Part shown: positions 1 to 64,000 of the stretch, piece by piece
How positions within the stretch are numbered: the first letter of the stretch is position 1
Layout of the letters: the number at the start of each line of letters is the position of its first letter
DNA from: Thioalkalivibrio sp. ALJ3
Lineage (GTDB): Bacteria > Pseudomonadota > Gammaproteobacteria > Ectothiorhodospirales > Ectothiorhodospiraceae
DNA length: 64,000 nt
Assembly: GCF_000377205.1 (NCBI RefSeq)
Contig: NZ_KB897907.1
Coordinates: forward strand, 62,001-126,000
Direction: 5' to 3'
Notes under the pieces: model-generated
What the model saw: the letters and a program-made list of their open reading frames with translations, nothing else
Told to the model about the DNA's origin: nothing
The model's database searches: none
Made by a program: the position numbers and the translations under genes

Positions 1-83
1 AGTACCTGACCATCTTCGGACGCCGCGGTGGCAGCGCCATGGCCGCGGCGGCCATCAACGCCTTTGCGAGTGACCGGATATGA
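1..83 (+). CDS. cobH: Precorrin-8X methylmutase, C-terminal end (partial)
   Basis: Only the last 26 codons are inside the window, in the frame that ends with TGA at 81-83. The tail contains GRRGGSAMAAAAINAFA, which matches the conserved C-terminus of CobH/CbiC precorrin-8X methylmutases. That enzyme moves the C11 methyl to C12 to form hydrogenobyrinate in cobalamin synthesis. The stop overlaps the cobI start (ATGA), so the two are translationally coupled. The call rests on a short tail and on the following cobI. Confidence 0.8.
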   Translation, partial: YLTIFGRRGGSAMAAAAINAFASDRI

Positions 84-835
84 CGACTTCTTCCCCTGTG
101 AATGCATCCCCGGAGGCGGGCTGCCTGTATGGAGTCGGCACCGGGCCTGGCGATCCCGAGTTGCTGACGTTGAAGGCCGCGCGCCTGATCGCACAGAGCC
201 CGGTAGTGGCCTACTTCTGCCGCCGCGGCGGGCGCGGTCAGGCCCGTGCGATCGTGGATGCCCACCTGGGTACCGGGCAGTGCGAGATGCCGCTGGAGTA
301 CCCGGTGACCAACGAGATTCCGCACGGCTCCGAGGAATACCGCCGCTGCATCGAGCAGTTCTTCGACGCTTGTGCCGAACAGCTGGCGGCCGAACTGGAA
401 GCCGGGCGCTCGGTCGTGGTGCTGAACGAGGGCGACCCGTTCTTCTACGGCTCCTTCATGCACGTATACCTGCGGCTCAAGGAGCGCTTTCGCACGAGTA
501 TTGTGCCCGGAGTGACTTCGATGATGGCCTCTGCCGCCCAACTGCCAACTCCGTTGACCATGCGCGATGACCTGCTGACGGTGATCCCGGGCACGATGCC
601 GATGGACGATCTGCGCCAGGCCCTGCAGGGGACGGATGCAGCGGTCATCATGAAAGTGGGGACCCATCGCGATGCGGTGGTCGGTGTCCTGCAGGAGCTG
701 GGGCTGAGTGAGCGCGCCTGGTACGTGGAACGCGCGAGCACTGCCGAGGAGCGGGTCCTGCCGCTGTCCGAGATCCCGGAACGGGTGCCCTATTTCTCGA
801 TGATCGTGATCCCCGGGCGAGGGGTTCGGCGATGA
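80..835 (+). CDS. cobI: Precorrin-2 C20-methyltransferase
   Basis: This 251-residue protein is a SAM-dependent tetrapyrrole methylase. It methylates C20 of precorrin-2 to give precorrin-3A, an early step of corrin ring synthesis in the cytosol. It shows the N-terminal signature GVGTGPGDPELLTLKA and the second conserved block EGDPFFYGS, and its length is normal for CobI/CbiL. The start overlaps the cobH stop and its end overlaps the cobJ start by 4 bp, so it sits in a tight cob operon. Oxygen-dependent and oxygen-independent versions of this enzyme are hard to tell apart from sequence alone. Confidence 0.93.
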   Translation: MTTSSPVNASPEAGCLYGVGTGPGDPELLTLKAARLIAQSPVVAYFCRRGGRGQARAIVDAHLGTGQCEMPLEYPVTNEIPHGSEEYRRCIEQFFDACAEQLAAELEAGRSVVVLNEGDPFFYGSFMHVYLRLKERFRTSIVPGVTSMMASAAQLPTPLTMRDDLLTVIPGTMPMDDLRQALQGTDAAVIMKVGTHRDAVVGVLQELGLSERAWYVERASTAEERVLPLSEIPERVPYFSMIVIPGRGVRR

Positions 836-1623
836 TCGGGGATGGCGGTCCGGTGGTCGGTCGGTTGAGTGTGGTCGGGGTGGGTCCGGCGGGGCCGGAA
901 TGGATCACACCGGAGGTCGCTGCCCGTCTCGAAGCGGCCACCGATCTGGTGGGGTACGGGCCGTACCTGGAACGGATTGCGGGCCCTCATCACCGTGTTC
1001 ACGCCTCGGATAACCGCGAGGAACTGGCGCGTGCGATGCACGCCCTGGACATGGCCGCCGAGGGGCGGGACGTGGTCGTGGTCTCGGGGGGCGACCCGGG
1101 TGTATTCGCCATGGCGGCGGCGATCTTCGAGGCGCTGGAAGGGGCGCAGGCACAACGCTGGGCGGGAGTCGAGGTGGACGTGACTCCCGGGGTCTCGGCG
1201 ATGCAGGCCGCCGCCGCGCGGCTGGGTGCGCCGCTGGGCAACGATTTCTGCGTGATTTCGCTGTCGGACAACCTCAAGCCGTGGTCGCTGATCCAGCGCC
1301 GGGTGCGGCTGGCGGCCGAGGCCGACTTCGCCATGGCGTTCTATAACCCGATCTCGCGCGCGCGACCATGGCAGCTGGGGGAGGCCCTGGGCATCGTGCG
1401 CGAGGCCCAGGGGCCGGACACCCTGGTCGTGCTGGCCACCGCGGTGGGCCGCGGCGAGCGCGAAGACGTGCAGATCTCCACCCTCGGCGAGGTGGACCCG
1501 ACGACGGCGAACATGAGCACGCTGGTGATCGTGGGCGCCGCCTCGACCCGGGTGCTGGAGCGCCCCTCCGGCCGGCGGCACGTGTACACCCCGCGCTATG
1601 TCGAGTCGGCGGAGTCGCGGTGA
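832..1623 (+). CDS. cobJ: Precorrin-3B C17-methyltransferase
   Basis: This 263-residue tetrapyrrole methylase of the CobJ/CbiH type catalyses C17 methylation linked to ring contraction in cobalamin synthesis. It has a glycine-rich start (GVGPAGPEWITPE), the SAM-site block VVSGGDPGVFAMA, and a late NPISRARPWQ block typical of CbiH. The ATG overlaps the cobI stop (ATGA). Its 3' end overlaps the 3' end of the oppositely oriented cobK by 28 bp, so the two genes converge with no intergenic terminator. Confidence 0.92.
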   Translation: MIGDGGPVVGRLSVVGVGPAGPEWITPEVAARLEAATDLVGYGPYLERIAGPHHRVHASDNREELARAMHALDMAAEGRDVVVVSGGDPGVFAMAAAIFEALEGAQAQRWAGVEVDVTPGVSAMQAAAARLGAPLGNDFCVISLSDNLKPWSLIQRRVRLAAEADFAMAFYNPISRARPWQLGEALGIVREAQGPDTLVVLATAVGRGEREDVQISTLGEVDPTTANMSTLVIVGAASTRVLERPSGRRHVYTPRYVESAESR

Positions 1624-2414
1624 ACGCGCGCGAGGTCTTCCAGCCACTCCAGGGTGGCTTGCGGGGCGTGGAAGCGGGGCACCCCGGGGGCGTCCGGCGG
1701 CCGGTCCACCATCACCACCGGGATGCCGCGTTCGCGTGCGGCCTGCAGCTTGGGGGCGGTGGCCTCGCCGCCGCTGTCCTTGGTGACCAGCACGTCGATG
1801 GCGTGGGTCTCCAGCAGCCGGTGCTCGTCGGCCAGGCTGAACGGGCCGCGGGCCCGCAGCCAGGTGACCCGGGGCAGCGCCGGCGGCGGTTCCGGCAGGT
1901 CGATGGTGCGGATCACGTAGTCCAGTTCGGGCGCCGCCTCGAAGGCCTCCAGGTGCTGGCGCCCGGTGGTGATGAGCACGCGCCGGCCGAGGCCGGGGAG
2001 CGCGCGGGCGGCGGCCTCCAGGTCGGGCACGCGCAGCCAGTGATCCCCGGGGCCGGCCTGCCACGGCGGCCGGGTCAGCCGGGCCAGGGGTACGCCGGCG
2101 CGGCGCGTGGCGGCGACGGCATTGGCCGAGATCTGCCACGCGAACGGGTGGGTGGCGTCCACCACGGCGTCGATGGCGTGGTCGCGCAGCCAGGCGGCGA
2201 GGCCGTCGGCGCCGCCGAACCCGCCGGTGCGCCGCGGCAGTCGCGAGGGCGCGGGCCTGCGCGTGCGTCCGGCCAGCGACACGGTGGCGTGCAGCCGCGG
2301 GTGGCCGTCCAGCAGCGGTTCCAGTGCCGCGGCCTCGGTGGTGCCGCCCAGCAGCAGGATCTGCCGCGGGCGCGCCGCCCCGGTGCCGGTATCGGAGGAT
2401 GAACGGGAGCTCAT
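1596..2414 (-). CDS. cobK: Precorrin-6A reductase
   Basis: This 272-residue NADPH-dependent reductase converts precorrin-6A to precorrin-6B. It has the Rossmann start LLLGGTTEA and the family block DATHPFAWQIS. The open frame continues far upstream on the minus strand, but the protein match begins just after the ATG at 2412-2414, so that start was chosen. The start codon overlaps the divergent cobL start by 2 bp, and the 3' end overlaps cobJ by 28 bp. It is therefore an inverted gene wedged between two plus-strand cob genes, which is unusual inside a cob operon and leaves almost no room for a promoter outside coding DNA. Confidence 0.9.
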   Translation of the reverse strand: MSSRSSSDTGTGAARPRQILLLGGTTEAAALEPLLDGHPRLHATVSLAGRTRRPAPSRLPRRTGGFGGADGLAAWLRDHAIDAVVDATHPFAWQISANAVAATRRAGVPLARLTRPPWQAGPGDHWLRVPDLEAAARALPGLGRRVLITTGRQHLEAFEAAPELDYVIRTIDLPEPPPALPRVTWLRARGPFSLADEHRLLETHAIDVLVTKDSGGEATAPKLQAARERGIPVVMVDRPPDAPGVPRFHAPQATLEWLEDLARVHRDSADST

Positions 2415-3654
2415 GAGGATGACCAGTCTAGCCACGAACGAGGAGCGAGCGCCATGGCTGAACATCGTCGGCGTGGGCGCGGGGGGACTCGCCGGGCTGG
2501 CCCCGGATGCCCGCATGGCGCTGGACACGGCGGCGACGGTGATCGGCGGCGCGCGGCATCTGGAGATGCTGCCGGAGCGGCCGGGGCAGGAGCGCCTGGT
2601 GTGGCCGTCGCCGCTGGAGACTGCGCTGGACTGGATCGAGGCGCGCGCCGGGCAGCCGCTGTGCGTGCTCGCCAGCGGCGACCCCTTCTGGTTCGGGGTG
2701 GGCGCGACCCTGATGCGGCGTTTTCCGGTCGCGCAGACCTGCGTCTGGCCGGCGCCCTCGGCGTTCAGTCTGGCCGCTGCGCGCATGGGCTGGCCGCTGC
2801 AGCAGACCCGCTGCCTGTCGGTGCACGGCCGGCCGATGGAGGCGCTGCGGCCCTGGCTGCATGACGGCGCGCGGCTGCTGATCCTGAGCCGCGACGGGGA
2901 TACCCCGGCGGAACTGGCGCACTGGCTGACCGGGCTCGGCTTTGGCGATTCCACCCTGACCGTGCTGCAGTCGCTGGGCGCGGACCGCGAGGCGGTCGTC
3001 AGCGCGCGCGCCGGGGCCTGGCCGGAGGTCGCGATCGAGGCGCTGAACACCGTGGCGCTGGAATGCCGGGCCGATCCGGCGGCGCAGGTGCTGGCGGCCA
3101 GTGCCGGCCGGCCGGAGGCGCAGTTCGAGCAGGACGGCCAGATCACCAAGCGCGAGGTGCGGGCGGTGGCGCTGGCCCTGCTGGCGCCCGGACGCGGCGA
3201 ACGGCTGTGGGACGTGGGCGCCGGCTCCGGAGCCATCGGCATCGAGTGGATGCTGGCGGATCCGGCCAACACCGCCGTGGCGATCGAGCCGCGCGCGGAG
3301 CGCCTGGAACGCATCGCGCGAAATGCCAGCACGCTGGGGGTGCCGGCGCTGCGCCGCATCCACGGGCGGGCGCCGGAGGTATTGAAAGACCTGCCGCCAC
3401 CCGACGCGATCTTCATCGGCGGCGGGCTGACCACGCCGGGGCTGGTGGAGCACTGCATGGACCAGCTGCGCCCGGGCGGGCGGCTGGTCGCCAGCAGCGT
3501 GACCGTGGAAGGGGATGCGGTGCTGGCGGCGGCGCACGAGCGCCACGGCGGCGAGCTCACGCGGATCAACGTCAGCCGCGCGGAGCCGCTGGGCGGCATG
3601 GCCGGCTGGAAGCCGCTGCGGCCGGTGACCCTGTGGTCGCTGCGCCGGAGCTGA
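2413..3654 (+). CDS. cobL: Bifunctional precorrin-6Y C5,15-methyltransferase (decarboxylating)
   Basis: This 413-residue fusion joins a CbiE methylase (about residues 15-215, with [10 protein letters not shown] and [12 protein letters not shown]) to a CbiT methyltransferase (about 220-413, with the SAM loop [13 protein letters not shown]). Together they methylate C5 and C15 and decarboxylate the C12 acetate of precorrin-6B. The frame is open much further upstream, but homology starts after ATG 2413; ATG 2419 is an alternative two codons later. The start codon overlaps that of divergent cobK, so any promoter lies within the neighbouring coding sequence. Confidence 0.92.
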
Positions 3655-4112
3655 GGGAAACGCTGAGCGGGGCACGTGTCCGGGTGACCCCCGGCGTCGG
3701 CTTCGCCTCGGCCTGCACGGCCGGCGAGCTGGAGGCACTGGTTCGCGAGGTGCTGGCCGAGGCGCACGCCATGTTGCGGACGGGGGGCGCCGAGGCGGTC
3801 GTGACCCGGCAGCTGGCGGCCCCGGCGCACAAGGGCGACAGCCCGGTGCTGTTGACGGCCGCGCGAGACCTGGAGCTGGAGCCGGTGTTCGCGTCGGCAG
3901 CCGCGCTGGTCAAGCACGACGCTGCCCTGCCCACGGACTCGCCGCGCTCGCGTGCCGCCGCTGGGGTCGGTTCGGTGGCGGAGGCGGCGGCGCTGGAGGT
4001 GGCCGGCGACGGGGCGCGCCTGCTGCTGCCGCGGCGGCTCTCCGCGCGGGCGAGCTGCGCGGTGGCGGTGCGCACGGGGAACGGGACGGACGAGCTTCTC
4101 GAGGAGTGGTGA
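3633..4112 (+). CDS. cobE: CobE/CbiG C-terminal-domain protein
   Basis: This roughly 159-residue protein resembles CobE and the C-terminal domain of CbiG, small proteins that assist corrin synthesis and may bind the precursor. Visible blocks are [16 protein letters not shown] near the start and [11 protein letters not shown] in the second half. There is no ATG at the right place. GTG 3633 (overlapping the end of cobL by 22 bp) is used here and GTG 3684 is the main alternative. The stop TGA shares a base with the cobM start (TGATG), supporting coupled translation. The family call is reasonable; the exact start is unsure. Confidence 0.75.
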
Positions 4113-4876
4113 TGACGGTTCATTTTGTCGGAGCGGGGCCGGGTGCGGCCGATCTGCTGACCTTGCGCGGGAGGGATCGCATCGCGGCCTGCCCGGTGTG
4201 CCTGTATGCCGGTTCGCTGGTGCCGGAGGCGGTGCTGGATCATGTGCCGGAGGGGGCACGCGTCGTCAACACCGCGCCGCTGACGCTGGACGCGATCATG
4301 GAGGAAATCGAACGTGCCCACGCGGCGGGTCAGGACGTGGCGCGGTTGCACTCCGGCGATTTGTCGGTTTACAGCGCGCTGGGGGAGCAGATCCGCCGGC
4401 TGGAGGCGGCCGGGATCGACTACAGCATCACGCCCGGCGTGCCGGCGTTCTCCGCTGCCGCCGCGACTCTGGGGCGGGAACTGACGGTGCCGGAGGTGGC
4501 GCAGTCGGTGGTGCTGACGCGTACGCCGGGACGGGCGTCCTCCATGCCGGAGCGCGAACGGCTGGCGAGCTTTGCCGCCACTGGGGCGACCCTCGCGATC
4601 CACCTATCGCTGCACAATATCGAGACCGTGGTCGAGGACCTGCGGCCGCACTATGGCTGCGACTGCCCGGTGGCGATCGTGTTTCGCGCCAGCTGGCCGG
4701 ACGAGACCGTGGTGCGCGGTACGCTGGGGAATATCGCGGAACGGGCGCAGGCCCTGACCATGCGGCGCTCGGCGCTGATCCTGGTGGGCCCGGCTCTGGA
4801 TCCGGGCGATTTCCGCGACAGTGCGCTGTACGACCCGGCGCATGTGCGCCGCTACCGTGGCATGGATGGCGACTGA
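4112..4876 (+). CDS. cobM: Precorrin-4 C11-methyltransferase
   Basis: This 254-residue tetrapyrrole methylase of the CobM/CbiF family methylates C11 of precorrin-4. It shows [15 protein letters not shown] at the N-terminus and [14 protein letters not shown] for the substrate/SAM pocket. GTG codons at 4106 and 4109 are in frame, but ATG 4112 has GAGGAG at good spacing and overlaps the previous stop as TGATG, so it is preferred. This is the last gene of the cob run; a hairpin at 4899-4921 follows before the convergent cytochrome gene. Confidence 0.93.
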
Positions 4877-4898
4877 GTGTCGGGCGGCTGATCGGGAA

Positions 4899-4921
4899 AG
4901 GGGCCGCCAAGCGGCGGCCCC
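4899..4921. terminator. GC-rich hairpin between convergent genes
   Basis: An inverted repeat GGGGCCGCC / GGCGGCCCC with a short loop lies between the convergent ends of cobM and the cytochrome c' gene. It lacks a long T-run on either side, so it may be a weak bidirectional terminator or only an mRNA-end stabiliser. Confidence 0.5.
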
Positions 4922-4936
4922 GGGTGTCAGAGTGAT

Positions 4937-5500
4937 TCAGCGACGGCGGTAGTTGTCGTGGCAGGCGAGGCACTGGTGGCGCACGCCGTTCAGGACCTCG
5001 GTTGCGCGCACCTGGAAGCTCTCGTCCTCCAAGTCGTCGGCCGCGTCGACTTTTCGTTGCAGCTCGGCCGTGGCCTCGCGGAATGCCGCCTTGTATGCGG
5101 AGAACTCCGGGTCCTCCCAGGCCTTGGGGAGCGCCCCCGGCTCGCCTTCACGAGCCGGTGTCTCCTTTGCGAACCAGGTTTCGATGTCGTCGCCCCTGCG
5201 CGCCAGTTCGCGGGCAAGGTCGGGCAGTTGCCCTGCGAATGGAGCGTCATAGCGCAAGATCTGCTCGATGCTCCGGTAGACGGCCGAATTGCCCTGCATG
5301 CTCTGCTGACGAAAGCGCTGGAAGGCCTCGCTGGCATCGACTCCGGCCGGATCGTCCAGGGTCTCCGCAAAGTCGTCGCCCCAGGGGCCCGGCATCGCGA
5401 CGCTGACCTCGGCGGTGGCCGGGCCTGCCGCGGCAGCCAGTACCAGCACGGCGGTGAGGGCGGTGGTCAGAGCTTGATGGGTGGATTGCGTCCGTTTCAT
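4937..5500 (-). CDS. Cytochrome c' (class II c-type cytochrome)
   Basis: This 187-residue exported protein has an N-terminal signal peptide (MKRTQ, then a hydrophobic stretch ending near ATA-E at about residue 30). A single haem motif CLACH sits at residues 177-181, only six residues from the C-terminus, which is the hallmark of cytochromes c'. The body is helical and rich in charged residues. Such periplasmic cytochromes bind NO or CO or act as small electron carriers. The gene lies 19 bp downstream of the porin on the same strand, so both should share the B12-riboswitch leader. Its specific role here is unknown. Confidence 0.85.
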   Translation of the reverse strand: MKRTQSTHQALTTALTAVLVLAAAAGPATAEVSVAMPGPWGDDFAETLDDPAGVDASEAFQRFRQQSMQGNSAVYRSIEQILRYDAPFAGQLPDLARELARRGDDIETWFAKETPAREGEPGALPKAWEDPEFSAYKAAFREATAELQRKVDAADDLEDESFQVRATEVLNGVRHQCLACHDNYRRR

Positions 5501-5519
5501 GGCGATTCTCCCTGTTCGT

Positions 5520-6635
5520 TCAGAAGCGGAACTGGTGCTGCAGGTGCAACTCCCAGTCCGAGGTGTCGGCGTCGCGGTCGAACCACACAAGCTGGGTCTT
5601 CTGCCGCTGACCTCGGTGGTACCAGTTCAGGCCGGCGCCCCATTCGCGCTGCCAGCGCTCGTCAGTGCCAAGGTCGTCGCCCGCGTCGTGGCGCAATACG
5701 GCGTGGCGCGCGGCGAACTCCAGTCCCTCCATTGGCAGTGATTGCGCCAGCTCCAGCTCCGCACCCAGGTCGTGGTAGCTCGCGGTCTGGTCTGGCGAGA
5801 CGTCGCGCCGGAAAGCGGCCAGTGAGAGCGAGGTGTGACCAAATTTGATTACGGCATCGGCCGTGGTGGTCACCCAGTCGGCGCGCTGGTTGTCCACGGT
5901 GTCTTCCACACCGCGGCTCCAGTCGCGCAGATGGTTACGGTTGGCGGCCTGTACGCCCACTCCCAGGGCGACGGTGCGCTCCACGGCTTGGCCCACCGTG
6001 GTGTTGTCACGCGGGACCATGCCGACCGGGGCCCATGCGCCGCGTGCGCTGAACAGATGGCCGGATGTGGAGGGGCGATCGTCGCGCTGATCCAGACGCC
6101 CGCGACCGTCAAACACGCCGATGGCCCATGCGCTGTCGTCGCCGGCGCCGCCCAGCAGGGCGATACCGGTGTCGCGGCCGGCCGGAACCTCGAACTGGTT
6201 GCCGGCGATGCTCAGTTCGGTGAACAGGCGGTTGGGTCCGCCGATATCCCGCGACAGGCCAAAGGGGACCGTAAACTGGCCAGCCCGCAGGCCCAGGTGT
6301 TCACCCAGTGCGTACTGCAACCAGATGTCGCGCATGGACAGCTCGCCGCTGCTGAAGTCCGGCTGCAGGCGGAAGCTCAGATCGGGGTGAACCAGAGTTC
6401 CCGAGGTGTCTAGCCAGGCACGGCGGACGTCGAATTCGCTGCTGGAACCGTCCGGGTCGCGGTTATAGCTGTAGCGGCCCTGGATCAGGGGATCCAGGGT
6501 GACTTGAAGCCCGTCATCCGCGTCGCCGAACTCGAAACTGGCCTGCGCGGCGCCGACGCTTGCCGATGTTATCAGGCACAGCATGGACAGCGCCGGGACG
6601 GCATGCCGCACCGGCTGAAGTTGGGCATTTTTCAT
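5520..6635 (-). CDS. Phosphate-selective porin O/P-type outer membrane protein
   Basis: This 371-residue beta-barrel protein has a signal peptide (MKNAQLQPV start, cleavage near AQA-S). Blocks such as RLQPDFSSGELSMRDIWLQY and LRAGQFTVPFGL are typical of the OprO/OprP porin family, and it ends in phenylalanine as outer membrane barrels do. The frame is open upstream, but ATG 6635 follows a purine-rich GGGAG and precedes the signal peptide. A cobalamin riboswitch lies 140-350 bp upstream on the same strand. B12-regulated outer membrane proteins are usually TonB receptors such as BtuB, so a passive porin here is odd; it might admit cobalt or corrinoid. The substrate is not shown by the sequence. 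Confidence 0.82.
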   Translation of the reverse strand: MKNAQLQPVRHAVPALSMLCLITSASVGAAQASFEFGDADDGLQVTLDPLIQGRYSYNRDPDGSSSEFDVRRAWLDTSGTLVHPDLSFRLQPDFSSGELSMRDIWLQYALGEHLGLRAGQFTVPFGLSRDIGGPNRLFTELSIAGNQFEVPAGRDTGIALLGGAGDDSAWAIGVFDGRGRLDQRDDRPSTSGHLFSARGAWAPVGMVPRDNTTVGQAVERTVALGVGVQAANRNHLRDWSRGVEDTVDNQRADWVTTTADAVIKFGHTSLSLAAFRRDVSPDQTASYHDLGAELELAQSLPMEGLEFAARHAVLRHDAGDDLGTDERWQREWGAGLNWYHRGQRQKTQLVWFDRDADTSDWELHLQHQFRF

Positions 6636-6777
6636 TGTTGTGGTGCTCCCTAGGCGCGCTACCCCGCACGCCGTGGATGAAACGACGCCGGAAGCTGGAC
6701 AGGGAGCAGGGGAGGCCGGGCGATGCGAGCACGCCGGTCTGGCCCGCTCGGCCGCCCACCGCGGCGTCGGGTGTCCT

Positions 6778-6985
6778 CCAGGCCGGTCTCCGGACTCGCG
6801 GAGTGGATGCGCGATGCATCCAGGGCGGATCGCCTTCCCGCGGGCATCCCGGGGATGCACCGCAGTGGCATTGGATCCGCCCGTCTCCGCCTACCGTTGC
6901 GGGGGCAGTGCCGGCCTTGCGAATGTCGATTCGCGCACCGGCTTCCCGATTATCCCCGGCGACTGAACGCCGGGGCACCTGGAGA
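6778..6985 (-). ncRNA. Cobalamin (AdoCbl-type) riboswitch
   Basis: Read on the minus strand, the leader of the porin gene contains the conserved cobalamin aptamer blocks in order. They are GGGGATAATCGGGAAGCCGG (about 6958-6939), the core GGCACTGCCCCCGCAACGG (about 6914-6896), a B12-box-like AATGCCACTGC (about 6873-6863), and the closing GAGTCCGGAGACCGGCC (6797-6781). These match the aptamer order of known cobalamin riboswitches. About 140 nt of GC-rich expression platform separates it from the porin ATG at 6635. Binding of cobalamin would be expected to repress the porin and cytochrome c' genes. Confidence 0.92.
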
Positions 6986-7087
6986 GAGGCGAACCGTAAT
7001 TGAACGGTTTGAGGGGGTCAAGGTTGCCCGGGCATCCCGGGAAACGGTGTTTTGGGCGCAAACTCGGCTTCCCCTGGAGGCTGATAA

Positions 7088-7101
7088 TTGATCCAGATCA
7101 T
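7088..7101 (+). promoter_or_regulatory. FNR/ANR-like box upstream of cytochrome c peroxidase
   Basis: The sequence TTGATCCAGATCAT matches the FNR/ANR consensus TTGAT-N4-ATCAA at nine of ten fixed positions. It lies 132 bp before the ccp ATG. Bacterial cytochrome c peroxidases are commonly switched on by FNR-type regulators at low oxygen, so the position makes sense. The distance suggests a long leader or a promoter well upstream. Confidence 0.6.
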
Positions 7102-7232
7102 CCCCGAGCCGGATTTTGATCGCGACCAGGTTCCCACGTCTGTAGGGTGGGTTTCAGGTGGTTTGGACCGAGTCTATATCGGTTCGCACCGATGCCCGCT
7201 TCTCAGATGTCCATTGCTCAAGGGAGACCTGT

Positions 7233-8237
7233 ATGAAAACGCTTTCCGGATTCCGCATGACGGCGCTGGCGGCCTGCGCGGCCGTCGCATTCGGGGCGGC
7301 GGCACCGGCCGTGGCCGATACCGACTATTCCGAATACCGCGACGTGTTCGAGCCGCTGCCGGCGCTGCCGCCGATCCCGGCGGACAACTCGATGACCAAG
7401 GAGAAGATCGAGCTGGGCAAGATGCTGTTCTTCGAACCGCGGATCTCCAGCTCCGGCGTGATCTCCTGCGCGACCTGCCACAACCCGGCGCTGGGCTGGG
7501 CGGACCGCATCCCGCGCGCGGTCGGCCATGACGGCCAGGTCGGCGAACGCAACACCCCGACCGTGCTGAACTCCGGCTTCTTCACCGCGCAGTTCTGGGA
7601 TGGCCGCGAGGACGATCTGGAAGGCCAGGCCCTGGGTCCGATCCAGGACGCGATCGAGATGGCGATGCCGCTGGAGGAGGCGATCGCGCGCCTGGAGGAG
7701 TTCAACGAGTACCAGGAGAAGTTCGAGGCTGCCTATCCTGACTATGACGGCGACAACGTGATCAATACCGACCACGTGGCCAAGGCCCTGGCGACCTTCC
7801 AGCGCACGCTGAACACCCCGAACTCGCCGCTGGATCGCTGGCTGGCCGGGGACGAGGGCGCGATGAGTGATCAGCAGATGCGCGGGATGAAGCTGTTCGC
7901 CGATAACGGCTGCGTGGCCTGCCACAGCGGGCCGGCGCTGACCGACAGCGGTTTCCATCGTATCCAGGTACCGGGCTCGGAGGACAAGGGCCGCTATCTG
8001 GTCACGGGCGATGAGGCCGACAAGTTCGCGTTCAAGACCCCGACGCTGCGCAATGTGGCGCTGACCTACCCCTACATGAACAACGGCGAGACCGCGACGC
8101 TGGACGAGGCGATCCGCATCATGGGGCAGGAGATGCTGGGCATGGAGTTCAGCGATGACGAGGTCGCGGACATCGAGGCCTTCATGCATGCGCTGACCGG
8201 CGAGATGCCGCGCTTCGAGATCCCAGCCCTGCCGTAA
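7233..8237 (+). CDS. ccp: Di-haem cytochrome c peroxidase
   Basis: This 334-residue periplasmic enzyme reduces hydrogen peroxide to water with electrons from small c-type cytochromes. A signal peptide (residues 1 to about 29, ending AVA-D) precedes two haem motifs, CATCH at 79-83 and CVACH at 227-231, in the two-domain layout of the CcpA/MauG family. Length is normal for the peroxidase. AGGGAG lies 7 nt before ATG 7233, which fixes the start over the longer open frame. It has an FNR-like box upstream and a strong terminator downstream, so it is a single-gene unit. Confidence 0.93.
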   Translation: MKTLSGFRMTALAACAAVAFGAAAPAVADTDYSEYRDVFEPLPALPPIPADNSMTKEKIELGKMLFFEPRISSSGVISCATCHNPALGWADRIPRAVGHDGQVGERNTPTVLNSGFFTAQFWDGREDDLEGQALGPIQDAIEMAMPLEEAIARLEEFNEYQEKFEAAYPDYDGDNVINTDHVAKALATFQRTLNTPNSPLDRWLAGDEGAMSDQQMRGMKLFADNGCVACHSGPALTDSGFHRIQVPGSEDKGRYLVTGDEADKFAFKTPTLRNVALTYPYMNNGETATLDEAIRIMGQEMLGMEFSDDEVADIEAFMHALTGEMPRFEIPALP

Positions 8238-8280
8238 ACGCGCACGCGCGTGACCGAATTCTCCTTGTGGGGATCCTTGC

Positions 8281-8306
8281 AGGCCGGGGCTTTGTCCCCG
8301 GCCTTT
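8281..8306 (+). terminator. Rho-independent terminator after ccp
   Basis: A GCCGGGG/CCCCGGC stem with a short loop is followed by TTTTTC. It lies 44 bp after the peroxidase stop and would separate it from gltX. Confidence 0.85.
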
Positions 8307-8386
8307 TTCGTTTCCGGGCGGTCGGTCCGCGGCGCTTCTGCTACCCTGTGCGCCTTTCACGACCACCGGAATCGAGTGTCTGACGC

Positions 8387-9793
8387 ATGAGTTTTCGTAC
8401 CCGTTTTGCCCCCAGTCCGACCGGCTATCTGCATATTGGCGGTGCCCGCACCGCGCTGTTCTCCTGGCTGTACGCGCGCCACCACGGTGGCGAGTTCGTG
8501 CTGCGTATCGAGGACACCGACCTGGAGCGCAGCAATGCGGAATCGGTCAACGCGATCCTCGAGGGCATGAACTGGCTGGGGCTGACCTACGATCACGGGC
8601 CGTTCTATCAGACGGAGCGCTTCGATCGGTACAAGGAAGTGATCGACCAGTTGATGGCCGCGGGCCACGCCTATCGTTGCTACTGCACGAAGGAAGAGCT
8701 GGATGCGATGCGCGAGGAGCAGAAGGCGCGCAAGGAGAAGCCGCGCTACGACGGCCGCTGCCGTGCGCGCACCGAGCCGCGCGAGGGCGTGGAGCCGGTG
8801 ATCCGTTTTCGCACGCCGGACGAGGGTGTGACCATCGTCGACGACATGGTGCGCGGCAAGGTCGCGTTCCAGAACAGCGAACTGGATGATCTGATCATCG
8901 CCCGCTCCGACGGCTCGCCGACCTACAACCTGACGGTGGTGGTCGATGACATGGATATGGAGATTACCCATGTGATTCGGGGCGATGACCACCTGAACAA
9001 CACCCCGCGCCAGATCAACATTCTTAAGGCGCTGGGCGTGGAGCCGCCGCGCTACGGCCACCTGCCGATGATCATGGGCCCGGACGGCGCCAAGCTCTCC
9101 AAGCGCCACGGCGCGGTCTCGGTGATGCAGTATCGCGACGAGGGCTATCTGCCGGAGGCCCTGCTGAATTACCTGGTGCGCCTGGGCTGGGCGCATGGCG
9201 ATCAGGAGATCTTTTCGGTGGACGAGCTGGTACGCCTGTTCGACATCCAGGACGTGAACCAGTCCGCCTCCGCGATCAACCCCGACAAGCTCCTGTGGCT
9301 GAACCAGCACTACATCAAGTCGCTGGACCCGGACCATGTGGCGCTGGAGTTCGGCTGGCACCTGGGGCAGCTGGGGATCGACCCGTCCAATGGCCCAGCG
9401 ATGCGCGATGTGGTGATTGCCCAGCGCGAGCGGGCGCGCACCCTGCGCGAGATGGCCGAGAACAGCGTGTACTTCTACCGCGAGTTCGAGGAGTACGACG
9501 AGAAGGCTGCGCGCAAGCAACTCACGGCCGATGCCGAGGCCGTGCTCCAGACTTTGCACGACGGTTTCAGCGCGCTCGGCGCCTGGGAGAAGGAGCCGCT
9601 GCACGAGGTCGTGCTGCACACCGCCGAGCGTCTGGATCTGAAGCTGGGCAAGGTTGCACAGCCGCTGCGCGTGGCCCTGACCGGGGGCACGGTATCGCCG
9701 CCGATCGACGATACGCTGGTCCTGATCGGGCGCGAGCGTTCACTCGCCCGGATCGACCGCGCGCTCCAGAAAATTTCGGCGGAGGCGGGTTGA
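8387..9793 (+). CDS. gltX: Glutamyl-tRNA synthetase
   Basis: This 468-residue class I aminoacyl-tRNA synthetase charges tRNA-Glu with glutamate in the cytosol. It carries the HIGH-type signature as HIGG (residues 16-19) and the KMSKS-type loop as KLSKRHG, with the usual [10 protein letters not shown] start and full length. A tRNA-Ala and a tRNA-Glu follow directly, the latter being its own substrate. The GluQ paralogue that lacks the anticodon-binding domain is encoded at 43354-44295, so this copy is the housekeeping enzyme. Confidence 0.97.
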
Positions 9794-9835
9794 CACTCCA
9801 GGGGGTGCTGGCTACAGTACGCGCTCGCCTGACAC

Positions 9836-9911
9836 GGGGCCATAGCTCAGCTGGGAGAGCGCCTGCATGGCATGCAGGAGGTCGGCGGTTCGATCCCGCC
9901 TGGCTCCACCA
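9836..9911 (+). tRNA. tRNA-Ala (GGC anticodon)
   Basis: A 76-nt cloverleaf can be folded: acceptor GGGGCCA/TGGCTCC, D-arm GCTC/GAGC, anticodon stem CCTGC/GCAGG with loop ATGGCAT (anticodon GGC), T-arm GGCGG/CCGCC with TTCGATC. The CCA end is encoded. It begins 42 bp after the gltX stop and may be co-transcribed. Confidence 0.97.
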
Positions 9912-9936
9912 AATTCGGGTGTAAGCGAGATCACCG

Positions 9937-10167
9937 ATGCATCGTTTTGGGGTTATATCCATCTGGGTGGGTCTGGTGATCGCAGTGGTTGGGCTGTTCG
10001 GCGGTTTCGGGCTCATGTTCACCGGGGAACAAACCTGGTCCAAGCCCCTGATTGCGGCGGTTCCGATCGGATTTCTTCTGGTGTTTACCGGTGTCGTTAC
10101 CACGATTATCTATCGTGAGACGGCCGGAGGCAGAGGAAGCGGCCGGCCGCAGGGCCCGCCGAACTAG
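9937..10167 (+). CDS. Small two-helix membrane protein, unknown function
   Basis: A 76-residue open frame lies between the two tRNA genes. Two hydrophobic segments (about residues 6-29 and 37-59) are followed by a short Gly/Arg/Pro-rich tail, so it is probably an inner membrane protein with both ends on the same side. I do not recognise the family. No clear Shine-Dalgarno is seen (the preceding bases are AAGCGAGATCACCG). Its position inside a gltX-tRNA transcript is the main context. It could be spurious, but the membrane pattern argues for a real gene. Confidence 0.5.
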   Translation: MHRFGVISIWVGLVIAVVGLFGGFGLMFTGEQTWSKPLIAAVPIGFLLVFTGVVTTIIYRETAGGRGSGRPQGPPN

Positions 10168-10187
10168 CAACAAGACGTTGCCTCTAC

Positions 10188-10263
10188 GTCCCCATCGTCT
10201 AGAGGCCTAGGACACCGCCCTTTCACGGCGGCGACCGGGGTTCGAATCCCCGTGGGGACGCCA
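10188..10263 (+). tRNA. tRNA-Glu (TTC anticodon)
   Basis: A 76-nt cloverleaf: acceptor GTCCCCA/TGGGGAC, anticodon stem CCGCC/GGCGG with loop CTTTCAC (anticodon TTC), T-arm CGGGG/CCCCG with TTCGAAT, encoded CCA. It is the substrate of the gltX product just upstream. Confidence 0.97.
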
Positions 10264-10273
10264 TTATTCCGAA

Positions 10274-10313
10274 AAGGCCCGAACCGAAAGGTTCGGGCCT
10301 TTTCTTTTTCCGC
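10274..10313 (+). terminator. Strong Rho-independent terminator after tRNA-Glu
   Basis: A perfect 10-bp stem GGCCCGAACC/GGTTCGGGCC closes a GAAA tetraloop and is followed by TTTTCTTTTT. It ends the gltX-tRNA unit before the convergent regulator gene at 10345. Confidence 0.93.
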
Positions 10314-10344
10314 TGATCAAGCCAGCGTTTCCCCCAGAATCGGC

Positions 10345-13300
10345 TCAGGCGAGCCGCGGGTTCTGCTGCAGCCTCTCTTCGGGTGTGGGTCGGCGCGGGA
10401 TGATGCAGCGGTTGATGCGCTGGATCTCGCGTTCGCTCCACTGGCGCCAGACGTCGTCCCGAGTGAAGCGGGCATAGTCGAGCAGGGTCAATCGTTCGAT
10501 ATTCGGGTTGCCGTGGTCGTGGGCCAGACGGCGTGCTCGCTCCAGTTCCTGCCAGCCTTCGCTGTCGGTGCCGTCGCTGCGTTCGAGCAGCGCATGGGCA
10601 CGTAGCCGCCGGGTCGAGGGCTCGAAGCCGTGGTCGCCCCGTTTAAGGCAGTTTTGCAATGTTTCTGTCGCAATCTCGAGCCGGTCGGAGGGGTCGGCTT
10701 CGGTGGCATGCAGTGCGTCGAGTACAAACAACTGAAAAATGGTGCTGACGCCGTCCATGATGTGGCGCAGCGCTTCTGCCTGCTCCCGGAGCGGTGCCAC
10801 GGCGGAGGCGTCGCCCTGCCGGGCTTGGGCCCAGTGCTGCAGTGCCAGGCCGGAGGCCCGCCACAAGGGATAGTCGTAGGCCTCGGCGATCGCCAGTGTG
10901 CGGCGGGCCGAGATCAGCGCCTCGTCGGGGTCGTCCGCGAAGAAACCGAGCGCTGCCCGGAACGCGTAGACAAAGGCCTCTGTGGGGCGATGTTCAAGTT
11001 CGGCTGCCTCGGCACAAGCGGCGTCCATTTCGTCCCAGGCGCGGGCATGGTTACCAAAGAACAGAAGTGTCCAGGCCATGAAGCCTCGTGCACTGATCGC
11101 GGGGTTCTCGGTGTGGCGCGCGACGAGATGAGGGTGATCGTCCGCGCGGTACAGATCGAGCGCCCGGGTCTGGTGTTCCAATGCCAGCGGGAACTGCCCA
11201 CTCCAGAAGTGCGTGTTGCCCTGAACATAATGCGCAGCGATCTGTAGCATGCGGTCATTGGATTGAACGGCGACCTGTTCCATGTCGTCGGCCAGGCGGT
11301 GGGCTTCCTCAAAGCCGTACCAGGAGCCAGCGCCATGCCACAGGCCCCAGAGCACACGGAAATACTGCACTCCGTCGCGTTGGGGCGCGGTGATGCGCAA
11401 GGCACGTTCGAATATGGCGTGGACCGTACTGGAGCCGTAGCCGAGTAGCGCCAGATTCGAGGCCCCAAGTCCCCCCAGGGCGCGCAGGGTTTGCGTATCG
11501 CGCTGTTCCGATGGTTTCTCGTCGACCAGTTCGCGATCGAGGCAACTCAGTGCGTCTTCGAAGTAATGAGAGGCCTCCAGCAGCATGCCACGCGCAAACG
11601 CAGTTTCGCCCGCCTGGAGCCAGGCGGGCACCGCTTCGTCAAAACGCCGGGCATGATAGAGGTGCCTGGCGACCTGGTCCCAGTCGACGCTGTCCAGACT
11701 GGGTCCGTCGCGGAGAAGGTCAGCCAGCCGACTGTGCAGCTGTGCACGGTCGACAACCAGCATCGATTCGTAGGCAGCCTGCTGGAACAGCGCATGGCGG
11801 AAGCGGTAGCGCACGCCATCCAGTACGCCGACGGGTTCGATGAATCCACGGCCCGTCAGGCGGCTGAGCTGGCGGCGGATTTCGTCAGCCGGCTGCCCCA
11901 GGAGGAGGCTCAGAATCCGGGTATCAAAGTCGCGCCCGATCACGGCCGCGGCATGGGCCAGGCCGCGCGCGGTTCCGGTTTGTTCCAGGCGTGCCACCAG
12001 GAGATTCGCGAGCCCCGGTGGCAGGCTGTCGGGAAGGGCGCCGGTACGTGCCGCTTCCAGGGCGTAACGCGTCAGCTCCTCGAGAAAGAGGGGGACCCCT
12101 TCGCCGCGGTCGATGAGTTGCTGTCGCAGGTATGTCGACAGACGATGCTGCGTGTCGATGCGCTCAACGAGCTCGCCAGCGGCCGTATCCGACAATGCGT
12201 GCAGTCGCAGATGCTCAAGGGGTACGTCGCGCCAGTTGGAGCGAAAACTCATGCGCGCGGTGAGCAGGGCCATCAGCGGGCGGTCATGCAGGCGCTGATG
12301 CAGGCGTCTCAGGAACTCGGCCGTACCCGAGTCCATCCAGTGCAGGTCGTCGCAGATGAGCAGGATGGGCCCGCGGCTCGCGCGTCGCCGGGTGACTTCA
12401 ACGAGTACATCGATGATTCGGTCCCTGTCCAGCCCCTGTTCGGCCAGCGACTCGAGCCCATTGCTGTCCGGGTGCGTGAGCCAGTGTGTCAGGGCGTCGG
12501 CCGTATCAGGTTCGAGTGACTGGATAGTGCCCAGGGCGCGTGCCAGACGTCGTTTCCGGCTGGCGTTCATTGTCCCGCGCCCGATCCAGGCGGCGAGTGC
12601 CTGACGTACGGGCGTCAGCAGGTGACGCGAGCGGTCTTCGCGGCACTTCAGCAAGAAGCGCGAGCGGGCCTGCCCACGGATACGCTCGTCCAGGTGCCGG
12701 GCGAGACGGCTCTTGCCCAGCCCCGCTTCCCCCTGGATAAGCACAAAGTGTGGCTGGCCCTGATCAAGGGTCTGGTGCCAGGTCTGCAGCAGGCATTCAA
12801 GCTCCTCCGTACGCCCGGCCAGGGGGGTCAGGCCACGTACATGCTGAGCGTCGACGCGATCCAGGGGGCCGGGGTCGCCAGCGACGCGCCAGCTTCCTTC
12901 GAGCTCGCCGTCACCGTCGAGCGGGCTGAACAGAAAATACCCCGAGACACGCTGGTATACCGGTGGGGAAACCACAAGCGTTCCGATGTCGGCGGCACGT
13001 GCCAGCGTCTGTGCATGCTGACTGAGCTGGCCGGCTGGGTCGGGGGTATCAGGGTCGACGCCGGTTACGATGAGGTCAGAGTGGACACTGACGCGTAGCT
13101 GACAATTGGTTGGTGGTGTTTGCAGGACTTGCCACGCGGCGTGGACCGCGTCGACGGTGGCTTGCTCGCGGCCCGCGGGGTAGCCGAAGTAGGCGAGCAG
13201 ACCACTTCCGTGGGCGCGTATCACGTGGCCTCTGTGGTTCAGTAGCACCAGATCCAGTTGTTCCAGCGCGGTTTGCATGCGCTCATGCTGCACTTCGACA

Positions 13301-14166
13301 TCGAGATTGGTGTTGGGCTGGACCAGGCAGGCCACGACCGTGACTCGACGGCGTTCGGCACGCAGGGCGGCGGGCTCGGATGCGGCGTTCGACGGTGCCG
13401 CTTGCGCAGGGTTCTTCTGGGCGGGAGCCAGGATCTCGTCGCGGGTGCGCACCAGCAGGTTGCCGGGCGCTGCGTCTGCCCGGCGTTCCAGCCGCCGGAA
13501 GTGTTCCAGCGCGCGCTCACGATGTCCCATGCCCGACAGGGTCAGCATTAGAAGGCGGTGCAGGGCGTCTTCATGCGGTTCCAGTGCGAGCAGCCGGTGG
13601 ATTTCGGCGAGCAGCGGCTCGGCATCAATGGAATGACAGAGGTCTTCGAGGTCTTCCTCGATCAGGTTCAGCAATTGGGACCAGTAATGATCCCGCTGTG
13701 TCTGCGCCCAGGCGGCCAGTTCGGGCAGGTCCTGAAGTGCCCGAACAGGATCGAGAAAGGGACCGCGATAGCGCCGGATCACGGCCAGCGCTTGTTCGGC
13801 CAATTCGCTGGGGCTCAGATGGCTGCGGTCGGCGCGCAGCCGGTGCAGGGCGAGGAAGTCAATGTCCGCCGCCGGCTGTAGCTGAAAATGGACATAACGC
13901 GGCGTGGCTTCCAGCGTGGCTGGCGGCTGCTTGGGCAGTTGCCGCCGCAGCTGGAAAAGCCCCTGACGCAGGTTGACACGTGCGCTGTTGGTGTCGAGCT
14001 CGGGCCAGAACAGGCGCGCCAGTTCCTGGCGTGGCACACGCCGTGGGCATTCGGCCGCCAAATAGGTCAGCAACAGACCCAGTTTGGTGCCGGAGAGGGC
14101 GGGTATATCACGGCCCTCGACCCGCACGCCGACCGTGCCAAAGGTCGTGATCTCCAGATGAGCCAA
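10345..14166 (-). CDS. Large BTAD/cyclase-like/AAA ATPase/TPR transcriptional regulator
   Basis: This 1273-residue protein combines four parts. Residues about 1-245 form a winged-helix OmpR/SARP-type DNA-binding domain plus a bacterial transcriptional activation domain (start LEITTFGTVGVRVEG). About 270-430 look like a class III nucleotide cyclase fold (RRRVTVVACLVQP) without obvious metal-binding aspartates. About 445-700 form an AAA/NACHT-like ATPase with Walker A GEAGLGKS. The rest is TPR-like helical repeats. Such proteins are usually ATP-dependent activators that sense a ligand through the TPR region. The start is TTG at 14164-14166 with GGGAGAG upstream; no ATG fits. The target genes are unknown; the nearest candidate is the upstream DsrE-like gene. 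Confidence 0.8.
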   Translation of the reverse strand: MAHLEITTFGTVGVRVEGRDIPALSGTKLGLLLTYLAAECPRRVPRQELARLFWPELDTNSARVNLRQGLFQLRRQLPKQPPATLEATPRYVHFQLQPAADIDFLALHRLRADRSHLSPSELAEQALAVIRRYRGPFLDPVRALQDLPELAAWAQTQRDHYWSQLLNLIEEDLEDLCHSIDAEPLLAEIHRLLALEPHEDALHRLLMLTLSGMGHRERALEHFRRLERRADAAPGNLLVRTRDEILAPAQKNPAQAAPSNAASEPAALRAERRRVTVVACLVQPNTNLDVEVQHERMQTALEQLDLVLLNHRGHVIRAHGSGLLAYFGYPAGREQATVDAVHAAWQVLQTPPTNCQLRVSVHSDLIVTGVDPDTPDPAGQLSQHAQTLARAADIGTLVVSPPVYQRVSGYFLFSPLDGDGELEGSWRVAGDPGPLDRVDAQHVRGLTPLAGRTEELECLLQTWHQTLDQGQPHFVLIQGEAGLGKSRLARHLDERIRGQARSRFLLKCREDRSRHLLTPVRQALAAWIGRGTMNASRKRRLARALGTIQSLEPDTADALTHWLTHPDSNGLESLAEQGLDRDRIIDVLVEVTRRRASRGPILLICDDLHWMDSGTAEFLRRLHQRLHDRPLMALLTARMSFRSNWRDVPLEHLRLHALSDTAAGELVERIDTQHRLSTYLRQQLIDRGEGVPLFLEELTRYALEAARTGALPDSLPPGLANLLVARLEQTGTARGLAHAAAVIGRDFDTRILSLLLGQPADEIRRQLSRLTGRGFIEPVGVLDGVRYRFRHALFQQAAYESMLVVDRAQLHSRLADLLRDGPSLDSVDWDQVARHLYHARRFDEAVPAWLQAGETAFARGMLLEASHYFEDALSCLDRELVDEKPSEQRDTQTLRALGGLGASNLALLGYGSSTVHAIFERALRITAPQRDGVQYFRVLWGLWHGAGSWYGFEEAHRLADDMEQVAVQSNDRMLQIAAHYVQGNTHFWSGQFPLALEHQTRALDLYRADDHPHLVARHTENPAISARGFMAWTLLFFGNHARAWDEMDAACAEAAELEHRPTEAFVYAFRAALGFFADDPDEALISARRTLAIAEAYDYPLWRASGLALQHWAQARQGDASAVAPLREQAEALRHIMDGVSTIFQLFVLDALHATEADPSDRLEIATETLQNCLKRGDHGFEPSTRRLRAHALLERSDGTDSEGWQELERARRLAHDHGNPNIERLTLLDYARFTRDDVWRQWSEREIQRINRCIIPRRPTPEERLQQNPRLA

Positions 14167-14314
14167 CCATCTCTCCCTGTCGCCAATACCGGGTGTGCGC
14201 CAGCGGACGAAGACAACGCCGCTGTGGGCCCGGTGTTTATTGTGCGATTCGCCCGCGACCCCAGACTGCGAGCAAGGATACTACCCGGATTGTAACGGGA
14301 TTTAGAGCGTCGGG

Positions 14315-14815
14315 TTAGTCGATCCGGATGGTGGTGTATCCCTGCTGCTCGTAGCCCATGATGGAGAGGAAGGTATTCCCCACCAGGTTAATGCCCGGAA
14401 TCAGGTCTTCCTGCCCGAGATCGAAGCGGCGGGTGGCGATGTGGCAGGCCTCCATGTGGACGCCATCGAGTTCCTGGATGTCGGCCAGACGGTCATGGAT
14501 GTGGCGCACGGCCGAGACGTCCTCGATCTCGAGGTGCTCGGTATCGCGCGCGATCAGCGCGGCGGCACCACCGCGAAACGCGAACACCATGTTCGGCTCC
14601 AGGCCTTGGCGCACCATGTCCTCGTAGGTCTCTTCGATGACGCTCAGCCGGGCAATCAGGCGTTCAGGGTCGCCGATGGTGATGTCCCAGAGGATCTGGC
14701 CGTGTTCCAGCCCCGCAATTGCGCGCTCGTCGGAAGGCTTTTCCGCCGCCGCTGGGCTGGTGAGCAGAAAAGCCAGCAGGACAGTGCCGAGAATGCCGAT
14801 CAGCCGATACTTCAT
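14315..14815 (-). CDS. Exported DsrE-like family protein
   Basis: This 166-residue protein has a signal peptide (MKYRLIGILGTV, cleavage near AAA-E at residue 25). The mature part has the DsrE/DsrF-like fold pattern, including a stretch around FRGGAAALIARDTE. Cytoplasmic DsrE proteins relay sulfur, but the exported branch often lacks the conserved cysteine. Here the only mature cysteine is in EACHIATRR near residue 123, which aligns roughly with the usual active-site position. AAGGGG precedes the ATG. Sulfur handling in the periplasm is a fair guess for a sulfur oxidiser but is not proven. Confidence 0.7.
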   Translation of the reverse strand: MKYRLIGILGTVLLAFLLTSPAAAEKPSDERAIAGLEHGQILWDITIGDPERLIARLSVIEETYEDMVRQGLEPNMVFAFRGGAAALIARDTEHLEIEDVSAVRHIHDRLADIQELDGVHMEACHIATRRFDLGQEDLIPGINLVGNTFLSIMGYEQQGYTTIRID

Positions 14816-14956
14816 GGCGAACCCCTTGCCGACGCCAGGTCGGTTTCTGTCGTGACTATGCTCCGAGTTTAGGGCATGGGGCCCATCTGCACACGAGTCC
14901 CCATGCCCCAGACTCCTTCGGGGAGGAGCCGGCTGGATGACCCCCCCGCGGGCGAC

Positions 14957-15220
14957 TTAGTGCCCGTGGTAGCCCTTGTGCAGGTACTCGACGCCCTCGA
15001 GGGTTTGCACCTGGATCTCGCGTACCGGGATGAAGCGCGCGGAGCCGGGCGCGATGATCTCCTCGGTCACGCGAATGCGATAGGGGGCTTTGGAGTTCAG
15101 GATCTGCCCGACGTAGCGCTTGCCCTCATGGGTCACGCGTACCGGGGTGGTCTTGTCGTGGCGGCTGAAGTTGTAGCTGACGCCTTTGGGGTAGTCGAGG
15201 TTGCGTTCGGAAAAGGTCAT
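14957..15220 (-). CDS. Small conserved-looking protein, unknown function
   Basis: This 87-residue soluble protein starts MTFSERNLDYPKGVSYNF and is rich in charged residues and beta-prone stretches (VRVTHEGKRYVGQIL, ARFIPVREIQVQTLEG), with no signal peptide or membrane segment. An AAGG precedes the ATG. It lies 24 bp after the photolyase stop on the same strand, so it is probably the last gene of the merR-phrB unit. I do not recognise a family, and a role linked to light or DNA repair would be only a guess. Confidence 0.6.
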   Translation of the reverse strand: MTFSERNLDYPKGVSYNFSRHDKTTPVRVTHEGKRYVGQILNSKAPYRIRVTEEIIAPGSARFIPVREIQVQTLEGVEYLHKGYHGH

Positions 15221-15244
15221 GTCTGGGCCTTGCTGGATTGTTCT

Positions 15245-16654
15245 TTAACTGGGTGAAGTCTTCTTGACGGCCTCGAAGGCCTCCAATGCGGCCTGGCGGC
15301 TGGCTTTCAGGTCGACGATCGGGTCGGGATAGTCCTGGGTGCCGCCGGCGCCCGGGGCGTGAATATACCGTGTTTTGGTCTTCTTGAGCACCGGCAGGAA
15401 GCGTCGCACGAATCGGCCGTCCGGGTCGTATTGTTCCCCCTGGCGTTGCGGGTTGAAGATCCGGAAATAGGGTGCGGCATCGGCGCCGCAACCACCGGCC
15501 CATTGCCAGCCCAAGGTGTTGGAGGCGAGATCGGCGTCGACCAGGGTGTCCCAGAACCAGCGGGCACCATGCCCCCAATGCAGGCGCAGGTTCTTGGTCA
15601 GGAAGGATCCGACGACCATGCGCAGCCGGTTGTGCATCCAGCCGGTTTCCCACAGCTGGCGCATCGCCGCGTCCACGATCGGGATACCGGTGCGGCCTTG
15701 CTGCCAAGCGGCGAGATCGGCCTCCGATTCGCGCCAGGGGAAATCCTCGAAGCGCGGGTTCAGGGGCTGCTCCGGCGTGTGTGGAAAGTGATAGAGCACA
15801 TGGTGTGCAAAGTCGCGCCAGCCAAGCTCGCGCACGAAGGACTCGGGTCCTTTCTGCTCCGGGCTGATGCCGGCATCGCGCAGCGCGCGCAGCACCTGGC
15901 GCGGCGAGACCTCGCCAAAATGCAGATGGGGTGACAGCCCGGAGGTGCCGTCCTGGTCCGGACGGTCCCGGCTGTCGGAGTAACCTGTGATCGTCCGTCC
16001 GAGGAACCGCTCCAGGCGGTCCCGGGCGCCACGCTCGCCGGGCGTCCAGGTGGCGTGCAGGCCGCCGGCCCAGTCGATTTGTGGCAGCAGTGCCAGGTCG
16101 TCGAGCGTCAGGGATGCTGGTGGTTTCGCGGGCCCCGGCAGGCGGGAGGGGGCGGGGAGCGGGTCCTCTTCAATGCCGCGCTGCAGGCAGGCGCGCCAGA
16201 ACGGAGTGAACACCCTGTACGGGCTACCCTGTCCGGTCTCGACGTCCCAGGGCTCGATCAGCAAGGCCGCGTTGAAGCTGCGAACCTCCAGGCCATCGGC
16301 GCGCAGCCCGGCCTTGACGCCCTGATCGCGCAGGACGCGGGCCGGTTCGTAGACACGGTTCCAGTACACGGCCTCGGCCCCGGTCTCGGCGACCAGCTCG
16401 CGCAGGGTGTCGAGGCTCGAACCCCCGCGAATGATCAGAGGGCTGCCGGCCCCTTCAAGTGCCTCATTCAGCTTTTCCAGGCTGTGGTGCAGCCACCAGT
16501 TGGACGCGGCTCCGGGTGCCCACTGCAGGTCTTCGTCCGGGGCATGGATGAAGACCGGGACCACGGCTCCGCCACGTTCGAAGGCGGCGTGCAGTGCGGG
16601 CTGGTCGGCCAAGCGCAGGTCTTGCCGCAGCCAGACGAGAGTGGGGCCGGGCAT
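15245..16654 (-). CDS. phrB: Deoxyribodipyrimidine photolyase (class I, CPD)
   Basis: This 469-residue flavoprotein repairs cyclobutane pyrimidine dimers using blue light. The N-terminal photolyase domain begins PTLVWLRQDLRLADQPAL. The C-terminal FAD domain shows GRTGIPIVDAAMRQLWETG, WMHNRLRMVVGSFLTKN and the NTLGWQWAGGCGADAAPYFR stretch that carries the electron-transfer tryptophan and flavin contacts. Length matches E. coli PhrB. It lies 73 bp downstream of a MerR-type regulator on the same strand, the arrangement seen for light-controlled photolyase operons of the LitR/CarH type. Confidence 0.95.
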   Translation of the reverse strand: MPGPTLVWLRQDLRLADQPALHAAFERGGAVVPVFIHAPDEDLQWAPGAASNWWLHHSLEKLNEALEGAGSPLIIRGGSSLDTLRELVAETGAEAVYWNRVYEPARVLRDQGVKAGLRADGLEVRSFNAALLIEPWDVETGQGSPYRVFTPFWRACLQRGIEEDPLPAPSRLPGPAKPPASLTLDDLALLPQIDWAGGLHATWTPGERGARDRLERFLGRTITGYSDSRDRPDQDGTSGLSPHLHFGEVSPRQVLRALRDAGISPEQKGPESFVRELGWRDFAHHVLYHFPHTPEQPLNPRFEDFPWRESEADLAAWQQGRTGIPIVDAAMRQLWETGWMHNRLRMVVGSFLTKNLRLHWGHGARWFWDTLVDADLASNTLGWQWAGGCGADAAPYFRIFNPQRQGEQYDPDGRFVRRFLPVLKKTKTRYIHAPGAGGTQDYPDPIVDLKASRQAALEAFEAVKKTSPS

Positions 16655-16727
16655 CAGGGGTGTTCTTCCTGATGCTGCCGTTCGCGCGTCGGGGGGCTCT
16701 CGGACCGCGATTCAGTGGGTGTCCGGT

Positions 16728-17711
16728 TCAGAGGAGGAGTTGCCGGCTGAGTCGTTCGGCGGCTTCGAGGGGTGCGCCGGGCAGCACTTCGATCTCGCGC
16801 CGATGTTCTGCCTGCGAGAGTTCCAGAGCGGCCGAGCCTGCCAGATAGCAGCGCGGTCCGGGGTGATCAAGGATGGCCTCGACCCGTGGAAGCTCGGGGG
16901 AACGCATCAGCTGCGAGGAACCGTGGATGATGACGGCAGGAGCGGACAGGCGTTGCACTAGGGTGTCCAGGGCCTCGGGGCTGGTGGCGTCGAACAGCGG
17001 TAGCGTTTTCAGACCGCGCCGGGCGCAGGCTAGTTGCAGGAGCATGCCGCCCACCTGCTGATGCCCGCCACCGAGCACCAGACAGGGAATCGCGGGTTCT
17101 TCGCAGGCGCGGATTGCGGCACGCAACTGATCGGAGAAAGCCGCGGTAGCCCAGGCGGCAAATACCGCCAGGCGTACTTCCCCTTCAGGCGTGTGTCGCG
17201 ATTCCCCCCGCAGGCGCCGGTAGACCTCGAGAAAGGCGCTTTCATGCACCCCGTCCCAGCCGTGGCGCATGACCAGCCGTGCGTAGGTGCGTTCCAGTTG
17301 CCCGGCATCCAGGTCCACGACAGAGGCATACAGTGCCTCGGCCAGTGGGTCGAGGGTATGCGGGGCTACGCCCGGTTCGCTGGAGCCGGCGCGGTTGCGG
17401 CGTGCGGGCGTGGTGGAGTCGGGCTGCGAAGAAGAGGGCAGAGCGGTAACGGCGTTTTCACTGGCGAGAACCCGATGGACCTGAGAAACCGGAATGCCCT
17501 GACCGAGCAGCTCCAGGATGCGCCTGATGCGAGCAATGTCGTCCGCGCTGTACAGTCGGTGTCCCTTGGGGGTGCGCATCGGGCGGATCAGCCCGTAGCG
17601 GCGTTCCCAGGCGCGCAGGGTTACGTCGTTGATCCCGGTCTCCGCGCACACGTGGCGGATGGGGTAGAGACCTTCTTGATCATGGGTGCTCAGTTGAGTC
17701 GCGCTGGCCAT
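16728..17711 (-). CDS. MerR-family regulator, CarH/LitR-like with degenerate B12 domain
   Basis: This protein of about 327 residues has an N-terminal MerR helix-turn-helix (YPIRHVCAETGINDVTLRAW, then ERRYGLIRP and TPKGHRLYS). A linker is followed by a C-terminal region laid out like the B12-binding half of CarH/LitR light regulators. The Rossmann-like part keeps a histidine in GGGHQQVGG, where CarH has E-x-H-x-x-G, but the acidic residue is lost and no clear W-x9-EH motif is seen. An upstream ATG at 17729 falls between operator repeats, so ATG 17711 is preferred. It sits directly before phrB. CarH-type proteins repress in the dark as AdoCbl-bound tetramers; whether this one binds B12 is open. 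Confidence 0.82.
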   Translation of the reverse strand: MASATQLSTHDQEGLYPIRHVCAETGINDVTLRAWERRYGLIRPMRTPKGHRLYSADDIARIRRILELLGQGIPVSQVHRVLASENAVTALPSSSQPDSTTPARRNRAGSSEPGVAPHTLDPLAEALYASVVDLDAGQLERTYARLVMRHGWDGVHESAFLEVYRRLRGESRHTPEGEVRLAVFAAWATAAFSDQLRAAIRACEEPAIPCLVLGGGHQQVGGMLLQLACARRGLKTLPLFDATSPEALDTLVQRLSAPAVIIHGSSQLMRSPELPRVEAILDHPGPRCYLAGSAALELSQAEHRREIEVLPGAPLEAAERLSRQLLL

Positions 17712-17719
17712 GGTCAGAT

Positions 17720-17746
17720 TGTACAGCATCTGTACGGATCATGTAC
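17720..17746 (-). promoter_or_regulatory. Three 11-bp-phased direct repeats (CarH/LitR-type operator)
   Basis: The pentamer TGTAC occurs at 17720, 17731 and 17742, exactly 11 bp apart, just upstream of the likely merR start. On the coding (minus) strand these are three GTACA direct repeats. Known CarH tetramers bind consecutive 11-bp repeats with TACA at their core. The location suggests autoregulation of the merR-phrB operon. Confidence 0.65.
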
Positions 17747-17984
17747 CTGGTGCCAGGGAAAAGCTTCGGTCGGGACGGCGGATGCCGTCAACCCCGACAC
17801 TGATTCGGTGGTGGGAGCGTCCTGGGTTCATACGCCAAGCGCAGCATAGCGGCGAGGGTCGCGCCTTGCAGGAAGGTTGCGCCCGGTTCGAGCCCGTACA
17901 TCCATAGGGGCGTTCCAGGTGGAATGAACCCCGGCAGGAATCAGTCCCCTAACAGCACAATGAAGAATTAAATGGAGGCGAGTC

Positions 17985-19892
17985 ATGTCGCAGGGCGGGA
18001 ACAACATGCGATATCCGTTCATTCGGAGCGGTTCCGTGCTGGCCACACTGTCGGCCCTGTGCCTGGCCGTAGCCGTACCGGTGCAGGCCAACCCCGAGAT
18101 GGCGGACAGCATTTCTCCGTATCTACGCCTGCATGTCGACGATCCGGTGAAGTGGCGCGCCTGGGATCCAGCCTTGCTGGACAAGGCGCGCGAGGAACAG
18201 CGCCCGCTGCTGATCTCCAGCGGGTACTACTCCTGCTACTACTGCCATGTCATGCAGGACGAGAGCTTCAAGGACGAAGGGATTGCCGAGCGTCTGAACG
18301 AGCATTTCATTCCGGTCAAGGTCGACCGCGAGGTGAATGGGGCGCTAGACACCTATCTGCTCGAGTTCCAGCGCGCGACGGCGGGTAGCGCGGGATGGCC
18401 GCTGAACGTCGTGGTGACCCCTGACGGTCATGCGCTTACCGGTGTGGTGTACGCCCCGCGTGACGATTTTGCGGAGTTTCTGGACGGCATCACCGAACGC
18501 CTGGAGGCGGATTACGATGCGTTGGTCGACCTTGCCCGCCGCGGCAGTGATGAGCTCTCCGAGCGACTGCGCAAGGGTGAAGAGCCCCTGTCCGACAGCC
18601 GGGCGGCGCGTCTGCCGCAGGTCCTGTGGACCGCCATGGAACGTGAAGCGGATGACCTCCAGGGTGGGTTTGGCAGCTCAACCAAGTTTCCGCATTCGCC
18701 CTGGTTGCGCGCATTGCTGGAGGCCGAATACATTGGCGAGGCGCCGGGCTGGGTCCCCGAGTTCCTCGATATCACGCTGGAAGAGATGGGTGGCTCGGGA
18801 CTGCGCGATGTGCTGGGCGGCGGCTTCTTTCGGTATTCCGATACGCCCGACTGGGGCGAGCCGCATTTCGAGGTCATGCTGGAGGATCAGGCACAGCTGG
18901 CCTGGGTATACCTGAAGGCGGGTGAGCGCTTCGACCGCCAGGACTGGATCGAACTGGGTCTGGAAAACCTGGACTTCGTCAAACGCGACATGGCGCTGCG
19001 TGAGGATGATCTTGGGGACCAGGCGGAGCCCGGTCCGGACGGCTTTCGTGGCTTTGCCGCGAGTCTCTCGGCAGTGGACGATCAAGGCCGCGAAGGCGGA
19101 GCCTATCTGTGGCCGGAAGAAGATCTGGAGTCCGCGTTGGCGGACCACGAGAATCCCGAACTAGTGCGTGCCTACTTCGGGATGGAAGGTGCCACGGTGT
19201 TCGATCTGGGCTACCTCCCGCGGAGCGGTGAAACGGTCGCGCAACTGGCCGAACGCTTCGAACTCGACGAGGAGGCGGTACAGGAGAAGGTCTACAGTGG
19301 CCGCGAAGCCCTGATCGTGGCCCGAGAAGAGCGCGGTCTGCCGCGCGACGAAAAGGTCCTGACCGGGGCCCATGGACTTCTGCTGTCCGCGCTGGCGCTG
19401 GCGGCTGACCACGACGAGCGCTTCGAGAAGGCCGGAGAGGCCGTGCGCTCGTGGTTGCTGGAGGTGGCCGGGTCACCCGATGAACTGCCGACCCTGATGG
19501 GCTTGCCGAGCGAAGACGCGGGCGAGGCAACGCTGAACGATTACGCCTATGTTGCCCAAGGGTTGCGTGACTGGGATTCCGCGCGCGACAGTGGTGATCG
19601 CGGTGCCGCAATTGCCCTGCTGGAGACGGCCTGGGAGCGCTTCCTTGACGACGACGGTTTTCGGTCCGAGCCGGAACCCCCGTTGCCGGGGATGATCTCG
19701 CAACGCTTCCATCCGGCGGTGCATCGGCCGTCACCCACCACGCTCATCCTGCGGATGACCGAAGAGTGGCTGGAGGAGAGCGAGACGCTCAAGACTGCCT
19801 TCGAGGAGTATGACCTGCGCCCGGGGCGCGGAGTCGAGGGACAGCCGAAGCATCACGCGCGGCTCATCCTCTGGTTCCAGGAACGCGACTGA
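17985..19892 (+). CDS. Exported thioredoxin-fold/DUF255 (YyaL-like) protein
   Basis: This 635-residue protein has an N-terminal signal peptide (after MSQGGNN, MRYPFIRSGSVLATLS through PVQA-N near residue 36). A thioredoxin-like DUF255 domain shows SGYYSCYYCHVMQDESF at about residue 80. The rest is a six-hairpin glycosidase-like helical domain. Most family members read CHWCHVM; here the pair is CYYC. GGAGGCG lies 5-6 nt before ATG 17985, although ATG 18006 also gives a good signal peptide. The role of the family is uncertain. Export suggests a periplasmic redox or cell-envelope function rather than the cytosolic one of YyaL. Confidence 0.78.
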   Translation: MSQGGNNMRYPFIRSGSVLATLSALCLAVAVPVQANPEMADSISPYLRLHVDDPVKWRAWDPALLDKAREEQRPLLISSGYYSCYYCHVMQDESFKDEGIAERLNEHFIPVKVDREVNGALDTYLLEFQRATAGSAGWPLNVVVTPDGHALTGVVYAPRDDFAEFLDGITERLEADYDALVDLARRGSDELSERLRKGEEPLSDSRAARLPQVLWTAMEREADDLQGGFGSSTKFPHSPWLRALLEAEYIGEAPGWVPEFLDITLEEMGGSGLRDVLGGGFFRYSDTPDWGEPHFEVMLEDQAQLAWVYLKAGERFDRQDWIELGLENLDFVKRDMALREDDLGDQAEPGPDGFRGFAASLSAVDDQGREGGAYLWPEEDLESALADHENPELVRAYFGMEGATVFDLGYLPRSGETVAQLAERFELDEEAVQEKVYSGREALIVAREERGLPRDEKVLTGAHGLLLSALALAADHDERFEKAGEAVRSWLLEVAGSPDELPTLMGLPSEDAGEATLNDYAYVAQGLRDWDSARDSGDRGAAIALLETAWERFLDDDGFRSEPEPPLPGMISQRFHPAVHRPSPTTLILRMTEEWLEESETLKTAFEEYDLRPGRGVEGQPKHHARLILWFQERD

Positions 19893-20020
19893 TCGCCAGC
19901 GGCGGATCGACGGCACGTAAACACCGGATTCCGAACTAGGCCCAGCCTCAACGGCGCGGAAGGTGGCCGGGTGCGCGCCTACCGGGGCGTTAGCCCGGCA
20001 GGGCGATCGAAGGGAGGGGT

Positions 20021-20833
20021 TTAATCGCTCGCTTGGGCGCTGCGTTCTTTTTCGGCCTGGTGCAGGCGCTGCAGCATGGCCTTGAGCACCTTCGGGTTGG
20101 CGGCGACGACATCGCCGCGGCGCAGCACGTCCGGGTTACCGGCCCAGTCGCTGACCACGCCACCCGCCTCCTGCACCAGCAGCAGGCCTGCCGCGATGTC
20201 CCACGCCTGCAGGCCCATCTCCCAGAAACCATCGAAGCGCCCGCAGGCAACCCAGGCCAAATCCAGCGCGGCGGAGCCAGGACGGCGCACACCGGCGGTA
20301 CCCGGCACCAGGTGACGCAGGCTGCTCAGGTAGCGCTCCAGATCCTGGCCTTCGCGGAAGGGGATGCCCGTGCCCAGCAGGGCGCCGTTGAGGTCCTTGC
20401 GGTCGGAGACGCGGATCCGGCGGCTGTTGAGAAACGCCCCGGCGCCCCGTGTCGCAGTGAACAGCTCTTCTTTCAGCGGGTCGTAGACCACCGCCTGTTC
20501 CAGCCGCCCCTTGTGCTTGAGTGCGATGGAGATGCCGTACTGCGGGATCTCGCGCAGGTAGTTGGTGGTGCCGTCCAGCGGGTCGATGATCCAGACGTAT
20601 TCGGCGTCGGCCCCGTCTTGCTGGCCGCTTTCTTCCGCCATGATGGTGTGGTCGGGGTAGGCGCGGCGCAGGGTCTGCACAATGGCCTGCTCGGCGGAGA
20701 GGTCGACATCCGACACCCAGTCGTTGCGGGCCTTCTCGCGTGTGTTCATGCGATCCGGCCGTCCCCAGGCGCGGGTGGTGATGCGTCCGGCCTCGCGGGC
20801 CGCCGATACCGCCGTGTTCAGCATGGGGTGCAT
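20021..20833 (-). CDS. suhB: Inositol-1-monophosphatase / Nus factor SuhB
   Basis: This 270-residue Mg-dependent phosphatase has the family motifs AEESG, WIIDPLDGTTNY and AWDIAAGLLLVQEAGG, which supply the metal and phosphate ligands. In gammaproteobacteria SuhB also joins the rRNA antitermination complex. The start is ATG 20833, with AGGAG 8 nt upstream, although the frame stays open much further. It is divergent from trmJ, reproducing the suhB-trmJ-isc neighbourhood known from enterobacteria except that here suhB is inverted relative to the isc genes. Confidence 0.93.
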   Translation of the reverse strand: MHPMLNTAVSAAREAGRITTRAWGRPDRMNTREKARNDWVSDVDLSAEQAIVQTLRRAYPDHTIMAEESGQQDGADAEYVWIIDPLDGTTNYLREIPQYGISIALKHKGRLEQAVVYDPLKEELFTATRGAGAFLNSRRIRVSDRKDLNGALLGTGIPFREGQDLERYLSSLRHLVPGTAGVRRPGSAALDLAWVACGRFDGFWEMGLQAWDIAAGLLLVQEAGGVVSDWAGNPDVLRRGDVVAANPKVLKAMLQRLHQAEKERSAQASD

Positions 20834-20982
20834 GGGGTGTCTCCTGGTGTTCTGCGGGGTGTCCCGCAGGCGCGTGGACGCGCCGCGGAAAGGCCGCGAA
20901 CAATACACAAGCGGCTCTTTTTTGGGAAGTCGCGGGCACCGGTGTGTACAATCCGACGCCTTGAATGAAGGGGGTCCCGCAA

Positions 20983-21720
20983 ATGGAGGAATGCCTTGGG
21001 CGGGTGCGGGTCGTGCTGGTCGGTACGACGCATCCGGGCAACATCGGCTCCGCCGCTCGCGCAATGAAGGCCATGGGGATTGCCGATCTGGTCCTGGTCG
21101 CGCCGGAGCGGTTTCCGCATGCCGACGCCACGGCGCTGGCTTCCGGGGCCGATGACCTGCTGGTGCGGGCACGGGTGGTGGACGACCTGGCGGCTGCGGT
21201 CTCGGACTGTGTGTGGGTCATCGGCACCAGCGCTCGGCTGCGCACCCACTCCGTACCCGTGCTGGGTCCGGATGTCGCGGCCGAACAGGTGCTGACGCAT
21301 GCGTCCGAGCGGCCGGTGGCGCTGGTGTTCGGGCGCGAGCACAGCGGGCTGACCAATACCGAGCTGGATCACTGCAATGCCTTTGTCCAGATCCCGACCG
21401 TAGCGGATTTCAGCTCCCTGAATCTTGCTGGCAGCGTGCAGGTGATGACCTATGCGCTGCGCATGGCGGCCCTGGCCGGGGCGTCGGCTCCGGTGGCAGT
21501 TGAGCCCAGCGATGCGCGCGACCCGCTGGCAACTCAGGCGGATATGGAAGGCCTGTTCAGCCATTTCGAACAGGCGCTGACGACCATCGATGTGCTCGAT
21601 CCCGAGAATCCACGTCATTTGATGAGGCGGTTGCGCCACCTCTATATGCGTGCGGGGTTGAGTGCCAGCGAGGTGCGCATGTTGCGCGGAATATTGACGC
21701 ACACTGAGCGTGGCCGCTGA
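20983..21720 (+). CDS. trmJ: tRNA (cytidine/uridine-32-2'-O)-methyltransferase TrmJ
   Basis: This 245-residue SPOUT methyltransferase 2'-O-methylates position 32 of several tRNAs. Signatures are VGTTHPGNIGSAARAMKAMG, FGREHSGLTNTEL and the knot segment IPTVADFSSLNLAGSVQV. ATG 20983 has AAGGGGG about 8 nt upstream and gives a protein that starts like known TrmJ; ATG 20965 would add six residues. It precedes cysE and iscR in the same direction, the typical position beside the isc genes. Confidence 0.92.
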   Translation: MEECLGRVRVVLVGTTHPGNIGSAARAMKAMGIADLVLVAPERFPHADATALASGADDLLVRARVVDDLAAAVSDCVWVIGTSARLRTHSVPVLGPDVAAEQVLTHASERPVALVFGREHSGLTNTELDHCNAFVQIPTVADFSSLNLAGSVQVMTYALRMAALAGASAPVAVEPSDARDPLATQADMEGLFSHFEQALTTIDVLDPENPRHLMRRLRHLYMRAGLSASEVRMLRGILTHTERGR

Positions 21721-21777
21721 AGCGGGACGCGGACGTAAGTGATACCTTAGTAAATGACTCAGGAATGAGGCCGGACC

Positions 21778-22605
21778 ATGTTTGACAGGATGCGCGAGGA
21801 CATTCGCTGCGTGTTCGCACGCGACCCCGCCGCCCGCAACGCCTTCGAGGTGTTGACGGCGTATCCCGGTCTGCATGCGCTCTGGTATCACCGGCTGGCG
21901 CACTGGCTGTGGAATCATCGTATGCGCTGGCTGGGGCGGGTGATCGCCAACTTCAGCCGATGGGTGACCGGAATCGAGATCCACCCGGGCGCAAAGATCG
22001 GTCGGCGCTTCTTTATCGACCACGGCATGGGCGTGGTGATCGGTGAAACCGCCGAGGTCGGCGACGATTGCACGATCTACCACCAGGTGACCCTGGGCGG
22101 TACCAGCTGGGAGGGCGGCAAGCGCCACCCGACGCTGGGCAACGAGGTGGTGATCGGTGCGGGGGCCAAGCTGCTCGGTCCGATCCACGTTGGTGAGCGC
22201 GCGCGCGTCGGGTCGAATGCCGTGGTGCTGAAGGATGTCCCGGCGGATGCGACCGCGGTGGGAATCCCGGCGCGGGTCATCGGTCCGCGACCGGAGCCGG
22301 ATCCGCGTTTTCAGCAGATGGCCGACCGCATGGGTTTCGATGCCTATGGTGTGGCCCGCGACATGCCCGACCCGGTGGCCAATGCGATTCACCGGATCGT
22401 GCATCGCGTGCACGAGCTGGACGAGCGCATGGACAAGGCCTGCCAGGCCCTGAAACGCGCGGGGATCGATCCCGGCGAGGTGGTGGGCGATGCGGACTCG
22501 AGGCCGATCGAGCCCTGCGATCTGGAGGGACTGGAGCCGGACGAATGCGAGGTTCCTGCGCGGCCGGAAAACCAACAAGAACGTAAACAGCAGGGGAATA
22601 CTTGA
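21778..22605 (+). CDS. cysE: Serine O-acetyltransferase
   Basis: This 275-residue enzyme acetylates serine to O-acetylserine, the carbon acceptor for sulfide in cysteine synthesis. After a helical N-terminal part it has the left-handed beta-helix of hexapeptide repeats, with [17 protein letters not shown] and [10 protein letters not shown], ending in the ARVIGP closing segment. The last 80 or so residues form a charged tail beyond the catalytic core. It lies between trmJ and iscR; its end is only 57 bp before iscR, and its last codons overlap the IscR site. Coupling cysteine supply to Fe-S assembly is a sensible reading. Confidence 0.93.
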
Positions 22606-22622
22606 TCGTTTTGGTCGGGTAT
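22598..22622 (+). promoter_or_regulatory. IscR type 1 binding site / iscR promoter
   Basis: The 25-bp stretch agrees with the type 1 IscR consensus (as I recall it, ATASYYGACTRNWWYAGTCRGSTAT) at about 22 positions. It begins ATACTTGATC and ends GGTCGGGTAT. A -35-like TTGATC lies inside it, so IscR binding should repress the isc operon when clusters are plentiful. Its left end overlaps the last bases of cysE. Confidence 0.75.
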
Positions 22623-22662
22623 TTTAAGCTGCGCGGCAAATGAGCGAGAAGCACACACAGCC

Positions 22663-23157
22663 ATGAAACTGACGACCAAAGGACGCTACGCCGTCACCGC
22701 CATGCTGGACGTGGCGATGCACACCGAGAACGGCCCGGTATCGCTGGCCGAGGTGGCACGGCGCCAGAAACTGTCGTTGTCCTATCTGGAGCAGCTTTTT
22801 TCCAGGCTGCGCCGGCAGGGGCTGGTGAACAGCAGTCGTGGCCCGGGCGGCGGTTATGCGCTGAGCCGGGAGCCCGAAGGCATCACGGTGGCGGATATCG
22901 TCGTCGCGGTGGACGAGCCGGTGGACGTAACGCGCTGTGGTGGCAAGGCCAACTGCAATTCGGAGTCGCGCTGTCTGACACACGACCTGTGGACGGATCT
23001 GAGCCAGCAGGTCTATGACTTTCTCAGCAACCGGACGCTGGCCGACGTGCTGGAGCGGCACCGAGCGCAAATGGCGCAGGACGGCGTGCAAGAAGTCGTC
23101 ATGCATGGCGACGCCCTCAAGGGCGGTGCGACGAAACCGAGCAATGCAACCGCCTAG
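22663..23157 (+). CDS. iscR: Fe-S cluster assembly regulator IscR
   Basis: This 164-residue Rrf2-family regulator senses the cell's Fe-S status by binding a [2Fe-2S] cluster. The winged helix begins [20 protein letters not shown], and the recognition region includes [14 protein letters not shown]. The cluster ligands are present as C-x5-C-x5-C with the histidine three residues after the third cysteine (CGGKANC, then CLTH). A type 1 IscR site lies 41 bp upstream, implying feedback repression. It heads the isc operon. Confidence 0.96.
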
Positions 23158-23183
23158 GCGGCTGCGAAAGGAGTGAACGAGTA

Positions 23184-24407
23184 ATGAGTGACCTGAAACT
23201 GCCCATCTATCTGGACTACTCCGCGACCACGCCGGTCGACGAGCGTGTGGCCGAGAAGATGACGGGCTGCCTGACCAAGGACGGCCTGTTCGGCAACCCG
23301 GCTTCGCGCAGCCACAGCTTTGGCTGGAATGCGGAAAAGGCCGTGGAAACTGCCCGCGAGCAGGTTGCAGCGCTGGTTGGCGCTGACCCGAAGGAGATCA
23401 TCTGGACCTCCGGTGCCACCGAGTCCGACAACCTGGCGATCAAGGGTGCCGCGCACTTCTACCAGCGCAAGGGCAAGCACATCATCACGGTCAAGACCGA
23501 GCACAAGGCCGTGCTGGATACCGCGCGCCAGCTGGAGCGCGAGGGCTTCGAGGTCACCTATCTGGGCGTGAAGGACAACGGCCTGGTGGACCTGCAGGAG
23601 CTCAAGGACGCGATCCGTGACGACACGATCGTCGTCTCCGTGATGCATGTGAACAACGAGATCGGCGTGATCCAGGACATCGAGGCGATCGGCAACTTGT
23701 GCCGCGAGCATGGGATCGTGTTCCACGTGGACGCGGCCCAGTCCGCCGGCAAGGTCGCGATTGACCTGTCCAAACTCCCGGTCGACCTGATGAGCTTCTC
23801 CGGGCACAAGGTCTACGGGCCGAAGGGCATCGGTGCGCTGTACGTGCGCCGCAAGCCGCGGGTGCGCATCGAGGCGCAGTTGCACGGCGGTGGCCATGAG
23901 CGCGGCATGCGCTCCGGCACGCTGGCGACCCACCAGATCGTCGGCATGGGCGAGGCCTTCCGCGTCGCCGGCGATGAGATGGGCGCCGAACTTGAGCGCA
24001 TCCGCATGCTGCGCGACCGCCTGTGGGCGGGCCTCGACGGCATGGAAGAGGTCTACCTGAACGGCGATGCCGAGCACCGGGTCGCGCACAATCTGAATGT
24101 CTCTTTCAACTTCGTCGAGGGCGAGAGCCTGATCATGGCGCTGCGCGACATCGCCGTGTCCTCCGGCTCGGCCTGTACCTCGGCGAGCCTGGAGCCGTCC
24201 TACGTGCTGCGCGCACTGGGCCGCGACGACGAGCTGGCACACAGCTCGATCCGCTTCTCTATCGGTCGCTACACGACGGTGGAGGAGGTCGACCATACGG
24301 TCGAGATCGTGCGCGCCGCAGTCGCCAAGCTGCGCGAGCTCTCCCCGCTGTGGGAGATGTACCAGGATGGCATCGATCTGAGCACCGTCGAGTGGGCGGC
24401 CCACTAG
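23184..24407 (+). CDS. iscS: Cysteine desulfurase IscS
   Basis: This 407-residue PLP enzyme takes sulfur from cysteine and passes it to IscU and other acceptors. The PLP lysine is in [12 protein letters not shown] and the catalytic cysteine loop reads [17 protein letters not shown]. Start and length match the IscS family. The gene is 26 bp after iscR with an AAAGGAG ribosome site. It supplies sulfur for the whole operon and probably for tRNA thiolation. Confidence 0.97.
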
Positions 24408-24461
24408 GCCACCGACTCGGCACCACGAACGCAACGCGTAACACGCAACAGGAGAACGGTC

Positions 24462-24872
24462 ATGGCTTACAGTGACAAGGTTCTGGACCACTACGAAAAT
24501 CCGCGCAACGTCGGCAGTTTCGACAAGAACGACGACACGGTCGGCACCGGTATGGTCGGTGCCCCGGCCTGTGGCGACGTAATGAAGCTGCAGATCAAGG
24601 TCAACGACAACGGCGTGATCGAAGACGCCAAGTTCAAGACCTACGGCTGTGGCTCGGCCATCGCCTCCAGCTCGCTGCTCACCGAGTGGGTGCGTGGCAA
24701 GACCCTGGAAGAGGCGAGCCAGATCAAGAACACCCAGATCGCCGAAGAGCTGGCCCTGCCGCCGGTTAAGATCCACTGCTCCGTGCTGGCCGAGGACGCC
24801 ATCAAGGCGGCCATCTCCAACTATCAGGAGCGGCACGATCAGGGCGAGCAGGCCGAGCAGAAGACCGCCTGA
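24462..24872 (+). CDS. iscU: Fe-S cluster scaffold IscU
   Basis: This 136-residue scaffold is where [2Fe-2S] clusters are built. The three cluster cysteines are at 37 (GAPACGD), 63 (YGCGSA) and 106 (HCSVLAED), and the HscA recognition motif LPPVK is at 99-103. It ends in a short acidic and glutamine-rich tail. It follows iscS in the isc operon and precedes iscA by 7 bp. Confidence 0.97.
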
Positions 24873-24879
24873 GGTGCCT

Positions 24880-25203
24880 ATGGCGATTACACTCACCGAA
24901 CCGGCGGCCGAGCGCATCCAGAGCTTTCTTGCCCAGCGTGGCAAGGGCGTAGGCGTGCGCCTCGGGGTCAGGACGACCGGCTGCTCGGGCATGGCCTACG
25001 TAGTGGAGTTTGCCGACGATGTCGAAGACACCGACACGGTGTTCGAGGATCGTGGCGTGAAGCTCGTGGTCAACCCGAAATCGCTGGTCTATCTGGACGG
25101 CACCGAGCTGGACTTTGGCAAGGAAGGCCTGAACGAGGGTTTCAGGTTCAACAACCCGAACGAGAAGGCCCGGTGCGGCTGCGGTGAAAGCTTCAGCATC
25201 TGA
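24880..25203 (+). CDS. iscA: Iron-sulfur carrier protein IscA
   Basis: This 107-residue A-type carrier transfers clusters or iron to target proteins. The three conserved cysteines are present in TTGCSGMAY and in the C-terminal CGCGESF. The ATG at 24880 was chosen because the upstream open frame overlaps iscU and has no homology. A strong hairpin follows before hscB. Confidence 0.95.
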
Positions 25204-25218
25204 CTGATGCACGCATCC

Positions 25219-25265
25219 GGGGTGGTGCATGGTGGTTGCCTGGCAACCACTGTCCCACCCCGTTT
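25219..25265 (+). terminator. Long hairpin between iscA and hscB
   Basis: A nested inverted repeat has an inner perfect arm GTGGTTGCC/GGCAACCAC and an outer GGGGTGG/CCACCCC, followed by GTTTTG. The T-run is short, so it looks like a partial terminator or mRNA-processing structure that could lower expression of the chaperone half of the operon relative to iscSUA. Confidence 0.5.
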
Positions 25266-25318
25266 TGCGTTGGGTGTCCGCGCCTGAAGCCAGTTCGTTG
25301 CGAGGACAACAGGACGTC

Positions 25319-25843
25319 ATGACCGACCCCTTCGAGCAGTTCGACTTGCCGGTCGCCTTCGAGATCGACCGCCAGCAGCTGGCCGAGCGCTTCAAGCGCC
25401 TGCAGGCCGAGTTGCACCCCGACCGCTTCGTCCTCCAGGGCGACCAGGCGCGGCGCATGGCCGCGGCCATGGCGGCCGATGTCAACGAGGCCTACGCGAT
25501 CCTCGACGATGACTACCGTCGTGCGGTGGCGTTATTGGAACGCGCTGGTATCAAGTTCGATGCCGAACGCGATACCAGCCAGAACATCGAGTTCATCGAG
25601 GCCCAGATCGAGTGGCGTGAACGGCTGGAAGAGGCCGAAGCCGCCGGCGACCGCGAGGAACTGGACGCGGTGGGGATGGAGCTCGAGAAGGCCCGCGACG
25701 AAGCGCGTTCGAAGGTCGCCGAGGCCCTGGCCGATCCGGCATCGCCTGGGGCACAGGCCAAGGACCGCGTGTTCGAGCTGCGCTTTTTCGATCGCCTGCT
25801 GGCCGAGCTGAAACGAACCCGACAGAACCTGGCGCGCGGCTGA
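25319..25843 (+). CDS. hscB: Fe-S co-chaperone HscB
   Basis: This 174-residue J-domain protein delivers IscU to HscA and stimulates its ATPase. The J domain carries HPD at residues 33-35, and the C-terminal helical bundle is the IscU-binding part. The start ATG 25319 follows AGGACGTC. It is the first gene after the iscA-hscB hairpin and is followed by hscA. Confidence 0.94.
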   Translation: MTDPFEQFDLPVAFEIDRQQLAERFKRLQAELHPDRFVLQGDQARRMAAAMAADVNEAYAILDDDYRRAVALLERAGIKFDAERDTSQNIEFIEAQIEWRERLEEAEAAGDREELDAVGMELEKARDEARSKVAEALADPASPGAQAKDRVFELRFFDRLLAELKRTRQNLARG

Positions 25844-25873
25844 GCCGCCGCCGTGTGAAGGAGCCGAATTTCG

Positions 25874-27757
25874 ATGGCGTTACTGCAGATCACCGAACCC
25901 GGAGCCGACTCCGCCCCGCACCGGCGGCACCTGGCGGCCGGGATCGACCTCGGCACCACACATTCGCTGGTTGCCACCGTGCGCAGTGGCGTGGCCGAAA
26001 CCCTGCCGGACGAGCAGGGCCGGCATATCCTGCCTTCGGTCGTGCACTACGCGCCGGACGCGGTGAGCGTCGGGCACGCGGCGGCAGAGCACGCGGCGGA
26101 TGATCCGCACAACACCATTGCCTCGGTCAAGCGCCTGATCGGCCGGGGCGCGGCGGATGTAGCCACGCTATCCGGTGAGCTGCCGTTTCGGCTGAAGACC
26201 GGGGACTCCAGCGTTCCGCGGATCGAGACGGCGGCCGGGGACAAGACGGCGGTGGAGGTCTCGGCCGACATCCTCCATACCCTGCGCGAACGCGCCGAAG
26301 CCACGCTCGGTGACGAGCTGGAAGGCGTGGTCATCACCGTGCCCGCGTACTTCGACGATCCCCAGCGCCAGGCGACGCGTGATGCGGCGCAACTGGCGGG
26401 CCTGAATGTTCTGCGCCTGATCAGCGAGCCGACCGCCGCCGCGGTGGCCTACGGCCTGGACCAGGGCGAAGAGAGCACCATTGCGGTCTATGACCTGGGT
26501 GGCGGGACCTTCGATATCTCCATTCTGCAGCTGCGTCGGGGCGTGTTCGAGGTGCTGGCCACCGGGGGCGATTCCGCCCTGGGCGGCGACGACGTGGACC
26601 GCGCGATCGCCGACTGGCTACTGAACCAGGCCGGAATGGCCGGCGAGAGCGATCCGCAGCGCCTGCGCCGCGTGCTGTTGGCCGCGCGCGAGGCCAAGGA
26701 GGCCCTGACCGACGCCGACAGCACCCGCGTCGAGGTCGTGCGCGCCGATGGCTCGATCCACACGGCGGAGGTTGACCGCGCGACGCTGATGGAACTGGCC
26801 CGGCCGCTACTGGATCGCACGATGGCGTCCTGTCGACAGGTGCTGGAGGATGCGGACCTGGCGCCGGATGCGATCGACGAGGTCGTACTGGTCGGTGGTT
26901 CCACACGCATGCCGGCGGTCCGTGAGGCGGTGGAGAAATTCTTTGGTCGCGCGCCGCACGCCGGAATCGATCCCGATCGCGTGGTGGCCATCGGGGCCGC
27001 CCAGCAGGCGGATATCCTGGCCGGCAACAAGCCCGATACCGAGCTCCTGCTGCTGGACGTGATCCCGCTGTCGCTGGGCCTGGAGACGATGGGGGGACTG
27101 GTCGAATTCATCATCCCCCGCAACACCACGATCCCGGCGACCCGCGCACAGGACTTCACCACTTTCAAGGACGGCCAGACCGCGATGTCGCTGCACGTGG
27201 TGCAGGGCGAGCGTGATGTGGTCGATGCCAACCGTTCGCTGGCACGTTTCACCCTGTCCGGTATACCGCCGATGGTGGCCGGGGCCGCGCGTATCCGCGT
27301 GACCTTCCAGGTCGATGCCGACGGCCTGCTGAACGTGACCGCGCGCGAGCAGACCCAGGGCGTGGAGGCGCATATCGAGGTCAAGCCGAGCTACGGCCTG
27401 ACCGACAGCGAGATCGAGCAGATGCTGCGCGATTCCGCCTCCTCCGCGCGCGAGGACATGGAGGCGCGGCGTCTGCGCGAGGAGCAGGTCGAGGCCGACC
27501 GCGTGCTCGAGGCGCTGGATGCCGCGCTGGAGACGGACGGCGATCGCTACCTCGAGGCTGAGGAGCGCCAGACCATTGAGCAGGCGCGCGACGCGCTGCG
27601 TGCCGAACGCGAGCAGGGTGCCGATCCCGACGCCATCGAGGCGGCGCGCAAGCGCGTGGAACAGGCCTCCGAGGCCTTCGTCGCGCGGCGCATGAACGAC
27701 AGCATCCGGCGCGCGCTCGCCGGACACAACGTTAGCGAATACGACGCAGGGAACTGA
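25874..27757 (+). CDS. hscA: Fe-S chaperone HscA
   Basis: This 627-residue Hsp70 homologue is specialised for cluster release from IscU. The ATPase domain has [14 protein letters not shown] near residue 23, [12 protein letters not shown] and [18 protein letters not shown]. The substrate-binding domain and helical lid fill the C-terminal third. Length agrees with HscA, which is slightly shorter than DnaK, and the placement between hscB and fdx confirms it. Confidence 0.96.
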
Positions 27758-27761
27758 CAAC

Positions 27762-28100
27762 ATGCCCCAGGTAATCTTTCTGCCCCACGAGGAATTCTGC
27801 CCGGAGGGGGCCTCCATTGAGGCCGATCCGGGCATCAGCATCTGCGATCTCGCCCTGAAAAACGGGATCGAGATCGAGCATGCCTGCGAGAAGTCCTGCG
27901 CGTGCACGACCTGCCACGTCTATGTGCGCGAGGGCTTCGACAGCCTTGAGGAGCCGACCGAGGACGAGGAAGACATGCTGGACAAGGCCTGGGGCCTGGA
28001 GCCGGATTCCCGGCTTTCCTGTCAGGCGGTCGTGGCCGACACCGATCTAGTGGTCGAGCTGCCGAAGTACACCATCAACCAGGTCTCCGAGAACCACTGA
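27762..28100 (+). CDS. fdx: ISC-type [2Fe-2S] ferredoxin
   Basis: This 112-residue ferredoxin donates electrons for cluster assembly. The cluster ligands are in the block CEKSCACTTCHVY plus the later cysteine in RLSCQAVV, and the acidic stretch EEPTEDEEDMLD is characteristic of adrenodoxin-like ISC ferredoxins. It is 4 bp after hscA. Confidence 0.96.
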   Translation: MPQVIFLPHEEFCPEGASIEADPGISICDLALKNGIEIEHACEKSCACTTCHVYVREGFDSLEEPTEDEEDMLDKAWGLEPDSRLSCQAVVADTDLVVELPKYTINQVSENH

Positions 28101-28110
28101 GGGCACGGCA

Positions 28111-28314
28111 ATGAAGTGGACCGATACCCAGGAAATCGCGATTCAGCTGGCGGACGAGCACCCCGACGTGGACCCGCGCAATATCAACTTCATGGACCTG
28201 CGCCAGTGGGTCATGGAACTGCCGGAGTTCGACGACGATCCGAACCGCTCCGGCGAGCGCATCCTCGAGGCGATCCAGGCCGCCTGGATGGAAGAGGCCG
28301 ACGTCGACGACTGA
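28111..28314 (+). CDS. iscX: Fe-S assembly protein IscX
   Basis: This 67-residue acidic protein starts MKWTDTQEIAIQLADEHPDV and contains the FMDLRQWV segment typical of IscX/YfhJ, a small regulator that binds IscS and iron. It is the last gene of the isc operon, and its stop lies 1 bp from the 3' end of the convergent ABC gene. Confidence 0.95.
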   Translation: MKWTDTQEIAIQLADEHPDVDPRNINFMDLRQWVMELPEFDDDPNRSGERILEAIQAAWMEEADVDD

Positions 28315-28315
28315 G

Positions 28316-30133
28316 CTACTCGCCCGTCGTCGCCGGATGAGTCTGCTCGGCCTCTTCCTGCTGGTGGCGCCATAGCCGCGCGTAGGCACCGTTCAGGGCC
28401 AGCAACTCGCGGTGCGTGCCGCGTTCGACCACGTGGCCGTGTTCCATGACCACGATCTGTTCGGCATCGATCACCGTCGACAGCCGATGCGCGATTACCA
28501 GCGTGGTACGCCGCGCCGAGACCTCGTTCAGCGCGCGCAGGATCGCCTTCTCCGAACCCGAATCCAGCGACGAGGTCGCCTCGTCGAAGACCAGGATCGG
28601 TGGATCCTTCAGCAGCATGCGGGCGATCGCGATCCGCTGTTTTTCCCCGCCCGAGACCTTCAGTCCCCGTTCCCCGACGATCGTATCCAGCCCGTCCGGC
28701 AACTGGACGATGAAGTCGTCCAGGTGCGCGAGGCGCACCGCGCGGCGAATCGCTTCCTCGTCCGCACTCGGCTGGCCGTAGGCGACGTTGTAGCGAATGG
28801 TGTCGTTGAACAGCACGGTGTCCTGCGGCACCACGCCGATGGCGCGGCGCAGACTGGCTTGCGTCACCTCGCGTATGTCCTGGCCGTCGATGGTGATGCG
28901 CCCGCCGTCGACGTCGTAGAAGCGGAACAGCAGGCGCGCCAGGGTGGATTTGCCGGCCCCGCTGGGGCCCACTACGGCCAGCTTGTGCCCGGCCGGGATC
29001 TCCAGCGAGACGTCCTCGAGGATGCGCCGGTTTGGGTGGTAGCCGAAATCCACATGCTCGAAGCGTACTGTGCCCGCCCGGACGTCGAGATCGGGGGCAT
29101 CCGGGCGGTCCTCCACCTGAACCGGTTTTTCCAGCAGGCCGAACAGTCGCTCGATGTTGGCCAGCGACTGGCGAATCTCGCGATAGACGAAGCCGAGGAA
29201 GTTCAGCGGCATGAACAGCTGGATCATGTAGGCGTTGACCATCACCAGATCGCCCAGCGACATCTCGCCGGCCGCCACCTGGCGCGTGGCCAGCAGCATG
29301 ATCACGGTGATCGCGGCGGCGATGATCAGGGCCTGGCCGGAGTTCAGCAGCACCAGCGACAGGACGTTCTTGGTGCGCGCCTGTTCCCAGGCCGCCAGCC
29401 CGCGGTCGTAGCGCTCGGCCTCGAAGGCCTCGTTGCCGAAGTACTTGACCGTCTCGTAGTTCAGCAGGCTGTCGATCGCGCGGGTGTTGGACTCGTTGTC
29501 GCGCAGGTTGGCCTCGCGCACGAAGCGCGTGCGCCACTCGGTGATCCAGATCGAGAACGCGATGTAGACCGCGACCGCCACCAGCACCGTAACCATGAAC
29601 ACCGGCCCCACGGCGATCAGCAGGATCACCGCGACCAGCGCGATCTCGATCAGGGTCGGCAGGATGTTGAATACGGTAAAACGCAGCAGGAAGCTCATGC
29701 CGCTGGTGCCGCGCTCGATGTCGCGCGCCAGACCACCCGTCTCGCGTGCGAGGTGAAAACCCAGCTCCAGTCGGTGCAGGTGCTGGAACACGCGCAGCGA
29801 GGCACGGCGCATCGCGCGTTCCGCGACGCGCACGAAGACCGCGTCGCGCAGCTCGCCGAACAGCGTGCTGCCAAAGCGCAACAGACCGTAGCCGATCACC
29901 AGGGCCACCGGTACGGCGACCAGCGCCTCGGTGCCGGCGTCCTCGAAGTGCTCGACGATGTATTTAAGCGCCAGCGGGATCGCGACCGTGGCCAGTTTGG
30001 CCAGGCCCATCAGCACGAGCGCCAGGATCAGCCGCCCGCGAAACTCCGCCAGATAGGGGAGCAGGCTCTTGAGGATGCGCCAGTTCACCGCCCCGGGAGG
30101 CGGGGCATCTGGATGCGTCGTGTGGCCGCGCAT
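28316..30133 (-). CDS. Atm1/HMT-type ABC exporter (fused permease-ATPase)
   Basis: This 605-residue half-transporter has six membrane helices (about residues 30-310) and a nucleotide-binding domain with Walker A GPSGAGKST, signature VSGGEKQRIAIARML and Walker B LVFDEATSSLD. The sequence FGNEAFEAERYDRGL and the overall pattern fit the Atm1/ABCB7/HMT1 group, which exports glutathione-linked sulfur or metal compounds. The position end-to-end with the isc operon supports that link, although it is transcribed in the opposite direction. Lipid or drug exporters of the MsbA type are a less likely alternative. Confidence 0.88.
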   Translation of the reverse strand: MRGHTTHPDAPPPGAVNWRILKSLLPYLAEFRGRLILALVLMGLAKLATVAIPLALKYIVEHFEDAGTEALVAVPVALVIGYGLLRFGSTLFGELRDAVFVRVAERAMRRASLRVFQHLHRLELGFHLARETGGLARDIERGTSGMSFLLRFTVFNILPTLIEIALVAVILLIAVGPVFMVTVLVAVAVYIAFSIWITEWRTRFVREANLRDNESNTRAIDSLLNYETVKYFGNEAFEAERYDRGLAAWEQARTKNVLSLVLLNSGQALIIAAAITVIMLLATRQVAAGEMSLGDLVMVNAYMIQLFMPLNFLGFVYREIRQSLANIERLFGLLEKPVQVEDRPDAPDLDVRAGTVRFEHVDFGYHPNRRILEDVSLEIPAGHKLAVVGPSGAGKSTLARLLFRFYDVDGGRITIDGQDIREVTQASLRRAIGVVPQDTVLFNDTIRYNVAYGQPSADEEAIRRAVRLAHLDDFIVQLPDGLDTIVGERGLKVSGGEKQRIAIARMLLKDPPILVFDEATSSLDSGSEKAILRALNEVSARRTTLVIAHRLSTVIDAEQIVVMEHGHVVERGTHRELLALNGAYARLWRHQQEEAEQTHPATTGE

Positions 30134-31132
30134 TCAGGCGGTTTCGACGCGGTTGCGGTTGGCGCGCTTGGCCGCGTACAGCGCCTCGTCCGCGCGCGCG
30201 ATCAGGTTCTCGGCCGACTCCCCCGGCTGGTGGCCGCTAACACCGAAGCTCGCGGTCAGCGGTGGGTCGGTCCCGAAGTCATGTGCCTCGATTGCCTGGC
30301 GCAGGGCCTCGGCGAGATTCGCGGCCTGTTCGGCGGTGGTGTTCGGGCAGAGGATCAGGAACTCCTCGCCACCCCAGCGTGCGGCGGTATCGGAGCTGCG
30401 GATGCGGCTGCGCAGGAGTCGCCCGGTCTCGCGCAGGACATGGTCGCCCCGAGCGTGCCCCTGCTGGTCGTTGATCGTCTTGAAGTGATCCAGATCCATC
30501 AGGATCGCGGTCAGCGGGCTCGCCTCCCGGCGGGCCTGGAGGATTGCTTCCTCAAGGGCATGGTTGCCCTTGAGGCGGTTGTGCAGCCCCGTCAGGGGGT
30601 CGGTGGTGGCCAGGCGCTCCAAGTGCTCCTGAGCGGCCTCGAGATCCCGCGTGCGTTCGCTGACCATGCGATCCAGGACCTGGGCGCGGTCCTCCAGCTC
30701 CTTGATCGGGTAGGGCTCGTCGGTCCCGTGGACGGTGGCGGGAAACGAGCCATGCAGGTGTGCCAGGCGCCAGCCGTCGTCGGTGCGCCGAAAAACCAGG
30801 GTGCCCCTTAATTCGTTGAGTTTGACCTGTTGCCCGTGGATCCGGGTGTGCATGCCGAAGGTGATCATCGCGATCGCAACCTCCGGATGCGGAAAGGTCA
30901 CGTGTTCGCGCTCGATCGTGTAGTCGAAGGACTCCGGCGCCTGCTCGATATCGCGCCGAATAATCGAAGCGGCCTCGTCGGGCGAGAACGCCGCCTCGCC
31001 CATGCCGGTACCGAAGCCGCAAAGCGTGTCGGTGTGAAGTGCGAGCAGCTGATCGAAGTCCCGGTGCCGCAACCAGGTATCCAGGTACTCGCGGACCGCG
31101 CTGCGGACTTCCTCTTCAACCGAATTAGGCAT
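30134..31132 (-). CDS. Diguanylate cyclase with NTF2-like (SnoaL-type) sensor domain
   Basis: This 332-residue cytosolic protein has a domain of about 130 residues resembling NTF2/SnoaL-like folds ([20 protein letters not shown] to [12 protein letters not shown]). A short coiled linker ([20 protein letters not shown]) leads to a GGDEF domain. The active site reads GGEEF and the RxxD inhibitory site (RSSD) sits five residues before it, so it should make c-di-GMP and be feedback inhibited. The frame stops 1 bp before the ABC exporter start, so the two may be one transcript. NTF2-like sensor domains in front of GGDEF are uncommon compared with PAS or GAF; the ligand is unknown. Confidence 0.85.
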
Positions 31133-31319
31133 GCTTTCGGGCCATCACGTCTGGTGGTGGATGCGGGTCGGGCGGGGTGGTAACCAATGTACACGGTGGG
31201 GCCTGACCGGCACCAGCCGTGATACCGGGGACTGTCTGGGCGCGGCAGACTGTTTCGAGGCTTGCAGCCTTGCCGGGCATTCGGCAGGCTTCGATGTTTG
31301 CCAACCCTTGGAGCTTCTC

Positions 31320-33200
31320 TTGGAACCCACACGTCTCGCTGCCGGGCATGCGCAGGGAAGCGCCCCGGCCATTGCGCCGCTGGACATCCTGCGCGAGACC
31401 TTTGGCTATTCCGATTTTCGTGGCCAGCAACAGGCGGTCATCGAGCATGTGATCGCCGGTGGCGATGCCGTGGTGCTGATGCCCACTGGCGGCGGCAAGT
31501 CGCTGTGCTACCAGGTACCGGCACTGGCCCGCCCGGGCTGTGCGGTGGTGATCTCGCCGCTGATTGCGCTGATGCAGGATCAGGTGGCGGCCTTGCGCCA
31601 GAACGGGCTGGCCGCGGCCAGCCTGGATTCCGGCCAGGACGCCGAGACCGCGCGTGGTGTGCTGGCCGCACTCCATGCGGGCGAACTGGATCTCCTGTAC
31701 CTGTCCCCGGAACGGCTGTTTGCTTCGGGCATGCTGGAGCGTCTGCAGGGGATCGAGCTGGCCCTGTTCGCGATCGACGAGGCGCACTGCGTTTCCCAGT
31801 GGGGCCACGACTTCCGCCCGGAATACGGCCAGCTCGCGGTGCTGGCCGAGCACTTCCCGGATGTCCCGCGCATGGCGCTGACCGCCACGGCCGACGGGCC
31901 GACCCGCCAGGAGATCCGCGAGCGGCTGCGGCTGGAACAGGCCCGCGCGTTCATCAGCTCCTTCGACCGTCCCAATATCCGCTATCGCGTCGCCCAGTCC
32001 GATGGCGGGCGTGGGGGTGCCCCGCGTGACCGCCTGCTGCGCTTTATCCGCGAGGAGCATGCGGGCGAGGCGGGCATCGTCTATTGCCTGTCGCGCAAGA
32101 AGGTCGACGCCCTGGCCGAGTGGCTGGCGGAGCAGGGGGTTCCCGCGCTGCCCTACCACGCGGGCCTCTCCGCGCGCACGCGCACGGAAAACCAGACCCG
32201 CTTCCTGCGCGAGGAGGGCGTGATCATGGTGGCCACGATCGCGTTCGGCATGGGGATCGACAAGCCCAACGTGCGGTTTGTCGCGCACATGAACCTGCCC
32301 AAGAGCCTGGAGGGTTACTACCAGGAGACCGGGCGCGCGGGGCGCGACGGGCTCCCGGCCAACGCCTGGATGGTCTACGGCCTGCAGGACGTGGTGACCC
32401 TGCGTCAGATGCTGGAGGGCTCGCAGGCTGGCCCGGAGCGCCAGCGCATCGAGCAGCAGAAACTGGATGCGATGCTGGGGTTCTGCGAGATCACCAGCTG
32501 TCGCCGTCAGGCCCTGCTGGCGTACTTCGACGAACACATGCCGGAACCCTGCGGGACCTGCGACAACTGCACGGATCCGCCCGCGACCTGGGATGCCAGT
32601 GTGCCGGTGCAGAAGCTTCTGTCCTGTATCTACCGCACCGGCGAGCGCTTCGGGGCCGGGCATGTGATCGACGTGCTGCGGGGTTCTTCGAGCGAGCGCC
32701 TGCAGCGGCTCGGGCACGACCGACTGAGTACCTACGGGATTGGCACCGAGCTGGACAAGATGCAGTGGCGCGGGGTGGTCCGCCAGTTGCTGGCCCGTGG
32801 GCTGCTCCGCCTCGACGACGAGGGCCACGGCGGCTTGCGCCTGGATCCCTCCTGCCGGGGCGTGCTGCGCGGGGAGGAATCCATCCATCTGCGCGAGGAG
32901 CAGGCCCGCCCGGCGCGCCAGGCTCGGCCCGCGCGCCGCGACACCGCGCGCAGCGTGTCCGCGATGGATGCGGAAGACCGGGGTCTGTGGGAACGCCTGC
33001 GGGCGCTGCGCACGGACCTGGCGCGCGAGCAGGGGGTGCCGCCGTATGTAATCTTCTCCGATGCCACGCTGCTGGAGATGGTGGCCAGCGCGCCGCGTAC
33101 GCCCGAGGAGATGGCGGGGATTACCGGGGTGGGGCAACACAAGCTCGAGCGCTACGGCGATGCGTTCATCCGGGCCATCGAGGGGCATTTCGGGCTATAG
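31320..33200 (+). CDS. recQ: ATP-dependent DNA helicase RecQ
   Basis: This protein of about 626 residues is a 3'-5' helicase for recombination and fork repair. Motifs are [15 protein letters not shown] (Walker A), [17 protein letters not shown] (motif II), [12 protein letters not shown] (motif VI), a zinc region (CEITSC and CGTCDNC), the winged helix and a C-terminal HRDC domain. The frame is open to 31131, but that extension has no homology. TTG 31320 with GGAG 6 nt before it gives a normal RecQ N-terminus ([12 protein letters not shown], then [11 protein letters not shown]). TTG 31308 is an alternative. Confidence 0.94.
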
Positions 33201-33256
33201 TGGTGCAAACGCCGGGACAGGCCCAATAACAAGACGACAACAGCCGGGGAGACCGC

Positions 33257-34012
33257 GTGAGCCACACCCCTTTTCTGAAAAATTTCTACGAACTCCGGGA
33301 TGGCCAGGTGGTGGTCACGCCCGAGCAGGGCAGCGAGTTCGCCAAGACGCTGGCGGGTGACTTCAACCCGATCCATGACGCCGACAACCGGCGTTTCTGC
33401 GTGCCCGGCGATCTGCTGTTTGCCCTGGTGCTGGATACCTTCGGCGCGAGCGCGAACATGCATTTTCGCTTCACCAGCATGGTGGGCGGGCATGTGCCGC
33501 TGATCTTCCCGGACAACCCCGGCGATGCCTTCGCCATTACGGCGGACGGCGGCAAGAGCGTGATCGAGGTCGAGCGCTCCGGGCGTGTGATCGATGATCC
33601 GGATGTGATCGAGTCGCTGATCCGCAGCTACGTCAGCTTCTCGGGGCAGAATTTCCCGCATGTGCTTGTGCCGCTGATGGAGGAGCACGGGGTGATGGTG
33701 AACCCCAAGCGCCCGCTGGTGATGTACGAGCGCATGGGCTTCAGCCTGCCGGAGCCGCTGGCCGCATCGGCCGGCGTCCCGGAGCCGCGACTCAAGGATG
33801 CGGTGATGACCGTGAACGGCAAGCGCGGCGAGATCCGCCTCGACTACGAGCTGGTGATCGACCAGGCCGTCGTGGCCGAAGGCAGCAAGCATCTGGTGCT
33901 GAGCGGCCTGCGCCCGTACGACGCCGCGGATGTCGAACAGCTGGTGGCCGACTACGAGAGCTGGAAGGCCGCCTACACTGGCGAGGCCCGCGCACGGCGG
34001 GTGGTCGGCTAG
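33257..34012 (+). CDS. DUF3581 family protein
   Basis: This 251-residue soluble protein starts at GTG 33257 with GGGGAGA upstream. It resembles the DUF3581 proteins of gammaproteobacteria, whose function is unknown. An early AGDFNPIHDAD segment is reminiscent of the active-site helix of hot-dog-fold hydratases (MaoC type), so a role in acyl-CoA or lipid chemistry is possible but unproven. It follows recQ by 57 bp in the same direction. Confidence 0.7.
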   Translation: MSHTPFLKNFYELRDGQVVVTPEQGSEFAKTLAGDFNPIHDADNRRFCVPGDLLFALVLDTFGASANMHFRFTSMVGGHVPLIFPDNPGDAFAITADGGKSVIEVERSGRVIDDPDVIESLIRSYVSFSGQNFPHVLVPLMEEHGVMVNPKRPLVMYERMGFSLPEPLAASAGVPEPRLKDAVMTVNGKRGEIRLDYELVIDQAVVAEGSKHLVLSGLRPYDAADVEQLVADYESWKAAYTGEARARRVVG

Positions 34013-34066
34013 GTCCGCAAACTCCGCATCCTTCGGACTTGCCCCGAGGGCAGCCTGTTGAAAAAA

Positions 34067-34447
34067 CTAGTCGGCGGTGTCGCGTGCGTGCTCAGCCAGG
34101 ATATCGCGCGAGATGATCGCCAGCGTCTCTTCGTGTGTCGCACGCAGGAACACCCCCGGCGCACAGCCGGCCTTGTAGGCCTCCAGCCAGCGCCCGGCAC
34201 AAAGGCACCAGCGGTCCCCGGCCTTCAGACCCGGGAATCCGAACGCCGGGTTGGGTGTGCTGAGGTCGTTTCCTTTGGTGCGCGAGAACTCCAGAAATTC
34301 CTCGGTTAGTTCGGCACATACGGTATGAATGCCCTGGTCGTCGTGGCCGGTGGCGCAGTCACCATCGCGATAGAAACCGGTGACGGGATCGGTGCCGCAG
34401 GGTTCCAGCGGGCGACCAAAGACATTGCGGGATTCGAAACGCTGCAT
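34067..34447 (-). CDS. DUF2237 family protein
   Basis: This roughly 126-residue protein has the DUF2237 pattern: NVFGRPLEPC near the start, DPVTGFYRDGDC, then DRWCLCAGRWLEA and GCAPGVFLRATHEE, with conserved cysteines. ATG 34447 has AGGAG about 9 nt upstream; ATG 34456 is in frame and adds three residues. Small proteins of this family are widespread, and their function is not established. It is convergent with the DUF3581 gene. Confidence 0.78.
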   Translation of the reverse strand: MQRFESRNVFGRPLEPCGTDPVTGFYRDGDCATGHDDQGIHTVCAELTEEFLEFSRTKGNDLSTPNPAFGFPGLKAGDRWCLCAGRWLEAYKAGCAPGVFLRATHEETLAIISRDILAEHARDTAD

Positions 34448-34670
34448 CGTCAGCATCTCCTGGTGAATGAAATCCCTGGCAGGATAACGAACTCGCCAGC
34501 GTACCGATCGGTTCCTGCACAGGTGATGAGAGTTCATCCTGGATCCATGCCACCAGGCCTCGTGGAGTGGCGGCACACTGTGAAGGCATTGGCAGTTTTC
34601 GGGCTGCATCGGAACAACCGGGTCTTTCAACTGGACTCACGGGCAGGAACCCACACAAGGAGTAGGTGAC

Positions 34671-34988
34671 ATGATGTCGACGAAACGCTGGGTACTGGCC
34701 GTGGCGCTTGGTACGTTGTTTTCAGTGGGTACCGCTCAGGCGCAACCGGGTCCGGGTGGACCGCCGGGTGGTTCGCCCGGGGCCAGTGGCGATACGCCGG
34801 CCGCGGGCAATCCGCCGCCGGGCCATGGCGGGACGCCTCCGGGGCAGCAGCGCGGTGGCAGCAGCCCGGACCTGCCGGAGCCGCCGCGGACGTCCGGCCC
34901 GCCGAGCCCGCCCGAGCCGGGGGATGGTCCGTTGCCGGATCCGTCCGATCTGCCGGAGCCGCCGACACCGCCCACGCCCGATCTCTGA
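34671..34988 (+). CDS. Pro/Gly-rich secreted protein, unknown function
   Basis: This 105-residue protein has a clear signal peptide (MMSTKRWVLAVALGTLFSVG, cleavage at AQA-Q near 25). The mature 80 residues are almost only Pro, Gly, Ser, Asp, Glu and Thr, with repeated PP, PDLPEPP and PEPP units, so they should be disordered. AAGGAG lies before the ATG (with ATG-ATG, either could be used). No family is recognisable because of low complexity. It may be an envelope or surface-associated spacer; real coding is supported by the ribosome site and signal peptide. Confidence 0.6.
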   Translation: MMSTKRWVLAVALGTLFSVGTAQAQPGPGGPPGGSPGASGDTPAAGNPPPGHGGTPPGQQRGGSSPDLPEPPRTSGPPSPPEPGDGPLPDPSDLPEPPTPPTPDL

Positions 34989-35005
34989 TCGGTCTTCCGA
35001 ACGGG

Positions 35006-36268
35006 CTATCGGCTTCCTGCCCGCGGCGCGCGCAGCGCGGCGGGCAGGGCCGGGTTCATCAGGAGCGCATAGGCCGCAGTGGCAGCCACCACGCCGATCA
35101 GCGGCGGCACGACGGGCGAGTAGTACGCGGCCGCCGAGCCGACGGCGTAGGCCAGCAGTCCCGGCCAGTGGAAGCTCGGGAGCCGGATGTCGGCCAGTTG
35201 TGGATATTGGCCGCGATGGCGTAGCCAGTAATCGGCCATGATTACGCCGCCCAGCGGCGGGATGAAGGTCCCCAGCAGGATCAGGAACGGCACCAGGTAG
35301 TCATACATCCCGGCCACCGCCAGCGCCGTGCCGATGGCGGCGCCGAGGACCGTGACCAGCCGCCGGCGCTGGGTGCGCAGCAGATTGCAGCCGGCCACGC
35401 CGAAGTTGTAGATGGTGTTGTCCTGGGTGCTCCAGATATTCAGGAGCAGCATCAGCAGCGTGAAGCTCACGAACCCCTGCGCCAGCATCACGTGGACAAT
35501 GTCGGCCTCGTGATAGATCAGCGCGCCCAGCGCGCCGGTCAGTACCATTAGTCCATTCCCCAGAACGAAGGCCGCCAGGGTGGCGATCACCGCAATGCGG
35601 GGTGTGCGGGCGAAGCGGGTCCAGTTGGTCGCCAGCGTCGCGCCGCCGACAAAGGTGCCGATCACGATGGTCAGCGCGGCACCGAAACCCATCTCTGTGG
35701 CCGGATCCTGCCCCAGCAGACCGCCAGGCCCGCCCACCTCGCCCACGCCAATGAACAGCGTGAACAGGATAAACAGCAGCATCACCGGAACGGCGACGCG
35801 GGAGAGCCAGTCGAGGCCGCGGTAGCCGATCATCGCGGTGATGCAGAAGGCGAAGCCGAACAGCACCATCAGCCCGACCTCTATGGGTTCGGGGAGGGCG
35901 GTGGTCTCGACCAGGATGATCGCAACCGTTGCGGTACCCCAGGCGTACCAGCCGATCTGGGTGAACGCGAGGATCACGTCGGAGAGCTTGCTGCCCCACT
36001 CGCCGAAGCAGAAGCGCCCCATCAGCACCGTGTGCAGCCCGCTTCGGCAGCCGATGTAGGCGAGGGTGGCGGCATAGGCCCCGAGCAGGAGGTTGCCCAG
36101 TGCAATCACCAGCATCAGTTCGCCGAAGGTGAAGGCGGTGCCCAGGGAGCCCCCGGCCCAGAGGGTCGAGGTAAAGAACGTGAAGCCGAACAGGACGATA
36201 GTCATGGACCAGAAGCCCTTGCGGGCGTGTTCCGGGACTTCGCTCAGGGGGTGGTCGTTGTGGTTCAC
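35006..36268 (-). CDS. codB: Cytosine/purine permease-like transporter (NCS1 family)
   Basis: This 420-residue integral membrane protein has about 12 hydrophobic segments. The pattern FWSMTIVLFGFTFFTSTLWA at the N-terminus, ATNWTRFAR in the middle and GVIMADYWLRHRGQYP late fits NCS1 transporters of the CodB cytosine permease type, which use ion gradients to import bases. The start is GTG at 36268; an ATG further up would overlap the flavodoxin-fold gene. No cytosine deaminase lies nearby, so the substrate could differ. Confidence 0.8.
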   Translation of the reverse strand: MNHNDHPLSEVPEHARKGFWSMTIVLFGFTFFTSTLWAGGSLGTAFTFGELMLVIALGNLLLGAYAATLAYIGCRSGLHTVLMGRFCFGEWGSKLSDVILAFTQIGWYAWGTATVAIILVETTALPEPIEVGLMVLFGFAFCITAMIGYRGLDWLSRVAVPVMLLFILFTLFIGVGEVGGPGGLLGQDPATEMGFGAALTIVIGTFVGGATLATNWTRFARTPRIAVIATLAAFVLGNGLMVLTGALGALIYHEADIVHVMLAQGFVSFTLLMLLLNIWSTQDNTIYNFGVAGCNLLRTQRRRLVTVLGAAIGTALAVAGMYDYLVPFLILLGTFIPPLGGVIMADYWLRHRGQYPQLADIRLPSFHWPGLLAYAVGSAAAYYSPVVPPLIGVVAATAAYALLMNPALPAALRAPRAGSR

Positions 36269-36314
36269 GCAGGTCCGTTGGCCGGGAGTCCCAGGGAGTG
36301 TACCGATGGTCGCG

Positions 36315-36893
36315 TTACTTCGCCTGCCCTCCCAACTCCCGCATTCTTTCCAGCCAGCGTTCACGGCTAGCGGCATTGCCCCCGGACTGCCCGATCAGAG
36401 TGTGGCGCACGGGACCGAAGCCGCAGAAGCGAAAGACGTTGCGCTCCAGGCTTTTCACGCTATGCGCGCGGTAGAACCAGCGGTAGACCGGCGCCGGCAT
36501 GCCCATGGTGACGACGATGCGCACGGAGCGGCCCTTGAGTCGTGTATGGCGCAACTGATTCATATCGCCGTCGGCCACGAAGGATGGCCGAAAGACCTGT
36601 TCCAGAAAGCCCTTGACCAGTGCCGGCATATCGCCCATCCACAGTGGATAGATCAGCACCAGGTGGCTGGCGACCTCGATCAGTTCCTGAGCTTCGAGGA
36701 TTGCGGGAGGCACGGTTGTGTCCAGGAACTCGGCCTGGCTGCGCAGTAGTGGGAAGTCGCGCTGGGCGATCGGGAACCGGTCCACCGCAAGCCCTGCGTG
36801 TTCTGCTCCTTCGTGGTAGGCATCGGCCAGCGCATGGTCGAAGTGGCCTTCGGTCGGGTCAGGGTGGCCCTGCAGGATCAGGATGCGCGCCAT
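36315..36893 (-). CDS. Flavodoxin-fold NAD(P)H:quinone oxidoreductase
   Basis: This 192-residue protein belongs to the flavodoxin_2/KefF-type NAD(P)H dehydrogenase family. It starts ARILILQGHPDP (FMN phosphate loop) and has HLVLIYPLWMGDMPALVKGF, the block that contacts flavin and forms the dimer. It probably reduces quinones or other electrophiles in the cytosol. The frame allows a GTG one codon earlier, but ATG 36893 is preferred. It is upstream of the permease in the same direction with a 46-bp gap. Confidence 0.83.
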   Translation of the reverse strand: MARILILQGHPDPTEGHFDHALADAYHEGAEHAGLAVDRFPIAQRDFPLLRSQAEFLDTTVPPAILEAQELIEVASHLVLIYPLWMGDMPALVKGFLEQVFRPSFVADGDMNQLRHTRLKGRSVRIVVTMGMPAPVYRWFYRAHSVKSLERNVFRFCGFGPVRHTLIGQSGGNAASRERWLERMRELGGQAK

Positions 36894-37059
36894 CACTCAG
36901 TCTCCGACTGTCCAGAAACAAACAGCTCCCCCGAGCGTAGCCCATCATCCGGGTAGCCCGACCGTCCATGATGCTTGGCACCCACACCCAGGTGGACATT
37001 GCATGCCGTTTGCCTACGATGTTTCCAGTACCAGGGTTGTGTAACGGAGATGGGTTGAA

Positions 37060-38007
37060 ATGGCTTTTGATCCGGTGGTTCTGTTCTTTCTGCTGGGGGC
37101 AATTGCCGGGCTGGCCAAGTCGGACCTCAAGATCCCGATGGCCATCTACGAGGCGCTGTCGATCTATCTGCTGCTGGCGATCGGCCTGCACGGTGGCGTG
37201 AAGCTGGCGGAGAGCGAACTCGTACCGCTCATCCTGCCGGGCCTTGCGGTGCTGGCAGTGGGCTCCCTGATCCCGCTGCTGGCCTTTCCGGTGCTGCGCT
37301 GGCTGGGGCATATGCCGCGCGCGGATTCGGCCTCCATCGCCGCGCACTACGGCTCCGTCAGTGTGGTGACGTTCTCGGTGGCGGTCGCCTTTCTCGCGGC
37401 CCGCGGGATCGACTACGAGGGCCACATGGTGGTCTTCCTGGTGCTGCTGGAGATGCCGGCGCTGGTGATCGGGATCCTGCTCGCGCGCATGGGCACGAAG
37501 GGAACGGTGCAGTGGGGCAAGACCATGCACGAGGTGTTTTTCGGCAAGAGCATCTTCCTGCTCGCGGGCGGGCTGGTGATCGGCTTCGTGGCCGGCCCCG
37601 AACTGATGGATCCGCTGGAGCCGATGTTCTTCGACTTGTTCAAGGGAGTGCTGGCCCTGTTCCTGCTGGAGATGGGGCTGGTCGCCTCCAGCCGGATCGC
37701 GGAGGTACGCCAGTATGGGCTCTTTCTGGTGATATTCGCGGTCGTGATGCCGGTGGTCTCGGCGATCCTCGGCATCCTGCTAGGCTGGGGAATCGGCCTG
37801 AGCATGGGTGGCACAGTGCTGCTGGCCACCCTGTATGCGAGTGCGTCCTACATCGCGGCGCCCGCGGCGATGCGTATCGCGGTACCCAAGGCCAACCCCG
37901 CGCTGTCGATCGGTGCCTCGCTGGGGGTCACCTTCCCGTTCAATATCTTCCTGGGCGTCCCGCTGTATTTCTGGATGGTCCAGTGGCTTTACTCGCTGGG
38001 AGGCTAG
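37060..38007 (+). CDS. sbtA: Sodium-dependent bicarbonate transporter SbtA
   Basis: This 315-residue inner membrane protein has about ten hydrophobic segments and the SbtA (DUF897) pattern: LKIPMAIYEALSIYLLLAIG, then RADSASIAAHYGSVSVVTF and, near the end, ATLYASASYIAAPAAMR. SbtA imports bicarbonate with sodium at high affinity. The gene is followed after 4 bp by an SbtB-like PII protein that controls it. In this autotroph it should feed the carboxysome encoded at 53-64 kb. It is shorter than cyanobacterial SbtA, which has a larger central loop. Confidence 0.9.
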   Translation: MAFDPVVLFFLLGAIAGLAKSDLKIPMAIYEALSIYLLLAIGLHGGVKLAESELVPLILPGLAVLAVGSLIPLLAFPVLRWLGHMPRADSASIAAHYGSVSVVTFSVAVAFLAARGIDYEGHMVVFLVLLEMPALVIGILLARMGTKGTVQWGKTMHEVFFGKSIFLLAGGLVIGFVAGPELMDPLEPMFFDLFKGVLALFLLEMGLVASSRIAEVRQYGLFLVIFAVVMPVVSAILGILLGWGIGLSMGGTVLLATLYASASYIAAPAAMRIAVPKANPALSIGASLGVTFPFNIFLGVPLYFWMVQWLYSLGG

Positions 38008-38011
38008 GGCA

Positions 38012-38302
38012 ATGCAATCGGAGGAGATGCTGCTGTTGACGGTGGTCGCCGAGGCCATCCTCGAGGACATCCTCATCGAGGAGGTGCGCCGCCAGGGCGC
38101 GGCGGGTTACACCGTGTCCGACACCCGGGGCTGGGGCAAACATGGCAAGCGCCGAGGCAACTGGCGCCAGGGCGGCAACATCAAGCTGGAGGTGGTCGGG
38201 TCCCCGGATCTGTGCGACCGCATCGCCAAACAGTTCAAGGAGCAGTACGAGGCGGACTACGGCCTGTTGATGTTCACGGCCCCGGTGACACTCAAGAACT
38301 GA
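38012..38302 (+). CDS. sbtB: PII-like regulator SbtB
   Basis: This 96-residue protein has the ferredoxin-like PII fold: LLTVVAEAILEDILIEEVRR, then a basic T-loop (TRGWGKHGKRRGNW) and NIKLEVVGS. SbtB trimers bind adenine nucleotides, including cAMP in cyanobacteria, and plug or tune SbtA. It lacks the C-terminal CGPxGC redox loop found in many cyanobacterial SbtB proteins and ends at TLKN. It is 4 bp after sbtA, so the two are co-translated. Its last 11 bp overlap the convergent thpR. Confidence 0.87.
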   Translation: MQSEEMLLLTVVAEAILEDILIEEVRRQGAAGYTVSDTRGWGKHGKRRGNWRQGGNIKLEVVGSPDLCDRIAKQFKEQYEADYGLLMFTAPVTLKN

Positions 38303-38813
38303 GCCGGGTACGCGCAATCACCCGGTAGGGTCCGGGGGAGCCGCCTTGTCCGGACTCGATCAGCACGACCTCATCGGCATTCCATTGAATGGGATGCTGC
38401 GGTTGGTTGGATTCGGGCGGGAGCGCGAAGCGGCGCAGGGTCACATGCGGCCGGAACGGGTGATCCTCCGGCGTGGCGCCGCAGGTCCGGGTCAGGTCGC
38501 GTGCCCGGTTCGCGAGCGCGTCGAGCTCAGCCGGGACCCTGGAGGGGGCGATCCAGCTGACGCGCGCCCGCTCGAAATGGCCCAGTCGGTCCAGTGTGAG
38601 CGGGAAGACTTCCTGTTCCAGCGTGCCGATCTCCTGGGCGATGCAGTCGGCCTGGGTGGCGGGCATGGTACCGGCAAAGGCCAGGGTCAAATGCAGATGG
38701 GCCCTGGGTATGGGCCGGCCCGGGCCGCCCAGGCGTTTCGCCTCTTCATCCAGCATCCCGCGCGTGGTGTCGTCGGGCCACAGCGCGAGGAACACGCGGC
38801 GTACATCGTTCAA
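38292..38813 (-). CDS. thpR: RNA 2',3'-cyclic phosphodiesterase ThpR
   Basis: This roughly 173-residue 2H-family enzyme has the two histidine motifs HLTLAF and HVTLRR. It acts on 2',3'-cyclic RNA ends and was first named for 2'-5' RNA ligase activity. The best start is TTG 38813, which follows GAGGAG and gives NDVRRVFLALWPDD, a normal family N-terminus. A longer frame to 38894 has no support and overlaps the response regulator. Confidence 0.85.
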   Translation of the reverse strand: MNDVRRVFLALWPDDTTRGMLDEEAKRLGGPGRPIPRAHLHLTLAFAGTMPATQADCIAQEIGTLEQEVFPLTLDRLGHFERARVSWIAPSRVPAELDALANRARDLTRTCGATPEDHPFRPHVTLRRFALPPESNQPQHPIQWNADEVVLIESGQGGSPGPYRVIARTRLSS

Positions 38814-38854
38814 GGCGTCTCTCCTCGACCCGGTCAGCCGCCCGGTCAGACCCC

Positions 38855-40156
38855 TCAAGGGCGGGGCAGGTTCTCGCGCTGGCGGCGTTCCCACAGGGTT
38901 TTGCGGCTGATGCCCAGGGCGCGGGCGAGTTCGGTTTCGGTCATCTGGGCCTGGTTCTGCTGCACGAAGCGTCGGAAGTAGTCATTGAGGCTCGACCCCC
39001 CTGTATGCCCATCGCCATTGGCCGTGGTCGGGGCCAGTCCCAGGTGGTCCGGCTCGATCCGGCCGTCCGGGCTCAGCACCCAGCCGCGTTCCAGGGCATT
39101 CGCCAGTTCGCGCACGTTGCCCGGCCAGTCGTGGGACTCGAGCGTTCGTTGCGCGGCCGGGGTGAGTTCGGTGGGTGGTCCGCCATTCCCTGCCAGGTCG
39201 GCGAGGAAATGTCGGGCCAGCGCCGGGATATCCTCGCGGCGCTCGCGCAGCGGCGGGATGAACAGCTCCAGCACGCGCAGTCGGTAGTACAGATCGGCAC
39301 GAAAGGCCTGCTCCCCGATCATCGCCTCCAGGTCGCGATGCGTGGCCGCCAGCAGGCGGACATCGACCTTGAGGTTTTCGTTCGCGCCGACCGGGCGGAT
39401 CTCGCCGTCCTGTAATACGCGCAGCAGGCGTGCCTGCGCCGCCGGGGCCAGTTCGCCGATCTCGTCCAGGAACAGCGTGCCGCCGTGGGCGGCCTGGATC
39501 AGGCCGGTGCGTGCCTTGACGGCGCCGGTATAGGCGCCCTGGGCATGGCCGAACAACTCGGCCTCGACCAGCCCCTCGGGGATGGTTGCGCAGTTAACGG
39601 CAATGAACGGCCCGGCCGCGCGCGAGCTGAGCCGATGCAGAGCCCGCGCGGCGAGTTCTTTGCCGGTGCCCGATTCGCCGCGCAGCAGTACGGTGGACTG
39701 AGTGGTCGCGACACGGCGGATCTGGTCGCGCAGGAGTTGTATGGGCGCACTGTCTCCCACCAGGCCCAGACCATCGTCGACGGAATCGCGATCACCGGTC
39801 GCCGTTGTGCTGGCGCGCAACGCCGCGCGCAGAGTGAGCAGCAGGGCATCGTGGTCAAAGGGCTTGGCGATGTAGTCGGCCGCGCCTTCCTTCATGGCGG
39901 TGACCGCGGACGGGACCGAGGCGTAACTCGTCATGATGACCGTGGGGGTTTGACCGGTCTCCGCGAGTAGCTCGATGCCCTCGCCGTCGGGCAGGCGCAG
40001 GTCCACCAGCATCAGGTCCGGCAGTTCGTCGCTCAGGGCGGTGCGGGCGCTGGCGAGGTCTTCGGCCAGGCGCACCTGGAAGCCGTGGTGCTCCAGGAAC
40101 CGACGTACGGCACGGCGGATCGGGGCTTCGTCGTCAACCAGAAGGATGCGCGTCAT
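38855..40156 (-). CDS. NtrC-family sigma-54 response regulator (CbrB-like)
   Basis: This 433-residue regulator has a receiver domain (LLVDDEAPIRR, phospho-acceptor in LMLVDLRLPDGEG). The AAA+ domain has GESGTGKE and the sigma-54 contact loop reading GAYTGA instead of the usual GAFTGA. A Fis-type helix-turn-helix lies at the end (ELARALGISRKTLWERR). It activates sigma-54 promoters when phosphorylated. It overlaps the histidine kinase gene by 4 bp, so it is its partner. The pair resembles CbrA-CbrB of Pseudomonas. Confidence 0.9.
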   Translation of the reverse strand: MTRILLVDDEAPIRRAVRRFLEHHGFQVRLAEDLASARTALSDELPDLMLVDLRLPDGEGIELLAETGQTPTVIMTSYASVPSAVTAMKEGAADYIAKPFDHDALLLTLRAALRASTTATGDRDSVDDGLGLVGDSAPIQLLRDQIRRVATTQSTVLLRGESGTGKELAARALHRLSSRAAGPFIAVNCATIPEGLVEAELFGHAQGAYTGAVKARTGLIQAAHGGTLFLDEIGELAPAAQARLLRVLQDGEIRPVGANENLKVDVRLLAATHRDLEAMIGEQAFRADLYYRLRVLELFIPPLRERREDIPALARHFLADLAGNGGPPTELTPAAQRTLESHDWPGNVRELANALERGWVLSPDGRIEPDHLGLAPTTANGDGHTGGSSLNDYFRRFVQQNQAQMTETELARALGISRKTLWERRQRENLPRP

Positions 40157-43119
40157 GCGTGGTCGCCATCGGGTTTGTGTCGCGGCAGGATCAGGATAAA
40201 ACGCGCCCCGCCATCCGGACGGTTCGCGGCCATCAGGGTACCACCGTGGTCGCGCACAATGCTGTAGGCGACCGGCAGGCCGAGTCCGGTGCCGTGGCCG
40301 GCGGGCTTGGTGGTAAAGAACGGCTCGAACAGCCGCTCCAGGCTGGATTCATCGATCCCCGGCCCACGGTCGTCGATGATCAGGTGGATATTGCGCCCGC
40401 GCGCGCTGGCGCTGATCGACACCGTCGCATTCTCGGGTGAGGCCTGTTCGGCGTTGGTCAGCAGGTTGATGAACACCTGCAGCAGGGTCGCGTGCGAGCC
40501 GCGCAGATAGAGGGCTTCGAGGCCGCTCAGTTCGAAGCGCAGATCCTTGCGCCCGGCCAGGCGGGTGAGGCGGATCGCCTCGTGGACGATGGCATCCAGC
40601 GCGATGGTCTCGAAATGCCCGGCGGAGGGGCCTTCGTCGGCATGGGCGAACGTGACCAGCGACTGCACGATCGCATTGATGCGCCGTGTCTGCGCGAGGA
40701 TGTCCTCGGCGGCGCCCCGGACCTCTTCCGGGTCCTCCTCCAGCGGGAGGTTTTGCGCCAGCGAGGCGATGCCCGTTAGCGGGTTGCCGATCTCGTGCGC
40801 GACCCCGGCGGCAAAGCGCCCGATCGAGGCCAGGCGGTCACCGTGGGCGATTTCGGATTCCAGCTGGGCGCGCTCGGTGATGTCCTCGATCAGGACGATG
40901 CGGCCCTCCAGCCGCCCCTGACCATCCTGGAGCGAGGATTTGTGGAGGTTCAGCCGCCGGTTGCCCTCGGGCAGGTCGACGTTGAGCTTGTACCACTGGC
41001 GATCCGGGCTTTCGATAAAGGCCGTTAGCAGCCCTGCCCAGGGGCTGTCGAGTTGCTGGATATTGCACCCGACGGCCCGATTCGTGGGGATCGTGGTCAG
41101 CCTGGCCAGCGCCTGGTTCCAGCCGGTGATCTCGCCCGTGGTGCCGAGGCTTGCAACGCCGAGCGGGAGTTCGTGAAGGATCTGGCGGTGGAAGCGGCGC
41201 AAGGCGTCCAGTTCGGCTGCCAGGCCCGACAGGGGCAGGGACCGGGTCTCGAGCTGTTCCTCCACCCGGCGCAGGCTCTCGCTGAGGGTGTGGCGCCCGG
41301 CCGCATCGAGACGCAGGTGCTGGTCCACGATCATGCGCGCGAGCACCGGGCCCAGTAGGCCCGACAGGTTGCGTTCGATCCGTTCGCGCAGCGAGCGCAG
41401 GTCGCCGCGCGAACGGGTGTGGCGTGGCAGACCGAGGTCGTCGAGGGCTCGCTGTACCTCGTGGCGCGCGGCGCTGGCGCCGAGCGTGGCGGCCAGTGCG
41501 GTCTCCATCTCGGCGACGTCGCCCGCCAGCGGCAACCCACCGCCGGTCCCGGCCGACTCGTTGGGACAGCAGGCGCGTCCGGCCTCGGTCTCCTCGCGGT
41601 TGGGGCGTGTCAGTAGCGAGCCGAGCACGAACAGCACGGCATTGATGCCGAGGCTGCACATCAGGGCAAAGCTCCACGGGTCCAGTGCCTCGGCCTGGAG
41701 CAGGGCTTGCGGGTCCGGGTAGCCAGTCACGATGCCAGCCTCGGCCATCAGCGGCAACACCAGCGTAAACGCCCAGCCGGCGATTCCCGCGCAAAGACCC
41801 AGCAGGAACCCGACGCGGTTGGCCTGCTTCCACAGCATCAGCCCAATCAGCCCCGGCAGCAGCTGGGCCACGGCGGCAAACGAAATCAGGCCCAGCTGGG
41901 CCAGGCCCTCGACCACCTGCAGCAGGCCGTAGAACGCGTAGCCCAGACCGATGATGAACACGATCCACAGCCGGCGTCCCCAAAGGAGTCGGGAGTAGAG
42001 GTTGGCGGCGGCGCTGTCCTCGTCGTGCAGGCGAGTGAGCGGCGAGAGGTAATTGGTCCCCATGTGGGCCAGGGCCAGCGTGGTCACGATCATCATCGCG
42101 CTGGCGGCAGAGAGTCCGCCAATGAACACCAGCAGGGCCAGCGAGGGCGAATCGAGCATGCCGGCGATGCCGATTGCGTAGTAGTTGGTGTCGATGCCGA
42201 GCCCGGCCGACTCACCGGCCCAGTAGAGCACCGGCATCGGCAGATTCAGCAGGAGCAGGAAGGCGGGAAAGGCCCAGGCAGCCCGGTTGAGCGCCGCCGG
42301 GTTGATGTTCTCGGTAAACAGCATGTGGAACTGACGCGGCAGCAGGAAGGCGGCGGCAAACGCCAGGATCATCATCGCGAACCAGCCGCCCTCGCGCACC
42401 GGCGCATACAGTGCATCCACGGCCTCCGGATTCTCGGTGAGCCAGGTGTCCAGGCCGGAGAACCCGCCGAACACCGCGTACAGCGCGACTGCGGTTATCC
42501 CGAGGATCGCCACCAGCTTCACGATGGACTCGAACGCGATGGCCAGCACCAGCCCCGTGTGTTTCTCGCGCGGCGCGATATGGCGGGCGCCAAACAGGAT
42601 CGCGAACAACGCGATGGTGGCACTGAAGGTCAGGGCGAGCAGGTGCGGCGGCGTCTCGGCCGTTAGCACACCGGCGGATTCGGCGACCGCCTTGATCTGC
42701 AGCGCGATGTACGGAAGCACCCCGGCCAGCATGAACAGCGCGACGATCGGGCCGGTCCAGCGGCTGCGGTAGCGGAACGCGAACAGATCCGCCAGTGAGG
42801 TGAGCTGCTGCTCGCGGGTCAGGCGCAGGATCGGGCGCAGTAGCCACGGGGTGGCGGCGAAGGCCAGGGTCACGCCCAGGTAGATCGTCAGGTACAGGTA
42901 GCCGTGGTCCGCGAGGAAACCGAGGTTGCCGTAGAAGGTCCAGGACGTCGCATAGACACCCAGCGACAGGCTGAACACCCAGCCATTGGCCGCGATGCGC
43001 CCGACGCGCGGAACGCGATCGGCCAGGAAGGCGATCCCGAACAGCAGGGCCAGATAGGCCACGCCGACGGCGTAGATCAGGCCCAGGCTAAGGGTCACGG
43101 CGATCCCCGGCAAAGACAA
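40153..43119 (-). CDS. SSS-transporter-domain sensor histidine kinase (CbrA-like)
   Basis: This 988-residue membrane protein fuses a sodium/solute symporter (SLC5) domain of about 13 helices (residues 1 to about 500) to a linker, a PAS-like domain (about 640-740, LGTTGEITGWNQALARL) and a kinase core. The H-box is RFAAGVAHEIGNPLTGIASL and the ATP-binding part has DDRGPGID and GHGTGLGLPVAYSIV. The architecture matches CbrA and CrbS, which sense or move small carbon compounds. TTG 43119 and TTG 43113 are the only early starts, and both overlap the upstream small gene, suggesting coupled translation. Confidence 0.9.
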   Translation of the reverse strand: MSLPGIAVTLSLGLIYAVGVAYLALLFGIAFLADRVPRVGRIAANGWVFSLSLGVYATSWTFYGNLGFLADHGYLYLTIYLGVTLAFAATPWLLRPILRLTREQQLTSLADLFAFRYRSRWTGPIVALFMLAGVLPYIALQIKAVAESAGVLTAETPPHLLALTFSATIALFAILFGARHIAPREKHTGLVLAIAFESIVKLVAILGITAVALYAVFGGFSGLDTWLTENPEAVDALYAPVREGGWFAMMILAFAAAFLLPRQFHMLFTENINPAALNRAAWAFPAFLLLLNLPMPVLYWAGESAGLGIDTNYYAIGIAGMLDSPSLALLVFIGGLSAASAMMIVTTLALAHMGTNYLSPLTRLHDEDSAAANLYSRLLWGRRLWIVFIIGLGYAFYGLLQVVEGLAQLGLISFAAVAQLLPGLIGLMLWKQANRVGFLLGLCAGIAGWAFTLVLPLMAEAGIVTGYPDPQALLQAEALDPWSFALMCSLGINAVLFVLGSLLTRPNREETEAGRACCPNESAGTGGGLPLAGDVAEMETALAATLGASAARHEVQRALDDLGLPRHTRSRGDLRSLRERIERNLSGLLGPVLARMIVDQHLRLDAAGRHTLSESLRRVEEQLETRSLPLSGLAAELDALRRFHRQILHELPLGVASLGTTGEITGWNQALARLTTIPTNRAVGCNIQQLDSPWAGLLTAFIESPDRQWYKLNVDLPEGNRRLNLHKSSLQDGQGRLEGRIVLIEDITERAQLESEIAHGDRLASIGRFAAGVAHEIGNPLTGIASLAQNLPLEEDPEEVRGAAEDILAQTRRINAIVQSLVTFAHADEGPSAGHFETIALDAIVHEAIRLTRLAGRKDLRFELSGLEALYLRGSHATLLQVFINLLTNAEQASPENATVSISASARGRNIHLIIDDRGPGIDESSLERLFEPFFTTKPAGHGTGLGLPVAYSIVRDHGGTLMAANRPDGGARFILILPRHKPDGDHA

Positions 43120-43261
43120 CGGCGACCAGCAGGATGAAAGCCGCCCAGCCCGCGAACGGCCACCACCAGGCCGGCGTCAGGTGCGCGACCCAGATCACCA
43201 GTGGGCTGAGGAAGAGCAGCGCACCAAGCAGGGCGACCAGGATCGCGCGTGAAGACTCCAT
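43088..43261 (-). CDS. Small membrane protein overlapping the kinase gene (CbrX-like)
   Basis: This 57-residue protein has two hydrophobic segments separated by a Trp-rich turn (VAHLTPAWWWPFAGW) and a charged end (AGDRRDP). Its 3' end overlaps the TTG start of the CbrA-like kinase by 32 bp. In Pseudomonas a small frame called cbrX sits in the same place before cbrA and couples its translation. This looks like the counterpart, but I base that on position and size rather than clear homology. An in-frame TTG at 43285 would add eight residues. Confidence 0.6.
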   Translation of the reverse strand: MESSRAILVALLGALLFLSPLVIWVAHLTPAWWWPFAGWAAFILLVAVVFAGDRRDP

Positions 43262-43353
43262 GGTCAGCGTCCCGGATTGCGCCAATGCGGCCTGCGACGG
43301 GGCGCAGGCCGTGGCGCGAATGTGGCGGTGGACAGGCGCAGCATGGCCGCAGT

Positions 43354-44295
43354 CTACCTCGCGAGATTGCGGGCGGGCACGCCGGTGGCTAGTGGCAAGC
43401 GGGTCGCCAGGGGGCGCTCGGTCAGACGGTCCAGTGCCTCGGCCAGCTGGGTAGCGGGACGGTCGGGATGATCGTGATCGCTGGGTGTCAGTCCGATCCA
43501 GGTCAGAAGCGAGGCGAGCTGGGCGCGTGTGGTGTCCTCGCGCAGGCCGTCGGCGCCCGTCGTTTTGGACAGCTTCTGGCCACCTGCGGCGATCAGCACG
43601 GGGTGGTGCGCGTAGCGGGGCCAGGGTGTGGCCAACGATTGATACAGCTGCATCTGACGGGGGGTGGATCCCAGCAGATCGACTCCGCGAACCACGTCGG
43701 TCACCCCCAGCTCGAGATCGTCCACGACGGTGGCCAGCTGGTAGGCAAACAGGCCATCCGCGCGGCGGACGACGAAGTCACTGCCGAGGGCCTCGAGGTC
43801 GAAGGCGACCGGGCCCAGGAAACGGTCTTCCACATCCCAGTGTGACTGCACGGCGCGGGCGCGGAACGCTCGCGGCGGGTGTCCGGCCGGCGGGCCGTGG
43901 CGACAGGTCCCGGGGTAGATCGGGCCTTCCCAGCCCGGTTTCCCGTTTTGGGCGAGGTCGCGCCGGGTGCAGGCGCAGCCAAAGGCGAGGTCCCGCTCCA
44001 GCAGGTGCTCGAGCGCGGCCTGGTATGTCGGGGTGCGGTTGCCCTGGCGGGTGACCGGGCCGTCCCAGTCCAGGGCGAAGGCCTCGAGTGCCGAAAGGAT
44101 CGCGGCCTCCGCGCCCATCTGGACACGAGGGGTGTCGATGTCGTCGATCCGCAGGTGCCAACGGCCATGGTGGCTGCGGGCATCCAGCCACGAGACGACG
44201 GCGGCGAACAGGGAACCGGCATGCAGCGGGCCGGAGGGGGTGGGGGCAAAGCGCCCCACGTAAAGGGCGCCTTGATTCGGGCTGGCGGTGGTCAT
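43354..44295 (-). CDS. gluQ: Glutamyl-Q tRNA(Asp) synthetase
   Basis: This 313-residue paralogue of glutamyl-tRNA synthetase attaches glutamate to queuosine in tRNA-Asp. It has GRFAPTPSGPLHAGSL (HIGH motif) and KLSKTTG (KMSKS loop), and it ends before the anticodon-binding domain of GltX, which identifies it as GluQ/YadB. A cluster of cysteines (FGCACTRRD, then GTCRHG) is where the family binds zinc. dksA lies just upstream, the arrangement found in many gammaproteobacteria. Confidence 0.94.
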   Translation of the reverse strand: MTTASPNQGALYVGRFAPTPSGPLHAGSLFAAVVSWLDARSHHGRWHLRIDDIDTPRVQMGAEAAILSALEAFALDWDGPVTRQGNRTPTYQAALEHLLERDLAFGCACTRRDLAQNGKPGWEGPIYPGTCRHGPPAGHPPRAFRARAVQSHWDVEDRFLGPVAFDLEALGSDFVVRRADGLFAYQLATVVDDLELGVTDVVRGVDLLGSTPRQMQLYQSLATPWPRYAHHPVLIAAGGQKLSKTTGADGLREDTTRAQLASLLTWIGLTPSDHDHPDRPATQLAEALDRLTERPLATRLPLATGVPARNLAR

Positions 44296-44323
44296 GGCAC
44301 GGCATCCTGCCGCCAGTGGCGTA

Positions 44324-44776
44324 TTACGCCATCTGTTTTTCCTTGATCTCCGCCAGCTGCTTGCAGTCGATGCACATCGTGGCGGTTGGACGGGCCTCCA
44401 GTCGGCGGATGCCGATCTCGACGCCGCAGGTTTCGCAGTAGCCGTAATCCCCGGTGTCGATCTTGCGCAGCGCCTCGTCGATCTTCTTCGACAGCTTGCG
44501 CTCGCGATCGCGGGCACGAAGCTCCAGGCCGAATTCCTCTTCCTGGGTGGCGCGGTCGGCCGGGTCCGCGAAATTCGCGGCGTCCTGGCGCATGTGGCCC
44601 ACGGTACGGTCGACCTCTTCGGCCAGCTCCTGGCGCCATGCCCGCAGCAGGCTGCGGAAATGATCGAGCTGTTCCGTATTCATGTACTCTTCGCCGGACT
44701 TCGGCTCGTAGGGCGCGATGCCTCCGGCAACCATGTGCTTGGTGGAGGGGTGGTCCTGATTCTTGTCAGCAGCCAT
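44324..44776 (-). CDS. dksA: RNA polymerase-binding transcription factor DksA
   Basis: This 150-residue factor works with ppGpp at promoters by reaching into the RNA polymerase secondary channel. It has the coiled-coil region (EEVDRTVGHMRQDAANFADP, which holds the functional DxxDxA-type tip near ADPADRA). A C4 zinc finger follows (YCETCG and MCIDCK). The start ATG 44776 gives MAADKNQDHPS; a longer frame has no support. It is followed by gluQ 28 bp later. Confidence 0.95.
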   Translation of the reverse strand: MAADKNQDHPSTKHMVAGGIAPYEPKSGEEYMNTEQLDHFRSLLRAWRQELAEEVDRTVGHMRQDAANFADPADRATQEEEFGLELRARDRERKLSKKIDEALRKIDTGDYGYCETCGVEIGIRRLEARPTATMCIDCKQLAEIKEKQMA

Positions 44777-44915
44777 GCGGGCATTCTCTCCGGCTGGAAA
44801 AATAAGGCGCACTTAGTATCAGAGACAGCTCGGCTGGGCAAGTCCCGTGCCAGAGTTTTTGGGCGCTCCCCGAAGCGAACCCCCCTTTATCAGCTACATA
44901 CCCAGAGGAACTCGG

Positions 44916-45692
44916 ATGCAGGAACTGAAGGCCTTGATCTTCGATGTCGACGGCACACTGGCCGATACCGAGCGCGACGGGCATCGCGTCGCATTCAACC
45001 AGGCGTTTGCCGAGGCCGGGCTGGACTGGGAGTGGAGCGTCGAGCGCTACGGGCAGTTGCTGCGCGTGACGGGTGGCAAGGAACGCATCCGCCAGTACCT
45101 CTCGGAGGATCATCCCGACATCCTGGACGAGCCCGGCATCGACCAGAGCATCCGTGACCTGCATGCGGCCAAGACCCGCCACTATGTGGCGTTGCTGGAG
45201 ACCGGTGCGATCCCGCTGCGCCCGGGGGTCGAACGCCTGATGGACGAGGCAGCGGCCGACGGCCTGCGCTTGGCCATTGCTACTACCACGACACCCGCGA
45301 ATGTCACTGCGCTGTTGCAGGCTAATCTGGGCGACGAAGGGCCGGAGCGCTTCGAGGTGATCGCGGCCGGTGATGTCGTCCCGGAGAAAAAACCGGCTCC
45401 CGATATCTTCCGGCACGCCCTGGAAGCGATGGATCTTCCGCATCAGGTCTGTCTTGCCCTGGAGGACTCCGACAACGGCGTTCGCGCGGCCCGGGGAGCG
45501 GGTCTGAATGTAGTGGTCACGACCAACGAATACACGCGCGAGCAGGATTTCAGCGGGGCGCTGGTGGTTCTGGATGGATTTGGCGAGCCTGATCGTCCAG
45601 CCAAGGTGTTGCAGGGGCCGGACCTGCCGGGACCATGTGTCAACGTGGCGGCGCTCCGCGAGTGGGCCGCAACAGCGGCCGATACACGCTGA
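44916..45692 (+). CDS. cbbY: CbbY-like HAD phosphatase
   Basis: This 258-residue haloacid dehalogenase-family phosphatase starts ALIFDVDGTLADTERDGHRV, with the nucleophile aspartate in DVDGT, a helical cap, and the late motifs EKKPAPDIF and LEDSDNG. CbbY removes xylulose-1,5-bisphosphate, a by-product inhibitor of RuBisCO. Its place about 8 kb from cbbL fits, though it is not in the same operon. The ATG follows AGAGGAA. Related phosphoglycolate phosphatases (CbbZ) are a less likely alternative because the DxER cap motif looks CbbY-like. Confidence 0.85.
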   Translation: MQELKALIFDVDGTLADTERDGHRVAFNQAFAEAGLDWEWSVERYGQLLRVTGGKERIRQYLSEDHPDILDEPGIDQSIRDLHAAKTRHYVALLETGAIPLRPGVERLMDEAAADGLRLAIATTTTPANVTALLQANLGDEGPERFEVIAAGDVVPEKKPAPDIFRHALEAMDLPHQVCLALEDSDNGVRAARGAGLNVVVTTNEYTREQDFSGALVVLDGFGEPDRPAKVLQGPDLPGPCVNVAALREWAATAADTR

Positions 45693-45721
45693 CCCCGAAT
45701 GGACATTTTCCAATAAGCGCA

Positions 45722-45931
45722 TCAGGCGGGCCGCGACAGCGACAGGCTGGCCATGGCTCCGGCAGTGCTTCGGGGGTGTGTAACCAGCATATACCGGTGC
45801 TGATCCAGCCGGGGCTGCAGGTGCCGCAGCGCGATCGGTCGAGGGTCGGAGAAGGGTTCGTCGAGCAGCACGATCGGGCGATCCTGGAGCATCAGCGCGA
45901 CGAGCGTCAGCCGCCGAACAGCGTCTATCAT
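45722..45931 (-). pseudogene. Remnant of an ABC transporter ATPase (C-terminal part)
   Basis: The minus-strand frame encodes about 70 residues with RRLTLVALMLQDRPIVLLDEPF, a Walker B region, and VTHPRS, an H-loop, as in the C-terminal third of ABC ATPases such as CcmA-type subunits. The Walker A and signature regions are absent. Upstream the frame runs straight into the MITE-like element at 45932, which supplies the only in-frame ATG, so the 5' part seems to have been lost or displaced. I see no matching first half on the other side of the element. Confidence 0.6.
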
Positions 45932-46113
45932 TAGGGAAGCGCTGAAGAAAACCATCCTGGCGTTTTCAGCGCACGCGTCGCTGCATTTTCATGCATATCT
46001 TTGCACTGACCTAAGGGGTTTGAAGCGGGCTTCGGACTCAACCAGTTGCCGTGGTCGATTCTGGTGACGTTCGCTGTTACCCACGGAAACGCCAAACAAT
46101 CAGCGTCTCCCTA
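45932..46113. mobile_element. MITE-like element (about 182 bp, terminal inverted repeats)
   Basis: The left end TAGGGAAGCGCTGA and the reverse complement of the right end TAGGGAGACGCTGA agree at 12 of 14 bases. The interior has no coding capacity and is more AT-rich than its surroundings. This looks like a non-autonomous insertion element; I cannot assign its transposase family, and no clear target-site duplication is visible. The 180 bp after it, up to the next ATG at 46294, hold nothing I can name. Confidence 0.6.
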
Positions 46114-46293
46114 GCGTTCGAAAATGATTTATTGAAAACGCATGAACACAGGCGCGTGCGATGCGGTCAAAGCTTTCGGTTCACGTGAGCATCCGAGGTC
46201 TGGAAGACGCCGGGCAGCAGGAAGTCTGACTTGTAACGAGGTCGGGATTATCCAAAGCTCGGAACTTGCCGGATTCCCGCAAGAGGTAAACTT

Positions 46294-46950
46294 ATGAAAA
46301 AGCCCACCCTTGCACTGTCTCTGGCGGCCGTGTTGCTGGCCGCACCAATGACCGTGGCCGCCGATTCGCTGTCCTTCGGCGAGCAGCAGAATATTCGCAC
46401 CATGATCGGCGGCAATATTGGCCAGGCAATCGCTAGCAAGCTGGAAGTCGAGTCTCTGGCTGTCGTCAACAACCGTTCTGCGATCTGTAGCGCCCTGACT
46501 GGTGGCATCGGGGCAGCGCTGTTGGTAGCCAACCCGGAAGCTCAGTTTCGGATCGCCGGTATGGGAGACCCAGAGGATGCGGCCGAGGCCGTGGCGGCGA
46601 TTGATGACGCGGAGGTCACCTATCTGGCCTTCGGCGCAGGCGTTAGCCGCGACACTAATGTCGCCCTGGCTCATGGTCTGCTCAGCGAACTCGCGAAGGC
46701 CGAATGGGATGGCACCTTGATGCTGCATGCCTCCACCTGGATGCAGCGGCAGGTCCAGGCGGCCGTCTCGAAGGATGAGTCCGTGGCGGAGTACCTGACC
46801 GGACGTTCGATGATCGCGCTCAGCCCCGACTTGGAAGCCGGTGAGGCCGTGATGCTGCGCGTCTCCTTCGACGGCTCCGAGTTCACAACCGAGGAGATGG
46901 ATCGCCTGCCGATGCGCGACGATCTCGTCGAGCTCTTCCGCCGCATGTAG
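46294..46950 (+). CDS. Exported protein of unknown function
   Basis: This 218-residue protein has a typical signal peptide (MKKPTLALSLAAVLLAAPMT, cleavage near AAD at 22-24). The mature part is acidic and mixed alpha/beta, with one cysteine (SAICSALTGG) and no haem, metal or lipobox motif. I do not recognise a family. AAGAGG lies before the ATG. It starts a new unit after the MITE-like element and is followed by a DJ-1/PfpI gene 80 bp later. The periplasm is the likely place of action. Confidence 0.65.
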   Translation: MKKPTLALSLAAVLLAAPMTVAADSLSFGEQQNIRTMIGGNIGQAIASKLEVESLAVVNNRSAICSALTGGIGAALLVANPEAQFRIAGMGDPEDAAEAVAAIDDAEVTYLAFGAGVSRDTNVALAHGLLSELAKAEWDGTLMLHASTWMQRQVQAAVSKDESVAEYLTGRSMIALSPDLEAGEAVMLRVSFDGSEFTTEEMDRLPMRDDLVELFRRM

Positions 46951-47030
46951 TGTCGGGTGGGTTGTTTGGGGAACCCGATCCCGAGCGGGCAGGTCCACGG
47001 AGCCGTATGGATCCGACAGGAGTTCGCGGG

Positions 47031-47705
47031 ATGAGCAAGACGATATTGATGGTGGTGACCAGTCACGGCGAGATCGGCGATGGCCATGCGACCGGCGTGT
47101 GGTTCGACGAGTTCTCGGTGCCGTATGACCGCTTCCGCAAGGCCGGTTTCGAGATCAAGGTGGCCAGTCCCAAGGGCGGGCCTGTCCCTCTGGATCCCAA
47201 GAGCCTGGAGTCGAATCATCCCGGCCCGGCGGCCGTCGCCGCGCAGGAGGCCCTGGATGACACGATCCATCTCGATGAAGGCATGCACCACGATGCGTAC
47301 GCGGCGATCTTCTTCCCCGGCGGGCACGGGACGATGTTCGATCTCCCGGAAAACCCGCATGTGCAGCGTCTGGTGGGCGAGTTCCTGGAGAACGACAAGG
47401 TCGTGGGCGCGGTATGCCATGGGCCGGCCTGCCTGGTCGGTGCGATGCTGAAAGATGGCAGCCCGGCGGTGAAGGGGCGCAAGGTGGCCGCGTTCACCAA
47501 CAGCGAGGAGAAAGCCGTTCAGCTCGATAAGGCCGTGCCGTTTCTGCTGCAGGACCGGCTCGCCGAACTGGGTGGAGAGGTCGAGACCGCCGAAGACTGG
47601 GCCGACCATGTTGTGGTGGATGGCAAACTGGTCACCGGGCAGAACCCGCAATCCAGCAAGAGTGTGGCCGACGCGATCGTGCGACTCGTTCGCGAATCGA
47701 GCTGA
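47031..47705 (+). CDS. DJ-1/PfpI (Hsp31-like) family protein
   Basis: This 224-residue protein has the class I glutamine amidotransferase-like fold with the nucleophile-elbow cysteine in GAVCHGPACL, an early glutamate (SHGEIGDG) and FFPGGHGTMFDL, as in Hsp31/glyoxalase III proteins. These detoxify methylglyoxal or protect proteins. AGGAG is 9 nt before ATG 47031. A strong terminator follows at 47727, so it ends a transcript before the TetR gene. Confidence 0.88.
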   Translation: MSKTILMVVTSHGEIGDGHATGVWFDEFSVPYDRFRKAGFEIKVASPKGGPVPLDPKSLESNHPGPAAVAAQEALDDTIHLDEGMHHDAYAAIFFPGGHGTMFDLPENPHVQRLVGEFLENDKVVGAVCHGPACLVGAMLKDGSPAVKGRKVAAFTNSEEKAVQLDKAVPFLLQDRLAELGGEVETAEDWADHVVVDGKLVTGQNPQSSKSVADAIVRLVRESS

Positions 47706-47726
47706 CGGTTCTGCCTTGTGCATGCG

Positions 47727-47755
47727 ACCGGGGCCATTGCGCCCCGGTTTTTTTG
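47727..47755 (+). terminator. Rho-independent terminator after the DJ-1/PfpI gene
   Basis: The stem ACCGGGGC/GCCCCGGT with a short loop is followed by a run of seven T. It ends the preceding transcript just before the TetR operator. Confidence 0.92.
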
Positions 47756-47763
47756 TTCATGGG

Positions 47764-47782
47764 ATTTGAACGGGGTTCAAAT
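47764..47782 (+). promoter_or_regulatory. Perfect palindrome, probable TetR operator
   Basis: Arms ATTTGAAC and GTTCAAAT flank a GGG centre, giving a 19-bp perfect palindrome 28 bp before the tetR ATG. This is the usual size and position for an autoregulatory TetR-family operator controlling the efflux operon. Confidence 0.7.
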
Positions 47783-47810
47783 CTTGGCGCGGATTCGGTA
47801 CGGTGCGCCG

Positions 47811-48545
47811 ATGGGTACCGAGAACCGCCGCCAGCGCGAACGTGAAGCACGCGAGACACTTTTTATCGAAAAGGCCCACGAGCTGATCCGCTCGGAGGGA
47901 CTTCTGGCATTGCAGATGTCACGTCTGGCCGCGGCCTGCGAGTACGCGACCGGCACGCTGTACCAGCATTTCAATTCCAAGGAGGACCTGCTCGCGGCTG
48001 TCGCCACCCGGACGACGCGCCAGCGTGCCGAGGTTTTTCGGCGGATTCCGCGGCTGCCTTTGGGAACGCGTTCACGAATGCTGGCCATGGTGCTCGCGGA
48101 TATTGATTTCGCACAGACGAATCCGGACTACTATCGCCTGACCCAGTTCGTTACCACGGAGGTGGTCTGGGCGAGCACGTCGGAAGTGCGCCGCGACGAG
48201 TTGCTGGAGGCGGCCCAGCCAATCAGCGAGGCGGTAACCGCGATTGTGTCCGAGGCCCGGGCCAACCAGGACCTTCCATTGGCACAGGAACTGGGCGAGG
48301 AAGAGATGGGGCTGGGTCCGTGGGCGCTGAATACCGGCATGCAGACGCTTGCCAACGCCCAGGGGTTGCTGGATGCCTACGACATCCACCGACCCTATGA
48401 ACACTTGATTCGCCACACCCATGCGCTGCTGACTGGCTGGCGCTGGGAACCGCGGATCGATCCAGACGAACCCTCGGTCGTGCGCGCCGAGACGGAGCGG
48501 GTGCGCGCGGTCCTGCGCGAGTACATCCCCGAGGCAAATCCATGA
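47811..48545 (+). CDS. TetR-family regulator of the efflux operon
   Basis: This 244-residue repressor has an N-terminal helix-turn-helix (LQMSRLAAACEYATGTLYQH, then FNSKEDLL) and a helical ligand-binding domain with no family-specific signature. The start ATG 47811 follows the 19-bp palindrome. Its stop overlaps the start of the membrane fusion protein gene (ATGA type), so it is in the same operon and likely represses it until a substrate of the pump binds. Confidence 0.88.
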   Translation: MGTENRRQREREARETLFIEKAHELIRSEGLLALQMSRLAAACEYATGTLYQHFNSKEDLLAAVATRTTRQRAEVFRRIPRLPLGTRSRMLAMVLADIDFAQTNPDYYRLTQFVTTEVVWASTSEVRRDELLEAAQPISEAVTAIVSEARANQDLPLAQELGEEEMGLGPWALNTGMQTLANAQGLLDAYDIHRPYEHLIRHTHALLTGWRWEPRIDPDEPSVVRAETERVRAVLREYIPEANP

Positions 48546-49654
48546 GCAAGCGATTCTTTCTGATGCTGCTGGGCGTGGCCCTTGTCCTGGGCGGCATTTT
48601 TGGTTTCAAGGCCTTCGTCGATCAGCAGATCGCGGAGTTCTTCGACGAGATGCCGGAGCCGACCGCGACCATCAACGCGGCGACGGTGGAAACCGATCGC
48701 TGGGCCCCCCAGCTACGTGCGGTGGGCGATCTCGAGGCGGTTCAGGGAGCGACCCTGAGCTTCGAGGCACAGGGTATTGTGGACCGTATTCACTTTGCCA
48801 GTGGCGCGTTCGCCGAGGCGGGCGAGACACTGGTCGAGCTCGATACCGAGCTCGACGAGGCAGAGCTGGAAAGCCTGCGTGCGGAAACCGAGTTGGCGGA
48901 GCGCGAACTGGAGCGTGCACGAGGACTGATTCAGCGCGATGGCATCTCCGACTCGGAGTTCCAGCGCCGCGCCACCGAGGCGCAGCAGGCACAGGCGGCG
49001 GTGAAGGCACAGGAGGCGCGCATTCGTCAGAAGCGTTTGCGTGCGCCCTTCGATGGGCAGTTGGGCATTCGCCAGGTGAACGAGGGCCAGTTTGTCGGCC
49101 CGGGCGATCCGATCGTGGTGCTGGAGTCTCTGGATCCGCTGTATGTGAACTTCACGCTGCCCGAGCGCCGCCTGGCACTGGTCGAGCTGGGGCAGGATGT
49201 CGAGATCACCGTGGATGCCTACGGCGAGACCTTCGAGGGGCAGATCACCGCGATCGAACCGCGTGTCCGTGCGGCCTCGCGGATGTTCCGGGTGCAGGCG
49301 ATGATCTCGAACGAGGATCATCGCCTGCGGCCGGGCCAGTTTGCGCGGGTGACCCTGCAGCGAGGCGAGCCGGAGGAGGGTCTGGTGGTTCCGCAGACGG
49401 CCATTCGCTTTGCGCCCTGGGGTAATTCGGTATTCGTGATCTACGAGGACGATGACGGCCAGAAGCGGGTGGAGCAGCGCCTGGTGGAGATTGGCGAACG
49501 CCGGGGTGATCTCGTGCGGGTGGTTGATGGCCTGGAAGAGGGCGACGAGATCGCGGTCAGCGGTCTGCTGAAGCTGCAGAACGATACCCCCGTGAAGGTC
49601 ACGGAGGATGCTCAGCCTGACGCCGCCCGCGATCCGCGGCCGGCGAACCGCTGA
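48542..49654 (+). CDS. RND efflux periplasmic adaptor (membrane fusion protein)
   Basis: This 370-residue adaptor has an N-terminal membrane anchor (FFLMLLGVALVLGGIFG), a lipoyl-like domain (GIVDRIHFASGAFAEAGETL), a coiled-coil hairpin with RAPFDGQLGIRQVNEGQFV on the return, and beta-barrel and membrane-proximal domains. It would link the RND pump to an outer membrane channel in the periplasm. No TolC-like gene is in this operon. It overlaps tetR and lies 14 bp before the pump gene. Confidence 0.92.
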   Translation: MSKRFFLMLLGVALVLGGIFGFKAFVDQQIAEFFDEMPEPTATINAATVETDRWAPQLRAVGDLEAVQGATLSFEAQGIVDRIHFASGAFAEAGETLVELDTELDEAELESLRAETELAERELERARGLIQRDGISDSEFQRRATEAQQAQAAVKAQEARIRQKRLRAPFDGQLGIRQVNEGQFVGPGDPIVVLESLDPLYVNFTLPERRLALVELGQDVEITVDAYGETFEGQITAIEPRVRAASRMFRVQAMISNEDHRLRPGQFARVTLQRGEPEEGLVVPQTAIRFAPWGNSVFVIYEDDDGQKRVEQRLVEIGERRGDLVRVVDGLEEGDEIAVSGLLKLQNDTPVKVTEDAQPDAARDPRPANR

Positions 49655-49668
49655 GCGGACCCGAAACG

Positions 49669-52600
49669 ATGCGCTTCACCGATATCTTCATCCAGAAGCC
49701 TGTGCTGGCCACCGTGGTCAGCCTGTTCATCCTGTTGTTCGGAGTGCGGGCGGTGTTCGACCTGAACGTGCGCCAGTTCCCCGAAGTACAGAACGCGGTG
49801 GTCACGGTCAGCACCGCTTATATCGGCGCGGATGCGGACCTGATTCAGGGGTTCATTACCACGCCGATGGAGCGCGAGATCGCCGAGGCGGAGGGCATCG
49901 ACTACATCGTCTCGAACAGTCTGGCGGGCGTGAGTACCGTGCAGGCATTTCTGGAGCTCGATTACGACCCGAACCAGGCCCTGACACAGATCTCCGCTCA
50001 GGTGGACAAGATTCGCAGTGATCTGCCATCCGAAGCTGAGGACCCGGTCGTGGACCTCTCGGTGGGTGACGATGTCGCGGCCATGTACCTCTCGTTCTAT
50101 TCCGAGCGACTGTCCAACAATCAGACCACGGACTACCTGATACGCGAGGTCCAGCCGGAGCTCGCCACGGTCAATGGCGTGCAGCGTGCTGAGATCCTGG
50201 GAGATCAGAGCTTTGCGATGCGTGCCTGGCTGGATGCCGATCGCATGGCGGCCTATGGCGTGACCGGGCGCGATGTTCGCTCGGCACTGGAGGGAAATAA
50301 CGTCCTCTCTGCGGTGGGGCAGACCAAGGGCTCAATGGTGAGTCTGGATCTGACCGCGGATACCGACCTCCAGACGCCCGAGGCCTTCGAGGAACTGATC
50401 CTGTTCGAACGGGATGGTGACCTGGTGCGTCTCGGCGATATCGCCGAGGTGGAGCTGGGCTCGGAGAACTACGACACTTCGGTGCGCTTCAACGGTCAGG
50501 CGGCGACTTTTATTGGTATCGAGCTGGCGCCGGATGCCAATGCCCTGGAGGTGATCGCCGAGGTGCGCGAGATCTTCGAGGAACGTATCGAGCCGCGGCT
50601 ACCCTCGGGGCTGGAGGGCGAGATCGTCTATGACTCCACCGAGTACATCGAGAGCGCAATCAACGAAGTACTGACAACGATCGGCCTCGCGCTGCTGATC
50701 GTGCTGTTGGTGATCTATCTGTTCCTCGGGTCGTTGCGCAGTGTGCTGATCCCGGCCGTTGCGGTACCTCTGTCCCTGATCGGCACTTTCATGCTGATGC
50801 TGCTGATGGGATTCTCGCTGAACCTGCTGACGCTGCTGGCCATGGTCCTGGCGATCGGCATCGTGGTCGATGACGCGATCATCATGCTGGAGAATATCTC
50901 GCGGCACATCGAGGAGGGAATGTCGCGCATGGATGCGGCAATCCGTGGTGCGCGCGAACTTGCCTGGCCGATCGTCGCGATGTCGACCACGCTGGTCGCG
51001 GTATTCCTGCCGCTTGGCTTCATCGGCGGCCTGACCGGTACGCTCTTCATCGAGTTCGCGTTTACTCTCGCGGCGACCGTCGTGATCTCGGGGATTGTCG
51101 CGATCACGCTGTCGCCGATGATGTGCTCGAAGATCCTGCGCGATGGCACTGTGGAACGGCGCGGGCGTATCGAGTCCTGGCTGGACGCGCGTTTCGACAG
51201 CCTGCGCGAACGCTATCGCCGACGGCTGCACGGGGCGTTGAACGACCGCTTCACCATTGCTGCGTTCGGGGCCATCGTGCTGGTGTCGTGCTATTTCCTG
51301 TTCGTGACCTCGCAGACCGAGCTGGAGCCACAGGAGGACCAGGGCTTCGCCTTTTCGATCATGGAGGGCGACGCCTACATGGGGATCGACTATCTGGAGC
51401 GCAACACGGCGCTTACCGACGGCTTCTTCGACCGCATCCCCGAACTCGACAATATCTTTATCGTGAACGGCTTTGGCGGCGGCCCCGGCATGGCCGGGGC
51501 GACCAACCAGGCCCTGGGCGGCTTTGTGATGGCGCCGTGGGACCAGCGTGAGCGTTCAACCGCGAAGATTCTGGAAGAGGATCTGCAGCCGGCGCTGGAG
51601 GGGCTGCCAGCGCTGGAGGTGTTCGCCATACAGCCGCCGCAGCTGCCGACCCCGGGACAGGGCGCGCCGATCAGCGTTGTGTTTGGGTCGACCAGTTCGT
51701 TCGAGGAGTTGAACGAGCTTAGCCAGGAGATCAAGGACCGGGCGATGGCGACAGGCCGCTTTATCTTCCTGGATACCGATCTCAACTTTGACCAGCCCCG
51801 GGTGGATCTGAAGATCGACCGCGAGCGGGCCTCGCAGCTCGGCATCGACATGGCCACGCTCAATGCCGACCTGGCCACGTACCTGTCCGGCGGCTTTGCC
51901 GGGCGGTTTGCGATGGAAAACCGCAGTTATCGAGTAATCCCGCAGGTCCAGCGTTCCGACCGCCTGACCCCGGAACAACTGGAAGAGTTATATACACGCA
52001 CTGCGGATGGCGAACCGGTGCCGTTGTCCAGCATCGTGACGCTGGAGGAAACGGTCACGCCGCGCCAGCTCAACCGCTTCCAGCAGCTCAATGCCGTGAC
52101 CTTGCAGGGAGTGCCGCGACCGGGTGTTACGCTGGGCGAGGCGCTGGACATCATCGACGAGATCGCGGCCGAGGTGCTTCCGCCGGATGTGAACGTGGAC
52201 TATGCCGGCGAGTCGCGCCAGCTGAAGGCCGAGGGTGGGGACCTCGTCGTTACGTTCTTCTTCGCGCTGGTCGTGATCTTCCTGGTGCTGGCCGCGCAGT
52301 TCGAGTCGTTCCGTGATCCCTTGATTATTCTGACCACGGTGCCGATGTCGATTGCGGGCGCGTTGATCTTCATAAGTCTCGGCGTGACCTCGTTGAACAT
52401 CTACACCCAGGTGGGACTCTTGACGCTGATTGGGTTGATCGCCAAGCACGGTATCTTGATCGTGGAGTTCGCGAACCAGTTGCAGCGACAGGGCCGACCG
52501 CTCCGGGACGCGATCGAGGAAGCGGCCAGTCTGCGTCTGCGCCCGATCCTGATGACGACGACCGCCACTGTTGTGGCCATGGTGCCGCTGCTGCTCGCCT

Positions 52601-52776
52601 CTGGCGCGGGCGCCGGGTCGCGCTTTGCCATGGGTCTGGTCATTGCGGCGGGAATGGCCATCGGTACGCTCTTTACCCTGTTCGTGGTGCCAGCGATCTA
52701 CACTTATGTCGCCCGCGATCACTACGCCGACGCCCAGGCGCGCGGCGAGGACCCGGATCCGGCGGCTTCCGTTTGA
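49669..52776 (+). CDS. RND multidrug-type efflux pump
   Basis: This 1035-residue inner membrane pump is of the AcrB/MexB (HAE1) size. It begins FTDIFIQKPVLATVVSLFIL, has the TM4 proton-relay aspartates in GIVVDDAIIMLENI, and two large periplasmic loops. Pumps of this type export hydrophobic compounds or drugs using the proton gradient. The charged C-terminus is short. Together with the adaptor and TetR it forms a complete three-gene unit except for the outer membrane channel. The substrate cannot be told from the sequence. Confidence 0.94.
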   Translation: MRFTDIFIQKPVLATVVSLFILLFGVRAVFDLNVRQFPEVQNAVVTVSTAYIGADADLIQGFITTPMEREIAEAEGIDYIVSNSLAGVSTVQAFLELDYDPNQALTQISAQVDKIRSDLPSEAEDPVVDLSVGDDVAAMYLSFYSERLSNNQTTDYLIREVQPELATVNGVQRAEILGDQSFAMRAWLDADRMAAYGVTGRDVRSALEGNNVLSAVGQTKGSMVSLDLTADTDLQTPEAFEELILFERDGDLVRLGDIAEVELGSENYDTSVRFNGQAATFIGIELAPDANALEVIAEVREIFEERIEPRLPSGLEGEIVYDSTEYIESAINEVLTTIGLALLIVLLVIYLFLGSLRSVLIPAVAVPLSLIGTFMLMLLMGFSLNLLTLLAMVLAIGIVVDDAIIMLENISRHIEEGMSRMDAAIRGARELAWPIVAMSTTLVAVFLPLGFIGGLTGTLFIEFAFTLAATVVISGIVAITLSPMMCSKILRDGTVERRGRIESWLDARFDSLRERYRRRLHGALNDRFTIAAFGAIVLVSCYFLFVTSQTELEPQEDQGFAFSIMEGDAYMGIDYLERNTALTDGFFDRIPELDNIFIVNGFGGGPGMAGATNQALGGFVMAPWDQRERSTAKILEEDLQPALEGLPALEVFAIQPPQLPTPGQGAPISVVFGSTSSFEELNELSQEIKDRAMATGRFIFLDTDLNFDQPRVDLKIDRERASQLGIDMATLNADLATYLSGGFAGRFAMENRSYRVIPQVQRSDRLTPEQLEELYTRTADGEPVPLSSIVTLEETVTPRQLNRFQQLNAVTLQGVPRPGVTLGEALDIIDEIAAEVLPPDVNVDYAGESRQLKAEGGDLVVTFFFALVVIFLVLAAQFESFRDPLIILTTVPMSIAGALIFISLGVTSLNIYTQVGLLTLIGLIAKHGILIVEFANQLQRQGRPLRDAIEEAASLRLRPILMTTTATVVAMVPLLLASGAGAGSRFAMGLVIAAGMAIGTLFTLFVVPAIYTYVARDHYADAQARGEDPDPAASV

Positions 52777-53054
52777 GCCTGATCTTCGAGCGCTCGATCC
52801 GGGGCGTTGCAATAAAGGCATGCATTGACTCCGGTCATGGACTACAATCCTGCTCCGCATCCCGAGCGTCGTGCCGTTGACCCGCCAGCGCTCGTGCGAG
52901 CCGAACCCCCACGCCGGTCCGCGGACACCCGCCGACCGGCCCTTTTATAAACGAACGTCTATTGGTCGTATCTAGATTATTTATTTGTTATTAGTAGTGT
53001 GCCTTCCTAATCTAGGCGACCGTCACGATTAACCAACGCGTAGGAGAAAGCCAC
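52777..53054 (+). promoter_or_regulatory. Leader and promoter region of the carboxysome operon
   Basis: The 278 bp before cbbL hold a GC-rich first half, including the palindrome GTCCGCGGAC, and an AT-rich second half (about 52940-53010), the most AT-rich stretch nearby. Within it, CTAGATTA at 52972-52979 and TAATCTAG at 53008-53015 form a perfect 8-bp inverted repeat with a 28-bp gap. Control by a LysR-type CbbR would be expected, but no cbbR lies in the window. A clean -35/-10 pair cannot be assigned. AGGAGAAA precedes the cbbL ATG. Confidence 0.5.
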
Positions 53055-54476
53055 ATGGCCGCCAAGAAGTACTCCGCGGGCGTCAAGGATTACCGCGAAA
53101 CCTACTGGATGCCGGAATACATGCCGCTGGATACTGATCTGCTGGCATGTTTCAAGATTACCCCGCAGCCGGGCATCGACCGCGAAGAAGCCGCGGCTGC
53201 CGTGGCCGCCGAGTCCTCGACCGGTACCTGGACCACGGTGTGGACCGACCTCCTGACCGACATGGATTACTACAAGGGTCGGGCGTACATGATCGAGGAC
53301 GTCCCGGGTGACGACGAGTCCTTCTACGCGTTCATCGCCTACCCGATCGACCTGTTCGAAGAAGGCTCGGTGGTGAACGTGTTCACCTCGCTGGTCGGTA
53401 ACGTGTTCGGCTTCAAGGCCATCCGTGCCCTGCGTCTGGAAGACGTGCGCTTCCCGATGGCCTACGTGAAGACCTGCGGTGGTCCGCCCGCCGGTATCCA
53501 AGTCGAGCGTGACCGCATGAACAAGTACGGTCGTCCGCTGCTGGGCTGTACCATCAAGCCGAAGCTGGGTCTGTCCGCGAAGAACTACGGCCGTGCCGTA
53601 TACGAGTGCCTGCGTGGCGGTCTCGACTTCACCAAGGATGACGAGAACATCAACTCGCAGCCGTTCATGCGCTGGCGTGACCGCTTCGAGTTCGTGCAGG
53701 AAGCGACCCTGAAGGCCGAAGCCGAAACCGGCGAGCGCAAGGGTCACTACCTGAACGTCACCGCGCCGACCCCGGAAGAGATGTACAAGCGTGCCGAGTT
53801 CGCCAAGGAGATTGGCGCACCGATCATCATGCACGACTACATCACCGGTGGCTTCTGTGCCAACACGGGCCTGGCCAACTGGTGCCGTGACAACGGCATG
53901 CTGCTGCACATCCACCGTGCCATGCACGCGGTGCTCGACCGTCATCCGAAGCACGGTATCCATTTCCGTGTGCTGGCCAAGATCCTGCGTCTGTCCGGTG
54001 GTGACCACCTGCACACCGGCACCGTGGTCGGCAAGCTGGAGGGCGACCGTGCGGCGACCTTGGGCTGGATCGACCTGCTGCGCGAATCCTTCGTGCCGGA
54101 AGACCGCTCGCGCGGCATCTTCTTCGATCAGGACTGGGGTTCCATGCCGGGTGTGTTTGCCGTGGCCTCCGGTGGTATCCACGTCTGGCACATGCCGGCC
54201 CTGGTCTCCATCTTCGGTGACGACTCCGTGCTGCAGTTCGGCGGCGGTACGCTGGGCCATCCGTGGGGCAATGCCCCGGGTGCGACGGCCAACCGCGTCG
54301 CGCTGGAGGCCTGTGTCCAGGCGCGCAACGAAGGTCGGGATATCGAGCGCGAAGGCAAGGAGATCCTGACTCAGGCGGCGCAGCACAGCCCCGAACTGAA
54401 GATCGCCATGGAAACGTGGAAAGAGATCAAGTTCGAGTTCGACACCGTCGACAAGCTGGATACCCAGCATAAGTGA
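53055..54476 (+). CDS. cbbL: RuBisCO large subunit, form IA
   Basis: This 473-residue enzyme fixes CO2 onto ribulose-1,5-bisphosphate. The catalytic lysine is K168 in CTIKPKLGL and the carbamylated lysine is K194 in [27 protein letters not shown] supplies the substrate loop, with the flexible loop 6 lysine in it. The sequence type, together with cbbS and the cso genes, marks it as the carboxysomal form IA. Codon choice is strongly biased, as expected for a very highly expressed gene. A hairpin follows in the gap to cbbS. Confidence 0.98.
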
Positions 54477-54484
54477 TCGCCCGA

Positions 54485-54513
54485 GTGCGGGCAGTCTGAG
54501 GGGCTGCCCGCAC
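54485..54513 (+). other. Intergenic hairpin between cbbL and cbbS
   Basis: A perfect 10-bp stem GTGCGGGCAG/CTGCCCGCAC encloses a 9-nt loop. It has no T-run, so it looks like an mRNA stabilising or processing element that protects cbbL mRNA rather than a terminator. Confidence 0.6.
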
Positions 54514-54544
54514 CCAGAGAGAACCAGAGCATAGGATTACCGAC

Positions 54545-54877
54545 ATGTCCGATATTCAGAACTTCAAGCCGGTGCAGAAGTACGAGACCTTCTCCTACTT
54601 GCCGGAGATGAACGCCGACCAGGTCCGCAAGCAGATTGAATACTGCATTGCCCAGGGCTGGAACCCGGCGATCGAGTACAGCGAGAAAGAAAACGCCATG
54701 TCCCACTACTGGTACATGTGGAAGCTTCCTTTCTTCGGCGAGCAGTCCGTGGAAGCGGTGCTGTCCGAGATCGAACAGTGCCGCCGCGCGAACCCGGGCA
54801 TGATGGTGCGCTTCATTGCGTACGACAACTACGCCCAGAGCCAGGGTATGGCCTTCGTGGTTGACCGCGGTCGCTAA
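54545..54877 (+). CDS. cbbS: RuBisCO small subunit, form IA
   Basis: This 110-residue small subunit caps the L8S8 complex. It has [20 protein letters not shown], the WNPAIEYS segment and [14 protein letters not shown], typical of carboxysomal CbbS. CsoS2 and CsoSCA bind at the interface between large and small subunits. The gene lies 68 bp after cbbL, separated by a stem-loop, and a second stem-loop follows it. Confidence 0.98.
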
Positions 54878-54896
54878 GACCCCGGTTCGGTAGGAG

Positions 54897-54922
54897 GGCT
54901 GGGGCTCTGTGCGGGCTCCAGC
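54897..54922 (+). other. Intergenic hairpin between cbbS and csoS2
   Basis: A 9-bp stem GGCTGGGGC/GCTCCAGCC (one G-T pair) with an 8-nt loop lies just after cbbS. Like the cbbL-cbbS hairpin it lacks a T-run and may help hold RuBisCO mRNA above scaffold mRNA. Confidence 0.5.
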
Positions 54923-54973
54923 CATTCCACCAAGCGTTATTACCGTTGCTGCCGCCAACTGTAAGGAAGTGCC

Positions 54974-57949
54974 ATGAGTAATCCGACATCCGCGTCTGAA
55001 GGTCTCTCGGGTCGCGAACTCGCCCGGGAACGGCGCAAGGCCATGTCTCACAATGGCAAGGCTGCCGTGAAGAAGCCCGGCCAGACCAGGGAAACGTCGC
55101 GTTCCGCCGCGGCCGCGCAGAAGGCGCGCCAGGCCCAGCCCGTTTCCGAATCGGCCCCCGAAACGCGGGAGCCGGAAGTGCACTCCAACGAATCTTCGTC
55201 GTCGACTTCGTTTGTCGCTGACGAACGCTCCCGCGAGCGACGCCCGGAGCCGGGCGCGCATGCCGGGGCCTCCAATGGCCGCCAGGCCGCCCTTGAGCGT
55301 CGCCAGAAGATGGCGCGCCAGGGCAAGAAGGCCGTCGGTCGTTCCAACACCCGTGCGCGCGCGCTCGGTGGCCTGGCCCGTGCCGGTGCCGATCGTTCAC
55401 GCCAGCTCGACGCACTGGCGCAGAGCCAGGGCATGGACATCGACTGCGCGAACATGAGCGGTCGCGAAATCTGTCGTCTGCGTCGCCAGGCACTGGCAAC
55501 TGACGGCAAGAAGGCCATGGCGCCGGAACCCCGCCGCGAGGATCTCCTGAAAGGCCAGGGATCGTTTGCGGAGACCCGCCAGGACGAGAAGTCCGAGCGT
55601 GACGACAGCTACACCGCCGCCTCGAGTCAGCAGGACACTGTCGTCGAGAGTGGCCTCGACCAGCTGTGCGACAAAGTGGAATCCGGCGGTGAGGCCGCTG
55701 GGCCGCATCCGATGATCTCGGAGGTTCGGGCGATCTGCATGGCCCGCCGCGAGGCCCTGGCCCAGAACGGCAAGCGGGCTACCAAGCGCCGCTTTAACGG
55801 GTCCAAGGGCCGTGGCGCCATGCCGCAGGAAGGCGCCTGGAAGGCCGCGAAGCGCAAGGGTATGTCCACCCGTGAGGTGGCCCGCCAGCGCCGCGAAGAA
55901 CTGTGCACGATTGGCCGCGGTTCGTCCGATCCGGGGCGTCCTTGTGGCCGGCCGCGGGGCGAGGTCAGCGAAGCCCCGCCCAAGGTGGAAGAGGGTACGA
56001 CCCTTGCCGGCGGCCACATCAGCGGTACTCAGGTCGAGGCGACCCCGAGCGTGACCGGAGCGGAAGCAGGGAGTTGCTCGAACATCACCGGAACCGAGTA
56101 TCTCGGTCTGGAACACTACGAGCGTTACTGCAACGTGCGCCCAAGAGCCAACCCGGCCAAGGTGGGGCACTCTCACACAGGCCGCGGCCAGGAGGTCAGT
56201 GGGACGGAAGTCGGTCGCTCGCCGCGCGTAACTGGCGACGAGTCGGGGTCCTGCGAGGCGATCACCGGAACGGAGTATCTGAGCAGCGAGCAGTACGAGG
56301 GCTTCTGCGGAACCCGTGCGCCGGCGACCAAGCCACGGACCAGCGTGATGATTACGCGCCAGGGCGAGGGTGTCTCCGGCACTAGCGTCGGCCGCAGCCC
56401 GCGGGTAACCGGTGACGAATCCGGCTCCTGCCGTGACATCACGGGCACCGAGTACCTGAACACGCAGGCGAGCGAGGTTCCGTGCAACACGGGAAAGTCG
56501 AACGGAGCGCCGATGAAGGTCGGCGTCATGCATACGCTTCGCGGTCGTGAACTGACCGGGACCGAAGTCGGGCGCTCCTCGCGAGTCACCGGTGACGAAT
56601 ACGGCAGCTGCAAGCCGGTCACCGGCACCGAATACATCGGTACGGAACAGTTCAAGGGCATGTGCGGTACTCGCCCCGAGCCGACGCCGGCCAAGGTGCA
56701 GGAGCTGCACACCATGGAAGACCAGAGCGTGACGGGTACGGCCGTGGGCCGGAGCCCCAAGGTGACCGGCGACGAATCGGGTTCCTGCCGACCTCTGACC
56801 GGTACCCCGTACTACAACCAGGCAGATTTTGGCGAGCTGTGTGATCGTCCGGCCGCCGGTGGTGTGCCCAAGGTGGGCGTCATGCACACACTGCGGGGCC
56901 GGGAAGTGTCCGGCACCCAGGTGGATAGCTCGCTGCGCGTGACCGGTGACGAGTACGGTGGCTGCAAGCCGATTACCGGTACCGAGTATGTCGGCTCCGA
57001 GCATTACGACGCCTTTTGTGGAAGCCGTCCGCAGCCGGGTGCGGAGAAGGTCTCCGTGAGCCGCACCTGGAATCAGCAGAACGTCTCCGGTACGTCCGTC
57101 GGCAGGTCTTCACGGGTGACGGGGGATGAGTACGGGGCGTGCAAGCCGATTTCCGGAACGCCGTACATCGGCGCCGATCAGTACGAAACCTACTGTGACC
57201 CGCGTGACGCACAGAGCGCCCAGACCCGAGTGGCCGAACGCCACGCGACGCCCGGGCATCCGGTATCGGGCAGCCAGCCTGGCTACGACGAGCGTGTGAC
57301 CGGTACCGAACGCGGCGCTTGCCAGAATGTGTCGGGCGCGCCGTACGTGGGAGCCAATGAGTTTGCCGCGACCTGTCCGTCGGCCGCGAGCAGCCTGCAT
57401 CCGCGGCTGCGTCCGGAGGGTCAGGCGACTGTGGCCGCGCCGGTCGCCGAAGTGCCGGCCTACGACATGCCCCACGCCGGTTTCAGTGTGCAAAGCCCGG
57501 CCCGCGAGGCCTGGGCGCGCCGCGAACGTCGTGTGACGGGTACTGCGTACGGCGCCTCCGGTGGCATCACCGGCCCGATCAACAAGGCGACGGGTCTGGT
57601 GTCCGGTACGGAAGAGTTCCGTTATCAGCCGGATCGTCACCAGCCGGTACCGGCTCAGGCCGAAGACACGGCCAAGGTGGGCGCCGAGCGCGTGACCGTT
57701 AACGGCAGCAGCAACGGCGTGACGATTACGGGCGATGACTGGGGTCGTGGTAGCAGTGTCACCGGCACCGAAGGGTTTGCCACGCGGCGCAATGCGACGC
57801 AGAAGGGCAACCCGCGGGGTGAAGGTCGCAGTGCGTATGCCAATCGTGAGCTTGAGCGAAAGGAAGTGCCGATGAGCAAGATTACGGGCTCATCCGGGAA
57901 TAGTGGCAGTGGTTCTCTCGTGACCCTGTCCGGTGGTGCCCGCGGCTAA
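54974..57949 (+). CDS. csoS2: Carboxysome scaffold protein CsoS2
   Basis: This 991-residue, largely disordered scaffold links RuBisCO to the shell. The N-terminal third has five RuBisCO-binding N-repeats built on patterns such as SGRELARERRKAMSHNGKAA and SGREICRLRRQALATDG. The middle has eight M-repeats of about 59 residues with VTGDE(S/Y)GSC and ITGTEY cores and paired cysteines. The C-terminal region ends KITGSSGNSGSGSLVTLSGG, the conserved shell-anchoring peptide. Some species make a short form by ribosomal frameshifting; I saw no evident slippery heptamer here. AAGGAAG precedes the ATG. Confidence 0.96.
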   Translation: MSNPTSASEGLSGRELARERRKAMSHNGKAAVKKPGQTRETSRSAAAAQKARQAQPVSESAPETREPEVHSNESSSSTSFVADERSRERRPEPGAHAGASNGRQAALERRQKMARQGKKAVGRSNTRARALGGLARAGADRSRQLDALAQSQGMDIDCANMSGREICRLRRQALATDGKKAMAPEPRREDLLKGQGSFAETRQDEKSERDDSYTAASSQQDTVVESGLDQLCDKVESGGEAAGPHPMISEVRAICMARREALAQNGKRATKRRFNGSKGRGAMPQEGAWKAAKRKGMSTREVARQRREELCTIGRGSSDPGRPCGRPRGEVSEAPPKVEEGTTLAGGHISGTQVEATPSVTGAEAGSCSNITGTEYLGLEHYERYCNVRPRANPAKVGHSHTGRGQEVSGTEVGRSPRVTGDESGSCEAITGTEYLSSEQYEGFCGTRAPATKPRTSVMITRQGEGVSGTSVGRSPRVTGDESGSCRDITGTEYLNTQASEVPCNTGKSNGAPMKVGVMHTLRGRELTGTEVGRSSRVTGDEYGSCKPVTGTEYIGTEQFKGMCGTRPEPTPAKVQELHTMEDQSVTGTAVGRSPKVTGDESGSCRPLTGTPYYNQADFGELCDRPAAGGVPKVGVMHTLRGREVSGTQVDSSLRVTGDEYGGCKPITGTEYVGSEHYDAFCGSRPQPGAEKVSVSRTWNQQNVSGTSVGRSSRVTGDEYGACKPISGTPYIGADQYETYCDPRDAQSAQTRVAERHATPGHPVSGSQPGYDERVTGTERGACQNVSGAPYVGANEFAATCPSAASSLHPRLRPEGQATVAAPVAEVPAYDMPHAGFSVQSPAREAWARRERRVTGTAYGASGGITGPINKATGLVSGTEEFRYQPDRHQPVPAQAEDTAKVGAERVTVNGSSNGVTITGDDWGRGSSVTGTEGFATRRNATQKGNPRGEGRSAYANRELERKEVPMSKITGSSGNSGSGSLVTLSGGARG
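55982..57395 (+). repeat. Eight tandem M-repeats within csoS2
   Basis: Eight units of about 177 bp run in frame through the middle of csoS2, each with a VTG-x6-GSC-x3-TGTxY type core. Units 2 to 7 are the most alike; unit 1 and unit 8 (RVTGTERGACQNVSGAPY) are the most diverged. M-repeats contact shell proteins and set carboxysome size. Confidence 0.85.
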
Positions 57950-57978
57950 GCGGCGAGTAAGGAGGCAATACGACCACG

Positions 57979-59547
57979 ATGGTGCGCCGAGGCCGCCGCA
58001 AGACTTCGCCTTTTGGCACGCGCTACGCGACGCCGCGGGGAAGTGCCGCCCGCGCGCCGGCAGCACAGGCGTCCACTGGGGTGGCGTCGCAGCCTCTGGT
58101 GAGTGCGGTGCCGCCGAAGGCCGCCGCGGCACTGGAAACGCCGGCCGGGCTCAAGCCCGGGCATCCACTGGCGGATGTGGCGGATAACGAACGGCTGTAT
58201 GCGTTCGAGAGCGGGTTTCGTGATCGTTTTGCGAACCTGGTGCCGGTACTGAAAGAGGTCCATGCGCTGCAGCATGAGCGGGACTTCGAGGAAAAGGCGC
58301 AGCGGATCGTCGAGGACAACCTTGGCTATCGCTTGCCGGAACGTGTCCTTGAGGATGCGTGGATCAATGATCTGGACACGCGTGAACTGTACCTGCACGG
58401 GACGTTCGAGCTGTTCGATCAGCTGGTCAACGAATACTGGGCGGGTCGGGATGACCTGGTGGACGAGGCGGAGCGCGCGATTGCGTATTTCCTCGATTGC
58501 GATTTCCACGAAGTGGACATCTCGCCCTGTTCCGATGGGCGGCTGTTGAGCCTGCGGCGCTTTATTCTGCGCCTGCCGGATCTGGCCGTTCGGGTGAAGA
58601 GCTATGCCGGGGCGCAGTTCGATATCGAGGAAGATGTGCGCCACTGGACGAAACGGGAGCTGTTGCGCTTTCGCGAAGGACGGCCGACCACGGCGGATGT
58701 GCCGAGTCGCTACCTGAAGATCGCGGCGTATCACTACAGCAGTGCGGATCCACATCACCAGGGGTGTGCGGCGCACGGCAACAGCGAACGGGATGCGGCG
58801 GATGCGGCGTTGCGGCAGCTGCGGGCGTTTCGCCAGGCGATCGAGAACACCTACTGCTGTGGGGCCTCGGTCGACACGCTGCTGATCGGCGTGGATACGG
58901 ATACGGATGCAGTGAAGATCCATATTCCGGATGCCGAAACGCGCATGAGTCTGTACCGCTTCGTGGACAGCGCGAAGCTGTACCGGGAGACGCAGGACCA
59001 GGATGCCCATAACGCGGAGCTGCGCGTGTATCAGGCGATCCAGGACGCGATCCACCAGCAGGGCTGGGGACACGGGAACGGGGCACCGCACGAAGGGATG
59101 CTTCGGCTGATCTCGCGGCTGCTGCTGAACAATATCTCACAGCTCGATTACGTGGCGCGCTACCACAACGGGCACTACGCCGATGTGGGCCACCGGGAGC
59201 GGGTGATCATCGTCGGCCAGGAAGTCGAGGAGATGCAGGTACGCAACTTTGCCTACTTCGCGCATCTGGAGACGATGGAAGAAGGCGCCCACGGCATGGA
59301 TGTGGGGGTAAACAAGATTTTTCGGCAGTTGAATGTCGAGCGGGGCCTGCCGGTACCAGTGGTGATCCATTACCGCTACGACCGCAAGGTGCCGGGGTCG
59401 CGCGAGCGGGTCGAGGCCCGCTGCCGGCGGATTCGCGACCAGATTATGGCGCGCTACCGCGAACTGGCCGAAAAGGGCCTGATCGGGTGCCACATGGTGA
59501 TTCGCGACAAGCGCAGCGGCAGCCAATTGGAACCGCTCGCCGGTTGA
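57979..59547 (+). CDS. csoSCA: Carboxysomal carbonic anhydrase CsoSCA
   Basis: This 522-residue beta-type carbonic anhydrase (formerly CsoS3) turns bicarbonate into CO2 inside the shell. The basic disordered N-terminus (MVRRGRRKTSPFGTRYATPR) fits the RuBisCO-binding tail. Zinc ligands appear as C184 (with D186 and R188 in SPCSDGRLL), H252 (AAYHYSS) and C263 (HHQGCAAHG), with spacing like that in Halothiobacillus. The C-terminal domain is the inactive duplicate. AAGGAGG stands rather far (about 13 nt) before the ATG. Confidence 0.96.
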   Translation: MVRRGRRKTSPFGTRYATPRGSAARAPAAQASTGVASQPLVSAVPPKAAAALETPAGLKPGHPLADVADNERLYAFESGFRDRFANLVPVLKEVHALQHERDFEEKAQRIVEDNLGYRLPERVLEDAWINDLDTRELYLHGTFELFDQLVNEYWAGRDDLVDEAERAIAYFLDCDFHEVDISPCSDGRLLSLRRFILRLPDLAVRVKSYAGAQFDIEEDVRHWTKRELLRFREGRPTTADVPSRYLKIAAYHYSSADPHHQGCAAHGNSERDAADAALRQLRAFRQAIENTYCCGASVDTLLIGVDTDTDAVKIHIPDAETRMSLYRFVDSAKLYRETQDQDAHNAELRVYQAIQDAIHQQGWGHGNGAPHEGMLRLISRLLLNNISQLDYVARYHNGHYADVGHRERVIIVGQEVEEMQVRNFAYFAHLETMEEGAHGMDVGVNKIFRQLNVERGLPVPVVIHYRYDRKVPGSRERVEARCRRIRDQIMARYRELAEKGLIGCHMVIRDKRSGSQLEPLAG

Positions 59548-59563
59548 GCTAACGGGACACGGA

Positions 59564-59815
59564 ATGAAAATCTGCAAGGTAGAGAAGACGCTCGTTTCGA
59601 CCAACCGGATCCGGGATCTGGGCCACCGTCCCTTGCTGGTGGTGCAGGAAAAGGCCGGCGGGCCGCGCACGGTCGCGGTGGATGCGGTCGGCTGCATCCC
59701 GGGAGACTGGGTGATCGTGGTCGGATCGTCCGCGGCGCGCGAGGCGGCCGGCAGCAAGGAATACCCCAGTGACGCGACGATCGTCGGGATCATCGATTAC
59801 TGGGAGGAGCAGTAG
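59564..59815 (+). CDS. csoS4A: Carboxysome shell vertex protein CsoS4A
   Basis: This 83-residue pentameric BMC-P protein closes the vertices of the icosahedral shell. It has MKICKVEKTLVSTNRI at the start and VDAVGCIPGDWVIVVGSSAA in the middle, as in CsoS4A/EutN-type proteins. It is 16 bp after csoSCA and 4 bp before csoS4B. Confidence 0.95.
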   Translation: MKICKVEKTLVSTNRIRDLGHRPLLVVQEKAGGPRTVAVDAVGCIPGDWVIVVGSSAAREAAGSKEYPSDATIVGIIDYWEEQ

Positions 59816-59819
59816 CTCC

Positions 59820-60152
59820 ATGGAAATTATGCAGGTGCAGGACGAACTGGTGGTGACCCGTCGCGTGGACGGACTCAAGACCACGTCGCTGCGCGTGCTG
59901 GTGGATCAAAAGGGCGCGCTGAGCGTGGCCGTGGATCCGGTGGGAGCACACCCGGGCAACTGGGTGTTCACGATCTCCGGATCGGCGGCGCGTTACGCGC
60001 TCGATGACCCCAGGGTGACAACCGATCTTACGATCGGCGGCATCATCGATCACTGGGACGATGGTGGAAAGAAGGCGGAAGGGTCGAAGGACAAGGCTGG
60101 ACAAGACCAGACCGATGCACAGCGCTCTGCTAGTGCCCGCAAGGCGGCTTGA
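59820..60152 (+). CDS. csoS4B: Carboxysome shell vertex protein CsoS4B
   Basis: This 110-residue BMC-P pentamer paralogue of CsoS4A has VDPVGAHPGNWVFTISGSAA and TIGGIIDHW. It carries a C-terminal extension of about 27 residues rich in Lys, Gly, Gln and Ala (after DDGGKK) that most CsoS4B proteins lack or have shorter. The ATG at 59820 is used; ATG 59829 would also give a typical start (MQVQDELVV). Confidence 0.93.
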   Translation: MEIMQVQDELVVTRRVDGLKTTSLRVLVDQKGALSVAVDPVGAHPGNWVFTISGSAARYALDDPRVTTDLTIGGIIDHWDDGGKKAEGSKDKAGQDQTDAQRSASARKAA

Positions 60153-60196
60153 GCGTCATTTTAATTGGAAAAACTGTAACTCCAGGAGAAAGAGAA

Positions 60197-60496
60197 ATGG
60201 CAACTGAACGTTTTGGTGTGGCGCTGGGCATGATCGAGACCCGTGGTCTGGTCCCCGCGATTGAAGCCGCCGATGCGATGACCAAGGCCTCGGAAGTGCG
60301 TCTGATCGGTCGTCAGTTCGTGGGTGGTGGTTACGTGACCGTGCTGGTCCGTGGCGAGACGGGTGCCGTGAACGCCGCCGTGCGTGCCGGTGCGGATTCC
60401 TGCGAGCGTGTGGGTGACGGTCTGGTGGCCGCGCACATCATTGCCCGCGTGCATTCCGAAGTGGAAAGCATCCTGCCCGAGCAGGTTGAAAAGTAA
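60197..60496 (+). CDS. csoS1C: Carboxysome shell hexamer CsoS1 (first copy)
   Basis: This 99-residue BMC-H hexamer builds the flat shell faces, with pores for bicarbonate and sugar phosphates. It has GVALGMIETRGLVPAIEAAD and the pore segment RQFVGGGYVTV. AGGAGAAAGAGAA lies before the ATG. It differs from the next two copies only in its ends and a few residues. Naming by order (C, A, B) follows the Halothiobacillus operon and is not certain. Confidence 0.95.
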   Translation: MATERFGVALGMIETRGLVPAIEAADAMTKASEVRLIGRQFVGGGYVTVLVRGETGAVNAAVRAGADSCERVGDGLVAAHIIARVHSEVESILPEQVEK

Positions 60497-60527
60497 TTCA
60501 TCAGTAACGCTTGATAGGAGTTGAGTA

Positions 60528-60821
60528 ATGGCTAGCGAAAACTTTGGTGTGGCCCTCGGCATGATCGAGACCCGTGGTCTGGTGCCGGCGATTGAAGCCG
60601 CCGATGCGATGACCAAGGCCTCGGAAGTGCGCCTGATCGGTCGTCAGTTCGTCGGTGGCGGTTACGTGACCGTTCTGGTGCGCGGCGAGACCGGCGCTGT
60701 GAACGCTGCGGTGCGTGCCGGTGCGGATTCCTGCGAGCGTGTGGGTGACGGTCTGGTGGCCGCGCACATCATTGCCCGTGTGCATTCCGAGGTGGAAAAC
60801 ATCCTGCCGGAAAAGCCGTAA
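60528..60821 (+). CDS. csoS1A: Carboxysome shell hexamer CsoS1 (second copy)
   Basis: This 97-residue BMC-H protein starts MASENFGVALGMIETRGLVP and ends SEVENILPEKP. Its core is the same as that of the copies on either side. TAGGAG precedes the ATG. The three copies share a 68-nt stretch with no differences (60711-60778 in this one), including silent positions. Confidence 0.95.
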   Translation: MASENFGVALGMIETRGLVPAIEAADAMTKASEVRLIGRQFVGGGYVTVLVRGETGAVNAAVRAGADSCERVGDGLVAAHIIARVHSEVENILPEKP

Positions 60822-60889
60822 GTCCTTACGGCGGATGAACGCTGCCGCGGCCGACTGGCCCGGCAGCCCGTTTGTAGAAGAGGTTAGCA

Positions 60890-61204
60890 ATGGCGAGCGA
60901 AATTTCTGGTGTGGCCCTGGGCATGATCGAGACCCGTGGTCTGGTGCCGGCAATTGAAGCGGCGGATGCGATGACCAAGGCCTCGGAAGTGCGCCTGATC
61001 GGTCGTCAGTTCGTCGGTGGTGGTTACGTGACCGTGCTGGTTCGTGGCGAGACGGGTGCCGTGAACGCTGCGGTGCGTGCCGGTGCGGATTCCTGCGAGC
61101 GTGTGGGTGACGGTCTGGTGGCCGCGCACATCATTGCCCGCGTCCACTCCGAAGTGGAAAGCATCCTGCCGAAGGCCCCGACCGCCGACGGCTCGGCCAG
61201 CTGA
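60890..61204 (+). CDS. csoS1B: Carboxysome shell hexamer CsoS1 (third copy)
   Basis: This 104-residue BMC-H protein starts MASEISGVALGMIETRG and has a longer C-terminus (LPKAPTADGSAS) than the other two, as CsoS1B does in Halothiobacillus. Its core matches the other copies. GAAGAGG lies before the ATG. It is 10 bp before the ferritin-like gene. Confidence 0.94.
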   Translation: MASEISGVALGMIETRGLVPAIEAADAMTKASEVRLIGRQFVGGGYVTVLVRGETGAVNAAVRAGADSCERVGDGLVAAHIIARVHSEVESILPKAPTADGSAS

Positions 61205-61214
61205 GGCAACCTCG

Positions 61215-61640
61215 ATGGCGGATCCGCGGATCGTGGGGTACCTGAACCGCGCGGTGGCGCATGAGCTGTCCGCGGTTCAGCAGTATCTGGCCCAGGCGCG
61301 ATTGACCGCGATGTGGGGCATGAGCGATGTCAGCGAGTGCCTGCGTCGGGACGCCCAGGAGGAACTGGACCATGCGGATCGTTTCATGACCCGCATGTTT
61401 CACCATGGAGTGACTCCCAACGGGAGCCAGTTGGCGCCCGTGCGTCTGGGACGCTCGATGAGGGAGTTGCTGGAACGCAACCGCGAACTCGAGATGGAGG
61501 CCGTTCGCCTGTATGACGAGGCGGCGGTGTACTGTCGACGCGTGGGTGCCGCGGCGGATGCCGAGTTGTTCGAGAGCATTCTGGAGGATGAGCTTGAGCA
61601 TGTACGGGAGATCGACGCACAGGATGCGGCCGTTCGTTAA
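61215..61640 (+). CDS. Bacterioferritin-like protein of the carboxysome operon
   Basis: This 141-residue four-helix protein has ferritin-type ligands: AHELSAVQQYLAQ on helix 1, EELDHADRF on helix 2, LEMEAVRLYDEAAVYC and DELEHVREID on helices 3 and 4. It resembles the bacterioferritin-like gene commonly found in alpha-carboxysome operons. Its role there is unproven. There is no evident haem-binding methionine at the expected dimer site. The frame is open upstream inside csoS1B, but ATG 61215 starts the homology. Confidence 0.88.
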   Translation: MADPRIVGYLNRAVAHELSAVQQYLAQARLTAMWGMSDVSECLRRDAQEELDHADRFMTRMFHHGVTPNGSQLAPVRLGRSMRELLERNRELEMEAVRLYDEAAVYCRRVGAAADAELFESILEDELEHVREIDAQDAAVR

Positions 61641-61672
61641 GGACGCGCCCGTCCAACGTTCTGGAGTAGTAC

Positions 61673-61954
61673 ATGGCGGATAGCGATCTCGTGGTGCCGG
61701 CCGGGTGGGAGCCGGGCAAGGGTTCCTCGGCGACCATCAGCAAGCAGTTCACCTTTGACCGCTACGGCATCACGCGGGAGTTTCTCGATCGCGTGGCCGA
61801 GTTGTCGGAGGAGGATGGCTATCATCCCAATATCAGTTTCGGTACGACGTATGTGAACATCACCATTGATGCGCGCGACGGCGACCAGATTGGCGAGGCG
61901 GATCAACGCTTTGCCCAAGCGGTGGATCGACTGGCCAGCGAGACAACTGGCTGA
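61673..61954 (+). CDS. acRAF: Alpha-carboxysome RuBisCO assembly factor (PCD-like)
   Basis: This 93-residue protein has the pterin-4a-carbinolamine dehydratase fold but is the version found in carboxysome operons, where it helps RuBisCO assembly. The dehydratase active-site motif HHP is reduced to YHPN (EEDGYHPNISFGTTYVNIT), which argues against catalysis. It stands between the ferritin-like gene and mcdA. Confidence 0.9.
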   Translation: MADSDLVVPAGWEPGKGSSATISKQFTFDRYGITREFLDRVAELSEEDGYHPNISFGTTYVNITIDARDGDQIGEADQRFAQAVDRLASETTG

Positions 61955-62013
61955 TCGATCATCACGTCAGAGTCCAAGGAACCGGGCCGCCCGGTTCCCC
62001 AGGAGGCTAATTC

Positions 62014-62649
62014 GTGGGTTCCCGGGTATTCGCGGTAGTCAATCAGAAAGGGGGCACCGGCAAGACCACCCTCTCCATGAACCTCGCCGCCGGTCTGGCG
62101 CGCCGCGGCCGGACCCTGGTCGTCGATGCGGATCCGCAGGGATCCGCCGGTCAGTGGGCGCGGATGTCCTCCGACGAGCGGCCCTTTCCAGCCTCCGTGT
62201 TCGCAGTGGCGGGCCCGCTGGAACGCGAACTCAAGGCATTGCGCAAGGATTATGATCACATCGTGGTGGACTGTCCGCCAACGCTTGAGGGTGGCGCGGT
62301 GACTGCCGCACTTGCGGGATCCGATGTCGTGTTGATCCCCGTTCTCCCTTCCCCCGTCGACCTTTGGGGCAGCGTCCGGATGGGGCGCGGCCTGGAGGAG
62401 GCGCAGATGAAAAACCGTTCGCTGCGCCCCTATATCGTGGTCAACCAGCTCGAGGTCCGCAGTGCACTTTCGCGCGCGATGAAGCACGCACTGATGGAGA
62501 TCGACATCCCCGCCCTGGAGCAGTCGCTGCGGCGGCGGGCCATCTACCGGCGCTCCGCGCTGGAAGGCTGTTCCGTGTATGACCTGGGCAAGCCGGGTGA
62601 ACCGGCGGCCGAGGAGATCGAAGCCATCATCGAGGAGGTGTCGCAATGA
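62014..62649 (+). CDS. mcdA: Carboxysome-positioning ParA-type ATPase McdA
   Basis: This 211-residue ParA/MinD-family ATPase has the deviant Walker A KGGTGKT at residues 12-18 and VVDADPQGSA. It would coat the nucleoid and be released by McdB, spacing carboxysomes along the cell. It starts at GTG 62014 with AGGAGG 8 nt upstream. The stop overlaps the mcdB start (ATGA). Confidence 0.93.
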   Translation: MGSRVFAVVNQKGGTGKTTLSMNLAAGLARRGRTLVVDADPQGSAGQWARMSSDERPFPASVFAVAGPLERELKALRKDYDHIVVDCPPTLEGGAVTAALAGSDVVLIPVLPSPVDLWGSVRMGRGLEEAQMKNRSLRPYIVVNQLEVRSALSRAMKHALMEIDIPALEQSLRRRAIYRRSALEGCSVYDLGKPGEPAAEEIEAIIEEVSQ

Positions 62650-63059
62650 GCAATCTGCAAGACAAACTGGCGGCCGGAGTGCGCAGCGCCCGAGAAGATC
62701 AGAACAAGGACAGCAGCGCGGCCGCGGACAGCGCGCCGAAGAAGGACACGAGCACGACCCCCGCGAGTGCTCAAAGCCGTCCGGCGGCGAGCACCAAGGC
62801 GGGTGCGACAAAGAAGGCCGCAGCCCCCAAGCGTTCGACCCGTAAAACGGCGACCCGCAAGGCCTCCACGACCAAGCGCAAGGCTCCGGCCCGAAAGCCC
62901 GCGGCACAGTCCGCGCGCAAGGCGACCCCAGCCAAATCCGGTGGATCTGCTCCGAGCAGCCGGGGACGTCGGTCAGCCGAGCTGGATCCGAACAAGGCCA
63001 AGGCAACGGCCGACGAGCCGTGGAAGAATCTGCACCCGAATCGTATCTGGCCGGACTAG
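62646..63059 (+). CDS. mcdB: Carboxysome-positioning partner McdB
   Basis: This 137-residue, mostly disordered protein has an N-terminal helix (MSNLQDKLAAGVRSAREDQ), a long Lys/Ala/Thr/Ser-rich centre that looks like a histone H1 tail, and a conserved-looking end (ADEPWKNLHPNRIWPD) containing tryptophans, as alpha-type McdB proteins do. It is translationally coupled to mcdA. It should bind shell or CsoS2 and stimulate McdA. Low complexity makes the identity rest mainly on position. Confidence 0.85.
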   Translation: MSNLQDKLAAGVRSAREDQNKDSSAAADSAPKKDTSTTPASAQSRPAASTKAGATKKAAAPKRSTRKTATRKASTTKRKAPARKPAAQSARKATPAKSGGSAPSSRGRRSAELDPNKAKATADEPWKNLHPNRIWPD

Positions 63060-63074
63060 GGCTGGGTGGTTCGG

Positions 63075-63123
63075 GGCCGGGGATGGCCGGGGAAGCAGCG
63101 ATCCCGGCCCCCGGCCTTTTTTG
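63075..63123 (+). terminator. Terminator-like nested hairpin between mcdB and cbbQ
   Basis: Two consecutive GGCCGG-type arms pair with CCCGGCC and CCCGGCC on the far side and are followed by a T6 run. It looks like a genuine Rho-independent terminator inside the carboxysome gene order, so cbbQ and cbbO may be read through only in part or have their own promoter. Confidence 0.75.
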
Positions 63124-63140
63124 ATTGAGGAGTCTGGGCA

Positions 63141-63944
63141 ATGCAAGACGATCTGCGCGATCACCTGATCACGGAAGAGCCGTATTACCAGCCGGTCGCG
63201 GACGAGATCGAGCTGTACGAAGCGGCGTACTCGGTGCGCATGCCGATGATGCTGAAGGGACCGACGGGGTGCGGGAAGACCCGCTTCGTCGAGCACATGG
63301 CCTGGAAGCTCGGCAAGCCGCTGATCACGGTCGCCTGTAACGAGGACATGACTGCATCCGATCTGGTGGGACGCTACCTGCTGGATGCCGATGGCACGCG
63401 CTGGCAGGACGGCCCGCTGACCCTGGCCGCGCGCCATGGTGCGATCTGCTATCTCGACGAGATCGTCGAGGCCCGGCAGGACACCACGGTGGTGATCCAT
63501 CCGCTGACCGACAACCGCCGTGTGCTGCCGCTGGAGAAGAAGGGCGAGATGGTCCAGGCGCACGCGGACTTCCAGGTCGTCATTTCCTACAACCCGGGTT
63601 ATCAGAGCCTGATGAAGGATTTGAAACAGTCGACCAAGCAGCGCTTCGGCGCGCTGGATTTCGACTATCCGGGTCACGAGACCGAGGCGAAGATCGTCGC
63701 CCACGAGGGAAAGATTAACGAGGAGATGGCCGGCAAACTGGTCAGCGTGGCCGAGCGCGCGCGCAACCTGAAGGGCCATGGTCTGGACGAGGGCATCTCC
63801 ACCCGCATGCTGGTCTACGCCGCCTCGCTGATCGCCAAGGGGGTGGAGCCGCTGGGTGCGTGCCGCATGGCCCTGGTGCGCCCGATCACCGACGATCCGG
63901 ACATGCGCGACGCGCTGGATTCGGCCGTCACCACGTTCTTCTAG
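63141..63944 (+). CDS. cbbQ: RuBisCO activase subunit CbbQ (MoxR AAA+ ATPase)
   Basis: This 267-residue AAA+ protein has Walker [11 protein letters not shown] and Walker [10 protein letters not shown], with the MoxR-type insert. CbbQ hexamers bound to CbbO remodel inhibited RuBisCO. ATTGAGGAG precedes the ATG. cbbO begins 22 bp later. Confidence 0.95.
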
Positions 63945-63966
63945 CGCAGCTCGGGGCGCCAAACCC

Positions 63967-64000
63967 ATGAGCATCCATCTGGAGGACTACCAGGACCTCC
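63967..64000 (+). CDS. cbbO: RuBisCO activase adaptor CbbO, N-terminal start (partial)
   Basis: An ATG at 63967 opens a frame (MSIHLEDYQDL) that runs off the window. Position right after cbbQ and the N-terminal sequence fit CbbO, the von Willebrand A-domain partner of CbbQ. Only 11 residues are visible. Confidence 0.7.
   Translation, partial: MSIHLEDYQDL

Follow-up and report, generated by a model that had tools for sequence, protein, structure and literature searches.

A LitR-type regulator gene lacking B12 motifs, its CarH-type operator and a probable short LOV switch in Thioalkalivibrio sp. ALJ3

The window analysed here, the whole 64-kb stretch (64,000 nucleotides) of Thioalkalivibrio sp. 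ALJ3 DNA, contains a MerR-type regulator gene, litR, which is followed on the same strand, after 73 bases, by the photolyase gene phrB (Table 1). A preliminary description of this DNA had proposed a merR-phrB arrangement, which is confirmed by the photolyase domains of the downstream product. The small ORF that comes after phrB has no Pfam or NCBIfam match at E ≤ 1, and further 3' on the same strand an ORF at 14315-14815 has weak DsrE-like matches. On the other side of the operator, at a distance of 239 bases, a thioredoxin-domain (DUF255) gene (window 17985-19892) is divergent from litR.

Table 1. Features of the litR-phrB locus and the short LOV gene (window positions unless a contig is given)
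Feature	Position	Strand	Description
Small ORF, 87 aa	14957..15220	-	After phrB, possibly in the litR-phrB unit; ORF only
phrB, DNA photolyase	15245..16654	-	FAD_binding_7 2.6e-82, DNA_photolyase 1.8e-51; probable second gene of the litR unit
litR	16728..17711	-	327 aa; MerR HTH, then a remnant cobalamin-binding region of CarH type that lacks B12 motifs
-10-like box TACAAT	17718..17723	-	Overlaps the last repeat, 6 nt before ATG; candidate leaderless promoter
Operator	17720..17746	-	Three GTACA units in 11-bp phase, directly 5' of litR
Short LOV, 147 aa	G000:C2:185218-185658		YRDCRFLQ motif; own genome, unlinked to litR

Across the family (Ectothiorhodospiraceae), a phrB match is present in 23 of 37 litR loci, on the opposite strand in three of these 23; 12 of the 37 loci, searched with a 1.5-kb flank, have none and another two are too short to tell. 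Within the genus, litR is not always paired with phrB, since 12 congeners (L033-L035, L037-L044 and L046) are without phrB within 1.5 kb 3' of litR.

LitR has a MerR helix-turn-helix (HTH) at its N-terminus (Pfam MerR_1, 1.4e-16), in which RAWERRYG contains the RxWERRY sequence characteristic of class I CarH/LitR proteins. Pfam finds no B12 domain in LitR at E ≤ 1, and the four-helix B12-binding_2 domain (PF02607), a class II feature, is likewise not recognised, no B12-named Pfam match being obtained at this threshold. The NCBIfam CarH model aligns to residues 18-302, scoring 89 bits where the cut-off is 400. Profile alignment with the 27 B12-type LitRs of the class sample described below spans 301 columns with a probability of 100 and brings G-H-Q-Q-V-G of LitR into register with E-x-H-x-x-G, the same register as in the sequence alignment. 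Of this motif only the glycine is kept; in both alignments the LitR histidine pairs with the x of E-x-H and the cobalt-His position is occupied by glutamine, and one congener (L047) has a glutamine where the window LitR has its histidine. The statement in the preliminary description that the motif histidine is retained has to be withdrawn, as this residue is one position out of register. The loss of key B12 residues that it described is real and greater than claimed: a motif scan agrees with it that W-x9-EH is absent, and the class I D/E-x-H-x-x-G with its cobalt histidine is gone as well. LitR matches in this respect the class II description of a LitR homologue without B12-binding residues.

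The quality of an AlphaFold model of LitR, built from four sequences, is good for the HTH and fair for the helical stretch but drops to poor past about residue 200, and because of this low confidence the pocket is not read from it. Structural comparison of the model covers mainly residues 18-98 and 125-205; the latter resemble the CarH helical domain with a Z of about 12, at which level (under ~13) helical bundles may share a common arrangement only. In a BLASTP comparison with a Pseudomonas LitR, the match covers little past the N-terminal half.

A start of litR at 17729, as in the listed ORF, was rejected, an in-frame TAA being located between there and 17711 in 5 of 38 family matches. Together with the near-constant distance from the repeats to the ATG at 37 promoters, this makes 17711 the most likely start on sequence grounds, and the operator therefore lies upstream of the gene and not within it. 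At all 37 promoters, the distance from the end of the last repeat to the ATG is 8 nt (27 loci) or 9 nt (10 loci), and the -10-like box, which reads exactly TACAAT in 32 of the 37, ends 6 or 7 nt 5' of the ATG. Candidate transcription from this box would therefore have its 5' end at or near the A of the ATG, and the spacing suggests that litR is probably leaderless.

The operator consists of TGTAC units at 17721, 17732 and 17743 of the plus strand, which read GTACA-N6-GTACA-N6-GTACA on the strand of the gene, and a single one of these repeats has a T just before GTACA. The exact triple is a single copy in the 2.63-Mb genome. With up to two mismatches, there are two matches in the 64-kb window against 0.01 expected, namely the litR-operator site and its own opposite-strand shadow, and none of 100 shuffled windows reaches two matches. 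At up to three mismatches the genome contains 17 triples versus 19 for reversed controls, so these weak triples are attributed to chance. The array has the tandem 11-bp direct-repeat form at the promoter that characterises class I, the published consensus of CarH operators being nnnnTnnACAn (available text of PMC9304148).

All 37 litR promoters examined in the family (37 of 38 family LitRs, with L058 of G038 excluded, being cut by a contig edge) have the 11-bp array, as three clean repeats or as two and a degenerate one, the latter in many of them. The repeats are kept while LitR identity drops to ~50% within the genus and ~30-40% in other genera. The three units, their CarH-type character and their exact phase, all put forward in the preliminary description, are thus borne out and extend to relatives; its placing of the repeats at the merR start holds for the 11-bp phase and not for the start itself, since 17711 is favoured over 17729.

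The genome also encodes a short LOV protein, as in class II systems. Its nearest structures in the PDB are 7r5n and 3sw1, named 'Sensory box protein', of which we take 3sw1 to be PpSB1-LOV of P. putida. The closest proteins among named genomes are those of Thioalkalivibrio strains, followed by Ectothiorhodospira. On contig C1, a two-mismatch match to the LOV motif (L007) was discarded on visual inspection, the ORF resembling an outer-membrane protein. The LOV gene is directly preceded by a Tll0287-like gene (PF11845; L010:565-1173, on G000:C2). Upstream of this Tll0287-like/LOV operon, an 11-bp triple is present in 25 of 27 testable congeners (shuffle p ≤ 0.025) and absent in the other two (G013 and G014); three of the 30 LOV loci (L065, L079 and L085) were excluded from this count as not testable. 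The own-genome site scores 11 of 15 (p 0.010) and is weaker than the litR site. In L065 (G016), an N5 pair is located ~2.1 kb 5' of the LOV gene.

LOV at 65% identity or more is present in 36 of 47 family genomes, comprising 30 of 30 congeners, 3 of 10 in g2 (Ectothiorhodospira) and 3 of 5 in g4. LitR is present in 38 of the 47, including 27 of 30 congeners, the three without it being at most 77% complete. Among the 36 LOV carriers, 33 have LitR and the remaining three are, again, at most 77% complete. In g4, LitR is found in all three genomes with LOV and in neither of the two without; in g2 it is found in all three with LOV and also in five of seven without. In five g2 genomes (L093, L095, L096, L097 and L100) a B12-free LitR and the litR operator are present, but no close short LOV. 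LitR was also found in all ten genomes reached through LOV loci, a set that was chosen for LOV.

A wider, evenly drawn class sample of 369 genomes (cut-offs E ≤ 1e-42 for LOV and E ≤ 1e-15 for LitR) contains LOV in 13 and LitR in 78; all 13 LOV genomes have LitR, and in 6 of them the coordinates place the two genes no more than about 1 kb apart. The B12 motifs were scanned in 90 LitR loci, and exclusion of those with E > about 1e-36 and of the short L252 left 56 of the 78 genomes, with G019 entered by hand as motif-free; none of the 22 excluded genomes is among the 13 LOV carriers, and B12 motifs are present in several of the LitR-like proteins they encode. A first regular expression for the B12 motif caught EEHFFG of the W-x9-EH region, and the counts given here take the motif from the C-terminal 40% of the protein. 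LOV occurs in 0 of 31 genomes whose strong LitR has the B12 motif or W-x9-EH, versus 13 of the 25 that have neither of them (Fisher test without regard to kinship, 2.8e-6); when both motifs are demanded, the figures are 0 of 24 versus 13 of 32. A kinship-aware test of LOV against B12-motif loss has two contrasts only. The other 12 of the 25 genomes with a B12-free LitR are without LOV.

Searching the 47 family genomes with the pattern KTAYA-N6-GTACA-N6-RTAYA gave 49 matches (three places being counted on both strands) versus one for the reversed control. Of 30 matched loci inspected, 20 (probably 23) lie before an FAD oxidoreductase gene, four before litR, two before a PAS chemoreceptor/lipoprotein-like gene pair and one before the LOV operon. 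In the own genome, DUF1365 and a cyclopropane-synthase-type methyltransferase come after the FAD oxidoreductase, forming a cluster that may be a furan-fatty-acid operon (pathway in the available text of PMC7380195) and is here called ufa-like. Divergent from it are genes for glutathione peroxidase (gpx), DUF3429 and GTP cyclohydrolase I (folE), and 11-bp arrays precede this ufa-like/gpx-DUF3429-folE divergent pair. The ufa-like operator is located 31-40 nt 5' of the start in 16 of 20 loci, those in which an ATG at that distance opens the ORF. Light induces such kinds of genes in Pseudomonas, according to the accessible portion of PMC9758184.

The reading we favour is that the locus probably encodes a CarH/LitR-superfamily repressor that acts in the dark, no longer perceives light through B12 and is switched by the short LOV in blue light. 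By homology with P. mendocina, where a B12-free LitR is removed from DNA by an illuminated short LOV (PMC9758184, available text), LitR would bind DNA and repress in the dark, sitting on the GTACA direct repeats that coincide with the litR-phrB promoter and on those before several distant photoprotective operons. In blue light, the short LOV would form a flavin-cysteine adduct, and the lit protein would bind LitR and take it off the DNA. Release would permit expression of the photolyase, the ufa-like operon, folE, glutathione peroxidase and the LOV operon itself. The preliminary description had allowed for light sensing without B12, through another ligand or through a second protein, and the second-protein option is supported by the presence of the short LOV gene, its co-occurrence with LitR and the similar operator before its operon; the light control itself would follow from the homology. 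Counting against the LOV-switched repressor are the five g2 genomes and the 12 of 25 class-sample genomes with a B12-free LitR and no LOV, the lack of a LOV-operon array in G013 and G014, the own LOV site's score of just 11 of 15, the short reach of the BLASTP match to a Pseudomonas LitR, the two contrasts to which the kinship-aware test is limited and the constitutive expression of the LOV gene in P. mendocina (PMC9758184, in the text available).

The same LOV-free genomes, both in g2 and in the class sample, lend themselves to another explanation, in which LitR, a repressor that does without B12, sits on 11-bp repeats and is released by some other protein anti-repressor, LOV being uninvolved or having an indirect role. 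CarA, as far as the available text of PMC9304148 describes it, is such a B12-independent member acting on a CarH operator with a protein antagonist, CarS. We regard this as unlikely for the present locus, given the co-occurrence with LOV (30 of 30 in the genus, 13 of 13 in the class sample), the adjacency of LitR in 6 of 13 and the operator at the LOV operon. Glutathione peroxidase and the Tll0287-like gene among the predicted targets would suit a repressor responsive to redox state or stress and not to light, yet the predicted targets also include a photolyase and a LOV photoreceptor, which leaves such a function very improbable.

Light could also be perceived by LitR itself. A novel chromophore carried by the protein has a precedent in the class III LitR of Burkholderia, for which one has been suggested (PMC9758184, in its available text), but no chromophore motif was recognised in LitR and a ready photoreceptor exists in the genome, and we consider this still less probable than the redox function. 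Sensing through AdoCbl bound in a rearranged pocket, as in class I CarH, would draw on the resemblance of residues 125-205 to the CarH cobalamin-binding domain, at a Z (about 12) that falls under the ~13 below which only a common arrangement may be shared, and on the retained motif glycine. Against this, other residues stand in place of the cobalt histidine and the acidic residue, W-x9-EH is missing and the remnant of the cobalamin region diverges strongly among relatives, making it the least probable of the explanations considered.

Compared with known systems, the LOV-switched repressor proposed here shares with CarH of Thermus and Bacillus (class I) the MerR HTH, the layout and the promoter-overlapping tandem 11-bp direct repeats (PMC9304148, available text), and differs in having neither W-x9-EH nor E-x-H-x-x-G and in the short LOV of its genome. 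B12 independence and the kind of operator, which in that case is cleared by a protein, are shared with CarA of Myxococcus xanthus (same source, as available), whereas CarA keeps a B12-binding motif and is lifted by CarS, the candidate here being a LOV photoreceptor. PmlR2/PmSB-LOV of P. mendocina and PplR/PpSB-LOV of P. putida resemble it most in combining a B12-free MerR-type LitR with a close short LOV, in TGTACA-type half sites and in targets of the same kinds, namely photolyase, folE, FAD oxidoreductase and a ufa-type methyltransferase (PMC9758184, available text). Unlike in these Pseudomonas class II systems as that text presents them, the sites are spaced by N5 (11-bp phase) in place of N12, LOV is unlinked to litR, litR is probably leaderless and the place in the quick tree is separate; an array lies 5' of the LOV operon, whereas the pmSB-LOV gene of P. 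mendocina is constitutive.

In a quick, unrooted tree of 81 LitRs, with long branches that include the Thioalkalivibrio stem, the family clusters by itself, separately from Pseudomonas (SH-aLRT 84 for the family group), and all 28 rows labelled as B12-type by the first regular expression fall within one group of 34 (SH-aLRT 98). The class II operator T(G/A)TACA-N12-TGTA(C/T)A was not found at the family litR promoters, where the arrays are N5. The locus would work like a class II LitR with a short LOV, and is not filed as a class II member because the N12 operator is lacking and the tree position is tentative.

A search of titles and abstracts, with most subscription journals outside its coverage, showed among the records listed no report of a LitR/short-LOV system outside Pseudomonas. 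Relative to the Pseudomonas switch, as set out in the available text of PMC9758184, what differs here is the CarH-type 11-bp operator, the LOV operon under it and the probably leaderless litR. The LitR/short-LOV switch would not be confined to Pseudomonas: it would also operate in sulfur-oxidising and purple sulfur bacteria, for which targets are predicted here, and LOV-controlled repressors acting on short repeats are possible optogenetic parts. A CarH operator layout occurring naturally with a repressor devoid of the B12 sensor makes layout and sensor type separable by experiment. Tentatively, and with less confidence than the switch itself, Ectothiorhodospiraceae may hold a separate B12-free LitR line, which combines a CarH-type operator with a LOV anti-repressor, in which lit LOV would de-repress its own operon and the leaderless litR-phrB, and of which the regulon in some congeners would reach a PAS chemoreceptor. 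Such a reach, if true, would couple movement to DNA repair and to protection of the membrane.

Six congeners (L181, L182, L183, L184, L185 and L161) have an 11-bp array between the PAS/MCP chemoreceptor and lipoprotein-like genes; the chemoreceptor of G016 has PAS and MCP signalling domains, and the lipoprotein-like gene beside it has no Pfam match.

As regards spacing more widely, N5 is the commonest (32) and N12 is absent among the 61 TGTACA-type pairs in the Thioalkalivibrio matches listed. In P. fuscovaginae, N12 is the commonest spacing (5 of 10 pairs in the genome) and two TGTACA-N12-TGTACA sites lie in the promoter before a RudS-type gene; N12-spaced TGTACA-type sites are published for PplR1 and PmlR2 (PMC9758184, available text). 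Other LOV-carrying lineages have other spacings, for example N7 before the Arhodomonas litR. A TGTACA-N5-TGTACA pair at G000:C1:409777-409793 (L186) is located in the gap before a gene that resembles priA by eye, and the same string or its complement is present also in G016, G023 and G024.
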